64,000 nt of DNA from Streptomyces erythrochromogenes (lineage in GTDB: Bacteria > Actinomycetota > Actinomycetes > Streptomycetales > Streptomycetaceae). How positions within the stretch are numbered: position 1 is the first letter of the stretch; the number at the start of each line of letters is the position of its first letter. The stretch is taken from NCBI RefSeq assembly GCF_036170895.1, contig NZ_CP108036.1, positions 930,001-994,000 on the forward strand, read 5' to 3'. Below are positions 1-64,000 of the stretch, piece after piece. Under the pieces are notes generated by a model, which saw nothing but the letters and a program-made list of their open reading frames with translations, did no database searches and was not told the origin of the DNA. The translations under genes and the position numbers were made by a program.

Positions 1-125
1 TCGAGCGGGCCCGCGCCCGCCTCGCCGACGACCTGGGGGTGCCGCCGAGCCGCATGCTGCGGCGGACCCGCCAGATGATCCTGCGCGGCGACGAGGCCGG
101 CCTCGGCCTCACCCCCACGGCCTGA
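1..125 (+). CDS. C-terminal tail of a probable AfsR/SARP-type (BTAD) regulator, partial
   Basis: Only the last 40 codons are present, in the frame beginning at base 3 and ending with TGA at 123-125. The peptide contains LADDLGVPPSRMLRR followed by ILRGDE. This resembles the end of the bacterial transcriptional activator domain of SARP/AfsR regulators, where a leader such as LADELGVDPS...L...LLRGD is usual. The 5' part lies outside the window, so the DNA-binding domain cannot be seen. Another helical-repeat protein is possible. Confidence 0.4.
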   Translation, partial: ERARARLADDLGVPPSRMLRRTRQMILRGDEAGLGLTPTA

Positions 126-166
126 CCCCCACGGCCGGACGGGCGCGGTCGCCACGCCTGCGGTGA

Positions 167-820
167 CTACGCGGGATACCAGGCGCCGTTGTACCAGACC
201 TCGTTGGCATTGTCGTTGTGGTGGTCCATGTTGAAGTCCGCAGGGTAGTTCTTGACGTGGTTGTCCGGGTAGGTCCAGATGCCCGCGGACTCGTCGCAGA
301 CGTAGTCCCAGTGACAGATCGTCTTGACCGGGATGTTGCCGAAGAACTTGTCGGCGCCGGCGAGCGGAGCACCGACGAAGCCGCCGAACGGCACGGCTCC
401 GCCGTTGGCTCCGGGCGGGCCCTGGCGCTTGGGGTCCGAGATGAGGACGGCGTTGACGTTGTCGAAGGTCTGCCAGTTCTCGGTGACCCAGATGTGCACG
501 ACCGCGGCGCCCAGGGAGTACCCGCCCATCTTGACGTGCTGGCCGGGGCACGCGGCGCGCTGGTCGCGGACCAGCCGGTTCAGCTCGTTCACACCGGCCC
601 GGGCGCTCGCCCCGTTGGGGATCTGGGTGGGGTACCCCACGTGCTGCTGGATGTTGCCGTAGAAGCCGTCGTTGTTCCACGAGCTGCCCGTGCCGCCGAC
701 GACGATCGTGTAGGTGCCCTCGCACGGAGCCGCCGCCTGCGCCGTGGGCGCCTGCACCACCGAAAGCCCGGCCGTCAGCAGAAGTCCGGCCGATGCCGCC
801 GCGATCCTTCGTGCCCGCAT
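167..820 (-). CDS. Secreted cutinase/PE-PPE-like alpha/beta-hydrolase fold protein
   Basis: The product is 217 residues. I chose the ATG at 820 because GGGGAGGAACG sits just upstream and the protein then begins with a clear Sec signal peptide: basic MRARR, a hydrophobic core, and an AQAAA cleavage region near residue 30. The mature part starts YTIVVGGTGSSW and has a nucleophile-elbow-like GGYSLGAAVVH, as in cutinase and PE-PPE hydrolases. Two further cysteines (TICHWDYVCDE) may form a disulfide. The likely role is an extracellular esterase or related hydrolase, but the His/Asp partners cannot be assigned by eye. It stands alone and points towards the window edge. Confidence 0.6.
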   Translation of the reverse strand: MRARRIAAASAGLLLTAGLSVVQAPTAQAAAPCEGTYTIVVGGTGSSWNNDGFYGNIQQHVGYPTQIPNGASARAGVNELNRLVRDQRAACPGQHVKMGGYSLGAAVVHIWVTENWQTFDNVNAVLISDPKRQGPPGANGGAVPFGGFVGAPLAGADKFFGNIPVKTICHWDYVCDESAGIWTYPDNHVKNYPADFNMDHHNDNANEVWYNGAWYPA

Positions 821-1034
821 TCGTTCCTCCCCAAGTAGTCGGCCCACGCGTCCGCCTGCCCGTTCGGGACGCGGTCGGCCGAGGTCACCGGACGACAGTG
901 GCAGCGGCCGATGACATCCCGATGAAACCCGTTCCATCGGCATCTCATCGACGTCTCCTACCGTCGGCCGCCGACGACCGGAGAGCAGCGGTCGGCCGCG
1001 CCGCACACTCCACCTCGCGACGGAGAGGCACACC

Positions 1035-1290
1035 ATGAGAAGAACCGGCTCGTGCCGCGGCGTGTTCACCGGACTCGCCGTCCTGGCCGGCGTCTGGGCC
1101 CTGCCTCGCAGTGGGAGACCTTCGGCGGCGGCACCGCGATCGGCGCGGGCAGCAACGCGGACGGCCGCATCGAGATCTTCGGAACCAGCGGGGCCGGCGT
1201 CCACCACCGGCGGCAGACCGGATTCGCCACCTGGTCGCAATGGAGCTGGCTGAACGGTTCGGGCCCCGCGGTCAACCAGCCGGCCTCACC
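1035..1290 (+). pseudogene. Frameshifted remnant of a secreted PLL/tectonin-like propeller protein
   Basis: A signal-peptide start (MRRTGSCRGVFTGLAVLAG) begins at ATG 1035. At about 1105 the conserved reading moves to the frame of 1052, which reads FGGGTAIGAGSNADGRIEIF and then WSQWSWLNGSGPAVNQPA. The pattern of ADGR-E-F and W--W---- is that of PLL-like or tectonin beta-propeller blades found in secreted actinobacterial carbohydrate-binding proteins. Only about one blade remains before the homology ends near 1290. Signal peptide and blade therefore lie in different frames, and most of the gene is gone. The family call rests on motif shape only. Confidence 0.5.
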
Positions 1291-1319
1291 CCCCTCTGTC
1301 CACCGCCGGGCCCCGCCGC

Positions 1320-1345
1320 CCGGGGCCCGCCGACAGGGGCCCCGG
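1320..1345 (-). terminator. GC-rich hairpin after the aldo/keto reductase
   Basis: CCGGGGCCC (1320-1328) pairs perfectly with GGGCCCCGG (1337-1345) across an 8-base loop. It sits just 3' of the aldo/keto reductase stop. It has no U-tract, as is common for Streptomyces terminators. Confidence 0.4.
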
Positions 1346-1353
1346 CGTACGAC

Positions 1354-2262
1354 TCAGGACGCCCCCTCGCCGCGGTGCAGGGACTCCAGAGCGGCCAGTT
1401 CGGCCGCCGTGAGCCGCAGGGCGCCGGCGGCCACGTTGGCGGCGAGGTGCTCCGGGTCCCCCGTACCGGGGATCGCCAGTACGTGCGGTCCCCGGTGCAG
1501 GGTCCAGGCCAGCCGGACCTGGGCGGCGCTCGCCCCGTGCGCCCGCGCGACCTCCAGCACCTCGGCGCTGTCGTCCCCGCCGGCGCCGGCCTGCCGTCCG
1601 GTGCCGGCGATCGAGTAGAACGGCACGAAGGCGACGCCCCGTTCGCCGCAGCTGCGCAGGAACTCGTCCTGCTCGGGCTGTACGCCGATGCCGTACATGT
1701 TCTGCACGCACACCACCGGTGCGATGGCCAGGGCCTCGTCCAGGTGGTGGGGCCGGACGTTCGACAGCCCCAGGTGGCGGACGAGGCCGGCCTGCCGGAG
1801 CTCGGCCAGCACTCCGAAGCGTTCGGCTATCGAGCCGGTGCCGACGATCCGCAGGTTCACCACGTCGAGGTGGTCGCGGCCGAGCTGGCGGAGGTTCTCC
1901 TCCACCTGGCCGCGCAGCTGTTCGGGTCGGGCGTGGGGCAGCCATTCACCGGACGGGTCCCGGCCGGGCCCGACCTTGGTGGCGATCACCAGGTCATCGG
2001 GGTACGGGGCCAGAGCCCGGTTGATCAGCTCGTTGGCGGAGCGCAGCGGGGAGAAGTAGAACGCCGCGGTGTCGATGTGGTTCACCCCGAGGTCCACCGC
2101 GCGGCGCAGCACCTCGACCGCCTGGCCGCGGTCGCGCGGGACGGCGCCGCTGACGAGGGCCTCGCCGTTCTGGGCCAGGCGCATCGCGCCGAAGCCGATC
2201 CGGTTGACCGTGCGGTCGCCGAGCTTCCAGGTGCCTGCTGCCGTGATCGTCTGTGAGGTCAT
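1354..2262 (-). CDS. Aldo/keto reductase
   Basis: This 302-residue protein matches the usual length of the AKR TIM-barrel family, which reduces aldehydes and ketones with NADPH. Visible landmarks are the N-terminal NRIGFGAMRL, HIDTAAFYFSP with the catalytic Asp and Tyr, IATKVG with the catalytic Lys, LGLSNVRPHHL, and the C-terminal AIPGTGDPEHLAANV cofactor-binding stretch. In place of the classical His strand the sequence has LDVVNLRIVG, a variant I associate with the AKR13-like oxidoreductases common in actinobacteria. The gene is divergent from the ArsR-like regulator at 2328 with a 65-base shared promoter region, so that regulator may control it. Confidence 0.85.
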   Translation of the reverse strand: MTSQTITAAGTWKLGDRTVNRIGFGAMRLAQNGEALVSGAVPRDRGQAVEVLRRAVDLGVNHIDTAAFYFSPLRSANELINRALAPYPDDLVIATKVGPGRDPSGEWLPHARPEQLRGQVEENLRQLGRDHLDVVNLRIVGTGSIAERFGVLAELRQAGLVRHLGLSNVRPHHLDEALAIAPVVCVQNMYGIGVQPEQDEFLRSCGERGVAFVPFYSIAGTGRQAGAGGDDSAEVLEVARAHGASAAQVRLAWTLHRGPHVLAIPGTGDPEHLAANVAAGALRLTAAELAALESLHRGEGAS

Positions 2263-2327
2263 GTACCGGATGATCGGTGGCGGGTAGGCTGCCGGGCCAT
2301 TGGTTAAGGCATGTGTGAATCCTCGGA

Positions 2328-3344
2328 GTGGCGGTGCGGGCGGAACTGGCGTTGTCGGTGGGCGATCTGGCGCGGATGAGGTTCGCCGTCTCGCCGATGT
2401 GGGAGGTCGGGCCCAGCATGCGACTGCTCCGGTCGGGGCACGAACACCCCGTGCACCGGGCCTGGACGGCGCAGGTGCGGCCGCGTCTGGCGGCCGCGGG
2501 GCTCGACCGGGGCCGGCTCGCCGAACTGGTGCCGCCCTCGGGGTACGTTCCCGACTTCCTCAATCCCGCGCCCCCCGGTCCCTCCCCCACCTTCGGGGAG
2601 GAGCTCGCCGCGATCCGGGCCTCACCCGCCGGCCGGGTCCGCGGGGAGCTCGACCGGCTGCGGGACCAGCAGGGACGTCTCGGCCCGGGGCTCCGCGACC
2701 TGTACGACGACGTGCCGCGCCTGCTGGAGCGGGTGGTGGAGGAGATCGAGGCTTACTGGGAAGTGGCCCTGGCGCCCTACTGGGTGCGGATCCGGGCGGT
2801 GCTCGACGCCGATGTCTTCCACCGGGCCCGGCAGGTCGCCGAGCACGGCGCGGGCCGCCTCCTGGGCGAGCTGCACTCCTCGGTGAGCTGGGACGACAGC
2901 GCCCTCCGGCTGGCCGACCGGCACGCGCCGCTGTCCCGGCAGGCGGTCGGCGCCGGCCTGCTGCTGATCCCCTCGGTGTTCACCGGGCCGGTCCCGTTCA
3001 CCCGCCTGGCGCCGCCGGATCCTCCCCAACTGGCCTATCCGGCCCGTGGTATCGGCGCACTGTGGGAGCCCCGTCCGGTTGTTCGGGGCGGGGGCGGCGC
3101 CCTGGCCGCCGTACTCGGCCGCTCGCGTTCCCTGCTGCTGGCCGAGCTGGGCTCACCCGCCACCACGACCGAACTCGCCGGCCGCACGGGGCTGTCGGCG
3201 GCCGGGGTGTCCCAGTTCCTCACGGCGCTGCGCGGCGCGGGTCTGGTCAGCGCCCACCGGGCCGGACGCTGCGTGCTGTACGCCCGCACGTCCGTGGCCG
3301 AGGCCCTCCTGACCGCCCCTTCCGACCGCCCGCCCGCCTCCTGA
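2328..3344 (+). CDS. ArsR-like winged-helix transcriptional regulator
   Basis: The 338-residue protein has a long N-terminal region of about 240 residues and a C-terminal winged helix (residues 265-330: LAELGSPATTTELAGRTGLS, then AAGVSQFLTALRGAGLVSAH). The pattern is the ArsR recognition helix and wing. Streptomyces carries many such regulators with a large ligand-sensing N-terminal domain and the HTH at the end. GTG starts at 2328 or 2334 are both possible, and neither has a strong ribosome-binding site. Transcribed away from the aldo/keto reductase, it probably regulates itself and that gene; this is inferred from position alone. Confidence 0.75.
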   Translation: MAVRAELALSVGDLARMRFAVSPMWEVGPSMRLLRSGHEHPVHRAWTAQVRPRLAAAGLDRGRLAELVPPSGYVPDFLNPAPPGPSPTFGEELAAIRASPAGRVRGELDRLRDQQGRLGPGLRDLYDDVPRLLERVVEEIEAYWEVALAPYWVRIRAVLDADVFHRARQVAEHGAGRLLGELHSSVSWDDSALRLADRHAPLSRQAVGAGLLLIPSVFTGPVPFTRLAPPDPPQLAYPARGIGALWEPRPVVRGGGGALAAVLGRSRSLLLAELGSPATTTELAGRTGLSAAGVSQFLTALRGAGLVSAHRAGRCVLYARTSVAEALLTAPSDRPPAS

Positions 3345-3767
3345 CCGACGGGGTCGGCCTGTCAGTCCGTAACCTTCCGGGGGTCCCCCGGTCCCCTCTG
3401 CGTTGCTACCTTCCAGACCGTTCGCACGGCCCGGACCGCCAAGGGGGAGGAGTGGGCGGCCCCGCCCTGCGAGCGCGGAGTCCGGATCTCGCCAACCGAA
3501 CAGGGAGAACGACGGCGCGGGAGCGTCCCCGAGCCTCCCGAGGCACCCTTCCGGGCCCCGGAGCACGGTGACTTTGCCCACTGCGAGCGGTTCTCGGCGG
3601 GGCGCCCGGCCCCGCCACGGCGGGGTGTGTCCCCCGTCCCCGGCCTACGGCGCCGCCCCGCCCCCGCGTCCCCCGCCGAACTGGCCGAAGTACGCCGGTG
3701 AACTCCCCTGAGGGATGAGTATCGTTCCGCTCGTCCGACCGGCACGACGCGTGGAACAGGGGGAACG
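3345..3767. other. Intergenic region before the FHA-kinase operon
   Basis: No convincing gene is seen in these 423 bases. A small palindrome, CCGGGGGTCCCCCGG (around 3376-3390), follows the ArsR-like gene and may help end transcription. The promoter for the 3768 operon should lie in the right half, but I cannot identify its elements. Long reading frames here have no family-like content. Confidence 0.4.
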
Positions 3768-4577
3768 GTGAGCGGCGTAGTGGTCCATCTGCCGTCGGGG
3801 AGCGGCGGCGCCGCGGGCGGTGAACCGGGCGTCGCCCCGGTGACGTTGCGGCTCGGCCCCGGCGAAGCCGCCCGCTTCGGACGGGGCTCCACGACGGTAC
3901 CCGTCGAACTGCGGCTCGCCGACGCGGCGATCTCCCGGCTCGCGGGGGAGATCCGCGTGACCGACGACCACTGGCAGCTGACGAACCACAGCACCACCCA
4001 CAGCTATCTCGTGGAGAACCCGGAGGGAGCGGGGGAATACCTGAGGGTTCCGCCGCGACGGGTCGGGACGCCCATCCCGTTCGAGTTCTCGCGCGTGGTA
4101 CTGCCCACCCGCGGTGAACTCCCCGTCTCCTTCCAGGTGTTCGCGCCCGACCACGTCTACCTCGACCCGGACGCCATGGGCGCCCCCTGGGGCAACCGCA
4201 CGGTCACCGCGTACTCCCTGGACGAGACGGCCACCTACTTCCTCGTCCTCGTCGCGCTCTGCGAACCGCGCCTGCGCGACCAGTCCCCCGTGGCGGTCCC
4301 CACCACTCCCCAGATCGTCGAACGGCTCGGCCAGGGCGCCGGCTGCGGCACGCCCACCGCGCGGGCGGTCAGCTCGCACATCGACTACCTCGCCGAGGAG
4401 AAGCTGCGCATCGGAGTCCCGGAGGCCCGGGAACACGGCAGGGCCGAGCGCCGCAACGGCAAGCGGGAGGAGATCGTCGGACTCGCCCTGCGGTTCGGCC
4501 TCGTACGGGAGGAGCACCTCGCGCTGCTGCCGCCCCTGACGGGGGCTCGCGGGCGGGAGCGGCAGGCCGGGCGATGA
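3768..4577 (+). CDS. FHA-like domain protein with C-terminal winged-helix region
   Basis: A 269-residue protein from GTG 3768, preceded by AGGGGGAAC. Residues 20-120 look like a forkhead-associated fold: RFGRG early, ISRLAGEI in the middle, then HWQLTNHSTTHSYLVENP, the order seen in phosphothreonine-binding FHA domains. The C-terminal half (VPTTPQIVERLG, then RAVSSHIDYLAEEKLRI) looks like a helix-turn-helix. The stop overlaps the start of the kinase gene by four bases (ATGA), so the two are translationally coupled. The likely role is a phosphoprotein partner or substrate of that kinase. The FHA call is by motif spacing; the HTH call is weaker. Confidence 0.65.
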   Translation: MSGVVVHLPSGSGGAAGGEPGVAPVTLRLGPGEAARFGRGSTTVPVELRLADAAISRLAGEIRVTDDHWQLTNHSTTHSYLVENPEGAGEYLRVPPRRVGTPIPFEFSRVVLPTRGELPVSFQVFAPDHVYLDPDAMGAPWGNRTVTAYSLDETATYFLVLVALCEPRLRDQSPVAVPTTPQIVERLGQGAGCGTPTARAVSSHIDYLAEEKLRIGVPEAREHGRAERRNGKREEIVGLALRFGLVREEHLALLPPLTGARGRERQAGR

Positions 4578-6121
4578 CACCGCCGCTCGGCCTGGGCGGT
4601 ACGACGGAGTGCGACCGCTCGGACCTGCTGCCGCCCGGCTACCGGGTGGGAGGCTGGGTGGTCGCCGAGGTGATCGGGTCCGGAGGCTGGGCCACGGTCT
4701 ACGCGGCGCGGCCGGCCGGTGGCGGCCCGGAGGAGGGACGCCCCGACGTCGCGCTCAAGATCATGCCGACCGCCGCCCTCGCACCGCGCCAAGCGCGCAG
4801 GATCGTGGAGTCCGCCCGCCGCGAGGTCGAACTCGGGCGCAGGCTGGGGCATCCTCGGCTGATCGGGTTCCTGGAGACCTTCGTGCTCTGCGCACCGGAC
4901 CGGCCCGCCCTGGACGGCGCGATCGTGCTGGTCATGGAGAGGGCTGCGGCCAGCCTGCGGGAGCTCGTCGACGCCGGGGTGCCCGAGGCCGACCGCGGCC
5001 GACTGATCGCGGAGATCTGTGAGGGGCTCGCCCATCTCCACCGCTCGGGCTGGGTCCACGCCGATCTCAAGCCGGAGAACGTACTGCTGGGCGCGGACCG
5101 CTCCGTGCGGCTCTCGGACTTCGGACTCGCCACCGAGCTGACGGGGACGCACGGCTACGCGCCCCCCATGGGCACCCTGGACTACCTCCCGCCCGAGCGC
5201 TGGCGGGCGCCCCTCGGGGAACTCGGCGTACTGGTCCGGCCGACGGCCGACATCTGGGCCCTGGGCATCGTCATCCACGAGGTGTTCTCGTCCGGGGGCT
5301 CGCCGTTCTCCGGCGCCACCCCCGTGGCGCGGGGCGCGGCGGTCCAGGAGTACGGCGCGGGGCGCGCCCCGCTGCGCATGGACCACGCCCTGCCGCCGTT
5401 CTGGCGTGCTCTGGCCGCCGACTGCCTCGCCCCGACGCACGCGGCGCGGGCCCCGCACACCGCCGACAGCCTGCTCGCCCGCATCTCCGCGCAGCAGGCG
5501 GCCGGTGCGGGTGCCGGTGCGGGTGCGGGGAGGCGGCCGGGCCGGGCCCGTGCGGCCGTCCTGGCCACCGCGCTCTGCGGGATCGCCGGGGCTGCCCTGT
5601 GCGCGGACGCGGTGCGCGCGGGCCCGTACGCACCGTCCGGTCCTACGGGCGTGCCGACCGGCGCGGTACGCGTGTTCAACGCGGAACGGGGTTGTCAGGA
5701 GCGGGCCGACAGGGACGCGCAGTGCAGTCTGGGCCTGGCGGTCGATCCCCGGAAGCCGTACGCCCCGGACAACGTCGTACCGACCCGGGTGTGGCACGGC
5801 GACGTCCTCGCCGCCGTCTGCGAGCTCGCCGACGGGCGGCCCATCGTCGACGAGGAGGACAGGCGGTCCACCCGCTGGTTCCGCATCCGCCTCCCGGCCG
5901 GCTCCGCGCCCTCGGCGGCATGGCTCCCCGCCGTACGGACCAAGGACCGGCCGTCCCTGCCGGGGTGCGAGGAGGCCTCCGCCGGATCGCGGGGCGGGCC
6001 CGCCCCTGGCTTCCCCTACGAATATCCGCCGGTCGCGGCGGCCGGCCTTCGTGGAATCCACCGACCCGTGCTTGACCCAGGAACCCGTGGCAACGTAACT
6101 TCGACCGCACCCCGCTCGTGA
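4574..6121 (+). CDS. Membrane-anchored Ser/Thr protein kinase (Hanks type)
   Basis: The 515-residue protein opens with a kinase domain (residues 20-300). It shows a glycine loop VIGSGGWATVY, the ATP-anchoring lysine in VALKIMP, the catalytic loop HADLKPENVLL (Asp about 164), SDFGLA for metal binding, and a YLPPERW activation-end motif. HADLKPEN replaces the common HRDLKPEN, which removes the RD arginine, so activation-loop control may differ. A Gly/Ala repeat (AGAGAGAGAG) and one membrane segment near residues 340-360 follow. The remaining 150 residues lie outside and contain paired cysteines; no PASTA repeats are seen. The gene is coupled to the FHA-like protein upstream, a common kinase-effector arrangement. 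Confidence 0.85.
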   Translation: MTPPLGLGGTTECDRSDLLPPGYRVGGWVVAEVIGSGGWATVYAARPAGGGPEEGRPDVALKIMPTAALAPRQARRIVESARREVELGRRLGHPRLIGFLETFVLCAPDRPALDGAIVLVMERAAASLRELVDAGVPEADRGRLIAEICEGLAHLHRSGWVHADLKPENVLLGADRSVRLSDFGLATELTGTHGYAPPMGTLDYLPPERWRAPLGELGVLVRPTADIWALGIVIHEVFSSGGSPFSGATPVARGAAVQEYGAGRAPLRMDHALPPFWRALAADCLAPTHAARAPHTADSLLARISAQQAAGAGAGAGAGRRPGRARAAVLATALCGIAGAALCADAVRAGPYAPSGPTGVPTGAVRVFNAERGCQERADRDAQCSLGLAVDPRKPYAPDNVVPTRVWHGDVLAAVCELADGRPIVDEEDRRSTRWFRIRLPAGSAPSAAWLPAVRTKDRPSLPGCEEASAGSRGGPAPGFPYEYPPVAAAGLRGIHRPVLDPGTRGNVTSTAPRS

Positions 6122-6419
6122 GCTGCTGGAAGGAGGCGAAACCGGATGTCGACCGTCTCCGCGCTGATTCGCCTCGCACACCAGATCGCCTGGGCTCCGG
6201 GTCGTGTAGCACACGGCTGCTGAGCAGCCCCCTCGTCGGCGTGCCCGTTTGCGGCCCCGGCACCTTCTCATCTATGTCACCCCTTACGGCACGCCGTCGC
6301 GTGCCGATGTGTCGCGCTGCGGTACTGCGGTGTCCCGGGCTGCGACCACCGGAAGAGAAAGCTCCTGAAATGGCGACTTGGACAGTCCGATCGACCGCGC
6401 GCCGAAATGAGGACGTGCG

Positions 6420-7891
<1,472 letters not shown>

Positions 7892-7895
<4 letters not shown>

Positions 7896-10291
7896 GCCAT
7901 CTGTCCGAACGTCCCGAGAAGCCCGTCGTCGGCCTCCCCCTGCCGCACGAGAGCGCCGGCCTGCACGTCACCGGCGCCGCTCTCTACACCGACGACCTGG
8001 TCCACCGCACCAAGGACGTCCTGCACGCCCACCCGGTCCAGGTCATGAAGGCCCACGGCACGATCACCGCGCTGCGCACCGGGCCCGCGCTCGCCGTGCC
8101 CGGTGTGGTCCGCGTACTGACCGGGGCCGACGTGCCCGGCGTCAACGACGCCGGCATGAAGCACGACGAACCCCTGTTCCCCGACACTGTCATGTTCCAC
8201 GGCCACGCCGTCGCCTGGGTGCTCGCCGAGACCCTGGAGGCGGCCCGGCTCGGTGCGGCGGCCGTCGAGGTGGAGCTCGACGAGAAGCCCTCCGTGATCA
8301 CGTTGCGGGAGGCGATGGCGGCCGGGAGCTTCCACGGCGCCCGGCCCGTGATGGAGTCCGGCGACGTCGACGCCGGCTTCGAGGACTCCGCGCACGTGTT
8401 CACGGGCGAGTTCCAGTTCTCCGACCAGGAACACTTCTATCTCGAGACGCACGCGGCCCTGGCCCACGTCGACGAGAACGGGCAGATGTTCGTCCAGAGC
8501 AGCACCCAGCACCCCTCGGAGACGCAGGAGATCGTCGCGCACGTGCTCGGCCTGCACAGCCACGAGGTGACCGTGCAGTGCCTGCGCATGGGCGGCGGCT
8601 TCGGTGGCAAGGAGATGCAGCCCCACGGGTTCGCGGCCATCGCCGCGCTCGGCGCCAGGCTGACCGGCCGACCGGTCCGGGTACGGCTCAACCGGACCCA
8701 GGACCTGACCATGTCCGGCAAGCGCCACGGCTTCCACGCCACGTGGAGGATCGGCTTCGACGCCGCGGGCCGCATCCAGGCCCTCGACGCCACCCTGACC
8801 GCCGACGGCGGCTGGAGCCTGGACCTGTCCGAGCCCGTCGTGGCCCGCGCGCTGTGCCACATCGACAACACCTACTGGATCCCCAACGCACGGGTCACCG
8901 GCCGCATCGCCAAGACCAACAAGGTCTCCAACACCGCCTTCCGCGGCTTCGGCGGACCGCAGGGCATGCTGGTGATCGAGGACATCATGGGCCGGTGCGC
9001 GCCGCTGCTCGGCCTCGATCCCATGGAGCTGCGCGAACGCAACTTCTACCGGCAGGGCCACTCGACGCCGTACGGGCAGCGGGTCCTGCACCCCGAACGG
9101 ATCTCCACCGTCTGGCGCCAGGTCCAGGACGACGCCCGCATCGGCGACCGCCGGGCCGAGATCGCGGCCTTCAACGCCGCGCACCCGCACACCAAGCGGG
9201 CGCTCGCGATGACCGGGATCAAGTTCGGGATCTCCTTCAACCTCACCGCCTTCAACCAGGCCGGCGCGCTGGTGCTGGTCTACAAGGACGGCTCCGTCCT
9301 GATCAACCACGGCGGCACCGAGATGGGGCAGGGCCTGCACACCAAGATGCTGCAGGTGGCCGCGACGACGCTGGGCATCCCGCTGCACAAGGTACGGCTG
9401 GCGCCGACCCGCACGGACAAGGTGCCCAACACCTCCGCCACCGCCGCCAGCGCCGGAGCGGACCTCAACGGCGCCGCGGTGAAGAACGCCTGCGAGCAGA
9501 TCCGCGAGCGGCTGCTCCAGGTCGCCGGGACCCAACTGGGTGCGAACGCCTCGGACGTGCGCATCGTCGACGGCGTCGCGCGGGTCGTCGGCAGCGACGG
9601 GGAACTGGCCTGGGACGACCTGGTGCGCACCGCGTACTTCCAGCGGGTCCAGCTGTCGGCGGCCGGTTTCTACCGGACCGAGGGCCTGCACTGGGACGCG
9701 AAGGTGTTCCAGGGCTCGCCGTTCAAGTACTTCTCCTACGGCGCCGCCGCGGCCGAGGTGGAGGTGGACGGGTTCACCGGCTCGTACCGGATCCGGCGGG
9801 TGGACATCGTGCACGATGTCGGCGACAGCCTCTCCCCCATGATCGACATCGGCCAGGTCGAGGGGGGCTTCGTCCAAGGCGCGGGCTGGCTGACGCTGGA
9901 GGACCTGCGGTGGGACGCCGGCGACGGCCCGAACCGCGGCCGGCTGCTGACCCAGGCGGCCAGCACGTACAAGCTGCCGAGCTTCTCGGAGATGCCCGAG
10001 GAGTTCAACGTCAGGCTGCTGGAGAACGCCACGGAGGAGGGCGCGGTCTACGGGTCCAAGGCTGTGGGCGAGCCTCCGCTGATGCTGGCCTTCTCGGTAC
10101 GGGAGGCGCTGCGGCAGGCCGCCGCGGCCTTCGGACCCGACGGGGTCAGCGTGGAACTCGCCTCCCCGGCGACGCCCGAGGCCGTGTACTGGGCGGTCGA
10201 GTCGGCCCGCGCGGGCGGCACACCGTACGGCGGGCGGACGCCCGGCGGCAGCGGGGTCCCCGCCGAGGCAAGTGTGTTGAGCAATGCCTGA
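7892..10291 (+). CDS. xdhB: Xanthine dehydrogenase molybdopterin-binding subunit
   Basis: The product is 799 residues from ATG 7892, which overlaps the xdhA stop. It binds molybdopterin and oxidises hypoxanthine and xanthine. Diagnostic motifs are MGGGFGGKEMQPH, AFRGFGGPQGM, GGTEMGQGLHTKMLQ, and the C-terminal VGEPPLMLAFSVREAL with the expected catalytic glutamate. Length and order match bacterial XdhB. An upstream in-frame extension into xdhA is possible but unlikely given the ATGA junction and the start MSHLSERPEKPVVGLPLPHE. Two subunits of each kind normally form the active enzyme in the cytoplasm. Confidence 0.95.
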
Positions 10292-11195
10292 CATGGGCTG
10301 GGTGGCCGCGGTCGCGCGGTTGCGTGCACGCCGGGAACCCGGCGTGCTCGTGACCGTCGCGACCGTACGCGGCCACGCGCCCCGCCGGGCCGGTGCCAAG
10401 CTCGTCGTGGGACGCACCGAGACCTGGGGGTCGATCGGCGGCGGCAACATCGAGGCCGTCGCCATCGACCGGGCGCGCGAGCTGAGCGGCGCGACCGATC
10501 CGGAGCCGGAACTGATGGAGTTCGCCCTCAACGACAAGGTCACCGGCCCGCACGGGGTGCAGTGCTGCGGCGGCTCCGTCACCGTGCTGCTCGAACCGCT
10601 GCCGGTGGTCGAGGCGGTGGCCGTCTTCGGCGTCGGGCACGTCGGACTGGAACTGGCACGCATCCTGGCCCGCCACCACCTCGATCTGCACCTGATCGAC
10701 ACCCGCCCGGACATGCTCACCGACGAACGGCTCGGCGTGCTCGGGGACGCGGTGGCGCAGATCCGGGTGCACCACACGCCGCTGCTCCCGGAGGAGGTGC
10801 TCGCGGAGCTGCCGCCCGGCGCCCACGTCCTGATCATGACCCATGATCACGCCGAGGACGCCGCGCTGTGCGACGCCGCCCTGCGCACCGCCGGTCTCGG
10901 CTCGATCGGCCTGATCGGCTCGTCGGCGAAATGGGCGCGGTTCCGGCAACGCCTGGCCGCGGAGGGCGGCCATGCCCCGGCCGCCATCGACCGGATCAAG
11001 ACCCCGATCGGGATCCCCGGGATCACCGGCAAGGAACCCGCCGCCATCGCGGTGAGCGTGGCGGCGGACCTGCTCCGCACCTTCGAGCAGGACCGCCGCT
11101 GGTCCGTCCCGGACCCGGCGGCCGCCGTTGCGCACGCCCCGGCGGCTGAACCGGTGGCCGGAACGACGGTCGGCACGGCGCTCGGTAACCGGTAA
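10284..11195 (+). CDS. xdhC: Xanthine dehydrogenase accessory protein XdhC
   Basis: A 303-residue protein whose ATG lies eight bases inside the end of xdhB. XdhC proteins hold molybdenum cofactor, help sulfurate it and insert it into the XdhB subunit. The N-terminal XdhC/CoxI part shows GHAPRRAGAKLVV, WGSIGGGNIEA and VQCCGGSVTVLLE. The second half is a Rossmann-like domain (VAVFGVGHVGLELARIL), and SIGLIGSSAKWARFRQRL is typical of the family end. Position and coupling support the assignment. Confidence 0.92.
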   Translation: MPDMGWVAAVARLRARREPGVLVTVATVRGHAPRRAGAKLVVGRTETWGSIGGGNIEAVAIDRARELSGATDPEPELMEFALNDKVTGPHGVQCCGGSVTVLLEPLPVVEAVAVFGVGHVGLELARILARHHLDLHLIDTRPDMLTDERLGVLGDAVAQIRVHHTPLLPEEVLAELPPGAHVLIMTHDHAEDAALCDAALRTAGLGSIGLIGSSAKWARFRQRLAAEGGHAPAAIDRIKTPIGIPGITGKEPAAIAVSVAADLLRTFEQDRRWSVPDPAAAVAHAPAAEPVAGTTVGTALGNR

Positions 11196-11203
11196 CCGCG
11201 CCG

Positions 11204-11571
11204 GCCCGGGTGGGCGTGCGCCCCGCGGACGCCTCGCGCGCCGACGCCCCGCTCATGGCCCACGGCGCCCGGGCCGTGACCGAGGCCGGTGCGGGGCTGG
11301 TGGTCCTGGCAGACGGGGACGGACGCCGACTCCCCCGCGCCTGCCGCGCCATGTCCTCCCGCGTGGGGGCGGCCTCGGGGCCGGGGGTGGTGCTCGCCTC
11401 CCACCTGCCCACCGACCTCGGGCTGGGCCTGGCCACCACCCTGGCGGCGCTCGCCGCCGGGGTACGGACGGTCTCGGGCTCGTGTACCGGCACGGTGCAC
11501 AGGACCGATCGCACGGCCGGGCCGACGACCGTCTGCGCCGCCTGCGCGCTCTCCACGGCGACACGGACTGA
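11204..11571 (+). pseudogene. Decayed fragment of an HMGL-type synthase (2-isopropylmalate synthase-like)
   Basis: In the frame of 11210 the peptide reads RPADASRADAPLM, AVTEAGAGLVVLADGDGR, VVLASHLPTDLGLGLATTLA and ALAAGVRTVSGSC. The order mirrors the HMGL barrel of LeuA and homocitrate synthases (E-ASR-D, AGA----DT-G, H-HNDLG-A-A, A-EAGA--V--T-NG-GER-GN). The metal-binding His-x-His and Asn are lost (SHLPTDLG instead of HCHNDLG), as are the GER and GN residues, and the N-terminal third of the barrel is missing. It cannot be a working synthase. It lies 15 bases after xdhC and may be co-transcribed. Confidence 0.55.
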
Positions 11572-11741
11572 TCCGCTCCGGCCGGCCCTCCGTACACGAC
11601 GCCGGGACCATGTCCGGATCTTTGTGGGTTCTGCCAGTACGGGCGTCCGCCCGGCCCCGTAGAGACTTCCGAGCACAGGCCGCGGCAGCCCCTGGGACGG
11701 GGGTCGTGGCCGAAGCATGTCGCAACGGGGAGGACACCATC

Positions 11742-12485
11742 ATGAGCGCGCAGCAGCAGTACGACGAGATCGGCGAGGCATACGAGGGGTTCAAGGCCCT
11801 GCCCCTGGAACAGTACGCGGTGGTACCCAGCTTCCTGGCGCTGGTCGGGGACGTGCGCGGCAAGTCGGTCATCGACCTGGCGTCCGGAACCGGCTTCTAC
11901 AGCCGGGAGTTCAAGCGGCGCGGGGCCGCGGAGGTGCTGGGCATCGACATCTCCGGTGAAATGATCGCCGTGGCGGAGCAGTTGGAGGACGCCGATCCGC
12001 TGGGCGTGCGCTACGAGGTGGGCGATGTGGCCGAACTGCGGCCCATCGCGCAGCGCTTCGACATCGGCCTGGCCGTCCAGCTGCTCAACTACGCGGAGGA
12101 CATCGCCACCACGGAACGGATGTGCCGCGCCCTGCACCGCGGCCTGAAGCCCGGCGGCGAGCTCTTCCTGCTCAACCAGTCGCCCGACTTCCGCTTCGAC
12201 GGGCCCACTCCGGAGCGGTACGGCTTCCGCAGCGAACTCACGGGCGTGGAAGTCGAGACCGGGCCGCAGGTCCGGACCACGGCCCTGCTCGACCCGCCGG
12301 TCTCGTTCATCGCCAACCGGCCGCGCCGCGACGTGTACGAGAAGTGCCTGCAGGCAGCCGGATTCAGCGAGTTGGCCTGGGTGCCGCTGACGGTGTCGGA
12401 GGCCGGCGAGCGCGAGTTCGACGCGGAGTTCTGGACGGACTTCCACGCCAACCCGCCGCTCGAGATGCTGCGCTGCCGCGCCTGA
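11742..12485 (+). CDS. Class I SAM-dependent methyltransferase
   Basis: The 247-residue protein starts at ATG 11742, with GGGGAGGA twelve bases upstream. The SAM-binding motif is VIDLASGTGFYSREF, followed by the acidic ribose-binding strand VLGIDISGEMIAVA. The rest fits the Methyltransf_11/25 fold (DIGLAVQLLNYAED, LKPGGELFLLNQ). The substrate is unknown. No biosynthetic partners lie beside it. Confidence 0.8.
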   Translation: MSAQQQYDEIGEAYEGFKALPLEQYAVVPSFLALVGDVRGKSVIDLASGTGFYSREFKRRGAAEVLGIDISGEMIAVAEQLEDADPLGVRYEVGDVAELRPIAQRFDIGLAVQLLNYAEDIATTERMCRALHRGLKPGGELFLLNQSPDFRFDGPTPERYGFRSELTGVEVETGPQVRTTALLDPPVSFIANRPRRDVYEKCLQAAGFSELAWVPLTVSEAGEREFDAEFWTDFHANPPLEMLRCRA

Positions 12486-12514
12486 GGGCCCACCCGGTCG
12501 GCGGGGGCGCGGAT

Positions 12515-12967
12515 TCATTCCGCGAGCCGCCCGGCGAACGCGCGGGCGGCCGTCAGGTCGCCCGCGTTCGGCCGCTGCTTGTTGATGCCGCCGACCGGCC
12601 TGAAGGGCGCCCACGTGTCGAAGGCGCGGCAGGTGAAGGTGCCTTCGACGGCGAGCCCCCTGCCCTCCAGAAGCCGTACGAGCGGCCGGGTGAACGGCGC
12701 GAACGGGAGCTCCGGCAGGCCGCTCGTGGCGAACACGAAAGCCCGCCCCGACGACTTCGGCAGAGCGCGCACGAACGCGAGCAGGTCCGCGTGCATCCGC
12801 TGCGAGAACACACCGGACCCGAAGCCCACCAGGTCGTAGCCCGCCGCGTCCGCGACCGCCACCTCCTGCGGCGCGACCACGCGCGCGCCGAGCACCTCGG
12901 CCATCGCCTCCGCCACGCGCCGGGTATTGCCGTGGGATACGGACGTGCATACGAGCAGAGTCTTCAT
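12515..12967 (-). CDS. Flavodoxin family protein
   Basis: A 150-residue protein beginning MKTLLVCTSVSHGNTRRVAE, the flavodoxin FMN-phosphate loop in the form S-SHGNT. The core has DLVGFGSGVF and AFVFATSGLP, which would contact the flavin ring and match flavodoxin-like quinone or electron-transfer proteins. The family is typically 140-180 residues, so it looks complete. It is convergent with the methyltransferase, 29 bases away, and divergent from the sensor kinase. Confidence 0.8.
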   Translation of the reverse strand: MKTLLVCTSVSHGNTRRVAEAMAEVLGARVVAPQEVAVADAAGYDLVGFGSGVFSQRMHADLLAFVRALPKSSGRAFVFATSGLPELPFAPFTRPLVRLLEGRGLAVEGTFTCRAFDTWAPFRPVGGINKQRPNAGDLTAARAFAGRLAE

Positions 12968-13090
12968 CGGCTTTCCCTTTCGTCGTCGCCCCTTGCAGCA
13001 GAGACCGACCGGGCCCGCCGGATGTGACAGCCCCGCGCACGGGACTTTCGGCAGTGCCGCGGGGGCTTGCGGGTCCGTAGGGTCCCGTTC

Positions 13091-14581
13091 GTGAGAACAG
13101 TGATCATCAAGGCCCGGGCCGTGCCGGCACCCGTACTGTCCGCAGGGCTGTTCGTCGGGGCGGTGGCGGCCGTCGGAACAGGTGTCGTCACCCTGTGGTG
13201 GGGCGTACCGGCGGCGGTCTGCGCCTTCCTGGCGGGTTGGCAGCCGGGGCGCAACCGGAGTACCGCGGCGGCCCTGGCCGGAGTGCTCGCGGCCGCCGTC
13301 CTGGCCGTGCTCCTGGTGCCGGCCTGGCTGGCTTGGGCCAGCCGGTTCGTGGGGTTGCTACTCGTGGCCGGCATGCTGCCGTGGTTCGCGGGCCGGTTCC
13401 TGCGCCAGCACCGCGAACTGGTGCGGGCCGGCTGGGAGCGGGCCGCCCGGCTGGAGCGGGAACAGCACCTGGTCGCCGAGCAGGCTCGATTGCGCGAGCG
13501 GACCCGGATCGCGCAGGACATGCACGACCTCCTCGGCCACGACCTCAGCCTCATCGCCCTCTCCGCGGGGGCGCTGAAGCTGGCCCCCGGGCTGTCCGAG
13601 GAACACCGGGCCACCGCCGGGGGCATCCGTGCCAGGGCGGGATCCGCCGTCGACCGGCTCGGCGAGGTGATCGGCGTTCTGCGCGAGCCTTCGGAGGGCG
13701 CTCCGGGGGCCGGGCCCGATGCCGGGCGCACCGATCTCGAGGATCTGGTGGACCGGGCGGCCGCGGCGGGACTCGACGTCCGCCTGCGCGTGGAGGGCCG
13801 CCCGGCAGGCGGCGTCGCGCTGCCCGCCGTCGAGCGGGCCGTGCAGCGTGTCGTCCAGGAGTCGCTGACGAACGTGGCCAAGCACGCGCCCGGACACCGG
13901 GCGTCCGTCCTCGTCCGGCACCTGGGCGGACGGACCGAGATCAGTGTGCGGAACGAGCCGGTACCGTCGCCCCGCGCCCCTGCTGCGCACCACCACCCCG
14001 CGGCCCGCCCCGTACCCGACGGGAACCACCGCTTCGGACTCATCGGCCTCGACGAACGCGTCCGGCTGGCCGGCGGCACGTTCGGGGCGGGGCCCGAGGG
14101 CGACGGGTTCGCCGTCCGGGCCGTGCTCCCGCACCGTCCGGGGGCCGTGCCCCCGCCGCGGGGCGCCGACGCCGGCGATCCGGCCGGCGTGATACTGCCT
14201 CCCGAGCACCGCAGGGCCCGTCGCCGGCTGGGCCGTACCGCCGCCGCGGCCGTGCTGGTGCCGCTGTGCACCACCGCGTTGCTCATCGGCGGGATACGGG
14301 TGTGGGACACCGTGACGGCACGGCAGTCCGTACTCGTCCCCGATGACTACGCCCTCCTGTACACGGGCATGCCGCGCGCGGATGTGGCGCCGTACCTGCC
14401 CGAGCGCCAGACGACCCGCCGCCCGGCAGCGCCCGTGCCCGCACCGCAGGGTGCGGTCTGCGAGTTCTACGTACAGACCGGCGACCCCTTCGACGACCGC
14501 TCGGGGGACGTCTACCGTCTCTGCTTCCGGGCCGACCGCCTGGTCTCCACCGACCAGTACACCGGAGGGGCCGTCCGATGA
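13091..14581 (+). CDS. Sensor histidine kinase (NarL-partner type) with an unusual C-terminal membrane/outer domain
   Basis: A 496-residue protein from GTG 13091 (eight codons longer if GTG 13067 is used). About four N-terminal membrane segments are followed by the HisKA_3 dimerisation helix RIAQDMHDLLGHDLSLIAL with phospho-accepting His about 145. The HATPase domain follows (VVQESLTNVAKHAPGH, FGLIGLDERVRLAGG). After the ATPase, which normally ends such kinases, the protein continues with RRRLGRTAAAAV, a further membrane segment (about residues 380-402) and an outer domain of about 95 residues with two cysteines. The gene overlaps the response-regulator start by four bases. Confidence 0.85.
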   Translation: MRTVIIKARAVPAPVLSAGLFVGAVAAVGTGVVTLWWGVPAAVCAFLAGWQPGRNRSTAAALAGVLAAAVLAVLLVPAWLAWASRFVGLLLVAGMLPWFAGRFLRQHRELVRAGWERAARLEREQHLVAEQARLRERTRIAQDMHDLLGHDLSLIALSAGALKLAPGLSEEHRATAGGIRARAGSAVDRLGEVIGVLREPSEGAPGAGPDAGRTDLEDLVDRAAAAGLDVRLRVEGRPAGGVALPAVERAVQRVVQESLTNVAKHAPGHRASVLVRHLGGRTEISVRNEPVPSPRAPAAHHHPAARPVPDGNHRFGLIGLDERVRLAGGTFGAGPEGDGFAVRAVLPHRPGAVPPPRGADAGDPAGVILPPEHRRARRRLGRTAAAAVLVPLCTTALLIGGIRVWDTVTARQSVLVPDDYALLYTGMPRADVAPYLPERQTTRRPAAPVPAPQGAVCEFYVQTGDPFDDRSGDVYRLCFRADRLVSTDQYTGGAVR

Positions 14582-15279
14582 TCCGCATCCTGATCGCCGA
14601 CGACGAACCCATGGTCCGCGCGGGTGTCCGTGCGATCGTCGCCACCGCCACCGACCCCGGCATCACCGTCGTCGCCGAGGCGTCCGACGGCCGCCAGGCG
14701 GTGGAGCTCGTCCAGCGCCACCGCCCGCAGGTGGCGGTGCTCGACATCCGGATGCCGGGGACCGGCGGTATGGAGGCCGCCGCCGAGATCCGCAGGACCG
14801 TCCCCGAAACGGGAGTCGTGATGCTGACGACCTTCGGTGAGGACGAGTACATCCTGCGGGCCCTGGGCGAAGGCGCCACCGGATTTCTGATCAAGTCCGG
14901 TGACCCGGAGGAACTGATCGCCGGCATCCGGGCGGTGGCGGACGGCGCCGCCTACCTCTCACCGAAGGTCGCAGCCCGGGTCGTCGCGCACCTCGCCGCC
15001 GGCGGTGCGGGGGCCGCGGCCGGCCGCCGCTCCGCGGCCCGGGCGCGGGTCGGGGCCCTGACGCCCCGAGAGCGTGACGTGCTCGGCTTCCTCGGCAGCG
15101 GTCTGTCCAACGGGCAGATCGCGCGCCGCCTGCGTCTGGCGGAGGGGACGGTGAAGGCCCACGTCAGCTCGATCCTCGCGCGCCTGGGCGTCGACAACCG
15201 GGCCGCGGCGGCCGTGGTCGCGCACGAGGCCGGTGTGGCCCCGGTGCCGTCCGACCGCCCGCGTCGCGAGGAAGGCTGA
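14578..15279 (+). CDS. LuxR/NarL-family response regulator
   Basis: The 233-residue protein has a receiver domain (IRILIADDEPMVRAG; phospho-accepting Asp about 56 in VLDIRMPG; Thr in MLTTFGEDEY; Lys in FLIKSGD). An alanine-rich linker leads to a LuxR HTH (LTPRERDVLGFLGSGLSNGQ, then EGTVKAHVSSILARLGVDNR). It is coupled to the sensor kinase and must be its partner. The last 320 bases are also read on the opposite strand as the tail of the PAP2 gene. Confidence 0.92.
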   Translation: MIRILIADDEPMVRAGVRAIVATATDPGITVVAEASDGRQAVELVQRHRPQVAVLDIRMPGTGGMEAAAEIRRTVPETGVVMLTTFGEDEYILRALGEGATGFLIKSGDPEELIAGIRAVADGAAYLSPKVAARVVAHLAAGGAGAAAGRRSAARARVGALTPRERDVLGFLGSGLSNGQIARRLRLAEGTVKAHVSSILARLGVDNRAAAAVVAHEAGVAPVPSDRPRREEG

Positions 15280-15957
15280 CACCGCCCGCGCGGCCATCGG
15301 CAACAGGAGGAGCGATGCGGTCACCGCGGTCGTCGCGCCGAGCGTCGCGCCCGCCAGGACGTCATGCGGGTAGTGCACTCCGACCAGCACGCGCAGCAGG
15401 GCGGCCGCTGCCGCCACCGGCAGTGCCAGGAAGGCGAGTCGGGGACGTATGAAGGTCGCACCGACGGCCAGGGCGACGGCCAGGGTGGCGTGGTTGCTGG
15501 GGAACGACCAGTCGCCCGGCCCCGGGCACGATGCGAGGGCCGGGATCCCGGGCAGCGCTCGGCACGGGCGTTCCTCCGCGATGAGGAGCTTGACGGCTTC
15601 GCTGAGTCCGTAGGCGACGACGGTTGCGGCGGCCGCCACCGCCGCTCCGGCCAGACCGGGCGCGTCACGGCGGCGCAGCGCGCTCCAGACGAGCCAGGCC
15701 GACAGCAGGCCCAGGAACAGCAACGTGGCTTCGCTCGCCGCCTCCAGGACGGTCCCGGCCCACTCCGGCCCGTCCGTCACTCCCCCGTTCACCGCCCGGT
15801 ACGCCCTCGCCGAGAGGCCCCCGGTGACGTGCACCGTTCCATCCGTGCCCCGTGTCCTGTCGGGCGCCAGCCACACCAGGGCGGCCGCCCCGGATCCGGC
15901 CGACGCGACCGCCACCGGAAGCCGCCTGCCCCACCCGTACCTCTTGATCGAATCCAT
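14959..15957 (-). CDS. PAP2-family membrane phosphatase with an antisense-overlapping tail
   Basis: This PAP2 phosphatase has the three signature blocks in order: KLLIAEERPCR, FPSNHATLAVA and RVLVGVHYPHDVLAG, between membrane segments, so its active site faces outside and should release phosphate from lipid phosphates. The recognisable protein ends near residue 230. The open frame then runs another 100 residues (GRHRGHTGLVRDHGRRG and onward), antisense to the response-regulator HTH, with no family content. The native stop seems to have been lost, or the two genes really overlap by 321 bases. The full frame gives 332 residues. Confidence 0.8.
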   Translation of the reverse strand: MDSIKRYGWGRRLPVAVASAGSGAAALVWLAPDRTRGTDGTVHVTGGLSARAYRAVNGGVTDGPEWAGTVLEAASEATLLFLGLLSAWLVWSALRRRDAPGLAGAAVAAAATVVAYGLSEAVKLLIAEERPCRALPGIPALASCPGPGDWSFPSNHATLAVALAVGATFIRPRLAFLALPVAAAAALLRVLVGVHYPHDVLAGATLGATTAVTASLLLLPMAARAVSAFLATRAVGRHRGHTGLVRDHGRRGPVVDAQAREDRADVGLHRPLRQTQAARDLPVGQTAAEEAEHVTLSGRQGPDPRPGRGAAAGRGPRTAGGEVRDDPGCDLR

Positions 15958-16136
15958 GCCGCCGACCGTAGGAACCCGGCAGGCGGTGTGCCCCGGCCGA
16001 ACGGCAGCCCGCCACCCCCACGTTCGTCGGGGTTGACGTGCACGGCCTGACCGCTGCCCGCGCCGCGCCGTACTCCCCTGCCGGGTGCCCGCGCACGCGG
16101 CCGCGAAGTATCTTGAAGGCGCTCAAGGGCGACCGG

Positions 16137-16568
16137 TCACCTGTCTTCGATCACGGGCGTCAGGCCGTCGAGGAGGGCTTTGAGGCCGAACTCGAAGAGC
16201 GCGTCGAGACGGAGGTCGTAGCCGTCCTCGAAGGTTGCGATCACCTTGGCGAAGGTCGGGAAGCGGCCGGATTCGACCAGGTCCCGGAGGGCAGGGGCCC
16301 GGCTGTCCATCCATTGCTCCGCCGACTGGCCCGTCGCCGCTTCGGCGTGCGCCTCCATCCCCAGGTGCACCGCCACGCCCTGGACATGGCTGTAGAGCAG
16401 CACGTGGATGTCGAACAGCGTCGTCGGGTCGAGGCCGCGGCCGTCGAGGGCGCCCAGCATCCGGTCGCCGTGGACCATCAGGTTCGGCACGAGCAACGGG
16501 CGGGTGAGGGAGCCGACCTGGGCCAGCCACGGGTGCTTCCGGTACAGGCCCCACAGGGTCCGGGCACC
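16137..16568 (-). pseudogene. TetR-family regulator lacking its DNA-binding half
   Basis: The frame reads WGLYRKHPWLAQVGSLTRP, then HVLLYSHVQGVAVHLGMEAH and FEFGLKALLDGLTPVIEDR, a typical TetR C-terminal ligand domain that ends in a normal stop at 16137. The N-terminal 70-80 residues with the HTH are absent. Homology stops at about 16566, where the opposite strand abruptly becomes the tail of a monooxygenase. Without its HTH this cannot act as a repressor. A TTG at 16496 could start a 119-residue peptide, but nothing shows that it is used. Confidence 0.75.
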
Positions 16569-16836
16569 CAGCTACTGCCTGGCCCGGGACATCGGCGACC
16601 ACCGCGCCGCGTACGCCCGCTACGAGCAGCGGATGCGCCCGTTCGTCGCCCTCAACCAGGCCCCGGCCACCGAGAGTCCCGGTGGTCCCGCCTCCGAGGA
16701 GTCCGTCACCCGGGCCAAGGACGCCATCTCGCTGAACAGTTGGGGCGGCCCGGCAGACGGGCGGCCGGGGCGGACGGCGGCCCGGCGGCCCCGATCGCGG
16801 GCGGCGGCCGGGGTCCCGGTAGCGTCCGCTCCATGA
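16567..16836 (+). pseudogene. C-terminal stump of an FAD-dependent aromatic monooxygenase
   Basis: Starting at the breakpoint, the plus strand reads SYCLARDIGDHRAAYARYEQ, RMRPFVALNQAPATESPGG and SEESVTRAKDAISLNS. This is the C-terminal helix region of PheA/TfdB-like FAD monooxygenases (L-GDH--A---YE-RMRPFV--NQ). The FAD- and NADPH-binding parts are missing. Together with the beheaded TetR it marks a deletion that removed the shared promoter and the 5' halves of a formerly divergent pair. The frame reads on to a stop at 16836, overlapping the next start. Confidence 0.7.
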
Positions 16837-17405
16837 CCGCTTGCGCTCTGGACACCCTCGTCCACCTCTGCCCGCCGCCGTCCGCCAATCCGTTGCCGAC
16901 GGTGGACTGGGCGCGGGCCGAGCAGTCCCTCGGCACGGCCCTGCCCGCCGACTACAAGCGGCTCGTCGAGGCGTACGGCGACGGCGTCTTCGACGAGACG
17001 CTCTGGCTGCTGGTCCCCGACTCCGCCTACGCCGAATGCGACCTGCACGCGCAACGGGCGGAGCGGGACGAGATCCTGGCCGATCTGTGGGAGTCGGGCG
17101 AGAAGAAGCCGGCGGCTCTGCTGGAGGCGGGGGCCCGGGTCCTGCCGTGGGCGCACGAAGAGGGCACGGGCGCCTTCCTGTACTGGCTGGCCCGGCCCGA
17201 TCAGCACCCCGACGAGTGGACCGTCCTCTACAACGAGGGGCGCGGCCCGATGTGGGAGCACCACGACACGGGGTGCGTGGCTTTCCTGCTCGCGGTCCTC
17301 ACGGGAACGGCGGAGACGGCGTACTTCGGCCACCTCTACGAGGAACTGCAGCTGGCGGAGCACCGCTTCGAGACGGCGGACGAGACGCTCGGAGCCGCGC
17401 GGTGA
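16833..17405 (+). CDS. SMI1/KNR4 (SUKH) family protein
   Basis: The product is 190 residues from ATG 16833. The N-terminal half has VDWARAEQSLGTALPADYKR and LVEAYGDGVFDETLWLL, the core of SUKH domains (W--AE--LG--LP-DY--L---YG-G-F). Later parts read VLPWAHEEGTGAFLYWL and WEHHDTGCVAFLLAVLTG. In bacteria SUKH proteins often act as immunity proteins against polymorphic toxins, but lone copies of unknown role are frequent in Streptomyces. No toxin gene is adjacent. Confidence 0.75.
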   Translation: MTACALDTLVHLCPPPSANPLPTVDWARAEQSLGTALPADYKRLVEAYGDGVFDETLWLLVPDSAYAECDLHAQRAERDEILADLWESGEKKPAALLEAGARVLPWAHEEGTGAFLYWLARPDQHPDEWTVLYNEGRGPMWEHHDTGCVAFLLAVLTGTAETAYFGHLYEELQLAEHRFETADETLGAAR

Positions 17406-17409
17406 CGGT

Positions 17410-18384
17410 TCAGGCGTAGCGCTCGAAGAGGGACTCGATGTAGCCCTCCAGCCTGTGCGTCAGGACGCGGGCCGTGAGATCGGCGCGGCCCAGTTCCCGC
17501 CAGGGGACGGCGACCTTCTCCGCGTCCGGGGCGAAGCCCAGCGCGTCCAGCAGCCGCCAGTAGAGATGGGCGGTGCCGTCGGCCAGGCTTCCTCCCGCGG
17601 CGACGTAGCGGTCGGCGAACCCCATACCCGCGGGGACTCCGTGCAGGAGGGCGAGGGCCGTCGAGCAGTGGGCCACGTCCAGGTCGGCCGGGCCCCAGGA
17701 GGTCTCCACCCAGTCGACGACGCCACTGATCCGGAGATCGGCGCCGGTGCCCGTGAAGAGGACGTTGCCGGGACGGAAGTCCCGGTGCAGGAACCGGCCC
17801 TGATGGGCCGGCGGCTCCCGGCGGATGACGTCGACCGCACGCTGCCAGAGCTCGGGCCGCTCGGTGGCCGCGGGCGGGGTCACCCGCTCCGGAGAGGCCC
17901 AGGCCTGGTAGGTGCGGGGCCGTTGTGACGCGGTCACGGGCAGCCGGTGGATGCGCACCAGCTGTCGGGCGAGCAGTTCGGCGCGGTCCTCGGCGCCCTG
18001 GTCGTCCGTGCGCACGGTGCCCGGCAGCAGGGACATCAGCAGGGAGGGGTGGTCGCAGTACTGCGCCGTCGCGTCCACCGCCGTGAGCGAGGCCGCGGGC
18101 ACGTCGGTGCCGGCGAGCAGGCGCAGGATGGCCGCCTCACGGGTCAGCAGGCCCTCCGCGTGCCGCACGTAGAAGGGCTTGACGAAGGACCGCAGGACGA
18201 GTGAGCGCCGACCGTCCGGACCGCAGAGGTCCAGGCGGCGCATCTCCGACGTCCAGCCGCCGCGCAGCCGCACGACCCTGTCGATGCGCTCCGCCCCGGA
18301 CAGCCCCTTCTCCACCCAGGAGCGCGTGGCGCTCCAGCCCTGACTGTCGAGATCCGCCCCGGCACCCCCGGTCCCCTCACCCAT
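17410..18384 (-). CDS. Aminoglycoside phosphotransferase-like kinase
   Basis: A 324-residue protein of the APH/choline-kinase fold. The Brenner motif is FLHRDFRPGNVLF, with the catalytic Asp, followed by the metal-binding VVDWVETSWGPADLDVAH. The N-terminal lobe contains RLRGGWTSEMRRL and SLVLRSFVKP. The substrate may be a small sugar or another metabolite; resistance to an aminoglycoside cannot be inferred. The frame is convergent with SMI1, four bases away. Confidence 0.75.
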   Translation of the reverse strand: MGEGTGGAGADLDSQGWSATRSWVEKGLSGAERIDRVVRLRGGWTSEMRRLDLCGPDGRRSLVLRSFVKPFYVRHAEGLLTREAAILRLLAGTDVPAASLTAVDATAQYCDHPSLLMSLLPGTVRTDDQGAEDRAELLARQLVRIHRLPVTASQRPRTYQAWASPERVTPPAATERPELWQRAVDVIRREPPAHQGRFLHRDFRPGNVLFTGTGADLRISGVVDWVETSWGPADLDVAHCSTALALLHGVPAGMGFADRYVAAGGSLADGTAHLYWRLLDALGFAPDAEKVAVPWRELGRADLTARVLTHRLEGYIESLFERYA

Positions 18385-18576
18385 GGAGCCATGCTATCCG
18401 CCTCGGCAGCGCGGGCGGACGCGCGAGAACGGTGTCGCCAGGGGCCGGACCACGCTCCTTCAGGAGCTGCCCCAGGCCTGCCCACAGGCCCCTGCGGACA
18501 GGCCGGGGCCTACGCGGCATGTGCCTTTCGGATGATCATTCCGCCATCCTGCCATGCCGGCCGCTGCCTCTGGCGG

Positions 18577-19029
18577 TCATTCACCGCGGTCGTCTTCGAC
18601 GGCCACGTCGGCGGGCCAGGTGTCGTGCTCGATGAAGTGCCCCACGGCACGGGCGGCCACGTCGAAGGGGACGGTGTCCCGGTCGGCGTGGCTGTCGACC
18701 TGGCCGTTGGACAGCGGGTAGCCGTCGGAGGTGCCCCCGGCGCGCGGATCCACGAGGTGCTCACCCGGGTCGCCCTCCCCGTCCAGCAGTACGACCATGG
18801 CCCGTCGGCCGTTGGTGACCACGTTCAAGAGCCGTCCCGCGTCGCTCTCGAACCAGGTGTCCAGAGTCGCCCAGTCGCGCCGGTGCCACAGCAGTCGTCC
18901 GGCCTCCCCGCCGGAGTAGGTGTGGCCGGCAGACCCTCGCAGGTGCCAGCGGTTCGTAGCGTCGGTCAAGGTGCTCCTGCCTCGATCTGGCGTCCCCGAA
19001 CAGCCGCACGACGCGTTTACGTCCGACAA
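18577..19029 (-). CDS. Imm1-like immunity protein
   Basis: The 150-residue frame has a C-terminal part resembling Imm1 proteins: RAMVVLLDGEGDPGEHLVDP, GYPLSNGQVDSHADRDTVPF and AARAVGHFIEHDTWPADVAV. Imm1 proteins protect against deaminase-type polymorphic toxins. The 19029 start is a TTG and the first 30 residues have a cysteine cluster with no family likeness, so the real start may be further in. No toxin gene is next to it; orphan immunity genes are frequent in this genus. Confidence 0.45.
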   Translation of the reverse strand: MSDVNASCGCSGTPDRGRSTLTDATNRWHLRGSAGHTYSGGEAGRLLWHRRDWATLDTWFESDAGRLLNVVTNGRRAMVVLLDGEGDPGEHLVDPRAGGTSDGYPLSNGQVDSHADRDTVPFDVAARAVGHFIEHDTWPADVAVEDDRGE

Positions 19030-19080
19030 GTGTGCAGCACGGGTCCCGGTGAGCCGCCGTCCGGGTCTGGGACCGTACGT

Positions 19081-19430
19081 GTGACAGACGCCGGCCGCTT
19101 CCCGCCGTGGGCCGCCTACCCCTTCCCCGATGCATCGGTCACCTCCTCGGCAGCGGCACCGGCCCCGGTGCCGCTGGGGAGCCGCTTCAAGGTGCTGCGG
19201 GCGTCCGGCTACGGCATGGCCACGCAGCAGCTGTCGGCGACCATCGACACGGCGCGCTTACGGCTGGAGGTACCGCCCGGCAACGGCGCGGACGCGGTGC
19301 GCCTGCGGTACGCCGACCGGGTGTCCGCGCTGCCTGCCTGCGAGGCGGTGTACGCGGAGGCGGTGGCGGAGCGGCCGGGCATGCCGGCCCGGCGGCCCGG
19401 GTGGGACCGTGGGACCGTGCTGGCACCCCA
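19081..19430 (+). pseudogene. Fragment resembling a GNAT acetyltransferase
   Basis: From GTG 19081 the frame gives RFKVLRASGYGMATQQLSA, DAVRLRYADRVSALPACEAV and YAEAVAERPGM. This pattern (LR--GY----Q--A--D, V-Y-DR---LP-C--VY-EA--D-PG) occurs between the two halves of some Streptomyces GNAT proteins. The acetyl-CoA-binding motif is absent. At about 19430 the sequence turns into the N-terminus of a universal stress protein on the opposite strand. The family call is tentative. Confidence 0.3.
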
Positions 19431-19619
19431 GGGCGGCCGCGACGGCGGCTCACGGACGGCGGGCCCGCAGCCGTTGCGGCTTGCGAGTCCGCCGCCGGGC
19501 GACTGCCAGGCCAGGACGGCCAGCAGTTCCGCGCCGCGGACGCGGGCCTCGGCCGCCGCCCTGTGCAGCGCCGTCGGGCTTCCCGGGGTACCCGTCACAC
19601 CGACCACGACTCTCGCCAC
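19430..19619 (-). pseudogene. N-terminal stump of a universal stress protein
   Basis: Read leftwards from a GTG at 19619, after AGAAGGGAACG, the peptide is ARVVVGVTGTPGSPTALHRA, AAEARVRGAELLAVLAWQS. This is the beta1-alpha1-beta2 start of a UspA domain (VVVGV-GS-GS--AL--A--EA-----L---). After about 65 residues the likeness ends at the junction with the GNAT-like fragment, so the ATP-binding GxxGxxxxxG(S/T) tail is missing. The frame runs to 19209, but that part is the shadow of the neighbour. Confidence 0.6.
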
Positions 19620-19931
19620 GGCTTCCGTTCCCTTCTTCTGCATGTGCCGGTTCACATGAAAGGGCTCCGGGGAGGATCCCGGGGCGCTGTTGACGGCTCT
19701 CTCACGCCGGTATCCGCGACCATGACGGGTTCCTGACGCCGACCCGCCCCGCGCCGCCCGCCCCCGCCCCGGCCGTCAGCGATGCGTATGGACTCGGCCG
19801 GTCGCCGTAAGAGCCGCGTTACGGAGCGGCCCCGGGCTGGGGAAGGCGGGGATAGCTTCGTTGCCGTGCCCCGGACCGCCTCCCCGCATCCGGGGCCTCA
19901 TCCGCCACTCGTGGTTCCCCAGGAGGGCCCC

Positions 19932-20264
19932 ATGTGTCTGTTCCAGTACGACGACCCCGAGCCCGAGGAACGGGTCCCGGCCGGACCCCTCTACGTGCCC
20001 GTCCGGCCGGGTACCGCGGAGGTGGTGCTCCGGATGTTCCGCACCCCTCTGGGCGACCGCACCGCCGTCGGTTTCACCCGCCCCGATCTGCTGGCGAGGA
20101 CGCTCGGCGCGGGGCATCCCTGGATCCGGCTGTCCGAGTCCGCACTGCGCGCCCTGGCCGCACCGCTCGGCGGGTGCCGGCTCACGATCGACCCGACCTT
20201 CACCGCTCCCGCCGTCACCCCGGTGCCGGCGCGGACGGCCGACGTCGCGGCCCGCGCTCTCTGA
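19932..20264 (+). CDS. SAV_915/SseB-like family protein
   Basis: I chose ATG 19932, preceded by AGGAGG, giving 110 residues: MCLFQYDDPEPEERVPAGPL and onward. The body (VPVRPGTAEVVLRMFRTPLG, RTAVGFTRPDLLARTLG, WIRLSESALRALAAPLG) matches the small SAV_915-type proteins of Streptomyces, which resemble one SseB fold unit. No function is known. It ends 13 bases before the lysA-like gene and probably shares its transcript. Confidence 0.65.
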   Translation: MCLFQYDDPEPEERVPAGPLYVPVRPGTAEVVLRMFRTPLGDRTAVGFTRPDLLARTLGAGHPWIRLSESALRALAAPLGGCRLTIDPTFTAPAVTPVPARTADVAARAL

Positions 20265-20277
20265 GGGGGAAGTCCCG

Positions 20278-21612
20278 ATGACCATTGCCGTTCTCTCCGA
20301 GGTCGCCACCGGCGCGGAGGATCTGTCCATCTGGCCCGCGTCCACGCGGCGGCTCCCGCACGGCGGCCTGGCCGTCGGCGGGGTGTCGCTGGCGGAGGTG
20401 GCCGACCGGTTCGAGACGCCGGCCTACGTCCTTGACGAGGGGGAGGTGCGCGGGCGCTGCCGGACCTACCAGGACGCCTTCCCCGACGCAGACGTGCTGT
20501 ACGCCGCGAAGGCGTTCCTGTCGCGGGCCGTGGTGCGCTGGGTACGGGAGGAAGGCCTCGGCCTGGACGTGTGCTCGGCCGGGGAACTGGAGTTGGCCGT
20601 CACTGCCGGATTCCCGCCCGAGCGCATCGTGCTGCACGGCAACGCCAAGTCGCCGCGCGACCTGGAGGCGGCGCTGCGCCTCGGCGTCGGGCGGATCGTC
20701 ATCGACGGGCCGTCGGAAATCGCCCGGATCGCGGCCGCCGTCGGCCCCGAGGGGCACCAGAAGGTCATGGTGCGGGTGGTGCCGGGCGTGTCGGCCGGGG
20801 GCCACGACAAGATCCGTACGGGCACGGACGACCAGAAGTTCGGCCTGTCCCTCACCGACGGGAGCGCGCAGCACGCCGTCTCGCGGATCCTGGGCCAGCC
20901 GCAGCTCGAACTGACCGGCCTGCACTGCCACATCGGCTCCCAGATCACCGAGGTGAAGCCGTACCTGGTGGCCCTGCGCCGCATGGTCGGGCTGATGGCG
21001 CGCATCCGCGACGCGCACGGCATCGTCCTGCCGGAGCTGGACATGGGCGGCGGCCACGGCATCGCCTACCGGCCCGGCGAACCCGCCCTCGACCTGACCG
21101 CGTTGGCCCGGCGGCTGCGCGCGGAGCTCGTCGCGGGCTGCGGCGCGGCCCGGCTGGCCGTACCGCGGCTCCTCATCGAGCCCGGACGAGCGGTCGTCGG
21201 GCCGGCCGGCGTCGCCCTGTACCGCGTGCTCGCCGTCAAGCACACCGGCGAGAAGGTGTTCGTGGCCGTCGACGGCGGCATGAGCGACAACCCGCGGCCC
21301 GCCCTGTACGGGGTGCGCTACGCGCCCCGCCTGCTCGGCCGCGCCTCGACCGCCGGACCCCGTACGGCCACGGTCGTCGGCCGGCACTGCGAGGCGGGCG
21401 ACATCCTCGCGGCCGATGTGGAGCTGCCGGGCGACGTCCACCCCGGCGACCTGCTCGCCGTACCGGTGGCCGGCGCCTACCAGCTGTCGATGGCCTCCGG
21501 CTACAACCTGGTCGGCCGCCCCGCGGTCGTCGCGGTACACGAGGGCACGGCCCGGGTGCTGGTCAGGCGCGAGACCCTGGACGACTTCCGCAACCGGGAC
21601 GTCGGCGACTGA
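20278..21612 (+). CDS. lysA: Diaminopimelate decarboxylase-type PLP enzyme (fold III)
   Basis: The 444-residue protein has all fold-III decarboxylase landmarks: the PLP lysine in [34 protein letters not shown], the phosphate-binding glycines in [14 protein letters not shown], the active-site cysteine in CEAGDIL, and [11 protein letters not shown]. LysA makes L-lysine from meso-diaminopimelate. Streptomyces usually has a lysA in the thr-lys cluster, so this may be a second copy or an enzyme for a related amino acid. The start at ATG 20278 follows GAGGGGGA. SAV_915 lies directly upstream. Confidence 0.8.
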
Positions 21613-21626
21613 CGCCAGCACACGGC

Positions 21627-22049
21627 TCAGCGGGCGGCGAGGCGCTCCAGCAGGGCGGTGCTCCGTGCCAGCAACGCCCGCTCCTCGTCGGTGAGTTCGG
21701 CCTCGATGACCTGTGCGAGCCAGCCGGCTCTGCGGCCGCGCTCGGCTTCGAGCGCGGCCCGGCCCGCGTCCGACAGCTCGACCAGGGACTTGCGGCCGTC
21801 CGTGGGGTGAGGCCGGCGCGTGATCAGGTCCTGCTCCATGAGCAGCCCCACCGCCCGGGCCATCGACTGGGGGCGCACGCGCTGGTCGGCGGCGAGGTCG
21901 CTGGTGGTCATGGGGCCGTTGCGGTCGAGCGCGCCGAGCACGGCGGCCTGGCCCAGCGGGATGCGGTCCTCGTCCTTGACGCGCCGGACGAGCCTGCCCA
22001 TCGCGATGCGCAGTTCGGCGGCGATGGCGGCGGCTTCCGAGGTGGGCAT
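21627..22049 (-). CDS. MarR-family transcriptional regulator
   Basis: A 140-residue protein from ATG 22047-22049. The winged helix is visible as [39 protein letters not shown] and the wing [17 protein letters not shown]. Flanking helices form the dimer interface. It is divergent from the enolase gene, and the intergenic DNA carries a perfect 34-base palindrome and related repeats that are the natural binding sites, so it very likely controls itself and eno. Confidence 0.88.
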
Positions 22050-22091
22050 AGGGCACTTTACCCCGTTGGTCAGCAAAGCTGTGCACCTGAC

Positions 22092-22147
22092 CTGTACAGC
22101 ATTGCTGCGCAGCAATGCTGTACAGCAGAACTGAACAGCATTGCTGT
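22092..22147. promoter_or_regulatory. Palindromic operator cluster between marR and eno
   Basis: Bases 22092-22125 form a perfect 34-base palindrome with outer arms CTGTACAGCATTGCTG. A second site, ACAGCA-T-TGCTGT, lies at 22135-22147. The palindrome holds two overlapping copies of the same ACAGCA-N-TGCTGY element, and a weaker copy (CAGCAAAGCTG) is near 22072. Such repeated dyads between divergent genes are typical of MarR operators. Several copies suggest cooperative binding. Confidence 0.8.
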
Positions 22148-22223
22148 ATGGTTTTTGGTGTCGGGGCCGGCGCCAGCGCTGTCGCAGCCGGGGCCCCGGC
22201 ACATGACAACGGGAGGAACCACC

Positions 22224-23531
22224 ATGTCCGAACAGGCCGCCGGAAGCGGCGACGCCCGCATCGAGACCGTCACCGCCCGCCGGATCATCGACAGCCGGGG
22301 CAACCCCACCGTCGAGGTCGACGTCGTCCTGACGGACGGGTCCCTGGGGCGCGCGGCCGTCCCCTCCGGCGCCTCCACCGGCGCCCGGGAGGCCGTGGAA
22401 CTGCGCGACGGGGACCCCGCGCGCTGGCACGGCAAGGGCGTGGACCGCGCGGTGGCCCACGTCAACGGGGAGATCGCGGCGTCCGTGCGCGGCCGGGACG
22501 CGGCGGACCAGTCGGGCCTCGACGCCGCGCTGGTCGCGCTCGACGGCACGACCACGAAGTCCCGACTCGGCGCGAACGCCATCCTCGGCGTCTCCCTCGC
22601 CGCCGCCAAGGCCGCGGCGGCGGCCCACCGCCAGCCGCTCTACCGCTACCTCGGCGGCGCCGGCGCCCACCTCCTGCCGCTGCCGATGATGAACATCGTC
22701 AACGGCGGCGCCCACGCCGACAATCCGCTGGACTTCCAGGAGTTCATGATCGCGCCCGTGGGCGCGGACACCTTCGCCGAAGCCGTCCGCATGGGCAGCG
22801 AGGTCTTCCACACCCTGCGCCGCGACCTGCTGGCTGCCGGGCACTCCACGGGCGTCGGCGACGAGGGCGGCTTCGCACCCGCGCTGCGCACCGCCGAGGA
22901 GGCGCTCGACTTCGTGGTGGCGGCCATCGAGCGCACCGGCTACCGCCCCGGCGCGGACATCGGCCTGGTCATGGACCCGGCGTCGTCGGAGTTCTTCCGC
23001 GACGGGGTGTACGACTACGCGGGCGAGGGGGTGCGCCGCACCCCCTCCGAGCACGCCGACCACCTGGCGAAGCTCATCGACGCCTACCCGGTCGTCTCGA
23101 TCGAGGACCCGATGGCGGAGAACGACTGGGACGGCTGGCGCGAGCTGACCGCCCGCGTCGGCGACCGCTGCCAGCTCACCGGCGACGACGTGTTCTGCAC
23201 CGACGAGGCGCTGCTGCGGGAGGGTATCCGCATCGGCGTCGGCAACTCGGTGCTGGTCAAGGTCAACCAGATCGGGACCCTGACCGAGGCGCTGGCCACG
23301 GTGGCCACGGCCCACCGGGCGGGGTGGACGGCCGTCATGTCGCACCGCTCGGGCGAGACGGAGGACACCACCATCGCGGATCTGGCGGTGGCGACCGGCT
23401 GCGGCCAGATCAAGACCGGTTCGCTCTCCCGCTCCGACCGCACGGCGAAGTACAACCAGCTCATCCGGATCGAGGAGGAACTGGGCGACGCGGCGCGCTT
23501 CGCGGGCCGCTCCGCCCTGCGCCGGGCCTGA
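22224..23531 (+). CDS. eno: Enolase (MarR-controlled copy)
   Basis: The 435-residue enzyme converts 2-phosphoglycerate to phosphoenolpyruvate. It has [14 protein letters not shown], the mobile loop [16 protein letters not shown], metal ligands in [23 protein letters not shown] and [33 protein letters not shown], and [16 protein letters not shown]. Everything needed for catalysis is present. It starts at ATG 22224 after GGGAGGA. The main glycolytic enolase of Streptomyces normally has no MarR neighbour, so this is probably a conditional paralogue. Confidence 0.93.
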
Positions 23532-23545
23532 ACGGCGCCCCGCCC

Positions 23546-23719
23546 TCAGGGCCGGTAGACGATCTCGATGCCCATCGCGGCGATGATTCCCCAGACGCCG
23601 AGGCCGAGCAGCCACATGGCTTCGAGGGCGGCACCGGTGGCGATGACGGTCAGGCCGGCCGCCCCGAGGGCGCGCACGGTCCGGCGGATGCCGCGGTCGG
23701 GAAGCCAGTCGCTGGTCAC
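23546..23719 (-). CDS. Small membrane protein, 57 residues
   Basis: A GTG at 23717-23719 opens a 57-codon frame ending at 23546. It has a basic N-terminus (SDWLPDRGIRRTVRALG) followed by two hydrophobic stretches: AAGLTVIATGAALEAMW and LLGLGVWGIIAAMGIEIVY. This looks like a small two-pass membrane protein ending RP, of unknown function. The ribosome-binding site is weak. It is convergent with eno, 14 bases away. Confidence 0.5.
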   Translation of the reverse strand: MTSDWLPDRGIRRTVRALGAAGLTVIATGAALEAMWLLGLGVWGIIAAMGIEIVYRP

Positions 23720-23795
23720 GTGACGAGAATCCCGCCGGACCCACGCGATGGCGAGGGTCCGACTGGATTCCTGTCGGCGTCTTGATGCCGGTGCG

Positions 23796-24290
23796 TCAGC
23801 CGGCGTCGCCGGTGAGGCGGAAGCGCACCCGGCAGATGACCGCGTCGGTGTCCCGGCGGACGGCGTGGGCGACGACGGAGCCGCGCTGGTCCTGCAGCAC
23901 CCGCTGCCACAGGTGGGCGGGTTCGGTCTCCGGGATGAGGACGGTCACCTGGACGTCCGGGCGGGTCCGCGCCAGTGCGCGTCCGTAGCCGGAAACGGGC
24001 CGGCCGAGCGTGCGGGTGTCCGAGGGGAGCTCGAGGAGTGCGACGCCCGGCTTCCACAACTCCCGGTCACGCCACAGGGCTTCGGCCGCCACCCGGGACC
24101 TCGGGGGCCGGGTGGGTGACGGTGACGGCGTACGAGCCGCCGCTGTCCGGGAAGGCGGCGATCACCTGCCGGTCCGAGGCAACGAGCACGGCCAGGAGCG
24201 CGGCGAGGCCCTGGAGTGCGGTCAGCCGGTGCCGGTCCCCTGCCGGGGCGTCGCCGTCACGCCGGTATCGGGCGGCTCATCCGCGCCCGG
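23796..24290 (-). pseudogene. Remnant of an APC-type amino acid permease
   Basis: Reading leftwards, an early piece (LTALQGLAALLAVLVASDRQ, VIAAFPDSGGSYAVTV, about 24250-24110) resembles the second membrane helix of large APC permeases. The C-terminal piece in the frame 24092-23796 is GVALLELPSDTRTLG, VQVTVLIPETEPAHLWQR and VLQDQRGSVVAHAVRR. It matches the cytosolic tail of the same kind of permease (VL--E-EP-H-WQR-LQ-QRG----ALRR-TD--V-R--F-L). The ten or so membrane helices in between are missing. The family call is from memory of the motif order. Confidence 0.6.
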
Positions 24291-24355
24291 TACCAGCAAC
24301 ACCATCGGCCAACGCAATCGGCAATCGGCAATCGGCAGAGAAGAAGAGTCGGATC

Positions 24356-24480
24356 ATGGGGCGCGGCAAGCTCCGCATCCACCTCGGCGCGCAGTGCCGG
24401 GCGTCGGCAAGACCTACGCGATGCTGTCCGAGGCGCACCGCCGGATCGAGCGGGGCACCGACTGCGTCGTCGGCTCACGC
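24356..24480 (+). pseudogene. kdpD: N-terminal fragment of the KdpD sensor kinase, frameshifted
   Basis: ATG 24356 opens MGRGKLRIHLGA. After a shift of frame near 24395 the sequence continues PGVGKTYAMLSEAHRRIERG and TDCVVG. These are the first 40 residues of KdpD, including its Walker A motif (G-GKT). The rest of the sensor is gone after about 24475. A tandem AATCGGC repeat (about 24315-24336) lies directly upstream and could be linked to the rearrangement. Confidence 0.7.
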
Positions 24481-24533
24481 CTCGCGGAAGAACTGTGCCG
24501 ACCGCCGAAGTTCGATCGTTCTCATCGCAGCCG

Positions 24534-25290
24534 TCAGCGCGTGGCTGTGACTCCTTCGTTTCGCCTGGGCGGGGTGCGGGTTGCGAGCAGTTCCAGCACG
24601 AGTTCCACGATGAGATCGGGCTGTCCCACGAACGGGGAGTGGCCCGACTGCCACTCACGCGCGTCGGTGCAGCGCGAGGCCATCCTCCGCTGGAGGCCCG
24701 GGTCGACGGCCCGGTCCAGTGCACAGACGACGTAGGTGGATGGAGTGTGCTTCCAGCTGTGGCGCTCCGGGACTCCCCGTCCGCAGCCGGGGGCCTGCGC
24801 ACGCAGGAGGCCGACCGCCCGGGCGGCGAGGGGTTCGGGGCAGTCGCCGTAGAGGGTGTGGACGGCCCGTTCGGGGTGCAGACTGGTCGAGCCGTCGGCC
24901 TCGGGGACTATCGCGTCGCGGAGCTGCGGGGACGCACCGCCCAGACCGGCCGCGCTCTCGCCGACATCCAGTACGAAGGCCGCCAGATATACCAGGTGCC
25001 CCGCTCCGTGCACTCCTGTGATCACTGCCCCTCCGTAGGAGTGACCGAGCACGATGGGGGGGCTCCGGCAGTGCCTCGATGACAGCCTGGACGGCGGCTG
25101 TGTCAGCGGTCAATGAGCCCCGGTGGAGTTCGGGAACGACGACCTCGGTTCCCGCGGTCCGCAATCGTTGCGCCAGCACGGCGAAGTGCTCGGGACGGTG
25201 GTACAAGCCGTGAACGAGAACCACAGCGGCCAACTCGCCCGCCTCCTCGGATCGACACCAGGCCAGTGAGCCCCCAGCCCCCCGAAGCAT
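24534..25290 (-). pseudogene. Alpha/beta hydrolase broken by a frameshift in a G7 run
   Basis: The N-terminal half (AAVVLVHGLYHRPEHFAVLA, VVVPELHRGSLTADTAAV) is read from 25290. The second half continues one frame over as LGHSYGGAVITGVHGAGH, LVYLAAFVLDVGESAAGLGG, ending near 24534. The nucleophile elbow GHSYGG is intact. The frames meet at a run of seven G bases (25056-25062), so one base has been gained or lost there. Without the shift this would be a normal hydrolase of about 240 residues. It may be a real mutation or a homopolymer sequencing error. Confidence 0.75.
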
Positions 25291-25327
25291 GACCGGCCAT
25301 CACCTTGATCCATTTTAGCTGCACCGC

Positions 25328-25711
25328 CTAGCAGTGATGGCCGGCCGGGCATTCCGAGAGCGGGCCGAGGAGGAGCCAGAGGAAGAACACCGGGAGGGCG
25401 GAGACCACCGCCATGACGGCGAAGCGTCCTCGGGCCCGGCGTCGACCGCCGATGTGCGCCAGCACGTACCCGATGGCCGGGGTGCCCACCGCGCTGGCCG
25501 CGGCGGCCCGTGCGAACCTGTCTCCGAACTCCTGCCCCACCTCCGGGAAACCCATCGCGCGGGCGATCCCAGGGGTGAACAGGATGAGCGGGGTGGCGAT
25601 CCACCACCACCGCGACAACCCGGTGATCGCCCGGTCCAGCCCGGAGGGGGCCGGGCCACCGGCCGGTGCGCGCCCGGGAGTTCGGTCTGCGGTGGAACGG
25701 GAAGAGGACAT
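25328..25711 (-). CDS. Small integral membrane protein
   Basis: A 127-residue protein from ATG 25709-25711. After a Ser/Arg/Pro-rich start it has RWWWIATPLILFTPGIARAM, a weaker GTPAIGYVLAHIG segment, and AVVSALPVFFLWLLLGPLSE, and ends with CPAGHHC. Two or three membrane helices are likely. I do not recognise the family. It stands alone, upstream of the broken hydrolase on the same strand. Confidence 0.55.
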   Translation of the reverse strand: MSSSRSTADRTPGRAPAGGPAPSGLDRAITGLSRWWWIATPLILFTPGIARAMGFPEVGQEFGDRFARAAAASAVGTPAIGYVLAHIGGRRRARGRFAVMAVVSALPVFFLWLLLGPLSECPAGHHC

Positions 25712-25993
25712 ACCTGAACCGTAGACGGCCGGATCGGCGGGAAACAGCGACCGGCCGCCGCACTGGTTGCGCCGAAGCGCCGTCCGGAGCCGCGGCCGCC
25801 CCGCACACGCCGCTACGGCGTCACCGGCCGGGGGCTGCGGCCCGCGGCTCCGGCGCCACGGGCACACCGCTTCCACCCCGCCCAGGTTCGCCGGTGAGGT
25901 CGAGGTCGCGGCCCGCCCGGCCTTCCGGGTCTCCAGCCTTCGGCGGAGCGGCGGGGAGCGCGATCAGTCCGAAGCGCCAGACCATCGCGACCG

Positions 25994-26335
25994 TCATGAC
26001 GCCGAGGCCTCGGCTTCCTCGGCGCGAGCGAGGGCTTCGGTCAGCTGCTTCCGTGCGCGGGCGGGGACGTAGCCGCCCTCCGAGTAGTTCTGGGCGAACG
26101 CTCCGAGGAACTCCACGGGGTCCTCCCCGACGATCGCGCGGATCGCCGTCCCGTCCGCCGCGGCCTGCTCGAAGAGGTCGGCGAGGTCCTCGAACATCGC
26201 GGCGTTGCCATCGCCGTCGGTCGGCACGAAGTGCATCGGGTAGCGCTCGATCGCCTCGACCGCCGCGTGGTGGCCCCCAGGAAGCTCCTTGACCCGCGCC
26301 CTGTACGCCCACCAGCGCTTCTTGGGCCCGATCAC
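25994..26335 (-). CDS. DUF1048 family protein
   Basis: The 113-residue product has VIGPKKRWWAYRARVKELPG, AIERYPMHFVPTDGDG, FEDLADLFEQAAADGTAIRA and FAQNYSEGGYVPARARKQL. This is the DUF1048 pattern of small helical proteins encoded next to PadR regulators in Gram-positive bacteria. GTG 26333-26335 overlaps the PadR stop by four bases (GTGA), so translation is coupled; GAAAGGAGC lies 16 bases upstream. The partner role is unknown, but the padR-DUF1048 pair is conserved. Confidence 0.75.
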   Translation of the reverse strand: MIGPKKRWWAYRARVKELPGGHHAAVEAIERYPMHFVPTDGDGNAAMFEDLADLFEQAAADGTAIRAIVGEDPVEFLGAFAQNYSEGGYVPARARKQLTEALARAEEAEASAS

Positions 26336-26702
26336 CTTCGAGATGAAGCCGCTCCTTTCGACATCGGACCTGCTTGCTCGCCCCCTTCGCGGAGCTGTTC
26401 CCGTCGCTCCGCGAGGAAGCTCCACGCCCCCCAGAACTCTTCGAGGTACCCCCGCCCTTGCGAGTTGAGCGAGTACACCTTGCGCGGCGGCCCCTTCTCG
26501 GACGGGACCCTCTCCACGTCGACGAGACCGCGCTTCTCGATCCTCACGAGCAGCGCGTAGACGGTGCCCTCGGCGATGTCGGAAATCCCTGCTCCCGCAG
26601 CCCCGCGGTGATCTCGTAGCCGTACGCGGGCCGGCCGGACAGGGACGCGAGGACGATGCCCTCGAGCGTGCCCTTGAGCATCTCGGTCATCTGCCTGGTC
26701 AT
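26332..26702 (-). pseudogene. PadR-family regulator with a frameshift after residue 40
   Basis: ATG 26702, preceded by GGAGGAGG, opens TRQMTEMLKGTLEGIVLASL and GRPAYGYEITAGLREQG, a normal PadR N-terminus. Near 26585 one base is missing, and the family sequence continues in another frame as ISDIAEGTVYALLVRIEKRG, LVDVERVPSEKGPPRKVYSL and WGAWSFLAERREQLREGG. The expected junction is LREQGF-DIAEGTVYALL. The recognition helix and wing are therefore split. It may be a true pseudogene or a base-calling error. Confidence 0.75.
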
Positions 26703-26799
26703 CGCACACCTCCTCCCCCAGCTATTCAGTGCTACTGACTACCGGTACTTAGCAAGACGGAATGGCTGGGGAGGGGGAAGGCGTCGCGGGGCGAAGGGG

Positions 26800-28086
26800 T
26801 CAGGTCTTGGCGGCGGCCTTTTCGGCCTTCTCGGCCATGTCCTCCAGGACTGCCTTCGGGTCGCCTCCCGGCTCGACGGCGCGGCCGATGTTGCGCTTGA
26901 TGGTGTCGCTGACGGTCACCCAGGACGGGTCGTTCACCGGGTAGAGCCGGGCCGTCCGCAGGGCGTTCAGGAAGTCCTCGTCGGTCCGGCTGAGCCCGCC
27001 GCCGGCCGGGGTCCGTGCAGCGGAGGCGGTGGCCGGCAGCAGGTGGTAACGGCCCACGAAGTCCGACAGGTTCTTGTCCTGGTAGACGAACTCCAGGAAC
27101 GTGCCGATCTCGGCGCGCTTGCCGTTCTGCTTGAAGGCAACCATCCAGTCGGCCACGCCCACCGTGGGCGGGATCTCCCCACTGCCCAGCGAGTCCGAGA
27201 CCGGCATGGCGACGGTGCCGACGCCGATGCCCTTCGCGGCCGCCTCGTGGGCGAGCGACGGATAGCCGTTGAGCATGCCGACCTCGCCCCGCAGGAAGGC
27301 GGCGAACGCATCGGCGCGGTTCAGCTTGGACGGTGCGGTGGGCCCGACGAGGCCGGGGGTGACCAGGTTGTCCCTGACCCACTGCCAGGTCCGGATGTTC
27401 TTCTCGGAGTCCAGGCTGTAGCTGCCCCGCCCGTCGGCGTAGCCGCCGCCGTTGCTGAGCTCCCAGATCAGCGCCTCGGCGTGCGCCTCCTCGGGCCCCA
27501 GCGGCAGGGCGTACGGGTACTTCACGCCCTTGTCCCTGAGCGCCTTGGCGGCGGATTTCAGGTCGGACCAGGTCTTGGGGGCCTCCTTGACGCCCGCCTT
27601 GGTGAACAGCGCCTCGTTGTAGAAGAGCAGGCGGCTGCTCGCCACGAAGGGCAGGCCGTAGAGGCGGTTGTCGAAGGTGCCGGCGTCAGCGAGCGGCTGG
27701 AGGAAGTTCGCCTCGGCGCCGACCGAGAGGAGTTCCTCGGCCGAGTACAGCTTCCCCTGCGCGGCGAAGTCCGAATAGGAGCCCATGAGCGCCACGTCCG
27801 GTGCCTCGCCCTCCTTGACCATGCGGGAGACCTCACGGTCGATGTCGGCCCACGGCAACAGCCGGACCTCGACCTTGATACCGGGATTGGCGTCGGTGAA
27901 CGCGCCGGTCACCTTGTCCCAGTAGGTCTTGGAACTGGTGGCCGGGGTGTCTCCGTACTCGGCGGCCACCAGGCGGAGCGTGCCGCTGTCACCCGCGCCG
28001 CCGTCCGGAGCACCGCATCCGGAGAGTTGCGGCAGGAGGCCGAGTACGGCCGCGGCGGCGGCCGGACCGAAGATCTTTCGTCGCAC
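26800..28086 (-). CDS. Extracellular solute-binding lipoprotein (sugar-type ABC importer)
   Basis: The 428-residue protein from GTG 28086, after AGGGGA, has a lipoprotein signal ending in LPQLSGCG, so it is anchored to the outer face of the membrane. The body is typical of family-1 binding proteins: FTDANPGIKVEVRLLPWADI, VALMGSYSDFAAQGKL, LPFVASSRLLFYNEALFTKA, TWSDLKSAAKALRDKG, FAAFLRGEVGMLNGYPSLAH. Such proteins feed oligosaccharides or similar ligands to a permease. No permease or ATPase gene is adjacent, so it is an orphan that must borrow a transporter encoded elsewhere. Confidence 0.85.
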   Translation of the reverse strand: MRRKIFGPAAAAAVLGLLPQLSGCGAPDGGAGDSGTLRLVAAEYGDTPATSSKTYWDKVTGAFTDANPGIKVEVRLLPWADIDREVSRMVKEGEAPDVALMGSYSDFAAQGKLYSAEELLSVGAEANFLQPLADAGTFDNRLYGLPFVASSRLLFYNEALFTKAGVKEAPKTWSDLKSAAKALRDKGVKYPYALPLGPEEAHAEALIWELSNGGGYADGRGSYSLDSEKNIRTWQWVRDNLVTPGLVGPTAPSKLNRADAFAAFLRGEVGMLNGYPSLAHEAAAKGIGVGTVAMPVSDSLGSGEIPPTVGVADWMVAFKQNGKRAEIGTFLEFVYQDKNLSDFVGRYHLLPATASAARTPAGGGLSRTDEDFLNALRTARLYPVNDPSWVTVSDTIKRNIGRAVEPGGDPKAVLEDMAEKAEKAAAKT

Positions 28087-28453
28087 GAGCGTATTCCCCT
28101 GATGTCGCTTGGATGTTGCCGCGCACGGCGCACCCTGCCGGGGGTGCCCTGCGGCCCGGTGGCCGGAATCATCTCCCGGGATGGGAGTGATTGATTCCGC
28201 TCTGGGAGCAGGTGTGGCCGATGATCCAGTCGCAGGCGTGCCCGCTTGGCGGTTCCGACGAGGCTCCGGGCGATCCGACGCGCGTAGAACGGGCCGCGAG
28301 GGCCGGCCCGGTCTCCTCGACGGCCCCGTCGACACGTCGGTCCGGGGCCGGGGGCCCGTTCGGCGGGATGGTGAAACGCTCCGCCTGCCCACCTTCGGGT
28401 GAGCGGGACGCGCCCGGCGCTGCCGACGCCGAGCCGAGGTCGAGGATGCGCGC
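28087..28453. other. Intergenic region between two divergent secreted-protein genes
   Basis: No gene is recognised. The left end should hold the promoter of the binding-protein gene, and the right end that of the 28454 gene. Bases 28361-28382 (CGGCGGGATGGTGAAACGCT and two more bases) nearly repeat bases 32427-32448, upstream of the SpoIIE-type gene, with two differences in 22. Confidence 0.4.
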
Positions 28454-29014
28454 ATGCGACTCTCCTCGACCCTGCCCCGCCGCGTCCTCCTTCCCTTCGT
28501 CGCCGCCGTCACCCTGCTGGCCACCGGCGGCACCGCCGCCGTGACCGCCGCGGACGCCTGCGGTTCGATCATCACCGCACCGCTGGCCCCGCCGGTCCGG
28601 GCGGACGATCCCTGCCCCAGCACCGATCCGGTCGTGTGCCGCATCCGTGTCATGCCCATGGACGAAAAGGTCGAGGCGCAGCGGACCCGGATCCGCTACC
28701 ACGACCTGCTGGAGGCCATGCACCGCACCGAGGCCGACATGCGTGAAGCGGGCGCGTCCGACGAGGAGATCGCCCGGGAGCTCGTCGACATGCGCAATCA
28801 GGCGAAGGAGATCACCCGCGCGGGCATGTCCCCGGAAGAGGTCCGGATCCTGGAGGAGCGCAACACGGCCAAGTACGGCAACCCCCTCGGGCCCACCGCC
28901 GACCAGCTCTACGCGAAGTACGGCTCCTGGCAGAAGGTCACCGACGCCGCCAAGCGCACCAGCTACGCCGTGGACCGCGAGCTCGCCCTCGAATACCGCC
29001 CCTGCCCCGTCTGA
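28454..29014 (+). CDS. Secreted protein of unknown function
   Basis: A 186-residue product with a Sec signal peptide (MRLSSTLPRRVLLPFVAAV, cleavage near AADA, residue 33). The mature part has three Cys in its first 30 residues and one near the C-terminus. A charged helical region follows (RIRYHDLLEAMHRTEADM, EEIARELVDMRNQAKEIT, SPEEVRILEERNTAKYGNPL). I do not recognise the family. The helical middle could bind a partner on the cell surface. Confidence 0.6.
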   Translation: MRLSSTLPRRVLLPFVAAVTLLATGGTAAVTAADACGSIITAPLAPPVRADDPCPSTDPVVCRIRVMPMDEKVEAQRTRIRYHDLLEAMHRTEADMREAGASDEEIARELVDMRNQAKEITRAGMSPEEVRILEERNTAKYGNPLGPTADQLYAKYGSWQKVTDAAKRTSYAVDRELALEYRPCPV

Positions 29015-29172
29015 ACGGACACGGCCGGAGCCCTTCGGTGCGCCGGCGTGCGGACCGCGCGTCGATCCAGGAGGCTTCGGTCGGCTGGACGATCTCGGTG
29101 TCCGAGCGTTCCCGGGTGGTGTTCCAAACATCATGATCATGGTTCACCCGTATTGCCCCGGGGCCCGTCGGT

Positions 29173-30039
29173 CTACCTGCGGAAACGGTCACGGTGTTCG
29201 TGGAGGAAGGCATCGAGGGTCCGGGGCGGGCGGCCGAGGATGCGCGCGACGTCGCCGGTGGGGCATTCGGGTCGGGCGACGGCGAGTTGCTGGATCTCCG
29301 TCACGTGCTCGGCGAGCCAGGCGGGCATCTGCGCACGCTGGACGAGGTGGTCGCGCAGCTCGTCCGGAGCGAGATCCACATATCGGATCGGATGTTCGGT
29401 CAATACGCTGAGCCGCCTGGCGAGTTCGGGGTGCGAGACGGCTTCCGGCCCCGTGAGGACGTGGGCGCCTCCCGCAATGTCGGGCCCGGTGAGCACGGCG
29501 GCGGCGACGTCGCCGATGTCGCGGCAGTCGACGTAGTTGCAGGGCGCCTCGCCCATCGCGCCGAGGATCACGCCCTGGGCGACGGCCGGGGCCAGCCGCA
29601 GGAGGTTCTGCATGAACGCGTAGGGACGCAGGACGGTGTGCCGCATCCCGAGCGTGCGCAGGCGTTCCTCCACGGCATGGTGTCCGCGGGAGACGGCGAC
29701 CGGGGAGTCGGGTTCGGCCGCGGGTGCGGAGAGCTTGACGACGTGTCCGATGCCGGTCTGCGCGGCGATGTCGATGGCGCGGGTCTCGAATGCCACCTGT
29801 GCGGGGCCGTTGGCCATGGCGAGGAAGAGGCGGCTCGCACCCTCGAAGGCGGTGCGCAGCGAGTCGGGGTCCGCGGCGTCGGCGTACCGGACCTCCAGGG
29901 TCGGGCGGTGCGCGTCGGTGACGCCGGGTATCGGCCGGTGCGGGGTACGGGTGAGCGCGCGGACGGGTGCGCCGAGCGCGAGGAGGCTGTGGAGCACGGC
30001 GTTGCCGGTCGCTCCGGTCGCTCCCATGACGACGATCAT
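29173..30039 (-). CDS. NmrA-like NAD(P)-binding protein
   Basis: The 288-residue protein has a Rossmann glycine motif IVVMGATGATGNAVLHSLLA, then VRALTRTPHRP, RYADAADPDSLRTAFEGAS, and VVKLSAPAAEPDSPVAVSRG. This is the atypical short-chain family of NmrA and quinone reductase 2 (QorB) proteins. YAFMQNLLRLAP and NYVDCRDIGDVAAAVLTGP support this. ATG 30039 fits the motif spacing. It may sense or reduce using NAD(P)H; the substrate is unknown. Confidence 0.8.
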   Translation of the reverse strand: MIVVMGATGATGNAVLHSLLALGAPVRALTRTPHRPIPGVTDAHRPTLEVRYADAADPDSLRTAFEGASRLFLAMANGPAQVAFETRAIDIAAQTGIGHVVKLSAPAAEPDSPVAVSRGHHAVEERLRTLGMRHTVLRPYAFMQNLLRLAPAVAQGVILGAMGEAPCNYVDCRDIGDVAAAVLTGPDIAGGAHVLTGPEAVSHPELARRLSVLTEHPIRYVDLAPDELRDHLVQRAQMPAWLAEHVTEIQQLAVARPECPTGDVARILGRPPRTLDAFLHEHRDRFRR

Positions 30040-30166
30040 CGGGTGTCCTCTCTTGCCGGTGGGTTGCATGGTGGTCTGGTGCTGCGACCGGAAGGGTTCA
30101 CCGGGTCACAGCACTGGGCCGCCACTTCCGGATCTTGTCGGCCCGGCAAGATCCGGAAGAGACGGT

Positions 30167-30622
30167 CTAGCGGGCGAGGGCGCTTCGCCAGCGGAGGGTG
30201 ACGACGGCGGTGGCGAGCGCCGCGGACGTGGGCAGGTCGACGCGCAGGCGGTCCGTCCGGACGCCGGAGGGCACGAGGGTGTGCGCGGGCAGCCACCGGG
30301 CGGCGCACCACCCCAGCAGCGCCGCAGCTCCGGCGGCGGCGACCACCAGTACGACGGCCACGACGGCCCTCGGCAGGTCGGTGGTCCACCGTCGGGGCCG
30401 GCCCCCGTTCCGCAGCCAGGCGCCGACCAGGAACGCCACCACCGCGGACGTACCGGCGATGGAGGTGACGGCGGCCACGGCCAGATCCCGCTGCCCGGTG
30501 GCGACGGCGGCGGCGCCGGCCGTCAGCGCGGGGGCGGCGTAGGCGGTCAGCACCTCGCGCCACAGGGCGAACGGCCGGGGCGTCGCACGGCCGCGGCCGG
30601 CCCTGTCCTTCGTTGCGGGCAT
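30167..30622 (-). CDS. Four-helix membrane protein controlled by the MarR neighbour (predicted)
   Basis: A 151-residue protein from ATG 30622, with GAAAGGGGC upstream. It has hydrophobic segments around residues 17-40 (LTAYAAPALTAGAAAVATG), 45-65 (VTSIAGTSAVVAFLVGAWL) and 80-105 (VVAVVLVVAAAGAAALLGW), plus a weaker fourth one near the end. I do not recognise the family. A MarR-like operator at 30672-30689 sits upstream and resembles the one before the marR gene at 31314, so the two are probably co-regulated. Confidence 0.6.
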   Translation of the reverse strand: MPATKDRAGRGRATPRPFALWREVLTAYAAPALTAGAAAVATGQRDLAVAAVTSIAGTSAVVAFLVGAWLRNGGRPRRWTTDLPRAVVAVVLVVAAAGAAALLGWCAARWLPAHTLVPSGVRTDRLRVDLPTSAALATAVVTLRWRSALAR

Positions 30623-30671
30623 GGTGGCCCCTTTCTCGCTCAGGCGGGGCGAGCAAGCTGCCCCGGCAAAA

Positions 30672-30689
30672 TAATTAGCCACCTAACTA
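30672..30689. promoter_or_regulatory. MarR-type operator upstream of the membrane-protein gene
   Basis: TAATTAGCCACCTAACTA contains the dyad TTAG-N4-CTAA. It is identical at 14 of 18 positions to 31320-31337, just upstream of the marR gene, and is strikingly AT-rich for this DNA. Confidence 0.65.
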
Positions 30690-30699
30690 TCGGCCCGAG

Positions 30700-30728
30700 A
30701 AAAAGGCCCTGCCCGCAGGGGCGGGGCC
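30700..30728 (-). terminator. Rho-independent terminator of the marR gene
   Basis: On the minus strand a 10-base stem (30705-30714 with 30719-30728, one G-U pair) with a GCAG loop is followed by five T residues. It lies about 70 bases after the marR stop. Confidence 0.75.
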
Positions 30729-30744
30729 GGACGGGCCGGGCGTC

Positions 30745-30804
30745 GGATCGATCCGCGGATCGATCCGCGGATCAGTCGGCGGATCAGTCGGCGGATCAGT
30801 CGGC
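30745..30804. repeat. Five tandem 12-base repeats
   Basis: Two copies of GGATCGATCCGC are followed by three of GGATCAGTCGGC, directly head to tail. The last copy contains the marR stop codon (TCA at 30796-30798), so the array fills the 3' end of that gene and the gap to its terminator. The first units are themselves palindromic (GATCGATC, CCGCGG). Confidence 0.9.
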
Positions 30805-31314
30805 GGCCAGGGCCTCACTGCCGCGCACCACACGGGCCAGCAGATCGAGGAACACCGTACGCTCCTCGACGGAGAGCCCGCCCACCATCGCCTCCAGCCG
30901 CCCGAAATGGTCGGGCGCCATGTCCCGCAGGCGCCGAGCACCGCGCGCCGTCAGGATGGCGACCGTACCCCTGCCGTCCTCCGCGGACGGGCGCCGGGCG
31001 ATCAGACCTTCGCGCTCCAGGCCGTCCAGCAGGCCGGTGACCGTGGCCCTGGAGACGTCGAGGTCGGCGGCGAGCCGCGAAGGCGACTTCTCCCCGCCGT
31101 GGTCCTCGAGGTCGGCGAGCAGGCGGTAGCGGCCCGTCGACAGGCCGAACCGGGCGAAGTGCGCCTCGGCCGCCCGGCCGACCCGCGCACCCGCCGAGAT
31201 CAACCTCACCGCGACCAGCACCGCCTGCGGGTCGGCGTCCAGGCCGTAGTGCTCGACCTGCCGCCTGGCCTGGTCCAGCGTGGGTGCTTCGCCGTCGATC
31301 CCGTTCTCCGCCAT
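30796..31314 (-). CDS. MarR-family transcriptional regulator
   Basis: A 172-residue protein from ATG 31314. The dimer helices lead into LADLEDHGGEKSPSRLAADL, DVSRATVTGLLDGLEREGLI and the wing RRPSAEDGRGTVAILTARG, a clear MarR fold. I preferred this start because the operator-like TAATATGGCACCTAACGA would otherwise lie inside the gene. The gene probably represses itself and the membrane protein at 30167. The ligand is unknown. Confidence 0.88.
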   Translation of the reverse strand: MAENGIDGEAPTLDQARRQVEHYGLDADPQAVLVAVRLISAGARVGRAAEAHFARFGLSTGRYRLLADLEDHGGEKSPSRLAADLDVSRATVTGLLDGLEREGLIARRPSAEDGRGTVAILTARGARRLRDMAPDHFGRLEAMVGGLSVEERTVFLDLLARVVRGSEALAAD

Positions 31315-31319
31315 GCAAG

Positions 31320-31337
31320 TAATATGGCACCTAACGA
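31320..31337. promoter_or_regulatory. MarR-type operator upstream of marR
   Basis: TAATATGGCACCTAACGA lies 6 bases before the marR start and matches the site at 30672-30689 at 14 of 18 bases. It is placed for autoregulation. Confidence 0.6.
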
Positions 31338-31660
31338 CCTGAGTGTCCAGAGGCCGTGCCCATGAGGTCCGGCCGAACATTAAGGGCGGTTCAAGCGGCC
31401 CTTAAGGCCGCCTGTGGTCTCCGCGCCGATCGAGGGCGCCACCGCGAGCGCACCCGCCTCGACCACCCCGGGCGGCGCACCTTCCACCTGCGACTTCGCA
31501 CGCGCTCCGCAGGCCTCGAACCATGCGCGGCATGCGCCCGAGAGCACGCGAACCCTCCCCACCGCCGGATTTGTAATGCAGCGACAAGAACCGAACCCGC
31601 GCGCGACCTCGGGCGTATGCAGGACGAGGGAGACAGCGTCCATCGGATCGAGGAGTGTCC

Positions 31661-32338
31661 ATGTCCCGGAAACGAACGATGAGTTTTATGAAGAAGCTCG
31701 TGCTCTCCGTCACCACGGGAACCCTGGTGACCGGAGGGGTCATCGCCACCGTGGCGACCGGCAACGCCTCCGTCCCCGACGTCGTGTGCCGGGGGTCGAC
31801 GGTGACGCTGTCGGGCGAAGCGGGTCCGCCGGCGGCCACCAGCGGAAACTTCCCCGTCGGAACGAAGCTGAAGGTGACCAACCTCGACAACGGCCAGGCC
31901 ACGACCGTCACCGTCAACGGCCCCTCCGGCAGCTGCGTCCTCCTCAACAACGCAGCCTTCGACAAGGTACGAGAACCCGGCAAGAACCTGATCCGACGAG
32001 CCCGCGTCGAACGCGTGGGCGGCGGCAACGCGCCGGCCACGGCTGCCAGCCCCTCCGCCGCCGCGGGCGCCCAGGCACCGCCCGCCACCGGTCAGGTGGT
32101 GTGCCCGGGGTCGACGGTGACCCTGTCGGGCGAAGCGGGTCCGCCGGCGGCCACCAGCGGAAACTTCCCCGTCGGAACGAAGCTGAAGGTGACCAACCTC
32201 GACAACGGCCAGGCCACGACCGTCACCGTCAACGGCCCCTCCGGCAGCTGCGTCCTCCTCAACAACGCAGCCTTCGACAAGGTACGAGAACCCGGCAAGA
32301 ACCTGATCCGACGAGCCCGCGTCGAACGCGTGAACTGA
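31661..32338 (+). CDS. Secreted protein with two nearly identical double-psi-barrel-like units
   Basis: The 225-residue protein from ATG 31661, after GAGGAG, has a signal peptide (residues 1-38) and two units of 79 residues. Each unit reads VVC-GSTVTLSGEAGPPAAT, then GTKLKVTNLDNGQATTVTVN and GPSGSCVLLNNAAFDKVREP. A 26-residue Ala/Pro/Ser linker joins them. GTKLKVTNLDNG--TTVTVN resembles the double-psi beta-barrel of RlpA, expansins and related wall-binding proteins (GT-V-VTN--NG--V-V-VND). One Cys pair per unit could form a disulfide. The likely place is the cell wall or medium; the target is unknown. The DPBB call is tentative. Confidence 0.65.
   Translation: MSRKRTMSFMKKLVLSVTTGTLVTGGVIATVATGNASVPDVVCRGSTVTLSGEAGPPAATSGNFPVGTKLKVTNLDNGQATTVTVNGPSGSCVLLNNAAFDKVREPGKNLIRRARVERVGGGNAPATAASPSAAAGAQAPPATGQVVCPGSTVTLSGEAGPPAATSGNFPVGTKLKVTNLDNGQATTVTVNGPSGSCVLLNNAAFDKVREPGKNLIRRARVERVN
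31781..32332 (+). repeat. Internal 237-base direct duplication
   Basis: Bases 31781-32017 and 32096-32332 are the same over 237 bases except about three differences at their 5' ends. The copies include synonymous positions, so the duplication is recent or kept uniform by gene conversion. The 78 bases between them code for the linker. Confidence 0.95.
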
Positions 32339-32573
32339 CCGCCCGGGCCGGATTCGGGGCCGTCATCCGAGCCATGGCGGGGCCGCAGGCACGGCCTCCC
32401 CCGCCATGGCGCCACCCGAACCCGATCGGCGGGATGATGAAACGGTCCTTCCCCTGCGCAGGAGCGGAACGCGCCCCGGCGGACCCGGCACCGGACGGCG
32501 CAACGCCTCTGGCTCCCGCCGCGGACATCGGCCAGCATGAGAACAGCGGGACCGGCGGACGAGATGGGCACGC

Positions 32574-35021
32574 ATGCGCGCCACCGAGAGCAACCAGGAC
32601 TATCCCTTCGCTGTCACGAACACGGCCGCGGCACTGCTGGACGGCACCGGGACGGTCGTCGCCTGGACGGCGGCGGCCGAGGCCCTCCTGGAGCGGCGGT
32701 CCGCCGACGTGTGCGGCCGGCCGGCCCGGGACCTCCTCGCGGACGCGGGCGGCTGGGACGCGGTGCTGGCCCAGTGCGGCAGGCCCGGGGATCCGCAGGG
32801 CCGGGAGGGCTGGGAGGGCCGTGCCACACTGCGCCACGGCTCGGGCGGCGAGCTGGAGATCGGCTTCCGCGTCCTCCCGCTGAACGACGGCGCACGGGGG
32901 GACACGGCCCGGTTCCTCGTACTCGGTGCGGCCCTGGACCTGGTAGCCCGGTGGCGGCAGGACCACGCCTTCACGCACGAACTGTTCCTGCAGGGCCGGG
33001 TGGGCCTGGCCGTCTTCGACAGGAACCTGCGGCTGCTGCGGACGAACTCGCACCTGCTGCCGTACACCGGGGTGCCCGTCGACCTGCGCGGCCGGCGGCT
33101 GGCCGACTTCCTGTGGGCCGAGGACGCACGGACCATCGACGACCGGCTGTGGGACGTCGTGCGCAGCGGCACCCCCCTGGTCGGTTTCAACGCGACCGTA
33201 CGCACCCTCGACGACCCCAGAGGCGGCCGGATCGTCACCATCCAGGCGTTCCGGCTCCAGGAACCCGAGGGACACCCGATGGGGGTGGCGGCGGTGTTCA
33301 CCGACGTCACCGACCACGAACGCGCGCGCGGCCGCCTGGACCTGCTGTACCGCGCGACCGGAGCGCTGGGCGGTTCGCTGTCCGTGCTGCGCACCGTGGA
33401 GGACCTGGTGAAGGTCCTGGCGCCCGCGTTCGGCGACTGCGTCGCGGTGGACCTCGCGGAGACCGTGCTGACCGGCGGTGAACCGCCCGCCGACGGGGAG
33501 CTCACGCTGCCCCTGATCCGGATGGCCGTCGCCGGAACGGAATCGGAGGCCCTGCGCACGGGGACGGCCCAGTTCGCGGCGCCGCTCGCCGCCCCCGGGG
33601 CGCGGGAGTGCCGGGGAGAGCTGGTCACCGGCCTCGGCGACCCGCCCCCGGGCTCCGGGCACGGCGCGCCCCCGGAATGGGCCACGACCGTCCCGGACGC
33701 GCATTCGGCGATGACGGCTCCGCTGTGCGCGCGGGGCATCAGGTTCGGCAGGCTCACGCTCTGGCGCACCGGGGACGCCGCACCGCCGGACGAGGACGAC
33801 CTCGCCCTCCTGGAGGAGATCGCCGCCCGCGCGGCCGTCGCCGTCGACAACGCGCGGCGGTACACCAAGGAACGCCGCACCGCAGTGGGACTGCAGCGCA
33901 GCCTCCTGCCGCCGGCCACCTCGGAGAAGCCCGCGCTGGAAGCCGCCGGCCTCTACCTGCCCGCCGACGCGGACAGCGGAGTGGGCGGCGACTGGTTCGA
34001 CGTCATCCCCCTGTCGTCGGCCCGGGTCGCCCTGGTGGTCGGGGACGTCGCCGGTCACGGGCTGCACGCCACGGCCATGATGGGACGCCTGCGCAGCGCC
34101 GTTCGCGCGATGGCGGACCTGGAGCTGGAACCCGAGGAACTGCTGGCGCACGTGGACGACATGGTCCTGCAGTTCGCCTCCGAGGCGGAGAACGGCGACC
34201 CGGACGACGGCGACGCGGGCATTCCGCTGCCCTCCGGACCGGCGGGTGCCACCTGCCTGTACGCCGTCTACGACCCGGTCACCCGGACCTGCGTCATGGC
34301 GAGCGCGGGCCACCCGCCGCCGGCCGTGGTCGGCCCGGACGGAACCGTCGAGTACGTCGAACTGAGCCCCGGCCCGCCCCTCGGGGTCGGCGGCTGGCCC
34401 TTCGAACCGGTCGAACGCGAGCTGCCGCCCGGAAGCGTCCTCGCCCTCTACACCGACGGCCTCATCGAACGCGGAGAAGGGGACATCGACCACGGCATGC
34501 GCGACCTGGCGGACCGGCTGCTGCGCTCGGACGTGCTCGGCCGGCCGCTGCGCGAGGCCCGGCACGACATCGTGGCAGGCCTGCCACCGGGCAGGCTTCG
34601 GGACGACGTCACCCTGCTGCTGGCCCGTACCCGGGCGGTGGAAGCCGACTCGATCACGACGTGGCTGCTCGACCCCGACCCGGCGGTCGTCGCCGACGCG
34701 CGCCATCTCGTCCTGGCCCAGCTGACCGCCTGGGACCTCGACGAGCTCTCCTTCAGCACCGAGCTCATCGTCAGCGAGCTGGTCACCAACGCCATCCGCC
34801 ACGCCGGCGGCCCGGTCCGGCTCCGCCTGATCCGGGCGGACACCCTGACCTGCGAGGTCTCGGACTCCAGCAACACACAGCCGAGGATGCGGCGCGCGCG
34901 GAGCTCCGAGGAGGGCGGCCGCGGCCTGTACATCGTCGCCCAGCTCTCGCACCGCTGGGGCAGCCGCTACACCATGGGAGGCAAGACCGTCTGGTCCGAA
35001 CAGAGCCTGCCACTCGCCTGA
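32574..35021 (+). CDS. PAS-GAF-PP2C phosphatase with C-terminal anti-sigma-type ATPase
   Basis: The 815-residue protein from ATG 32574 has two PAS-like domains in residues 10-255 and a GAF domain around 265-430. A coiled stretch leads to a SpoIIE/PP2C phosphatase at 450-680 (GVGGDWFDVIPL, VVGDVAGHGLHATAMMG, TDGLIERGEGDI, LRDDVTLLLAR). A histidine-kinase-like ATPase of the RsbW type ends it (LIVSELVTNAIRHAGGP, GGRGLYIVAQLSHRWG). Such proteins join a phosphatase for STAS anti-anti-sigma factors and a kinase for the same targets on one chain, sensing small ligands through PAS/GAF. The STAS protein at 37113 could be a target; that is inference. Confidence 0.88.
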   Translation: MRATESNQDYPFAVTNTAAALLDGTGTVVAWTAAAEALLERRSADVCGRPARDLLADAGGWDAVLAQCGRPGDPQGREGWEGRATLRHGSGGELEIGFRVLPLNDGARGDTARFLVLGAALDLVARWRQDHAFTHELFLQGRVGLAVFDRNLRLLRTNSHLLPYTGVPVDLRGRRLADFLWAEDARTIDDRLWDVVRSGTPLVGFNATVRTLDDPRGGRIVTIQAFRLQEPEGHPMGVAAVFTDVTDHERARGRLDLLYRATGALGGSLSVLRTVEDLVKVLAPAFGDCVAVDLAETVLTGGEPPADGELTLPLIRMAVAGTESEALRTGTAQFAAPLAAPGARECRGELVTGLGDPPPGSGHGAPPEWATTVPDAHSAMTAPLCARGIRFGRLTLWRTGDAAPPDEDDLALLEEIAARAAVAVDNARRYTKERRTAVGLQRSLLPPATSEKPALEAAGLYLPADADSGVGGDWFDVIPLSSARVALVVGDVAGHGLHATAMMGRLRSAVRAMADLELEPEELLAHVDDMVLQFASEAENGDPDDGDAGIPLPSGPAGATCLYAVYDPVTRTCVMASAGHPPPAVVGPDGTVEYVELSPGPPLGVGGWPFEPVERELPPGSVLALYTDGLIERGEGDIDHGMRDLADRLLRSDVLGRPLREARHDIVAGLPPGRLRDDVTLLLARTRAVEADSITTWLLDPDPAVVADARHLVLAQLTAWDLDELSFSTELIVSELVTNAIRHAGGPVRLRLIRADTLTCEVSDSSNTQPRMRRARSSEEGGRGLYIVAQLSHRWGSRYTMGGKTVWSEQSLPLA

Positions 35022-35062
35022 CGGTCCGGACCGTCGGTCCGAAAGCACAGGAGGTGGTGGCC

Positions 35063-35914
35063 GTGAGCAGCACTCTTAGGGTCGATCCCGCGAACGCCGA
35101 GCAGGCGGGCGCCTGGGACGGCCGGGAAGGCGCGTACTGGGCGGAGCACGCCGACCGGTTCGACCGCGCGATCCGCCCCTATCTCGCGCACTTCCTCGCC
35201 GCGGCCGACGTGGCCGCCGCCGACCGGGTGCTGGACGTCGGCTGCGGCACCGGCGAGACCACCCGCGCCGCGGCACGGCGGGCGAGCGGCGGCCGGGCAC
35301 TGGGCGTGGACCTGTCGGCGGAGATGCTGCGGGTGGCACGGCAGCGGGCGGTGGCCGAGGGGACGGACAACGCCGAGTTCGTACAGGGCGACGCACAGGT
35401 CCACGCCTTCCCCGCGGCATCGTTCGACGTGGCCGTCAGCCGCACCGGGACGATGTTCTTCGCGGATCCGGTCGCCGCGTTCCGCAACATCGGCGGTGCG
35501 CTGCGGCCGGGCGGACGCCTCGTGCAGCTGGTCTGGCAGGAGGCGGCGGGCAACGAGTGGTTCCTCGCGTTCACCCGTGCCCTGGCCGCCGGACGGCCGA
35601 TGACCGGGCCGCCGCCGGACGCCCCCGGGCCGTTCTCGCTGGCCGATCCCGACCGGGTACGGGCCGTTCTCGGCGCCGCCGGATTCACGGACGTCCGGCT
35701 GGAGCCGCACGGCGAGGAGATGTGGTTCGGTGAGGACGCGGCCGACGCGGAGCGGTTCACGCTCGGCCTGCACGGCTGGATGCTCGACGGTCTCGACGAC
35801 GACGGCCGACGTCGCGCCGTCGACGATCTGAGGGCCACCCTCACCGCGCACGAGACCGCCGAGGGCGTCCGCTACGCATCGGCGACCTGGATCATCCACG
35901 CGACCCGCCCGTGA
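35063..35914 (+). CDS. Class I SAM-dependent methyltransferase
   Basis: A 283-residue protein from GTG 35063, after AGGAGG. The SAM motif is RVLDVGCGTGETTRAAARRA, followed by ALGVDLSAEMLRVAR, FVQGDAQVHAF and the post-I motif VAVSRTGTMFFADPVAAFRN. It fits the UbiE/Methyltransf_11 group. It follows the phosphatase gene by 41 bases and may share its transcript. Its end overlaps the convergent desaturase by 23 bases. Confidence 0.82.
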   Translation: MSSTLRVDPANAEQAGAWDGREGAYWAEHADRFDRAIRPYLAHFLAAADVAAADRVLDVGCGTGETTRAAARRASGGRALGVDLSAEMLRVARQRAVAEGTDNAEFVQGDAQVHAFPAASFDVAVSRTGTMFFADPVAAFRNIGGALRPGGRLVQLVWQEAAGNEWFLAFTRALAAGRPMTGPPPDAPGPFSLADPDRVRAVLGAAGFTDVRLEPHGEEMWFGEDAADAERFTLGLHGWMLDGLDDDGRRRAVDDLRATLTAHETAEGVRYASATWIIHATRP

Positions 35915-36974
35915 GCCGGGGCCGGCCCGGTCGACGGCGGATCGGGGCGCCGGCGTCGTGGAGACTGGCGAGGGTCTGCCGGTAGGAGCCGACCAGGCTG
36001 GTCTCCAGGTGGCTGACGCCCAGTTCCCGGCAGTGGCTGCGGACGATGGCCTGGGCCCGGCGCAGGTGCGGGCTCGGCATGCTCGGGAAGAGGTGGTGCT
36101 CGATCTGGTAGTTCAGGCCGCCCAGCACTACGTCGGTGATGCGCCCGCCCCGCACGTCGCGGGAGGTCAGCACTTGGCGCCGCAGGAAGTCCGGGCGGTC
36201 GGCGCCCTTCAGCACCGGCATGCCCTTGTGGTTCGGGGCGAAGATCGAGCCGAGGTAGACGCCGAAGAGGCACTGGTGGACGACGAGGACCGCGATCGCC
36301 TTGTCGGGCGACAGCACCACGAACAGCACACCGAGGTACAGCGCGACGTGCGTGAAGAGGAGCACTCCCTCCCACACGCGGTCCTTGAGGCCGGGGTCGG
36401 CCAGCGACCGTACACCGGAGACGTGCAGGTTGAAGCCCTCGAGTGTGAGCAGCGGGAAGAACAGGAATGCCTGGTGTCGGCCCAGGAGCTGCGGCAGTCC
36501 CGTGGCCGCACGGGCCTGGTCCTGTGTCCAGACGAAGATGTCCGGATCCAGGTCGGGATCGAGGTTCTCGTGGTTGGGGTTGGCGTGGTGCCTGGTGTGC
36601 TTGTCCTGCCACCAGCCGTAGCCCATGCCGATACCGAGGTTCCCGGCGATGCGTCCGCACAGCTCACTGGGCTTTCGGAGCCGGAAGACCTGACGGTGCG
36701 CGACGTCGTGCGCCAGCAGCGCCACCTGGCCGAACACGAAGGCGAGGAACGCGGCGGTCACGAGCGCCCACCAGCTGTCGCCGATCAGTACCAGGGCCGT
36801 CCAGCCGATGAGGTAGAGGCCTGTGACGGCGGCGATGCGGAACGCGTAGTAGCCGGGGCGCCGCCGCATGAGGCCTGCCGCCTGGATCTTCCTGGAGAGG
36901 CGGGCGAAGTCGCTTCCCGGCTCCGCGCGCCCGGGCGGGGGCGGGGGCGGCCTCACCGTCTGCGAGGAATTCAT
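35892..36974 (-). CDS. Membrane fatty-acid desaturase
   Basis: The 360-residue protein (ATG 36974; a start at 37046 would add 24 Pro-rich residues) has the three histidine boxes of acyl-lipid desaturases: HDVAHRQ, KHTRHHANPNHE and QIEHHLFPSMP. They bind the di-iron centre. Four or so membrane helices separate them. These enzymes insert a double bond into membrane fatty acids and are often induced by cold, which fits the cold-shock genes a few kilobases away. Confidence 0.88.
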   Translation of the reverse strand: MNSSQTVRPPPPPPGRAEPGSDFARLSRKIQAAGLMRRRPGYYAFRIAAVTGLYLIGWTALVLIGDSWWALVTAAFLAFVFGQVALLAHDVAHRQVFRLRKPSELCGRIAGNLGIGMGYGWWQDKHTRHHANPNHENLDPDLDPDIFVWTQDQARAATGLPQLLGRHQAFLFFPLLTLEGFNLHVSGVRSLADPGLKDRVWEGVLLFTHVALYLGVLFVVLSPDKAIAVLVVHQCLFGVYLGSIFAPNHKGMPVLKGADRPDFLRRQVLTSRDVRGGRITDVVLGGLNYQIEHHLFPSMPSPHLRRAQAIVRSHCRELGVSHLETSLVGSYRQTLASLHDAGAPIRRRPGRPRLTGGSRG

Positions 36975-37112
36975 GATCAGAGGCCACTTTCCGTACCTGG
37001 GGGGCGGCGGCGGATGACTGGAGCTGCGAGTGCCGGAGGTGCCCATGGAGCGCCTACCCGGAAGCGCGCGATGAACGTGCGGCTCGGTGCCCGGATTTCT
37101 CCCGGCCTCGCC

Positions 37113-37463
37113 TCAGGTGGTCGGCCGGTGTCCTGTGGCCGAGTCGAGATCGGGGTGGATGGTGAAGACCCGGTCGAGACCGACGATGCGCAGGATACGG
37201 ATCGTGTTGTCCGGCACGGCCGCCAGGACGATGTCGGCCTGGGCGGCGACGGCGTGGTTCCGGGCGACGATGAGGGCGGTGATACCGCTGGAGTCGCAGA
37301 ACCGTATGCGGGACAGATCCAGGACGAGGCGTTGTCCTGGTTCCAGGCTGAGGGTCGTCACCGCCTGTCGGAGGCGGGGGGCCTGGTCGTAGTCGAGGTC
37401 GCCGGCGATTTCCAGAACGGGGCCGGGGCCGGCTTCTCGGATGGTGATCGTCAGGGCGCTCAT
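37113..37463 (-). CDS. STAS-domain anti-sigma factor antagonist (RsbV-like)
   Basis: The 116-residue protein shows TITIREAGPGPVLEIAGDLD, LVLDLSRIRFCDSSGITALI with the phosphorylatable Ser in DSSG, and LRIVGLDRVFTIHPDLD. RsbV/SpoIIAA proteins release sigma factors by binding anti-sigma kinases when unphosphorylated. Its ATG overlaps the phosphatase stop by four bases, so it is the obvious substrate of that phosphatase. Confidence 0.9.
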   Translation of the reverse strand: MSALTITIREAGPGPVLEIAGDLDYDQAPRLRQAVTTLSLEPGQRLVLDLSRIRFCDSSGITALIVARNHAVAAQADIVLAAVPDNTIRILRIVGLDRVFTIHPDLDSATGHRPTT

Positions 37464-38746
37464 GTCGGATCGTACTCTCGCGCGACGGGGAGGGGGCGGG
37501 GCACGCCGAGGGCGAGCAGCGCCGTGTCGTCGTCCAGGCCTTCGCCGAAGCCGTCCAGCAGGCCGGTGAGGGCTGTGACCAGCTCATGTGCCCCGGCCTG
37601 GGCGATGCCGGCGGTGAAGGCCCGCAGGGCTTCCTCCCCGTACAGCTCGCGGTTCGTGCCGACGCGGGCTTCGGTGAGGCCGTCCGTGTAGAGCAGCAGG
37701 GTGTCGCCCGGGCCGAGGATGGTCCCGGCCGGGGTGAAGTGGGGGTGGGGCAGGATTCCGATGAGGAGGCCGCCGGGGGTGGGCAGGTAGTCGGCCCGGC
37801 CGTCGGCGCGCACGACGAGTGCGGGGGGATGGCCGCCGGACGCCAGGTGCACGGCAACCGTTCCGGCGGCGGTGTCGGGTTCCAGCACGCCGAAGATCGC
37901 GGTGCAGTAGCGCGGGTCCCCGCTCGTGAACCGCTCGTGGAGGACGGTGTTCAGGGTGGTGAGCACGGCTGTGGGGTCGCGGTCGTGGAGTGCTGCGGCA
38001 CGCAGGGTGTAGCGGGCCAGGGAGGTCACGGCGGCGGCCTGGGGGCCCTTGCCGCAGACGTCACCGAGAAAGAACGCCCACCGCTTGTCGTCCAGGGGGA
38101 ACAAGTCGTAGAAGTCTCCGCCGAGCCGGTCGACGGAGGCCGTGTGGTAGTAGGAGGCCGCCTCCATTCCGGGCACCGGGGGCAGGGCGGCCGGGAGCAG
38201 GCTCTGCTGGAGCACCGCGAGTGCTTCCCGGAGGCGTTCCCGGTCGGATTCGGCGCGGCGGCGTGCCTCCTCCGCCGCCCGGCGCTCGCGGAGCAGTTCG
38301 CCTTCGTAGGCACGGCGCTGTCGCGCGTCGAAGACGGTGGTGCGGATCAGTATCGGTTCGCCGTCGCTGCTGGTCTTCAGGGTGGAGGTGACCAGGACCG
38401 GGAGTCGCCGGCCGCCCGGCGCCTTGAGTTCCAGCGCGATCTCGCTGATCTTTCCCTGCATGCGCAGGAGGGGGGCGAAGTGCGTCTCGTGGTAGAGCCT
38501 GCCGCCGACGGTGAGGAAGTCGGTGAGGCGTTTGCGGCCCACGACTTCCTCGCGTGTCAGGCCGAGCCAGCCCAGGAGCGTCCCGTTGATCCTTGCGATG
38601 GTGCCGTCCATCAGGGTGGACAGGTATCCGCAGGGGGCGGATTCGTAGAGTTCCTCGGCGGTGTCCTCCAGCAGCGACGAGAACACGGCGTTGGTGGCCT
38701 CCTCTTCGCCCTCGGGCCGCTCCGGGTTCTGGGCCGTGCGGCCCAT
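37460..38746 (-). CDS. rsbP: PAS-PP2C phosphatase (RsbP-like)
   Basis: The 428-residue product from ATG 38746 has a PAS domain (residues 30-150: LYESAPCGYLSTLMDGTIAR, LLGWLGLTREEVVGRKRLTD). A charged coiled coil follows (LLRERRAAEEARRRAESDRE), then a SpoIIE-type phosphatase from about 195 (GGDFYDLFPLDDKRWAFFLG, DVCGKGPQAAAVTSL, YTDGLTEARVGTNRELYGEE, DDDTALLALG). The architecture equals RsbP of Bacillus. The gene lies between the RsbQ-like hydrolase and the STAS gene with overlapping stops and starts on both sides. Confidence 0.9.
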   Translation of the reverse strand: MGRTAQNPERPEGEEEATNAVFSSLLEDTAEELYESAPCGYLSTLMDGTIARINGTLLGWLGLTREEVVGRKRLTDFLTVGGRLYHETHFAPLLRMQGKISEIALELKAPGGRRLPVLVTSTLKTSSDGEPILIRTTVFDARQRRAYEGELLRERRAAEEARRRAESDRERLREALAVLQQSLLPAALPPVPGMEAASYYHTASVDRLGGDFYDLFPLDDKRWAFFLGDVCGKGPQAAAVTSLARYTLRAAALHDRDPTAVLTTLNTVLHERFTSGDPRYCTAIFGVLEPDTAAGTVAVHLASGGHPPALVVRADGRADYLPTPGGLLIGILPHPHFTPAGTILGPGDTLLLYTDGLTEARVGTNRELYGEEALRAFTAGIAQAGAHELVTALTGLLDGFGEGLDDDTALLALGVPRPLPVAREYDPT

Positions 38747-39549
38747 CACCGCAGCTCCCGCAGGAACGTGCGGATGGCCGACGTGGTGGCCTCGGGGGCG
38801 CTGAGCTGGGGGCAGTGACCCGTTGCGTCCAGGGTGACCAGGCGGCTTCCGGGGATGGCCGCGTGGACGTGGGCGCCCACCTCTCGCGGTGCGATCGCGT
38901 CCTGGGCGCACTCCAGCACCAGCGTCGGCACGGTCACCGACTTCAGGTCGCCGCGGCTGTCGGAGAGGAACGTGGTGCGGGCGAATACGCGGGCCATGGC
39001 CGGATCGGCGGCGCAGAAGCTGTGGGCCAGCTCCTCCCCCAGCTCCGGACGGTCCGGGTTGCCCATGATCACCGGCGCCATGGCGGCGGACCAGCCGAGG
39101 TAGTTGGACTCGATCGACTCCAGCAGCTCGTCGATGTCCTCGGCACTGAAGCCGCCGCGGTAGGTGTCGTCGTCGATGTAGCGCGGTGACGGACCGACCA
39201 TGGCCAGGGAGGAGAACCGCTCGGGGGCGACGGCCGCCGCGCGGACTCCGATCATGGAGCTGACCGAATGCCCTACGAAAGCCACGTCTTCCAGGTCCAG
39301 GGCCTCGCAGACCTCGATCACGTCACGGGCATAGCCGTCCAGCGACATGTACCGCTGGTCGCTCCACGCGGATGGATCGGAGCCGCCCGAACCCACGTAG
39401 TCGAACAGGACCACGTGGAATTCCCCGGCCAGCGCGGGCGCGACGAGCCGCCACATGTTCTGGTCGCAGCCGAACCCGTGCGCCAGCACCACCACCTGCC
39501 TGCCGGGTGATCCGATGACCTTTACGTTGTTCCTGCGGAGGATGTCCAT
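38746..39549 (-). CDS. rsbQ: RsbQ-like alpha/beta hydrolase
   Basis: The 267-residue protein carries a full triad: Ser95 in FVGHSVSSMIG, Asp217 in ECAQDAIAP and His245 in DATGHCPQLSAPE. AHGFGCDQNMWRLVAPAL and FDYVGSGGSDPSAWS are hallmarks of the RsbQ/KAI2/D14 group. In Bacillus RsbQ turns over an unknown small hydrophobic molecule and is needed for RsbP to respond to energy stress. The stop overlaps the next start by one base (TGATG). Its place at the head of the RsbP-RsbV operon supports the assignment. Confidence 0.9.
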   Translation of the reverse strand: MDILRRNNVKVIGSPGRQVVVLAHGFGCDQNMWRLVAPALAGEFHVVLFDYVGSGGSDPSAWSDQRYMSLDGYARDVIEVCEALDLEDVAFVGHSVSSMIGVRAAAVAPERFSSLAMVGPSPRYIDDDTYRGGFSAEDIDELLESIESNYLGWSAAMAPVIMGNPDRPELGEELAHSFCAADPAMARVFARTTFLSDSRGDLKSVTVPTLVLECAQDAIAPREVGAHVHAAIPGSRLVTLDATGHCPQLSAPEATTSAIRTFLRELR

Positions 39550-39610
39550 CCGGTCGTCCTGTTCATTGGGCTGGAGTCGTCGGCGCTGCCGCCGGAAACG
39601 GGTCCCCCGC

Positions 39611-39922
39611 TCAGACGGCCACCGGGGTGCCGAGCATCGCGGATGCCTGCTGCAGAGGGGTGAGGACGCGCGTGGGCGCGGCGGCCCGGGGAATGCCGCG
39701 GCAGGTGAAGCCGAGCTGGGTCATGGCCCGGACGACTTCGCCGGCGCTGAAGTCGCGGCGGTCCTGGCGGGTGATGACCTGACCGACCTGCTTGACGGGG
39801 TAGGTACGGCGGCCGATGGTCACGGACTCGCCGAGGACCGGCTCGGGTTTGATGCCCTTCATCGATTCCAGGACGCCGCTCTTGGTGAGATCGAACGGGA
39901 AGCGGGCGATGACGCAGCGCAT
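39611..39922 (-). CDS. SCO5918-family protein
   Basis: A 103-residue protein: RCVIARFPFDLTKSGVLESM, ESVTIGRRTYPVKQVGQVIT, RQDRRDFSAGEVVRAMTQLG. It matches a small Streptomyces family that stands next to the same DEAD-box helicase and CBS genes. It contains a basic, probably nucleic-acid-binding core, but no function is known. It is read in the same direction as the helicase, which suggests a role in RNA handling in the cold. Confidence 0.65.
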   Translation of the reverse strand: MRCVIARFPFDLTKSGVLESMKGIKPEPVLGESVTIGRRTYPVKQVGQVITRQDRRDFSAGEVVRAMTQLGFTCRGIPRAAAPTRVLTPLQQASAMLGTPVAV

Positions 39923-39977
39923 GGGGCCTCACAGGGAGAAGGAATCGGGACGGTTGCACGCGGGGCGGGGGGAGCGG

Positions 39978-40376
39978 TCAGCGGGCGAGGGCGAGGACGC
40001 CCGGAGCGCTGCTCTGTCCGTCGACGACGGGGAGGGCGTCAAGTCGGCGGTGGCGCATTCCGGCCCCGGCCGTCATGGTCACGGGGAAGGTGGCCGGCGC
40101 GCGGTCACCGAGGACGTCGCGGAGCCGGACCCGGTCCGTGTACGCGGCGCCGTCGCGGACGGCGGCGAGCTGGGCCGGGGTCACCACCCCGGTGCACAGG
40201 CCGTCGTCGTCGCAGACCCGCAGATGGCGCGCACGGGCACTGGCCATGACGGACAGGGCCACTTCCACCGTCATGTCGTCGGAGACCTGGGGTGAGGCGG
40301 TCTCCTGGGCGTCGTCCGCCGCCCGGTGCCCGGGGTCGGCGACGGCCGTGCGGGGTTGCATCTGGACCAGCGTCAA
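39978..40376 (-). CDS. CBS-domain protein
   Basis: The 132-residue protein starts best at TTG 40376, which has AGGAGG six bases upstream. It reads VSDDMTVEVALSVMASARAR, HLRVCDDDGLCTGVVTPAQL and then a second motif that ends HRRLDALPVVDGQSSAPGVL. This gives a compact CBS pair that may bind an adenine nucleotide. It lies between the helicase and the SCO5918-like gene. Confidence 0.65.
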   Translation of the reverse strand: MTLVQMQPRTAVADPGHRAADDAQETASPQVSDDMTVEVALSVMASARARHLRVCDDDGLCTGVVTPAQLAAVRDGAAYTDRVRLRDVLGDRAPATFPVTMTAGAGMRHRRLDALPVVDGQSSAPGVLALAR

Positions 40377-40421
40377 AAGGTGCCTCCTGCAGAGGTGGGT
40401 CAGGGTGCGGATCACGTGGTG

Positions 40422-41933
40422 TCAGGCCGCCGCGTCGACGGAGGTCCGCCGCCCGGTGACGCGCCGGGCGGCCGAAGCGGAGCCGCGCCGGCCGCGGGGG
40501 GCCGTGCCGCGCTTGGGCCGGTCGGACGCCGGGGCGGTGATGACCACGGGGACGCCGGAGGGGGCCTGGGCGCCGGTGATCCTGTTCAGCGCTGCCTCAC
40601 CGGAGCGGACCTGGGTGGTCTGCGGGGTGATGCCGGCGGCGGCCATGAGGCGGGTCATGTCACGGCGCTGGTTCGGGGTGACGAGGGTGACGACGCTGCC
40701 GGACTCCCCGGCGCGGGCGGTGCGTCCGCCGCGGTGGAGGTAGTCCTTGTGGTCGGTCGGGGGGTCCACGTTGACGACGAGGTCGAGGTTGTCGACGTGG
40801 ATGCCGCGGGCGGCGACGTTGGTGGCGACCAGGACGGTGACGTGTCCCGTCTTGAAATGGGCCAGGGTGCGGGTGCGTTGGGGCTGGGACTTGCCGCCGT
40901 GCAGGCCGGCCGCGCGTACTCCGCTGCTGAGGAGGTCCTGGGTGAGCCGGTCCACCGCGTGCTTGGTGTCCAGGAACATGATCACTCGGCCGTCGCGCGC
41001 CGCGATCTCGGTCGTCATCCGCTGCTTGTCGGCGCCGTGGACGTGCAGTACGTGGTGTTCCATCGTCGTGACCGCGCCCTGGGAGGGGTCCACGGAGTGG
41101 ACCACGGGGTCGGTGAGGTAGCGACGGACCAGCAGGTCGACATTGCGGTCGAGGGTGGCGGAGAAGAGCATCCGCTGGCCCTCGGGGCGGACCTGGTCCA
41201 GGAGGGCGGTGACCTGGGGCATGAAGCCCATGTCGGCCATCTGGTCGGCTTCGTCCAGGACGGTGATCGCGACCTGGTTCAGCCGGCAGTCGCCGCGGTC
41301 GATGAGGTCCTTGAGCCGACCGGGGGTGGCGACGACGACCTCGGCGCCGCCGCGCAGCGCACTCGCCTGCCTGCCGATCGGCATGCCGCCGACGACGGTG
41401 GCCATACGCAGCTTGACCGCACGGGCGTAGGGGGCGAGGGCATCGGTGACCTGCTGGGCGAGCTCACGGGTCGGCACCAGGATCAGCGCCAGCGGCTGGC
41501 GGGGCTCGGCGCGCTGCCCGGCGGTACCGGCCAGCAGGGCAAGACCGAAGGCCAGCGTCTTGCCGGATCCGGTTCGGCCGCGGCCCAGGACGTCACGGCC
41601 CGCCAGAGTGTTCGGGAGGGTCGCGCCCTGGATCGGGAACGGGACGGAGACTCCCTGGGCGGTGAGCGCGGCGAGGAGCTCGGGGGGCATGTCGAGGTGC
41701 GCGAACTCCTCGACGGCCGGCAGTGCGGGCGTGATCGTCTTCGGCAGGGCGAATTCACCCTGCGTCGCGGCGGACCGCCGGCCGTAGCCGCCCGAACGGC
41801 TCGGACCTCCCGAACGGCTCGGGGCGGACGAACCGAGGCGACTGCTACGACCCGAGCCGGCGGCATATGCGAAACCCGCACCGCCGGTGCGGCGCGGGTT
41901 GCGGGACGAACGGTTGGTACGTGTGGGGTTCAT
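40422..41933 (-). CDS. DEAD-box RNA helicase (cold-shock type)
   Basis: The 503-residue helicase has every motif: the Q motif (FPIQGATLPNTLAGRDVLGR), GRTGSGKT, PTRELAQQV, TPGRLKD, VLDEADQMADMGF, FSATLD, then IMFLDTKHAVDR, VATNVAARGIHVDNLDLVVN and HRGGRTARAGESGS. The N-terminus is a Ser/Gly/Arg-rich tail and the C-terminus a basic Arg/Ser tail that may bind RNA. Such helicases unwind structured RNA, often in the cold. The cold-shock gene lies 250 bases upstream on the same strand. Confidence 0.92.
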   Translation of the reverse strand: MNPTRTNRSSRNPRRTGGAGFAYAAGSGRSSRLGSSAPSRSGGPSRSGGYGRRSAATQGEFALPKTITPALPAVEEFAHLDMPPELLAALTAQGVSVPFPIQGATLPNTLAGRDVLGRGRTGSGKTLAFGLALLAGTAGQRAEPRQPLALILVPTRELAQQVTDALAPYARAVKLRMATVVGGMPIGRQASALRGGAEVVVATPGRLKDLIDRGDCRLNQVAITVLDEADQMADMGFMPQVTALLDQVRPEGQRMLFSATLDRNVDLLVRRYLTDPVVHSVDPSQGAVTTMEHHVLHVHGADKQRMTTEIAARDGRVIMFLDTKHAVDRLTQDLLSSGVRAAGLHGGKSQPQRTRTLAHFKTGHVTVLVATNVAARGIHVDNLDLVVNVDPPTDHKDYLHRGGRTARAGESGSVVTLVTPNQRRDMTRLMAAAGITPQTTQVRSGEAALNRITGAQAPSGVPVVITAPASDRPKRGTAPRGRRGSASAARRVTGRRTSVDAAA

Positions 41934-42184
41934 TCAGAACCTTCCTTGATACGGCACGCATCAAGGAATTTCCGCCGCGGAAGAACATCGCGGGGAATCG
42001 CAAGAACGGACCGAATGGAATGAGAAATCGAGCCTGGGCCGCAGAATATCTGCGTCGACGCGGGCACGAATTGAGGTGCCGTCGAGCGGAGGTGACCGGC
42101 AGGTGAACCGCTGCGGGAGAGTGTCCGCAGCTGAGGCCCGCACCCCGAGGGATGCGGGCCCCAGCTACAAATGGTGCGTGAGCG

Positions 42185-42388
42185 TCAGGCGAGAACGATG
42201 TTCTCGGCCGTCGGGCCCTTCTGGCCCTGCGCGACGTCGAAGGTGACCTTCTGGCCTTCGGTCAGCTCACGGAAGCCTTGTGCGGCGATGTTCGAGAAGT
42301 GGGCGAACACGTCGGCGCCGCCACCATCCTGCTCGATGAAGCCGAAACCCTTTGCTGCATTGAACCACTTCACGGTACCGGATGCCAT
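42185..42388 (-). CDS. Cold-shock protein (CspA/ScoF type)
   Basis: A 67-residue single cold-shock domain: [60 protein letters not shown]. The RNP1 (KGFGFI) and RNP2 (DVFAHF) motifs bind single-stranded RNA and DNA. The protein keeps RNA unfolded and would support the helicase downstream. The leader is more AT-rich than its surroundings and could be a regulated 5' UTR. Confidence 0.95.
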
Positions 42389-42715
42389 GTCAAATCTCCT
42401 TTGGGGCAGTACACCGGCATCCGCAATGGACGGACACCGTGTCGCCGCGATGATGCCCCGGCCGGAAATCAAACCCGGAAATACAGAGTGCCCCCATGCG
42501 ACCCGAAGACCGACTGTGGACGCACTTGAGTTTTGGGAACCACAACTGCAACTGAGATCGACAATAGCACGCCGTAGCGGTCCGCGTACGTGAAATCAAT
42601 TCACCCTGGCCGCCGCACCAAAAACCCTCTCCGCATGGACCGCTAAATCCTCGCACCGCCGCGACAGATATTGGCAGCCCGGGCTCCACGTTTCCGGCGG
42701 AGCGGATCGCGCAGC
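42389..42715. other. Leader/promoter region of the cold-shock gene
   Basis: No gene is seen. Cold-shock genes usually have long regulated 5' UTRs, and this 327-base stretch is the place for one. Its right part is AT-richer than most of the window. I cannot place a promoter with confidence. Confidence 0.4.
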
Positions 42716-42744
42716 AAAAACGCCCACACCATGGGCGTGGGCGT
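42716..42744 (-). terminator. Rho-independent terminator of the MerR-type gene
   Basis: On the minus strand ACGCCCAC (42744-42737) pairs with GTGGGCGT (42727-42720), followed by a run of five T. It lies about 85 bases after the MerR-type stop and before the cold-shock gene. Confidence 0.7.
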
Positions 42745-42827
42745 CTGGGGAACTTCCGGATGACGACAGCCGGCGGGCGGGACACGGCCGGACGCACGGG
42801 CCGCCGGGAACGGCGGGCCCGCTCGGC

Positions 42828-43178
42828 TCAGTCCGCCGTCGGTGGACCGGACGACCCGGCGGCACGGCGGTACTCGTCGTTGAGGCGCTGGGCCTCCTCG
42901 AGCTGGTCCTCGAGGATGATGATGCGGCAGGCCGCCTCGACGGGGGTCCCCTGGTCGACGAGCTCCCTGGCGCGGGCCGCGATGCGCAGCTGGTAGCGGG
43001 AGTAGCGGCGGTGGCCGCCCTCTGAGCGGAGCGGCGTGATGAGGCGCGCTTCGCCGATGGCGCGGAGGAAGCCCGGGGTGGTGCCGAGCATCTCGGCGGC
43101 ACGGCCCATGGTGTAGGCGGGGTAGTCGTCGTCGTCCAGGTGCCCGCCGAGCGGGCCTGTCGGATTCTCTGCTGTCAT
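42828..43178 (-). CDS. MerR-like helix-turn-helix protein
   Basis: A 116-residue protein from ATG 43178, with AGAGAGGTG upstream. The HTH is YTMGRAAEMLGTTPGFLRAI, GEARLITPLRSEGGHRRYSR and YQLRIAARARELVDQGTPVE. The GGHRRYS wing is typical of MerR. A helical stretch (EDQLEEAQRLNDEYRRAAG) forms the usual dimer coil. No ligand-binding domain follows. The position upstream of the cold-shock gene suggests a role in stress control. Confidence 0.8.
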   Translation of the reverse strand: MTAENPTGPLGGHLDDDDYPAYTMGRAAEMLGTTPGFLRAIGEARLITPLRSEGGHRRYSRYQLRIAARARELVDQGTPVEAACRIIILEDQLEEAQRLNDEYRRAAGSSGPPTAD

Positions 43179-43767
43179 TGCACCTCTCTCTGAAACATGT
43201 GGAGGCCCTGGCGCCGTACGGCACCAGGGCCCCGAGGGAACTTCTACACCATCTGCCGACGCCAGTACGGGGCCGGCCTTCTGTTTCCGCCTGCCCGACT
43301 CGAAAGGCGTCGGGCCTGCGGGGATCGCGGTTGCTTGACCGGAGACGACCTCACTGTCGATGTCCTGCGGCACCCGGGCTCAAGACCTCCGCCCGGGCGA
43401 TCCCGATGGCGGTTCGCCCCTCCGTTCTCCCCTCGCGGGGACCGCGCACGTACTGCCACTGCTTCTCTGACTGCTCGCCCGGCAGTTCATCTCTGTCGAG
43501 CCTGCTGTCTCTCCGCGCTACGGGAGAAACCATAACCAGGACACCACCACATGTCTACTCTGGCGAAGATAGATTTCGTGTTCCACAGGGAAGTGATCGA
43601 TCTCGAACAACGACGAGCCCCTCGGGTCCCGCACCGAACCACCACCGCGTCAGGAAGAGCCCCGCGGTGCACCAGGGCCCGGTCCGCACGGTGTGGCGCA
43701 GCCGGGGGCCCGACGTCCGGCCGGTGCTGATCGAGCGGCGTGGACCCGGCCGTCCGCCCGGACCGCG
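43179..43767. other. 589-base region without a supported gene
   Basis: I find no recognisable coding or RNA gene. A frame at 43551 (MSTLAKIDFVFHREVIDLEQ and onward) is open for about 59 codons but loses protein-like content after 22 residues. Promoters for the MerR-type gene should be near the left end. Confidence 0.4.
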
Positions 43768-44157
43768 CTACCCGCGGCCGTGCTTGCCGGGCGGGTCCTG
43801 GGGGTCCACGCCCGTCGAGGCGGAAGCGTCCTTCGAACCGCTGGGACGCTGCGACCGGCCCCGGGGACCCTGGTCGTGCATGCCCTTCTCTCCCGAACCC
43901 TTGCCCTGGTCCTCCCCGCGCGCGCCCCTGCTCTTCACCGGCTCGCCGTGGGGGTTTCCCGCCTCCTCCTTGGAAACCGTCCGACCAGGACCCTTGTCCG
44001 GGGCGTACTTCTCCGGGTGGAAGGAACGGTGGGCGCTCGGATTGTCCTGCTGACGGGTCTCGTCCACGTCCGGCGACCAGCCGTGCTGCTTGGTGCCCTC
44101 GTGGCGACTCGCGCCCTTGCCGCGGGCGGGCTCGGACGGCTTCGGCTGCTTCGTCAT
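43768..44157 (-). CDS. Highly charged, probably disordered protein
   Basis: A 129-residue protein from ATG 44157: TKQPKPSEPARGKGASRHEG, RSFHPEKYAPDKGPGRTVSK, EKGMHDQGPRGRSQRPSGSK. It is rich in Lys, Arg, Gly, Ser, Glu and Pro, has no Cys and no hydrophobic stretch, and resembles hydrophilin-like stress proteins of actinobacteria. I do not recognise a family. Setting among stress genes fits a protective role, which is inference. Confidence 0.5.
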   Translation of the reverse strand: MTKQPKPSEPARGKGASRHEGTKQHGWSPDVDETRQQDNPSAHRSFHPEKYAPDKGPGRTVSKEEAGNPHGEPVKSRGARGEDQGKGSGEKGMHDQGPRGRSQRPSGSKDASASTGVDPQDPPGKHGRG

Positions 44158-44412
44158 GGCATGGCCTGCCTCTGTCTCGGGATGGGCGCACGGGTACACG
44201 CGCCTCTACCGCTGTCCTGTCATCGTCCCACCCTTCACCGAACTGGTCCCCTCGGCGGCCTGGAACCCGAAGCGGACCCTGCCTTTCGGCAACGGCCGAC
44301 ACCGGGGCGGACGGTTCACCCGGCTGAGCGGCACGATCGGGCTGCCCGAGCCCCGGGCCGTGCGCCCCGAGATCCGTTGAATTTCCCTGCTTCCGGCGAG
44401 AAATCACCATTT

Positions 44413-44437
44413 GCATGGCAGTTCGGAACCGGGGTAG
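44413..44437 (+). promoter_or_regulatory. Sigma-B-like promoter before the 44490 gene
   Basis: GCAT, 15 bases, then GGGTAG. This nearly fits the Streptomyces general-stress consensus GNNT-N14-16-GGGTAY, with only the last base off. It ends 52 bases before the start codon. Confidence 0.4.
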
Positions 44438-44489
44438 GCGCAAGCCGTGCCCGGCAGATTGTCCGGGCACGGATCCAAGGAGCAGTTCC

Positions 44490-44909
44490 ATGATTCTCAT
44501 CCTCGGACTCATCATCCTGATCGCCGCTGCCGTCGTCGGCCTGGCCGGAGTATTCGGCAATACCGGCGTGGGGCACCAACTCGGCGCCGGCGGTGATTTC
44601 TCGATTTTCGGCTACCACGCCACGGGTTCGACCGGATCCCTCTTCCTGACCGGAATCATCGTCGGAGCCGTAGCCCTCCTGGGCCTGACCCTGGTCATGA
44701 TGGGCGCCCGCCGTTCGGCCCGTCGCTCAGCGCAATCCCGACAGGGACGGCGCGCATCACGCCGGGAGGCGGCCGTCGCGGACCGCGAGCACGATGACCT
44801 GATCCAGCAACGCGACGACGCCGACGCCCGCGCCGAGAGCAGTGCGCCGGTGGCCGAGACACCCCGTGATCGAGGCCGCTGGTTCGGCCACCGAGCCGCG
44901 CACCGCTGA
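44490..44909 (+). CDS. Two-helix membrane protein with a charged tail
   Basis: The 139-residue protein starts at ATG 44490 after AAGGAG. MILILGLIILIAAAVVGLAG is the first membrane helix and LFLTGIIVGAVALLGLTLVM the second, joined by a Gly-rich loop. The C-terminal 60 residues are Arg/Asp-rich and end in RGRWFGHRAAHR, a cytosolic coil. It resembles conserved Streptomyces stress membrane proteins of unknown function. A sigma-B-like promoter lies upstream. Confidence 0.6.
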   Translation: MILILGLIILIAAAVVGLAGVFGNTGVGHQLGAGGDFSIFGYHATGSTGSLFLTGIIVGAVALLGLTLVMMGARRSARRSAQSRQGRRASRREAAVADREHDDLIQQRDDADARAESSAPVAETPRDRGRWFGHRAAHR

Positions 44910-45190
44910 CAAAAGGGGAATGAATCGCATCGCTCGCGACATCGAGGGCGGGTGTGCGGGTAGCCGGACCCCATGAACCCCGGCAGCCACACCCCGCTCC
45001 GCGCTGTCGCGCCCGTCTGCGTCCTGTCCCCCTCCCCCGCGCCTTCGAGCTCCAAGTTGCCGACCGAACAGACCATGGCCGCCCTCGCCGCGAACACCGC
45101 CCACCTCGCCCGCCGCCTCAAGGCCGCGTCGTACCCGGCGAGCTGACCTGCCGCTTCACATCGGCGGCGGCGTCCCCAAGGAGAACGATC

Positions 45191-47440
45191 ATGACGAAGC
45201 AGCATTCCGCCAAGGACAAGGACACCGCCAAGAACGAGCTGCCGGGTGCGCCCGGCCCTGAGTCGCCGCCTCTGATCGAGCCGACGAAGCCCGTCGAGCC
45301 ACTCCCCCCGAAGGCCGACCAGGACGGCCCCGCCACGGTGAGCCCGACCGGGCAGCCGACGGGAGCGGAGCAGGCGCGCGCAGCGCAGAGCGGCGCGTAC
45401 CTGACCACGGCGCAGGGGACGCGTCTGCCCGACTCCGATCACTCGCTGAAGGCGGGGGCGCGCGGTCCGGTCCTCATCCAGGACCACCATCTGCGCGAGA
45501 AGATCACGCACTTCGACCACGAGCGGATCCCGGAGCGGGTCGTGCACGCACGCGGCGCCGCCGCGCACGGCGTCTTCGTGGGCTACGGGGCGGCCGGTGA
45601 GGTGTCGAAGGCGGCGTTCCTCGCCAAGGACGTCCAGACGCCCGTGTTCGTGAGGTTCTCCACCGTCCTCGGCTCCCGCGGTTCGGCGGACACCGTGCGG
45701 GACACCCGTGGCTTCGCGACGAAGTTCTACACCGACGAGGGCACCTTCGACCTGGTCGGCAACAACATCCCGGTGTTCTTCATCCAGGACGCGGTCAAGT
45801 TCCCCGACGTCATCCACGCGGGCAAGCCGCATCCGGACCGTGAGATCCCGCAGGCGCAGAGCGCCCACGACACGTTCTGGGACTTCGTGTCCCTGCACAC
45901 CGAAGCCACCCACCACACCCTCTGGAACATGTCCGACCGCGGGATCCCCAGGTCGTTCCGGATGATGGAGGGGTTCGGCGTCCACACCTTCCGCCTGGTC
46001 AACGCGGCCGACGAGAGCGTGCTGGTGAAGTTCCACTGGAAGCCCAGGCTCGGCGTGCACTCCCTGGTCTGGGAGGAAGCACAGATGATCTGCGGGATGG
46101 ACCCCGACTTCCACCGCCGCGACCTCTTCGACGCCATCGAATCCGGCGCCTTCCCCCAGTGGGAACTCGGCATCCAGGTCTTCCCCGACACCGCCGACCA
46201 GACCTTCGAGGGCATCGACCTCCTCGACCCCACCAAGATCGTGCCCGAGGAGCTCTCACCCGTTCAGCCGATCGGGCTGATGACGCTGAACGCCAACACC
46301 AAGAACTACTTCGCCGAGACCGAGCAGGTCGCCTTCCACCCCGGCCACCTGGTACCCGGCATCGACGTGACCGACGACCCGCTGCTCGCCGGGCGGCTCT
46401 TCTCCTACCTCGACACCCAGATCAGCAGGCTCGGCGGGCCGAACTTCGGTCAGATCCCGATCAACCGGCCTCACGCGCCGGTCAACGACATGCTCCGCGA
46501 CGGCATGCACCAGACGGCCGTGCACACGGGGGTCGCGCCCTACCGGCCCAACAGCCTCGACGGCGGCTGCCCGTTCCTGGCCGGAGCCGACATGAGCGCC
46601 TTCATCGAGACGCCGGTGGAGGTTCCGGCGGCGAGCAAGGTCCGCGAGGCACCCTCCTCGTTCTCGGACCACTTCACCCAGCCCCGCCTCTTCTGGCTCA
46701 GCATGACCCCGCTCGAACGCGAACACATCGTCGCCGCCTACACCTTCGAACTGAGCAAGTGCCACGAGCAGGCCGTCAAGGAACGCACCCTGAAGGTCCT
46801 GGCGAACATCGATCCGGAGCTGTGCGGACAGGTCGCCACCGGCCTCGGGCTGCCGGCCCCCGCCGCCACCGTCCCGCTCGTCGCGGCCGGCTCCAGCCCC
46901 GCGCTCTCCCAAATGGGCGGCACCTGGCCGACGGACGGGCGTGTGATCGGCATCGTCGCCGACGACGCGGCCGACCTGGACGGCGTGCGGTCCGCCTGGC
47001 GGGCCGTCCTCGACGCAGGCATGGTGCCCCTCGTCGTCGCCCCCACCGGTGGCACCCTCGACGGCGCCGGCGAGCCGATCGCGGTCCAGCGGACCTTCGC
47101 CACCGCCCGCTCCGTCGAGTTCGACGCCCTCCTGCTCGTCGGCGTACCCCAGGCCGGCGCGGACGCCTACGGGGCCCGCGACGCCAAGGCCGGCACCGCC
47201 CGGCCCCCCGAAGCCCCCGACCCGCGCGTGCTGCTGCTCGTCACCGAGGCCTACCGGCACGGCAAGGCCGTCGGCGGCTGGAACGGGGCGGAGCACCTGC
47301 TCGAAACGTGCGGCATCGGCGCGGACGACCCGGGCATCGCCGTCGGGGACGACGGCGCGGCGACCGTCGAGGGGCTGACCCGCGCGCTGGGCGAACACCG
47401 CGCATGGGACCGCTTCCCCGCCGCCCTCAGCGGCGAGTGA
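45191..47440 (+). CDS. katE: Large-subunit catalase (clade 2, HPII type)
   Basis: The 749-residue protein from ATG 45191, after AAGGAG, begins with 80 charged residues and then the catalase core. It shows the distal His in VVHARGAAAHG, the Asn in FDLVGNNIPVFFIQDAVKFP, FWDFVSLHTEATHHTLWNMS and the proximal heme Tyr in RLFSYLDTQ. After about residue 560 comes the flavodoxin-like C-terminal domain of large catalases (GRVIGIVADDAADLDGVRSA, VEFDALLLVGVPQAGADAYG). It breaks down hydrogen peroxide. The length equals E. coli HPII. Confidence 0.92.
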   Translation: MTKQHSAKDKDTAKNELPGAPGPESPPLIEPTKPVEPLPPKADQDGPATVSPTGQPTGAEQARAAQSGAYLTTAQGTRLPDSDHSLKAGARGPVLIQDHHLREKITHFDHERIPERVVHARGAAAHGVFVGYGAAGEVSKAAFLAKDVQTPVFVRFSTVLGSRGSADTVRDTRGFATKFYTDEGTFDLVGNNIPVFFIQDAVKFPDVIHAGKPHPDREIPQAQSAHDTFWDFVSLHTEATHHTLWNMSDRGIPRSFRMMEGFGVHTFRLVNAADESVLVKFHWKPRLGVHSLVWEEAQMICGMDPDFHRRDLFDAIESGAFPQWELGIQVFPDTADQTFEGIDLLDPTKIVPEELSPVQPIGLMTLNANTKNYFAETEQVAFHPGHLVPGIDVTDDPLLAGRLFSYLDTQISRLGGPNFGQIPINRPHAPVNDMLRDGMHQTAVHTGVAPYRPNSLDGGCPFLAGADMSAFIETPVEVPAASKVREAPSSFSDHFTQPRLFWLSMTPLEREHIVAAYTFELSKCHEQAVKERTLKVLANIDPELCGQVATGLGLPAPAATVPLVAAGSSPALSQMGGTWPTDGRVIGIVADDAADLDGVRSAWRAVLDAGMVPLVVAPTGGTLDGAGEPIAVQRTFATARSVEFDALLLVGVPQAGADAYGARDAKAGTARPPEAPDPRVLLLVTEAYRHGKAVGGWNGAEHLLETCGIGADDPGIAVGDDGAATVEGLTRALGEHRAWDRFPAALSGE

Positions 47441-47464
47441 CTGATCGGGCCGTTTCCCTCGTGC

Positions 47465-47898
47465 TCATGGCGTGGCGGTGTGGTCCGGATGGCCGTGGGT
47501 GCGGCGGATCGCCTTGAGGCGAGCCTCCAGGAGGTGCTGTCGACCGCCGGCCAACTCCTCGACGATGTCGCGTTCCATCGCGGCGAAGGGCTGGTGGTAG
47601 GTGGCGTCGTAGGCCTCGATGATCTGGAACGTCCAGTGGCCCGGAATCACGTTGCGGCCCACGATTCGCGCTCGACCCGTGCGGCCTGTTCCTCGTGGCC
47701 GGCCTCGCGCAGGAGCCGGACGGCATCCCCCAGCTCGAAGTCGGCGGTCCCGGTCAGCTGGTGGAACCCGTAGAGGTGTCCGCGGGCCCGCTCCGTGGTC
47801 TCCAGCGCCTTCGACAGCGCGCCCAGGGCGCGCAGCGTCTTCTCGTCGACGCCGTCGGGCACCTGGTGCTCCGGGTCCATGTCGCGATTGCTTTCCAT
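47465..47898 (-). pseudogene. Frameshifted conserved helical protein
   Basis: ATG 47898 opens MESNRDMDPEHQVPDGVDEK, then LSKALETTERARGHLYGFHQ and LREAGHEEQAARVERE. At about 47655 one base is missing. The protein-like sequence goes on in the next frame: GRNVIPGHWTFQIIEAYDAT, YHQPFAAMERDIVEELAGGR, HLLEARLKAIRRTHGHP. The two parts together give the normal 145 residues of a conserved Streptomyces protein with no known function. As written the first frame ends after 83 residues. Mutation and base-calling error are both possible. Confidence 0.7.
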
Positions 47899-48057
47899 GG
47901 TGCTTCTCCTGCCCGAAAGGTGCGTCGCCGAGCGGTCGGTACAGCCGTACGGCGCAAGGCGGTCCCTCCGGACGCCCCCTCCCCCTGGGAAAGAAATGAG
48001 AATCCGGCGAATGGCCTCTGTGCAGCCGGGCAGGCGGCGGTTCGGAGGTTGATAAAT

Positions 48058-48219
48058 ATGGTTCCCCTGCTTCTCGTTCTCCTGCTGGTCCTGATCCTCT
48101 TCGGCGCGGGTTTCGCGGTGAAGATCCTCTGGTGGGTGGCCGTCGCGGTCCTGATCCTGTGGCTGATCGGATTCTTCGCCCGCCCCAAGAGCGGTAGCGC
48201 CCGCTGGTATCGCTGGTAG
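48058..48219 (+). CDS. Tiny hydrophobic membrane protein, 53 residues
   Basis: ATG 48058 follows GGAGG at eight bases. The sequence is almost all membrane helix: VPLLLVLLLVLILFGAGFAV, KILWWVAVAVLILWLIGFFA, then RPKSGSARWYRW. Streptomyces genomes often carry this short hydrophobic protein near stress genes; the role is unknown. The two helices and the basic tail suggest a small hairpin in the membrane with both ends inside. Confidence 0.8.
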   Translation: MVPLLLVLLLVLILFGAGFAVKILWWVAVAVLILWLIGFFARPKSGSARWYRW

Positions 48220-48406
48220 CCGGCAGAAAAGAGTTCGGCCGTCGGGTCCGGCACATATTGATCCGGGTGCGTGAAGTGGTGAAAGGCGGGCAGGCGAAGT
48301 CCAGGCGGAAACGCAGGACCCCGCCCCGCACGACGTACGGAAACAAAGAGGATCGACGGAGAGGAATTTCCCCGCCGTCCTCCATTGACCGAGGAGTTGT
48401 TTTCGC

Positions 48407-48775
48407 GTGACTGAACATGTGTGGAGTTACCAGCCGACCGCGGGCCACCTGGCCGGCACCGATCTGACCGGCTACAAGGTCGAAGCGACCGACGGCGGCA
48501 TCGGCAAGGTCGACAAGCACTCCGACGAGGTCGGTGACGCCTACCTGGTGGTCGACACCGGCGTTTGGATCTTCGGCAAGGAGGTCCTGCTGCCGGCGAG
48601 CACGGTCGTCCGGATCGACCCCGAGGAGAAGAAGGTCTTCGTGGGACGCACCAAGGAACAGATCAAGGATGCGCCCGAGTTCCACCGGGACCAGCACCTC
48701 GGCAACGCCGGGTACCGGGAGGAATTGGGCACGTACTACGGCACCGGCGCCCCCTTCGGTGGCCGCCCCGCCTGA
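48407..48775 (+). CDS. PRC-barrel domain protein
   Basis: A 122-residue protein from GTG 48407 after GAGGAG. LTGYKVEATDGGIGKVDKHS, AYLVVDTGVWIFGKEVLLPA and VRIDPEEKKVFVGRTKEQIK form the beta-barrel repeat of PRC domains, which bind partner proteins or RNA. A tail with YREELGTYYG follows. A strong hairpin ends the transcript at 48790-48833. It belongs with the stress genes around it. Confidence 0.8.
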   Translation: MTEHVWSYQPTAGHLAGTDLTGYKVEATDGGIGKVDKHSDEVGDAYLVVDTGVWIFGKEVLLPASTVVRIDPEEKKVFVGRTKEQIKDAPEFHRDQHLGNAGYREELGTYYGTGAPFGGRPA

Positions 48776-48789
48776 TCTTTCCCGTCCGT

Positions 48790-48833
48790 GACGCCGGTCC
48801 CGGCACCCCGCTCGGGGTGCCGGGACCGGCGTC
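48790..48833 (+). terminator. Strong hairpin terminator
   Basis: A perfect 20-base stem (48790-48809 with 48814-48833) with a GCTC loop lies 14 bases after the PRC-barrel stop. It could stop transcription from both sides and has no U-tract. Confidence 0.75.
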
Positions 48834-48865
48834 GTAGAGTCGCATTGCGTGGGTAGGGGCCTGGC

Positions 48866-49843
48866 ATGAAAGACCGAGAGACACCGAGGTCCGAGGCGGA
48901 GAATCTGCTGATCGGTCTGAGCGTGGACGACCGCAGGCCGGAGCAGCCCGTGCTGCTGGACTCGTCCGGCGCCGCGATCCGTACGTGGCAGGAGAACTAC
49001 CCTTACGACCGCAAGATCAGGCGGAGGGAGTACGAACGGACCAAGCGGATCCTGCAGATCGAGCTGCTGAAACTGCAGCGCTGGGTGAAGGACACCGGGG
49101 CCCGGGTGGTGGTGATCTGCGAGGGCCGGGACGCGGCGGGCAAGGGGGGCACGATCCAGCGGTTCACCGAGCGGCTCAACCCCCGCGGGGCACGGATCGT
49201 GGCCCTGGACAAACCGACCGAGCGGGAAGCGGGCCAGTGGTACTTCCAGCGGTACGTCGCCCATCTGCCGGCGGCCGGTGAGATCGTCTTCTTCGACCGC
49301 TCCTGGTACAACCGCGCCGGCGTCGAGCAGGTGATGGGTTTCTGCACCCAGGAGCAGTACGAGCTGTTCCTCCGGCAGTGCCCGGCCTTCGAGGCCATGC
49401 TCGTGGAGGACGGGATCCTGCTGGTGAAGTTCTGGTTCTCGGTATCCCGCGCCGAGCAGCGCACCCGCTTCGCCATCCGGCAGGTCGATCCGGTGCGGCA
49501 GTGGAAGCTGTCCCCGATGGACCTGGCCTCCCTGGACCTGTGGGACGCCTACACCACCGCGAAGGTCGAGATGTTCCGTGCGACCGACACCGACCACGCA
49601 CCGTGGACGGTGGTGAAGAGCAACGACAAGCGGCGGGGAAGGCTGGAAGCCATCCGCAGCCTCTTGTGGCGCATGGATTACGACCGGAAGGACGAAGAGG
49701 CGGTGGGTCCACCCGATCCGCTCATCGTCGGTGCGGCCGACACGCTCCTGGAGGCGGGTGAGGAGTCCAGCGACCTCTCCCCCACCCCTCTGGCCGGCCC
49801 CTCCGTCGGCCCCGGCCTCCATCCCCGCCCGCCGGGCGCCTGA
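48866..49843 (+). CDS. ppk2: Polyphosphate kinase 2
   Basis: The 325-residue enzyme shows RRREYERTKRILQIELLKLQ, Walker A CEGRDAAGKGGTIQRFTERL, the lid and Walker B FFDRSWYNRAGVE, and LVKFWFSVSRAEQRTRF. PPK2 transfers phosphate between polyphosphate and nucleotides, mostly making GTP or ATP under stress. The single kinase domain places it in class I. Start ATG 48866. A perfect hairpin follows at 49892-49934. Confidence 0.92.
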   Translation: MKDRETPRSEAENLLIGLSVDDRRPEQPVLLDSSGAAIRTWQENYPYDRKIRRREYERTKRILQIELLKLQRWVKDTGARVVVICEGRDAAGKGGTIQRFTERLNPRGARIVALDKPTEREAGQWYFQRYVAHLPAAGEIVFFDRSWYNRAGVEQVMGFCTQEQYELFLRQCPAFEAMLVEDGILLVKFWFSVSRAEQRTRFAIRQVDPVRQWKLSPMDLASLDLWDAYTTAKVEMFRATDTDHAPWTVVKSNDKRRGRLEAIRSLLWRMDYDRKDEEAVGPPDPLIVGAADTLLEAGEESSDLSPTPLAGPSVGPGLHPRPPGA

Positions 49844-49891
49844 GCTGCCTGCTCGGCGACGCCCTGACGGCCCGGGTCCCGGCCCTCCCGT

Positions 49892-49934
49892 ACGCCGGGT
49901 CCGCCCGCCGGTTTCCGGCGGGCGGACCCGGCGT
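49892..49934 (+). terminator. Perfect 20-base hairpin between ppk2 and recQ
   Basis: ACGCCGGGTCCGCCCGCCGG (49892-49911) pairs exactly with 49915-49934 across a TTT loop. It lies 48 bases after ppk2 and ends 27 bases before recQ, so it may end the first transcript or act as a leader structure for the second. Confidence 0.75.
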
Positions 49935-49961
49935 GTCGGCGGGTGCCGTTAGGCTTCACGG

Positions 49962-51989
49962 ATGGCCCTTCCGGACACTTCCCCCGAGACTTCCGACGCT
50001 CTGCAAGTCCTGCACCGCGTGTTCGGATACAGCTCCTTCCGCGGCGAGCAGCAGGAGATCATCGAGCAGGTGATCAGCGGCGGCGACGCGCTCGTGCTGA
50101 TGCCGACCGGCGGCGGCAAGTCGCTCTGCTATCAGATCCCGGCGCTGGTCAGAGAAGGCACGGGCGTCGTGATCTCGCCGTTGATCGCACTGATGCAGGA
50201 CCAGGTGAACGCGCTCAACGCGCTCGGGGTACGGGCCGGATTCCTCAACTCCACGCAGGACCCGTACGAGCGGCAGGCCGTCGAGCAGGCCTTCCTCGCC
50301 GACGAGCTGGACCTGCTGTACCTGGCCCCCGAACGGCTGCGCACCGAGAGCGCCCAGCGGCTGCTCGACCGGGGCAAGGTGTCGGTCTTCGCGATCGACG
50401 AGGCGCACTGCGTCGCCCAGTGGGGCCACGACTTCCGGCCCGACTACCTCGCCCTGTCGATGCTGCACGAGCGCTGGCCGAAGGTGCCGCGGATCGCGCT
50501 GACCGCGACGGCCACCGAGGCCACCCATGCCGAGATCGTGGCGCGGCTCGGTCTGGAGGACGCCCGGCACTTCGTCGCCAGCTTCGACCGGCCGAACATC
50601 CAGTACCGCATCGTCGGGAAGAACAACCCGCTCAAGCAGCTGCTGGAGCTGATCCGGACCGAGCACGCCGGGGACGCCGGAGTCGTCTACTGCCTCTCCC
50701 GGGCCTCGGTGGAGAAGACCGCCGCCTCCCTGGTGGAGCAGGGCATCGACGCCGTGCCGTACCACGCCGGCATGGACGCCCGGGCGCGCGCGGCGAACCA
50801 GGCGCGCTTCCTGCGGGAGGAGGGGGTCGTGGTGGTGGCGACGATCGCCTTCGGCATGGGCATCGACAAGCCGGACGTGCGTTTCGTGGCGCACCTCGAC
50901 CTCCCGAAGTCGGTCGAGGGCTACTACCAGGAGACGGGCCGCGCCGGCCGCGACGGCGAGCCGGCCACGGCGTGGCTGGCGTACGGCCTGCAGGACGTGG
51001 TCCAGCAGCGCAAGCTCATCGACGGTTCCGAGGGCGACGAAGCGCACCGCCGCTCGCTCGGGATGCACCTGGACGCCATGCTGGCGCTGTGCGAGACGGT
51101 CGAGTGCCGCCGGGTGCGGCTGCTGGCGTACTTCGGGCAGACGGGCACGGCCTGCGGCAACTGCGACACGTGTCTGACGCCGTCCGAGTCCTGGGACGGG
51201 ACGGTCGCCGCGCAGAAGCTGCTGTCGACGGTGTGGCGGCTGGCGAAGGAGCGGCGGCAGAAGTTCGGCGCCGGCCAGATCATCGACATCCTGCAGGGCA
51301 AGAAGACGGCCAAGGTCATCCAGTTCGACCACGACGCACTCTCGGTGTTCGGCGTCGGGGCGGACCTGGGCGCCGCGGAGTGGCGGGGCGTCGTGCGCCA
51401 GCTGCTGGCGCAGCGGCTGCTGGCCGTGGAGGGCGACTACGGCACGCTGGTGCTGACGGAGGACAGCGGCGAGGTGCTGGGGGGCCGCCGCAGCGTCCCG
51501 ATGCGGAAGGAGAAGGCGCCGGCCGGTCCGTCCCGCAAGGAGTCCGGGTCGCGCTCGGGGAAGGGCGCCCGCGTGCCGGTCGACCTGCCGGCCGCGGCCG
51601 AGCCGGTCTTCCTGGCCCTGCGCGCCTGGCGGGCCGAGACGGCGAAGGAGCAGGGCGTCCCGGCGTACGTCGTCTTCCACGACGCCACGCTGCGGGAGAT
51701 CGCGACGCGGCTGCCCGCCACGGTGGAGGAGCTGGGCACCATCGGTGGCGTCGGCGAGGCCAAGCTCGCCAAGTACGCCGAGGGCGTCCTGGACACCCTG
51801 GCGGGGTGCGGCACCGGTGCTCCCGGCCCCGCCTCCGCGCCCGGCGCCGAGTCCGCCGCTCCGGCTCCCTCCGGTCCGGCGCGCCCGGCGTCCGCGCCGG
51901 CGGTGCGGTCCGCGGCTCCGGAGCACGACGAGCCGCCCTTCGACCTGGACGAGATGGATCCGCCGCCCTGGGACGACGACTGGCAGTAG
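49962..51989 (+). CDS. recQ: ATP-dependent DNA helicase RecQ
   Basis: The 675-residue helicase has Walker [34 protein letters not shown] (DEAH motif), [49 protein letters not shown] and [13 protein letters not shown]. The Zn-binding cysteines are in CGNCDTC, and an HRDC domain ([20 protein letters not shown]) follows the winged helix. A Pro/Ala-rich tail ends in [13 protein letters not shown], an acidic-aromatic end that could bind SSB. It unwinds DNA in repair. Confidence 0.94.
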
Positions 51990-52020
51990 CCGTACGTCTG
52001 ATCGCAGCAGGCCCGCCGAT

Positions 52021-52052
52021 GGGGCCGGGTCGTCCACCGACGACCCGGCCCC
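52021..52052 (+). terminator. Hairpin terminator of recQ
   Basis: GGGGCCGGGTCGTC (52021-52034) pairs perfectly with 52039-52052; the loop is CACC. It starts 31 bases after the recQ stop. Confidence 0.7.
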
Positions 52053-52455
52053 TTCCGCATGCCCACCGGACGTGACGGGCCCATCACCGCCCGCGCCCTG
52101 CGGAAACCTGCACACCGTGTCCCCGATCTCGACAGGCGGCCTCTCCCGCTCACCGAAATGCCGGTTATACCCCATCCGCATTGACATGGTTCGTCCGTTT
52201 GATTCCGTGTAAGCAGTGCGCGGCCCGTATCTGTTACTCGATCTCGTGAAGAAGTCGCCACCATTCGGTGAATCAAGCTGCACGTCCGTCACCGGAGGTG
52301 ATCGCCCGCCCGTGATGGGCAGTCAACGGGATTGGTTGGGTACCCCGTTCGCGTGCTTTGATCGTGCGCATCGCAGCAATCAGGCACCGCGGTCCGGGAT
52401 TCGGGCCGCCCGCCTCCCTGCGGTGAATTCCTCCCCCCAATGAAAGGTGCGCGCC
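52053..52455. other. Promoter/leader region of the peptide-export operon
   Basis: No gene is supported in these 403 bases. The sequence drops to lower GC from about 52160 to 52260, as expected for a promoter. A TTGACA occurs at 52181-52186, but no good -10 element follows at the right distance. GGGTAC at 52338-52343 resembles a sigma-B -10 but lacks its GNNT partner. Confidence 0.45.
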
Positions 52456-52695
52456 ATGCGTAACGACATCGAGACCCGCGAGATCGACGACACCGAGCTG
52501 GACGCCGTCTCCGGCGGCATCATCAGCGTCTCCGGCGGCCTGGCCGGCGCCGTGACCAGCGATGTCAGCGGCCTCGTGGGCGTCGTGGGCTCCCTCGACA
52601 CCGTCCAGGCCGCGACGGGCATCGTCTCCCACGTCCCGGGCCTCGTCACCGGCGTCACCGGCGTTTCGGTGAACACCGGTCGCGCCGGTCTCTGA
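52456..52695 (+). CDS. Double-glycine-leader precursor peptide of an NHLM-type export system
   Basis: The 79-residue product from ATG 52456 (nine bases earlier a GTG is possible) has an acidic leader MRNDIETREIDDTELDAVSGG. The ELDAVSGG end is the classical recognition site for C39 peptidases, with Leu and Val at the usual -7 and -4 positions and GG at -2/-1. A second VSGG lies at residues 25-28, so there are two possible cuts. The core (22-79) is 58 residues: 12 Gly, 13 Val, 13 Ser+Thr, and no Cys, Lys, Met or aromatic residue. It contains the related pieces SGLVGVVG and PGLVTGVTGV. It looks like a hydrophobic, Gly-zipper-like secreted peptide. The exporter genes follow directly; no modification enzyme is encoded nearby. 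Confidence 0.85.
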   Translation: MRNDIETREIDDTELDAVSGGIISVSGGLAGAVTSDVSGLVGVVGSLDTVQAATGIVSHVPGLVTGVTGVSVNTGRAGL

Positions 52696-52745
52696 TCGGG
52701 AAATCCCGATGAACCCCGGAGCATCCCCCACGGCTCCGGGGTTCA
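52695..52745 (+). promoter_or_regulatory. Hairpins between precursor and exporter genes (probable attenuator)
   Basis: ATCGGG-AAAT-CCCGAT (52695-52710) overlaps the precursor stop. Directly after it, a perfect 13-base stem (52710-52722 with 52733-52745) encloses a C-rich loop. No U-tract follows. Such a structure would let the precursor be made in excess over its exporter, or protect its mRNA. Confidence 0.6.
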
Positions 52746-52794
52746 CGGCTGTCCCCGTGCCCCACCGATACGCATGCAGTCGAAGGAATGGTCC

Positions 52795-53601
52795 GTGCAG
52801 TTTCGCCAAAAGGCTCTTTCCAAGCTGCAATCGCCCGAAGAGCTCGATCTGCCCGTTCGCTTCGCGCGCCCGCAGGGGCGGCTCGTCCTGACCGTCACGA
52901 TCGCCGTCATGGTTGCCGCGGCCTACTGGGCGTTCACCGGCACCGTGTCGTCCAAGCTCAGCGCACCCGGCATCCTCAGCCGGGCCGAGGGCGTCTACGT
53001 CCTGCAGACCCCCGTCGCGGGACAGGTGACCGCGGTCCTCGCCGAGGAGGGCCAGTCGCTGGCCGCCGGCGCGCCCCTGCTCAACGTCCGTACGGAGCAG
53101 GGGGAACGGCCGGTGCGCGTGGTGACGGGCGGCCGCCTGACGACCCTGGTGGCCAAGGTGGGCTCGGTCGTCGCCACGGGTGCCGACGTGGCCACCGTGG
53201 AACGTGTGAAGGATCCGGAGGACCCGCTGGTGGCCGTGTTGTACGTGCCGGGCGGCAGCGGCCCGGCGATCCCCGTGGGCGCCACCGTCGACCTGAGCGT
53301 CCAGTCCGTCCCCCGGCAGCAGTTCGGCATGCTGCGCGGGCGCGTCACGGAGGTCGGCCGCGCACCCCTGACGCAGGCGCAGATCGCCGGCTTCCTCGGC
53401 GACGGCGGCCTCGCCGAACAGTTCTCCCGCCACGGCAGCCCGGTGGCCGTGGTCGTACGGCTCGAACGCTCTTCCTCCACCACGTCCGGCTACCGGTGGT
53501 CCTCCGCGGACGGTCCTCCGCACGCCGTCGACTCCGGGACGCCGGTCAGCGGCGCCGTCCACCTCGCCGCGCAGCGCCCGGTCGACTGGCTCCTGCCGTG
53601 A
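52795..53601 (+). CDS. HlyD-like membrane fusion protein, NHLM type
   Basis: The GTG at 52795 follows GAAGGAATG and gives MQFRQKALSKLQSPEELDLP, the usual opening of NHLM HlyD proteins (AL--L-SPE-LD). An ATG at 52774 would add seven residues without a good ribosome-binding site. The 268-residue protein has one membrane helix (LVLTVTIAVMVAAAYWAF, about residues 30-48). A lipoyl-like outer domain follows (GVYVLQTPVAGQVTAVLAEE, GQSLAAGAPLLNVRT). It should link the ABC exporter to the cell envelope. The stop overlaps the next start (GTGA). Confidence 0.85.
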   Translation: MQFRQKALSKLQSPEELDLPVRFARPQGRLVLTVTIAVMVAAAYWAFTGTVSSKLSAPGILSRAEGVYVLQTPVAGQVTAVLAEEGQSLAAGAPLLNVRTEQGERPVRVVTGGRLTTLVAKVGSVVATGADVATVERVKDPEDPLVAVLYVPGGSGPAIPVGATVDLSVQSVPRQQFGMLRGRVTEVGRAPLTQAQIAGFLGDGGLAEQFSRHGSPVAVVVRLERSSSTTSGYRWSSADGPPHAVDSGTPVSGAVHLAAQRPVDWLLP

Positions 53602-55880
53602 GCGCGCCGCAGACAGGGGCACCGCGCCGGGCACCGCAGCTCCCGCCCGCCGGGCGCCGGCGCCGGCGCCCCGAACCGAAGGGCGGCGCCCGCCGCAGGC
53701 CGCCGGCACCCGTCCCCAGGGGGCGGACGCCCCGGCCCGTACGCACCCCCACCGTGCTGCAGATGGAGGCGGTGGAGTGCGGCGCCGCCGCCCTGGCGAT
53801 GGTGCTCGGCCACCACGGCCGCTTCGTCCCCCTGGAAGAACTGCGCATCGCCTGCGGCGTCTCCCGCGACGGCTCCCGCGCCAGCAACCTCCTCAAGGCG
53901 GCCCGCGGGTACGGGCTGAAGGCCAAGGGCATGCAGATGGACCTGGCCGCGCTCGCCGAGGTCCGGGGCCCGGCCGTCCTGTTCTGGGAGTTCAACCACT
54001 ACGTCGTCTACGAGGGCACCGCCCGGCGGTTCGGCCGCAGGGGCGTGTACGTCAACGACCCCGGCAAGGGCCGCCGGTTCGTCCCCATGGACGAGTTCGA
54101 CACCAGCTTCACCGGTGTCGTCCTCACCTTCGAGCCCGGTGGCGGCTTCCGCCGCGGCGGCCGCAGGCCCGGCGTCCTGGGCACCATGCCGGCCCGCCTG
54201 CGGGGCACTTCGGGCACCATGGCCGCCGCCGTGGTCTCCAGCCTCCTCCTGGTCGCCGTCGGTGCGTCGGTGCCGGCGCTGAGCCGCACGTACATCGACA
54301 TGTTCCTCATCGGGCAGCAGACGTCCCTGCTGGGCGTGCTGTTCGCCTCGATGGCCGTCGCCCTCGTGCTCACCGCCACCCTCACCGCGCTGCAGCAGGC
54401 CAACCTGCTGCGCGGTCGCGTCATCTCCTCGACCCTGGGCAGTGCCCGGTTCTTCCGGCACCTGCTCAGGCTTCCGGTCGCCTTCTACGCGCAGCGCAAC
54501 CCGGCCGACCTCGTCCAGCGCCTCCAGTCCAACGACGCCGTCGCCGAGACCCTCGCCCGCGACCTGTCCGCCGCCGGCGTGGACGCCGTGGTCGTCGTCC
54601 TCTACGCGGTGCTGCTGTGGACGTACGATCCGCAGCTCACCCTCGTCGGGGTGGCCGTGGCGCTGCTCAACGTGGTCGCCCTGCGGATCGCGATCAGGCT
54701 GAGGGCCACCGGTACGCGGAAGCTGCGCGCCGAGAGCGCCCGGCTGACCAACACGTCGTACGGCGGGCTCCAGCTCATCGAGACGATGAAGGCCACGGGC
54801 GGCGAGAACGGCTTCTTCCGCCGCTGGGCCGGACAGCACGCGGTCACCCTCGACGTCCAGCAGCGGCTCGGCGTGCCCAGCGCGTGGCTGGCGATCGTCG
54901 CGCCCACGCTGGCTGCGCTCAACAGCGCCCTGATCCTGACGATCGGCGGCCTGCGGGCTGTGGAGGGCCATCTCACGGTGGGCCTGCTCGTCGCCTTCCA
55001 GGCCCTGGTCACCAGCTTCACCGCGCCGATCTCCCGGTTGGGCGGCGTCGCGGGCCGGATCCAGGACTTCGCGGCCGACGTCGCCCGCCTGGGCGACGTC
55101 GAGAACTTCCCGGTCGACCCGGTCTACGCCCGGCGCGAGCCCGCCGCCTCCACCCGGCGCCTCAAGGGGCACGTGGAGCTGGACGGCATCACCTTCGGCT
55201 ACAGCCCGCTGGATCCGCCGCTGTTGCAGGACTTCTCGCTCGCGGTCGGACCCGGTCAGCAGGTCGCGCTCGTCGGCGGCTCCGGAAGCGGCAAGTCCAC
55301 CGTCTCCCGGCTGATCTCGGGCCTGCACACCCCCTGGGCGGGGGCGGTCCGCATCGACGGGATGCGGCTGGAGGACATCCCGCGCGGCGCACTGGCCGCT
55401 TCCGTCTCCTTCGTCGACCAGGACGTCTTCCTCTTCGAAGGCACCGTCCGCGACAACGTCGCGCTGTGGGACCCCACCATCGAGGACGAGGCCGTCGTCG
55501 CCGCCCTGGAGGACGCCGCCGTCTACGAGGTGGTGGCCCGCCGCCCCGGCGGCATCCACAGCCGCGTCGAACAGGACGGCCGCAACTTCTCCGGCGGCCA
55601 GCGCCAGCGCCTGGAGATCGCGCGGGCGCTGGTGCGCCGCCCGAGCGTCATGGTTCTCGACGAGGTGACCAGCGCGCTGGACGCGGTGACCGAACAGGTC
55701 ATCATCGACAACCTGCGCCGCCGCGGCTGTGCCTGTGTGGTCATCGCCCATCGGCTGAGCACGGTGCGCGACAGCGACGAGATCGTCGTACTCGACCGGG
55801 GCACGGTCGTGGAGCGCGGCCGGCACGAACACCTGGTCGCCGCACAGGGCGCGTACGCCTTGCTGGTCAAGGAGCACTGA
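53598..55880 (+). CDS. C39 peptidase-containing ABC transporter (NHLM ABC1 type)
   Basis: The 760-residue protein from GTG 53598 cuts the leader and exports the peptide. After a basic Pro-rich start, the C39 peptidase has Cys61 in MEAVECGAAALAMVLGHHG, His134 in FWEFNHYVVYEG and Asp154 in YVNDPGKGRRF, the full triad. A six-helix exporter domain spans about 200-500. The ATPase has ALVGGSGSGKSTVSRLISG, FSGGQRQRLEIARALVRRP, VMVLDEVTSALDAV and VVIAHRLSTVRD. All parts look active. It is coupled with the fusion protein upstream, and the next gene begins one base after its stop. Confidence 0.92.
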   Translation: MSAPQTGAPRRAPQLPPAGRRRRRPEPKGGARRRPPAPVPRGRTPRPVRTPTVLQMEAVECGAAALAMVLGHHGRFVPLEELRIACGVSRDGSRASNLLKAARGYGLKAKGMQMDLAALAEVRGPAVLFWEFNHYVVYEGTARRFGRRGVYVNDPGKGRRFVPMDEFDTSFTGVVLTFEPGGGFRRGGRRPGVLGTMPARLRGTSGTMAAAVVSSLLLVAVGASVPALSRTYIDMFLIGQQTSLLGVLFASMAVALVLTATLTALQQANLLRGRVISSTLGSARFFRHLLRLPVAFYAQRNPADLVQRLQSNDAVAETLARDLSAAGVDAVVVVLYAVLLWTYDPQLTLVGVAVALLNVVALRIAIRLRATGTRKLRAESARLTNTSYGGLQLIETMKATGGENGFFRRWAGQHAVTLDVQQRLGVPSAWLAIVAPTLAALNSALILTIGGLRAVEGHLTVGLLVAFQALVTSFTAPISRLGGVAGRIQDFAADVARLGDVENFPVDPVYARREPAASTRRLKGHVELDGITFGYSPLDPPLLQDFSLAVGPGQQVALVGGSGSGKSTVSRLISGLHTPWAGAVRIDGMRLEDIPRGALAASVSFVDQDVFLFEGTVRDNVALWDPTIEDEAVVAALEDAAVYEVVARRPGGIHSRVEQDGRNFSGGQRQRLEIARALVRRPSVMVLDEVTSALDAVTEQVIIDNLRRRGCACVVIAHRLSTVRDSDEIVVLDRGTVVERGRHEHLVAAQGAYALLVKEH

Positions 55881-55881
55881 G

Positions 55882-58758
55882 GTGACACACCCGCAGCACA
55901 CCCCTGCCCCCGTCGACCCGGTCGTGGAGGCCCTGGGCACCCTGGGCAGGCCCGTCGACTGCACGGGCGTACGCAGCCTGTCCCTGGAGGGCCCGCTGGT
56001 CCTGTGGCTGGTCGTACAGGGCGAGCTGGACCTGTTCGCTGTGGACGCCGCGCAGGCAGGGCACTGGCACTTCCTGGGCCGGCTGGAGCCGGGCACGCTG
56101 CTGCTCGGTCCGGCCGAGGGCCCCGAGCACACCCTGGTCGGGCGGCCGCTGCAGGGATGCCTGCTGCGCCGCATCGAACTGCGCGAGCTGCAGCGCCCGG
56201 AGTACCCGCACCATCCGCAGTACGCGGGCGCGTTCGGCGGTGGGGCGTGGCACGCCGACGAAGGCCAGTACAGCCCCGCCGGCACCGCGGCAGGCCGGCC
56301 GAGCCCTCTGGAGGACGCCTTCGCGCGCGGCATCGGCCGGGGCTTGCGCGTGCTGTACCAGGCACCGCTGGACGGCGCGGCCACCACCGGGCACGGCGGG
56401 GCCGACGACGACATCCTGTGGATGCCGATCGCCCCGGGCAGCGTCCGGTACGGCGCCGTCTACGAGGCGGAGGCGGTGGGCACCCTCCTCGTCGACGCGG
56501 CGATGTGGCAGGGCATGGTGGACCAGCAGTACCGGCTGCTGTACGCGCTGGACGGCTGGATCGAGCAGCTGGAGCGCGACCACGAGGACCGTACGGCCGC
56601 CGGGATCGAGGCGGGCCGCGCCGCCCGTACCCAGGCGGACCGGACCCTGCTGGCGTCCATCGCCGGTTCCGGCCGGGATCCCCGGCGGGGCGGGGACGTC
56701 GACGCGACCTTCGCCGCGTGCCGGGTCGTCGCCGGCGCGGCCGGCATCGCCCTGTCCCCGCCGAACCGGGGCGGCAGCACGTCCGAGCAGCTGGATCCCG
56801 TCGAACGCGTCGCGCTCGCCTCGCGGATCCGCACCCGCCCGGTCCGGCTCGCCGGGCGCTGGTGGCGGGAGAACAGCGGCCCGCTGGTGGGCCGCCGCGA
56901 GAGGGACGGCACACCCGTCGCCCTGCTGTGGCGGCGCGGCGGCTACGAGGCGGTCGACCCCGCCGCCGGCACGCGCGAGCGCGTCGGGAGGACCAACGAG
57001 GCGGCCTTCGAACCGCGCGCCGTGATGCTGTACCGCCCCCTGCCCGACGGGCCGGTGGGCCTGCCGGCGCTGCTCCGCTTCACCGTCCGCGGCACCCTCC
57101 CCGAGCTGCGCAGCCTGCTGCTGGGCGGGCTGGTCTCGGTGGTACTGGCCGCACTGGTGCCGATCGCCACCGGCCAGGTCCTCGGCCGGTTCGTCCCGCA
57201 GGCGGAGAACGGCCTCATCGTGCAGACCGGGCTGGCCCTGATCGCGGCCGGCATCGTCGCGGCCGTCTTCATGCTGCTGCAGAACACCGCCCTCCTGCGC
57301 ATGGAGGGCCGCATCGAGGCCACCTTGCAGCCCGCGGTGTGGGACCGGCTGCTGCGGCTGCCGGCGACGTTCTTCGCGGGCCGCTCCACCGGCGAACTGG
57401 CCGGCGCGGCCATGGGCATCAGCACCATCCGCCGCGTCCTGTCAGGCATCGGCCCGGTCTGCGTGCAGGCGTGCACGGTCGGCGTGGTCAACCTGGTGCT
57501 GCTGCTCCTCTACAGCGTGCCGCTGGCGCTGGCGGCGCTGGGCATGCTGGTCGTCGTCGCGGTGGTCTTCCTGGGTCTGGGGCTGTGGCAGCTGCGCTAC
57601 GAGCGCCGGTTGAACACGCTCGGCCACCGGCTGGCCAACCAGGCCTTCCAGACCCTGCGCGGCCTGCCCAAGCTCCGCGTCGCCGCGGCCGAGAGCTTCG
57701 CGTACGCGGCCTGGGCGCGGGAGTTCGCCCGTACCCGCGACCTGCAGCAGCGCATCGGCCGGATCCAGAACGTCATCACGGTCCTCGGGGCCGTATACCT
57801 GCCGCTGTGCACCCTGGTGATGTTCGTGCTGCTGGCCGGACCGGCCCGCGGCGCCATGTCCGCGAGCGAGTTCCTCACCTTCAGCACCGCGCTGACGATG
57901 CTGCTCTCGTCGGTCACGCAGCTGACCGGGGCGCTCATCTCGGCCGCCGCGGTCCTGCCGATGTTCGAGCAGATCGAGCCGGTCCTGCGGGAGACCCCCG
58001 AGGTGGCCCGCTCCAGCACCCGGCCGGGGGAGCTGACCGGCGCCCTCGAGGCCAAGAACCTCTCCTACCGCTACGCCGACGACGGCCCGCTCGTGCTCGC
58101 CGACGTCAGCCTCCGCGTCGCACCGGGCGAGTTCGTCGCGATCGTCGGGGCCAGCGGCTGCGGCAAGTCGACGCTGCTGCGGCTGCTCATCGGCTTCGAC
58201 AGACCCGTGTCGGGCAGCGTGCTCTACGACGGCCAGGACCTGGCGGCGCTCGACCAGGCGGCCGTGCGCCGCCAGTGCGGCGTCGTCCTGCAGAACGCCC
58301 AGCCCCTCAGCGGATCGATCCTCGACTGCATCCGCGGCGCCGGGACGTTCTCGCTCGACGAGGTGTGGGAGGCCGCCGCGATGGCCGGCCTGGCGGAGGA
58401 CATCAAGGCCATGCCGATGGGCATGCACACCATCCTGTCCGACGGCGGCGGCACCGTCTCGGGCGGCCAGCGCCAACGCCTGATGATCGCCCAGGCCCTC
58501 ATCCGCACACCGCGCGTCCTCTTCCTCGACGAGGCCACGAGCGCGCTGGACAACGAGGCCCAGCGCGTGGTCATCGAATCCACCCGCGCGCTGCGGACCA
58601 CCCGTCTCGTGATCGCCCACCGCCTGTCCACGGTCATGGACGCCGACCGCGTGATCGCCATGGCTGACGGCCGCATCGTCCAACAGGGCACCCCGGCCGA
58701 ACTCCTCGCCGACCCGACGGGCCTCTTCCACACCCTGGTCCGCCGCCAACTGCACTGA
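55882..58758 (+). CDS. Second ABC transporter of the NHLM system (ABC2 type)
   Basis: The 958-residue protein starts at GTG 55882. The first 390 residues are a soluble domain of its own, without a C39 triad; this long N-terminal part marks the ABC2 family of NHLM systems. The exporter helices lie around 405-690 (LLLGGLVSVVLAALVPIATG, LALIAAGIVAAVFMLLQNTA). The ATPase has IVGASGCGKSTLLRLLIGFD (about 754), TVSGGQRQRLMIAQALIRTP, VLFLDEATSALDNEAQ and LVIAHRLSTVMD. It probably pairs with the C39 transporter as a heterodimer. The N-terminal domain may hold or check the precursor. Confidence 0.92.
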   Translation: MTHPQHTPAPVDPVVEALGTLGRPVDCTGVRSLSLEGPLVLWLVVQGELDLFAVDAAQAGHWHFLGRLEPGTLLLGPAEGPEHTLVGRPLQGCLLRRIELRELQRPEYPHHPQYAGAFGGGAWHADEGQYSPAGTAAGRPSPLEDAFARGIGRGLRVLYQAPLDGAATTGHGGADDDILWMPIAPGSVRYGAVYEAEAVGTLLVDAAMWQGMVDQQYRLLYALDGWIEQLERDHEDRTAAGIEAGRAARTQADRTLLASIAGSGRDPRRGGDVDATFAACRVVAGAAGIALSPPNRGGSTSEQLDPVERVALASRIRTRPVRLAGRWWRENSGPLVGRRERDGTPVALLWRRGGYEAVDPAAGTRERVGRTNEAAFEPRAVMLYRPLPDGPVGLPALLRFTVRGTLPELRSLLLGGLVSVVLAALVPIATGQVLGRFVPQAENGLIVQTGLALIAAGIVAAVFMLLQNTALLRMEGRIEATLQPAVWDRLLRLPATFFAGRSTGELAGAAMGISTIRRVLSGIGPVCVQACTVGVVNLVLLLLYSVPLALAALGMLVVVAVVFLGLGLWQLRYERRLNTLGHRLANQAFQTLRGLPKLRVAAAESFAYAAWAREFARTRDLQQRIGRIQNVITVLGAVYLPLCTLVMFVLLAGPARGAMSASEFLTFSTALTMLLSSVTQLTGALISAAAVLPMFEQIEPVLRETPEVARSSTRPGELTGALEAKNLSYRYADDGPLVLADVSLRVAPGEFVAIVGASGCGKSTLLRLLIGFDRPVSGSVLYDGQDLAALDQAAVRRQCGVVLQNAQPLSGSILDCIRGAGTFSLDEVWEAAAMAGLAEDIKAMPMGMHTILSDGGGTVSGGQRQRLMIAQALIRTPRVLFLDEATSALDNEAQRVVIESTRALRTTRLVIAHRLSTVMDADRVIAMADGRIVQQGTPAELLADPTGLFHTLVRRQLH

Positions 58759-58897
58759 CGGACCGGGGTCAGCGGGCGGTGGCGGACTCCGCAGCCGCGG
58801 GGTCGTGCGGGGCCGCGGTCGCCGCGGTCGAAGCGCTGCGAACAGGGCGTCGAGGTGGTGCATCCGGCCGCCGACCGAACCCGGCGAGCGGGGAGGA

Positions 58898-59182
58898 CTA
58901 CTGCGGGGCCACCCGGCAGGCGCTGACCGCGGTCCCGTTCGTGACACCGCTCGCGGTCAGACCGGTCACGCACTGTTCGTGCTCGCCGGTGAGGCCGACG
59001 TAACAAGCCATGCGGACGGAGTCCGGGGCTTCTCCGCCCTGGAGTTCGCGCTCGACCTGGTTGATGCAGGCGGTCACGTCCGCGTGGGCGGCGGGGGCGG
59101 CCAGAGCCGCGCCGCCGAGGGCGAGTGCCAGTCCGGTGAGGACTCCGGCGATACGGGTCGACGTGCGAGTTGATGTGCGCAA
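58898..59182 (-). CDS. Small secreted four-cysteine protein
   Basis: A TTG at 59180-59182 opens a 94-residue protein. It has an Arg/Thr-rich start, a hydrophobic signal core (IAGVLTGLALALGGAALAAP) and a cut near AHA-D (about residue 35). The 60-residue mature part has four Cys: VTACINQVERELQGGEAP, SVRMACYVGLTGEHEQCVTG, and SACRVAPQ. These should make two disulfides. I do not recognise the family. It faces the end of the export operon from the opposite strand, so it could be an accessory or immunity factor, or unrelated. Confidence 0.65.
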   Translation of the reverse strand: MRTSTRTSTRIAGVLTGLALALGGAALAAPAAHADVTACINQVERELQGGEAPDSVRMACYVGLTGEHEQCVTGLTASGVTNGTAVSACRVAPQ

Positions 59183-59404
59183 GGGGATGCACCTGCTCTC
59201 GGTGTGCGGTACCCGACCGGACGGCGCAGAGCGCGACGGCTTCCTGGCCGTGCTTGCCGGTTCCGGTCGCCTTGACCACCGTACGACCGCTGCAGCCCGC
59301 TCACGAGCCGGCGGCCGGTGGAGGCGCGAGAGGGCATGTATTTTCGGCATGGAGGAACGGGTGATCATCATCCCGATGTCGCGCACGTGCCAGCAGGGGG
59401 CGTC

Positions 59405-60358
59405 ATGAAGTACGACCTGTCCGACCGCCTGGTGATCGGGATCGCCTCCAGCGCCCTGTTCGACCTGGCCGACTGCGACGCGGTCTTCCGGGAGCAGGGC
59501 GAGGACGCGTACCGCGCCCACCAGGAGGCCCATGTGGACGACGTCCTGGCCAAGGGCGTGGCCTTCCCCTTCGTGCGGCGCCTGCTGTCGCTGAACGACC
59601 TCGCGGACCCCTCGGACCCGCTGGTCGAGGTCATCATCCTCTCGCGCAACGACCCGGACAGCGGCCTGCGCGTCATGCGCTCGATCGCCGCGCACGGGCT
59701 GCCCATCAGCCGGGCCGTCTTCCGGCAGGGCCGGTCGGCACACCGGTTCATGCGCGCCCTGAACATGTCGTTGTTCCTGTCGGCCGACGGGGCGGACGTC
59801 CGTGCGGCGGTGGCCGACGGGCTGCCCGCGGGGCACGTCCTGCAGACGGCGCGGGTCGACGACGAGGACGACCGCGAACTCCGGATCGCCTTCGACTTCG
59901 ACGGCGTACTGGCGGGCGACTCCTCCGAGCGGATCTTCCAGGACGTCGGCATCGACGGCTTCCGCGCGCACGAGGTCCTCAACGTGACGACCCCGCACGA
60001 CCCGGGCCCCTTGAGCGAGTTCCTCGCGGGCATCAACCGGATCCAGCGCCGCGAGGAGGACAAGCGCCGTGCGGACCCCGCGTACCAGCTGCGGCTCCGC
60101 GTGTCCCTGGTCACCGCCCGGGACGCGCCCGCGCACGAACGTGCCGTGCGGAGCCTCAAGCGGTGGGGGCTGCGGGTCAACGACGCGTTCTTCCTCGGCG
60201 GCATCGACAAGGCCGCCGTGATGAGCACCCTCGATCCGCACATCTTCTTCGACGACCAGGTCGCCCACCTGAACGGCACGGCGCCGGCCACCCCCAGCGT
60301 CCACGTGCCGTTCGGCATCGTGAACACGCCCCCTCACAACGACACTTCCCGCGCCTGA
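59405..60358 (+). CDS. Cytosolic 5'-nucleotidase (NT5C1 family)
   Basis: The 317-residue protein has the two-part pattern of the family: LVIGIASSALFDLADCDAVF and LLSLNDLADPSDPLVEVIIL at the N-terminus, then the nucleophile-like strand IAFDFDGVLAGDSSERIFQD, SLVTARDAPAHERAVRSLKR and HIFFDDQVAHLNGTAPATPS. This is the HAD-type arrangement of 5'-nucleotidase NT5C1, which removes phosphate from AMP and other nucleotides. ATG 59405 fits the family start. Confidence 0.82.
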   Translation: MKYDLSDRLVIGIASSALFDLADCDAVFREQGEDAYRAHQEAHVDDVLAKGVAFPFVRRLLSLNDLADPSDPLVEVIILSRNDPDSGLRVMRSIAAHGLPISRAVFRQGRSAHRFMRALNMSLFLSADGADVRAAVADGLPAGHVLQTARVDDEDDRELRIAFDFDGVLAGDSSERIFQDVGIDGFRAHEVLNVTTPHDPGPLSEFLAGINRIQRREEDKRRADPAYQLRLRVSLVTARDAPAHERAVRSLKRWGLRVNDAFFLGGIDKAAVMSTLDPHIFFDDQVAHLNGTAPATPSVHVPFGIVNTPPHNDTSRA

Positions 60359-60377
60359 GCGAGTGGCGCCCCCGCAC

Positions 60378-61244
60378 TCAGCCCTCGCGCAGCGTCGAGG
60401 CGCGGGTCTCCAGGCTCCACTCGTGCCGGCGGGCCGCGTCGGCCGGCGTGCGGCCGGCGAGGATGTCGCACAGGAGGTCCGCGCAGGCGCGGCCGTACTC
60501 GGCCGGGCGCAGGTCGACCGCGGTGATGGGCGGACTGCTGCTGCGGGTCGCGGTGCCGTCGACGCAGGAGGCGACGAGGAAGTCCGCTCCGACGGTGCGG
60601 CCCAGGGCGGCGGCCGCGCGCAGGACGCCCGGCGCCGCGCCGTCGGGGGCGCAGACGACGGCGTCGATCGAGGGGTCTTCCGACAGCAGTGCCAGGGTGG
60701 CTCGCTCCGCCTCGCCGGCCGTGGCGGCGAAGGGAACCGGGTGGATGGCCACCGGGGTGCCGTGCTCCTCGCCCCAGCTCCCGGCGGTCGTGTGCAGGGC
60801 CGCGGCCCAGGCCGAGGTGCCGGCGGGGGCCAGCAGCGCGGGCCGGCGGGCGCCCCGGGCCCGCACGTGGTCGAGGAGTGCGGTCAGCGAGGCCGAGTTG
60901 TCGCGGACGACGGCTCCGGTCGGGGCGGGGCCGAGGTAGCGCTCGCCGGTGACGACGGGGACGCCGGCGTCGAGGAGAGCGGGCACCGCCGCGTCGTCGG
61001 CTTCGGGGTCGATGACGAGGAGGCCGTCGACGCGTGAGGCGTACCGGCCGGGCCCGTCGGCCGCCGCGGCGAGCAGGACGACGTCGAGGCCCTCCTCCTG
61101 GGCGCGGGCCACGGCGCCGAAGGCGAGGTTCATGTAGTAGTCGAGCCGCGTCGCGGTCTGGGGCAGGTACAGCCCGACGGCCCCCGTGCTGGCGCGGCGC
61201 AGCCGGCGCGCGGCGCTGTGGGGCCGGTAGCCGAGTCGCTCGGC
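60378..61244 (-). pseudogene. LacI-family regulator without its HTH
   Basis: The frame has VAERLGYRPHSAARRLRRAS, TGAVGLYLPQTATRLDYYMN, and then the complete LacI ligand domain (VDGLLVIDPEADDAAVPALL, ARGARRPALLAPAGTSAWAA, AVVCAPDGAAPGVLRAAAAL, TAVDLRPAEYGRACADLLCD). Upstream of VAERLGYRP there is an in-frame stop, and all of the HTH except its last helix is missing. The breakpoint is near 61245. An ATG at 61133 could still produce a 251-residue sugar-binding-like protein with no DNA-binding part. Confidence 0.75.
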
Positions 61245-61247
61245 AAC

Positions 61248-61410
61248 CTACTGGACCCCGACTTCGACACCGACTTCGGTCTCATGCGCACCCGGCGCCC
61301 CGAAATCTACGGCGCCCTCATCGAACGCACCGCCCGGCAGGTGCTTCTCCTCCGCCGGGACAGGCCGCACGACACCTCGCCGCCATCCTCATCTGGACAG
61401 CCGCTTGACC
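61248..61410 (+). pseudogene. Unidentified C-terminal gene fragment
   Basis: Beginning at the LacI breakpoint the plus strand reads LLDPDFDTDFGLMRTRRPEI, YGALIERTARQVLLLRRDRP. This is protein-like and has no start of its own, so it is probably the tail of a gene whose front was lost together with the LacI HTH. I cannot name the family. Confidence 0.35.
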
Positions 61411-61441
61411 GCCGAAGCACCTTGCCCGCGAAGATGACCAC

Positions 61442-61699
61442 ATGGACGATCTTGTGAAGTTCCTCGTCGCACGCATCATGGACGACAATCACGCCTATGC
61501 CTACGTGGCCGACACCCTGGGCGGCGAGGCTCTTCTCGACAGCCATCTCCCCATGCTCGACCTGACCGAGCAACTGGCCCACGACTACAAGGCCATGGAC
61601 CCCTCGGACTCCCGCTCGGCCGGCCTGGCATACGCGCTGCGAGTCCTTGCCCAGTCATACGCCGAACACCCCGCCTACCAGCAGGAATGGCGCCCATAG
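61442..61699 (+). CDS. DUF6221-family protein
   Basis: An 85-residue protein from ATG 61442: MDDLVKFLVARIMDDNHAYA, then AYALRVLAQSYAEHPAYQQE and WRP at the end. The MDDLV-FL-AR--DD start and the VL-L-YA-HP-Y--EWRP end are characteristic of DUF6221, a small actinobacterial and phage protein group without a known function. It may be a trace of phage or mobile DNA. Confidence 0.7.
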   Translation: MDDLVKFLVARIMDDNHAYAYVADTLGGEALLDSHLPMLDLTEQLAHDYKAMDPSDSRSAGLAYALRVLAQSYAEHPAYQQEWRP

Positions 61700-61745
61700 C
61701 CTGTCAGGGGAGACAGGACCTAGCGTCGCGGCCCGGTCGGCGGGA

Positions 61746-62816
61746 TCAGGCGATCCGGACCGCCGGCCGGGCGAGCGGGGCCAGCGCGGCGTACTCAAGG
61801 GGCGCGGACGGGTCGATCGACACGTCCAGGGGCGCCGGCTCGGCACCGGCGCGGACCAGGAGGTCGCCCACCGCGGCGATCATCGCGCCGTTGTCGGTGC
61901 ACAGCGTCATCGGCGGGACGCGCAGCTCGATCCCGGCCGAGGCGCACCGCTTCTCCGCCAGGGCGCGGACGCGGGAGTTCGCGGCCACTCCCCCGACCAC
62001 GATCAGCGTCTTCACGTCGTAGGCGCGGCAGGCCGCGAGGGCCTTGCGGGTGAGCACGTCGGCCACGGCCTCCTGGAGGGCGGCCGCACCGTCGGCGACG
62101 GGGACTTCCTCACCGCGCTGGACGTGCCGTTCGACCCAGCGGGCGGCGGCCGTCTTGAGGCCGGAGAAGGAGAACGCGTACGGGTCGTCGCCCGGCCGGG
62201 TCAGCGGGCGCGGGAACGCCACGGCCTTCGGGTTGCCGCTGCGGGCGGCCCTGTCGATGGCGGGGCCTCCCGGGTACGGCAGGCCCAGGATCCGGGCGAC
62301 CTTGTCGAAGCACTCCCCGGCCGCGTCGTCGAGGGTGTCGCCGAGGTGGAGGATCGGCTCGCGCACGAGGTCCCGTACGAGCAGCAGCGAGGTGTGGCCG
62401 CCGGAGACGATCAGCACCACGCAGGGCTCGGGCAGCGGGCCGTGCTCCAGGGTGTCGGCGGCGACGTGACCGGCCAGGTGGTGGACTCCGTACAGGGGCA
62501 CCCCGGCCGCGTAGGCCACGGACTTGGCCCCGGCCAGCCCCACCTGGAGGGCCCCGGACAGCCCGGGGCCGGTGGTGACCGCGACGGCGTCGATCCGGCC
62601 GATCCGCAGCCCGGCCCGGTCGAGGGCCCGGCGGACCACCGGGTTGAAGGAGTGCAGGTGGGCACGGGCGGCGATCTCCGGCACCACACCGCCGAAGCGG
62701 GCGTGCTCGTTCATGCTCGTCGCGACCACGTGGGCGAGCAGCCTGCCGTCCTGCACGATGCCCGCCCCGGTCTCGTCGCACGACGACTCGATCCCCAGTA
62801 CCACCGGTCCGCCCAC
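61746..62816 (-). CDS. tsaD: TsaD-like tRNA threonylcarbamoyladenosine protein (stand-alone copy)
   Basis: The 356-residue protein (GTG 62816; AAGAGGAG upstream) has the ASKHA motifs of Tsa[38 protein letters not shown] with metal-binding His, [63 protein letters not shown] and FSFSGLKTA. TsaD joins threonylcarbamoyl to A37 of tRNAs that read ANN codons. In Streptomyces the main tsaD is normally near tsaB/tsaE/rimI, but none of these is here, so this may be a second copy. The promoter region (62830-62875) is AT-rich. Confidence 0.85.
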
Positions 62817-62930
62817 GGCGCCCACTCCTCTTGCCCGTATTGAACACCTGCAATATATGTGCAACAAGGATGCGCCGAGTCCGTGGCGGCCCGGAGGGGC
62901 GGCGCGGACCTTCGCCGCCCCTCCGGGCCG

Positions 62931-63671
62931 TCAGCAGATGAGTGAGCGGCCGGTGGGCGCCAGGCGCAGGGTCCGGGGGTCCGATGTCTGTTCCCGCTCG
63001 ATGCCCGGCAGGACCTCGTTCCCCGCGACGGGGTGCGCACGCAGGGCGGCCAGGTGCCGGCGGTGGGCCTCTTCGTCGGGATGGGAAGTGAGGACCACGG
63101 CTGTGTTCTCCCCCGTGCGGACCGGCAGTCGGGGGAACGTGTTGGGTGCCGTTTCGGTGGCGTACGCGGCGATCGGCGCCGCTCCCGTGCTGCGGAGCAG
63201 CGGCAGGAGGCCGTCCCTGACCAGTGCGATCCCGTCGGCTCGTCCCGGCGGGAACGACCACACCGTGGCGGACACGAAGCGCTCGGGGGCCGGTGTGCCG
63301 GGTCGGGGCCTCGTGGACGGGGCGGCGCGGAAGCCGCTGTCGTCCGTCAGGGGGCGCAGGAGGAGGACGTCGTCGGAGTCGGTCATGGTGGCGTTGGCCC
63401 GGGCGCGGTGCCGTGCCCAGACGGGGCCGCCGTAGAAGGCCGTGAGCGCGTCGCGCCGTGCCGCCATGTCGGGGAACCCGCGCAGCCAGACGAAGCGGTC
63501 CGGGTCGTCGAGGTCGCGGAACTGGCCGAGGACGGCCATCCCTGCCTCTTCCTGCGACTCGACCAGCTCCCGGTCGAAGAGTTCGATGAGGTCGTCCCTC
63601 CGGCCGGGACGCAGCGTGTACTGGCGGAGCTCGATCACGGCGAGAGGGCGGGCGGGGTCGATCGGTGGCAC
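62931..63671 (-). CDS. NIPSNAP family protein
   Basis: From GTG 63671, after CAGGAG, the 246-residue protein reads LAVIELRQYTLRPGRRDDLI, ELFDRELVESQEEAGMAVLG, FRDLDDPDRFVWLRGFPDMA and RRDALTAFYGGPVWARHRAR. The ELRQYTL-PG-RD-LI-LF motif defines NIPSNAP proteins, ferredoxin-like dimers of unknown function. The C-terminal half is a second ferredoxin-like repeat with weaker likeness. It is divergent from the YafY-type regulator, which probably controls it. Confidence 0.85.
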   Translation of the reverse strand: MPPIDPARPLAVIELRQYTLRPGRRDDLIELFDRELVESQEEAGMAVLGQFRDLDDPDRFVWLRGFPDMAARRDALTAFYGGPVWARHRARANATMTDSDDVLLLRPLTDDSGFRAAPSTRPRPGTPAPERFVSATVWSFPPGRADGIALVRDGLLPLLRSTGAAPIAAYATETAPNTFPRLPVRTGENTAVVLTSHPDEEAHRRHLAALRAHPVAGNEVLPGIEREQTSDPRTLRLAPTGRSLIC

Positions 63672-63701
63672 GACGGGCTCCTGTCTGCTCTGTTGCGTTC
63701 T

Positions 63702-63740
63702 GTCGGGTCGGGTCGGGTCGGGGCGGGGCGGGGCGGGTCG
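63702..63740. repeat. G-rich short tandem repeats between nipsnap and the regulator
   Basis: About four GGGTC units run into three GGGGC units. Several successive runs of three or four G could fold into a G-quadruplex on the plus strand. They lie in the divergent promoter region. Confidence 0.75.
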
Positions 63741-63800
63741 CACTGACGGTAGGCCGCGGGCGTGCCAGGTGCTGTCAGGGTTTCCGCGGAGAATGGGCAC

Positions 63801-64000
63801 ATGTCTGCCGGTCGCCTGCTGTCGGTCCTGCTGTTGTTGCAATCCCGTGGCCGCATGTCCGCCCGGGCGATCGCCGAGGAGCTGGGCGTGTCCGTGCGGA
63901 CGGCCTACCGCGACGTGGAACGGCTGCAGGGCGCCGGGGTACCGGTCTGTGCGGAGCCCGGGCGCGGGGGCGGTTACCGGCTGCTCGGCGGCTATCGCAC
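63801..64000 (+). CDS. YafY/WYL-type helix-turn-helix regulator, partial
   Basis: The window holds the first 66 residues from ATG 63801: SAGRLLSVLLLLQSRGRMSA, RAIAEELGVSVRTAYRDVER, LQGAGVPVCAEPGRGGGYRL. This is the HTH_11 N-terminus of WYL-domain regulators (LL-LL--R-R-SA-ELA--L-VS-RT-YRDV--L---GVP). The ligand-binding WYL part lies beyond the edge. In Streptomyces such regulators are often divergent from small metabolic genes, as here. Confidence 0.85.
   Translation, partial: MSAGRLLSVLLLLQSRGRMSARAIAEELGVSVRTAYRDVERLQGAGVPVCAEPGRGGGYRLLGGYR

Follow-up and report, generated by a model that had tools for sequence, protein, structure and literature searches.

What does a small peptide with a double-glycine (GG) leader do for a cell that encodes a complete exporter directly behind it and no modification enzyme alongside? 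This question is raised by a locus of Streptomyces erythrochromogenes in a 64,000-nucleotide stretch of contig NZ_CP108036.1 (positions 930,001 to 994,000), the whole of which we call the window. A sequence-only reading of this DNA had suggested a secreted, unmodified peptide, perhaps antimicrobial, that might define a new class. The cassette comprises the following features, in window coordinates.

52456..52695, + strand: precursor peptide ORF, 79 aa, with an ATG start and AAAGGTG at 52443-52449
52456-52518, + strand: precursor leader, 21 aa, MRNDIETREIDDTELDAVSGG, ending in ELDAVSGG
52519-52692, + strand: precursor core, 58 aa
52774..53601, + strand: HlyD-like membrane-fusion protein (TIGR03794, 166 bits, cut-off 156.2)
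53598..55880, + strand: ABC1, C39 peptidase/permease/ATPase, 760 aa (TIGR03796, 994.6 bits, cut-off 853.3)
55882..58758, + strand: ABC2, permease/ATPase, 958 aa (TIGR03797, 858.8 bits, cut-off 709.4)

The precursor ORF and its ELDAVSGG leader end were confirmed, as was the predicted set of an HlyD-like protein, a C39 ABC transporter and a second ABC transporter. Judged by these three family matches, all over cut-off, the exporter is a complete one of the NHLP type. The C39 domain of ABC1 (PF03412, residues 50-180, 114.9 bits) carries all three residues of the catalytic triad that had been proposed, C61, H134 and D154, and Walker A/B, signature and H-loop motifs were detected in both ABC1 and ABC2. 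ABC1 could be aligned with the C39 exporter 4ry2 across residues 53-757 (E 7.3e-89) and with ComA (8hf4) across residues 55-757. ABC2 bears an extra N-terminal domain (approximately residues 10-172) that resembles CRP/cyclic-nucleotide-binding domains by fold comparison only; sequence searches of the PDB and Pfam with this domain returned nothing useful. The genes had been described as overlapping by 0-4 bases, which holds for HlyD and ABC1 (4 bases) but not for ABC1 and ABC2, where the second ORF starts one base beyond the stop of the first and leaves a 1-base gap. The true HlyD start may be the GTG at 52795, because tblastn alignments of its relatives often start at residue 7-8 and the representative from locus L172 begins MQFRQKALSK.

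Precursor matches (E<=1e-3) were found in 203 of 392 genus genomes, and relatives in 70 of 150 family genomes; in a draw of 346 genomes from the phylum, they were confined to the genus. Of 101 genus genomes examined for HlyD, 71 were positive, two of them weakly. All three exporter genes were present in 142 of 160 fetched loci, the remaining 18 being 11 unlinked precursors and 7 loci at contig ends. The sequence-only reading had asked which neighbours are co-conserved with the exporter, and the answer is the precursor: it occurred in 127/127 deduplicated exporter loci, and in 30/30 loci reached from HlyD alone (the 30 best of the 71 positive genomes), whereas no other ORF of at least 70 aa recurred in more than 18 of the 127. 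Among downstream ORFs of at least 30 aa within 900 bp, the best cluster reached 8/127 loci, a count in which very short or divergent immunity proteins could escape ORF comparison. As nothing else recurs, no tailoring or immunity gene appears to travel with the cassette. The claim that no tailoring enzyme lies alongside thus stood, both across the 127 loci and in the 10 neighbouring ORFs that we scanned for modification enzymes (LanM/LanC and YcaO among them).

The proposal of a new class did not survive, since a close counterpart is already published. The sco0753-0756 genes of S. coelicolor were described in 2019 by Arroyo-Perez et al. (PMC6629963) and, in the text available from that article, match the window cassette by description: a small hydrophobic peptide of 77 aa without Cys, then an HlyD homologue and two ABC transporters. 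According to the same text, the genes are present in many Streptomyces, and export and a surface role were proposed; sco0753 is overexpressed more than 60-fold when Sco5282 is activated, and expression of these genes nearly disappears in the null mutant. The Sco5282 system acts on envelope genes and pellet morphology there, and the dispersed morphology is not tied to sco0753 itself. The available part of the article terms the peptide lantibiotic-like; it mentions neither an operator nor unlinked precursors and gives neither a charge pattern nor a survey of the family. Excerpts of two expression studies label the counterpart genes 'bacteriocin' without a demonstrated function (PMC5733086, PMC6414726). 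What is new here is the operator-like 42-bp element, the unlinked precursors, the stem-loop, the helical glycine spacing and the CRP-like domain on ABC2.

The exporter families and the GG cleavage motif are shared with the NHLP and N11P systems (Haft 2010, PMC2887384), whose precursors, in the sections of that paper at hand, also sit unlinked from the exporter in some genomes. Their mean GG position is 83 (NHLP) and 70 (N11P), whereas cassette leaders measure 20-25 residues by the chosen start, with one of 31; the cassette further differs in having no modification enzyme and a core without Cys. The nitrile-hydratase- and Nif11-like leader models TIGR03793 and TIGR03798 did not match the window precursor at E<=0.1; of 8 relatives, one scored 12.0 bits with the first (cut-off 50.9) and 12.6 bits with the second (cut-off 32.3). 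More generally, a Pfam search with the precursor returned zero matches, and all NCBIfam matches of the precursor and these 8 relatives were under cut-off. The AlphaFold model of the precursor was poor (pLDDT 53.4).

Translation confirmed the 21-residue leader and a 58-residue core free of Cys, Lys, Phe, Tyr and Trp, as had been stated. The core is hydrophobic and rich in Gly, Val, Thr, Leu and Ala. Across 126 distinct cassette cores, Cys was found in none and Lys in 3, and the net charge ranged from 0 to -5, with none positive. Among 34 representative cores, Gly was enriched at i+3, +4, +7 and +8. Between 100 and 115 degrees their hydrophobic moment was larger than in any of 500 shuffles; it peaked at 110 degrees, not at 100, and smaller excesses were seen at 130 degrees (reached by 1 of 500 shuffles) and 170 degrees (by 6 of 500). 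The glycine spacing, as read from these sequences, is helical and glycine-zipper-like. In an alignment of 36 sequences, residues T7, E9, D12, L15, D16, G20 and G21 of the leader were invariant, together with G69.

The explanation that we favour, by a modest preference, is that the cassette makes an unmodified GG-leader peptide that is exported to act on the envelope or surface of its own producer; the gene content, motifs, conservation, operator and unlinked precursors behind it are read directly from the DNA. The conserved leader would dock onto the C39 domain of ABC1 and be cut after Gly20-Gly21, and ABC1, ABC2 and the HlyD-like protein would carry the 58-residue core out without modification. 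The core would then probably insert in, or coat, the envelope or hyphal surface of the cell that makes it and not act as a killer of other cells, because it is hydrophobic, Cys-free, nearly Lys-free, never net positive and glycine-zipper-like. SapB and other Streptomyces lanthipeptide morphogens are likewise proposed for the hyphal surface, but the cassette differs from them in having no Cys and no adjoining lanthionine synthetase.

A class II-type unmodified bacteriocin is less likely, and we regard it as an unlikely but serious alternative. The core would in this case permeabilise the membranes of competing actinomycetes, and the producer would be shielded by its exporter or by an immunity gene located elsewhere. 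Like class II bacteriocins (TIGR01847) with PCAT1/ComA-type exporters, the cassette has a GG leader and a C39 processing-export ABC protein adjoining the precursor, and two-peptide bacteriocins have GxxxG-like glycine spacing similar to that of the core. Paired adjacent precursors occur at two loci (L091 and L224), and evolution is faster in the core than in the leader (dN/dS 0.56 versus 0.25, from 254 non-independent pairs), a pattern that bacteriocin cores can show. However, a further ABC protein bearing the CRP-like domain belongs to the exporter, the cassette cores carry a neutral to negative net charge, no immunity gene recurs among the neighbouring ORFs compared, and the frequency of HlyD in the genus looks more like a common trait. 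Core charge and the lack of a recurrent immunity gene weaken the suggestion of antimicrobial activity. The GG motif itself is present, but the TIGR01847 double-glycine leader model gave 13.7 bits for the window precursor and 14.8, 13.6 and 12.4 bits in three of the 8 relatives, all under the cut-off of 15.7. The CTB family of bacteriocins (NF038167), with a short GG leader and small core, showed weak similarity: the window precursor was unmatched, and the best of the 8 relatives reached 16 bits where the cut-off is 32.

Considerably more doubtful is a secreted pheromone that conspecific hyphae would sense. ComC, too, has a GG leader and leaves through a C39 exporter, ComA, with which ABC1 can be aligned as above, and the relatives are weakly similar to the peptide pheromone VP1 model, although under cut-off (at most 18.7 bits against 85). 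Against this stand a long, low-complexity core and the lack of any receptor, kinase or regulator co-conserved alongside the cassette. The overexpression seen on switching, in the available text of PMC6629963, suits a structural product equally well.

Since Ser and Thr are frequent in the cassette cores (T 12.1%, S 6.7%), these residues could be modified, as in a RiPP, by an enzyme whose gene lies at a distant locus. The genome itself has LanC-like genes (6.995 and 7.930 Mb) and YcaO genes (0.876-0.888 and 7.385 Mb), the two families covered by our genome-wide search; NHLP and N11P precursors may lie far from their enzymes, according to the accessible portion of PMC2887384; and the relatives resemble the TigB RiPP precursor model under cut-off (best 16.6 bits against 70), a similarity that is perhaps compositional. 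With Cys in none of the distinct cores, no enzyme co-conserved over the 127 loci, and the nearest YcaO matches ending approximately 94 kb from the precursor (all LanC-like and YcaO genes being that far or farther), this reading is very improbable.

Returning to the favoured envelope peptide, we found conserved elements around the precursor that bear on its expression.

52232..52284, + strand: operator-like region, composed of TGTTACTCGATC (52232-52243) and a 42-bp element (52243-52284)
52330..52363, + strand: promoter-like element, GATTGG (52330-52335) ... CGTGCTTTGATC (52352-52363)
52710..52745, + strand: stem-loop in the precursor/exporter interval, with a 13-bp stem, a 10-nt loop and no T-run

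The 42-bp matrix scored at least 12 within 520 bp upstream of 112/127 cassettes, the same cassettes on which it was trained, versus 3 matches in total among 4.7 million positions scanned elsewhere; in its own genome it matched this site only (reversed control, 0). Within the element lie GTGAAG and GGTGAA blocks, and Sco5283 is the putative regulator proposed to bind it. The adjoining TGTTACTCGATC is restricted to one lineage, and its pattern gave 12 sites in the genome, all with 3 mismatches except this one, versus 9 for the reversed control. The promoter-like CGTGCTTTGATC recurred with at most 2 mismatches in 108/128 upstream regions and at most 3 in 118/128, and CGTGCTTT was exact in 59/128 (shuffle mean 0). 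Scans for consensus sigma-70 sites and terminators gave 0 each, and Rfam had no match over 51900-59000. Small upstream + strand ORFs common to 91, 47 and 43 loci were taken to reflect conserved control-region DNA, because many frames match. Downstream of the precursor, an unbroken stem of at least 9 bp (G-U allowed) was present in 97/127 loci versus 8/127 shuffles; pair types change across loci while pairing stays, and a T-rich tail followed in 3/97. This stem-loop may let the cell produce a surplus of peptide relative to exporter.

Twenty-two unlinked precursors share the cassette leader type. The 42-bp element lies upstream of 11 of these, which were outside matrix training, versus 2/8640 background blocks, and 20 of the 22 are spread over 15 genomes with one exporter in each. 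From these patterns, the single exporter of some relatives probably also handles precursors that are encoded elsewhere and carry this leader, half of them sharing the operator, and the common leader offers a simple handle for finding further candidate substrates. We tentatively, and with more doubt than confidence, extend this to a dispersed secretion system across the Streptomycetaceae, in which one NHLP-type exporter per genome would recognise in trans, via the short leader, a group of anionic peptides that stay unmodified and have glycine-zipper-like spacing, part of them co-switched through the 42-bp operator by a putative regulator, an envelope-sensing two-component system. The peptides would be a new exported envelope or surface component rather than an antibiotic, and the CRP-like domain of ABC2 would gate export by ligand. 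Core composition, the missing co-conserved immunity and tailoring genes and the common operator allow the 'bacteriocin' label to be tested against another reading, in which most Streptomyces would make an exported envelope peptide. Cys occurs in 2 of 20 unlinked precursors, and L281 and L195 are one and the same contig. Loci L057 and L059 are without an exporter, yet their translation gives GG-leader precursors.

The cassette is real and widespread, and it is probably functional. Re-reading of the ORFs bore out the positions that the sequence-only reading had given for its four genes:

52456-52695, + strand, precursor of 79 residues (21-residue GG leader, 58-residue core)
52774-53601, + strand, HlyD-like protein (TIGR03794, 166 bits, cut-off 156.2)
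53598-55880, + strand, ABC transporter ABC1 (TIGR03796, 994.6 bits, cut-off 853.3)
55882-58758, + strand, ABC transporter ABC2 (TIGR03797, 858.8 bits, cut-off 709.4)

With all three families above cut-off in the profile search, the exporter is of the complete NHLP type. The C39 peptidase triad proposed for ABC1 was recovered as well (PF03412 matched; C61, H134 and D154 all in place). P-glycoproteins are the top-scoring PDB matches of ABC1, covering the transporter part only, and the matches reaching the peptidase too include 4ry2 (residues 53-757, E 7.3e-89), the exporter PCAT1. The overlaps of 0-4 bases that had been claimed hold for HlyD/ABC1 (4 bases) but not for ABC1/ABC2, which are spaced one base apart. 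Residues 10-172 of ABC2 (window 55909-56397) form a CRP/cyclic-nucleotide-binding-like domain outside TIGR03797. The part of PMC2887384 consulted defines this exporter, with a distribution wider than NHLP.

The published counterpart is sco0753-0756 of S. coelicolor. According to the parts of PMC6629963 consulted, Sco0753 has 77 residues, lacks Cys and is located before sco0754-0756; the system is kept in many Streptomyces; and an activating Sco5282 allele gives over 60-fold overexpression, the null mutant near silence. Single genes of the counterpart are mentioned in the consulted parts of PMC5733086, PMC5882110 and PMC6414726. No characterised product was found in the literature examined, and the parts examined on the cassette mention neither the operator nor the unlinked precursors nor the charge pattern described below.

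All three exporter genes were present at 142 of 160 loci, the other 18 being 11 unlinked precursors (same leader, no exporter nearby) and 7 loci broken by contig ends. Removal of duplicates left 127 loci, all with a GG precursor directly upstream of the exporter; the search pattern required the leader motif and no core composition, and the loci were mostly found via precursor queries. Loci reached from HlyD matches carried the precursor in 30/30 cases (the 30 best of 71). Neighbour clustering recovered ABC1 at 125 of the 127 loci, ABC2 at 119, the precursor at 99 and HlyD at 72, the gene caller overlooking some.

The claim that no modification enzyme lies beside the precursor stood: none was seen among the window neighbours scanned, and beyond the cassette genes the commonest neighbour in the co-conservation check occurred in just 18/127 loci. 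No small ORF recurred downstream in more than 8 loci. Window neighbours with a family are a catalase, PPK2, RecQ, 5'-nucleotidase, a periplasmic-binding-like (LacI-type) protein, DUF6221, TsaD, a NIPSNAP protein, a DEAD helicase and an alpha/beta hydrolase; ORF 48407-48772, one of 10 neighbours scanned, had no family match. A search of the source genome for LanC-like and YcaO families placed all matches about 94 kb or farther from the cassette. Some 94-107 kb upstream of the precursor, at G000:C1:875753-888546, lie three YcaO-domain matches that probably belong to a separate azole-type cluster.

As a single query, the window precursor matched 203/392 genus genomes at E<=1e-3, 37 of them strongly (E<6e-13, own genome counted). 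Of the remaining genomes, 20 with strong and 20 with weak matches (166 weak in all) had their regions fetched, and the exporter adjoined the precursor in 38/40; translation showed the remaining two (L057 and L059) to be GG-leader precursors without exporter. A 36-sequence alignment matched 70/150 Streptomycetaceae genomes in 8/17 genera, including 29 of at least 38 within the genus. In a phylum draw of 346 genomes, with at most 16 candidates scored per genome, it matched 9, every one of the same genus (1/218 genera). Among the matches listed in a named-genome scan (80 of 102 relatives), all were Streptomycetaceae bar L186, a MAG titled Actinomycetes bacterium. HlyD as sole query matched 71/101 genus genomes, two weakly. 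TIGR03797 was above cut-off in 8/198 genomes of a phylum draw, namely seven of the 8 same-genus genomes drawn and a distant one, G616; in G056, the eighth of the same genus, precursor and HlyD were missing as well. The G616 exporter (L138) lies in a distant actinobacterium of ~2.5 Mb.

The 126 distinct cassette cores (39-62 residues) are rich in G (20.5%), V (19.8%), T (12.1%), L (12.1%) and A (10.9%). None contains Cys, whereas Phe is present in 10, Lys and Tyr in 3 each and Trp in 1; K+R-D-E runs from 0 to -5, positive in none. Among 34 representatives (<60% identity) Cys occurs in none and Lys in one, with the same charge range. Glycines in these 34 are over-represented at i+3, +4, +7 and +8 (1.41, 1.58, 1.41 and 1.26 times expectation) and V/I/L at i+3, +4 and +7 (1.35, 1.18 and 1.41 times). 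Their hydrophobic moment at 100, 105, 110 and 115 degrees exceeded every one of 500 shuffles, and smaller excesses at 130 and 170 degrees were reached by 1 and 6. Residue spacing and moment suggest a helix that is amphipathic and glycine-zipper-like; AlphaFold models the precursor with a helix at 12-58, at a confidence (pLDDT 53.4) too low to serve as confirmation. Over 254 non-independent pairs, dN/dS was 0.25 for the leader and 0.56 for the core, both below 1 and the core looser. Most likely the product is exported without modification and acts at the envelope or surface; the consulted part of PMC6629963 raises a surface role for Sco0753 as a possibility. The main rival is that the core peptide acts as a bacteriocin.

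Two elements are common to the regions upstream of the cassettes:

52243-52284, + strand, operator-like 42-bp element
52330-52363, + strand, promoter-like element

CGTGCTTTGATC occurs with <=2 mismatches in 108/128 regions and with <=3 in 118/128 (chance expectation at 3 mismatches estimated at about 1 region in 10), often preceded by a GATTGG block, and CGTGCTTT is exact in 59/128 regions versus a shuffle mean of 0; this element looks like a non-consensus promoter. The 42-bp element (consensus c.tGTGaAGaAg..G.c.cca..c.gTG.a.....ctgcacg) scored >=12 upstream of 112/127 cassettes; since the matrix was trained on those same cassettes, this figure is descriptive. Elsewhere, 4.7 million scanned positions gave just 3 such scores, and 2/8640 other 500-bp blocks attained 12. 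Across window 52232-52363 and the upstream regions of clade A, the starts of a TGTTACTCGATC block and the promoter-like element lie exactly 120 bp apart in 32/45 regions having both.

In 17 genomes the alignment query yielded 22 second hits, of which 2 adjoin another precursor (L091 and L092) and 20 have no exporter beside them. Paired precursors lie near each other at L091, L092 and L224. The 20 exporter-less hits plus L057 and L059 made up a set of 22 unlinked precursors, left out of matrix training, of which 11 carry the operator-like element upstream at >=12.

Unlinked precursors, none with an exporter nearby, by score of the 42-bp matrix
21.5-38.8: L103, L195, L283, L120, L287, L280, L096, L114, L098
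Marginal: L112 (14.2), L104 (12.2)
<12: L057, L059, L106, L276, L277, L278, L279, L282, L284, L285, L286

In every one of the 15 genomes holding 20 of the 22, a single TIGR03797 match reached E<=1e-150 (7/7 and 8/8). Given this single exporter and the shared leader, with the operator in half the cases, the leader and operator probably mark peptides served by one common exporter, and we infer that unlinked precursors are exported in trans. Among the cores of these 20 none is net positive, one has Lys and two have Cys. A sub-type with GYG..V.VGDVVG and VQTT close to the end (e.g. L282, L284, L057, L059) mostly lacks the operator. L277 and L278 have a single core Cys (AVCADLGAFVS, EVCADADAFVS), contrary to the family rule, and the core at L103:9905-10126 opens with a His-rich stretch, HHHAIHRLAHAIHHVE, from which other unlinked precursors differ.

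Within 70 nt past the precursor stop, an uninterrupted stem of >=9 bp (G-U allowed) was found at 97/127 loci versus 8/127 shuffles, followed by a T-rich tail in 3/97. Pair types differ among loci with pairing preserved, which is no more than supportive because stems were selected for pairing. The stem-loop may raise precursor expression over that of the exporter. In S. coelicolor, the part of PMC6629963 consulted gives sco0753 as up 6.3 log2 units and sco0754-0756 as up 4.25-4.4.
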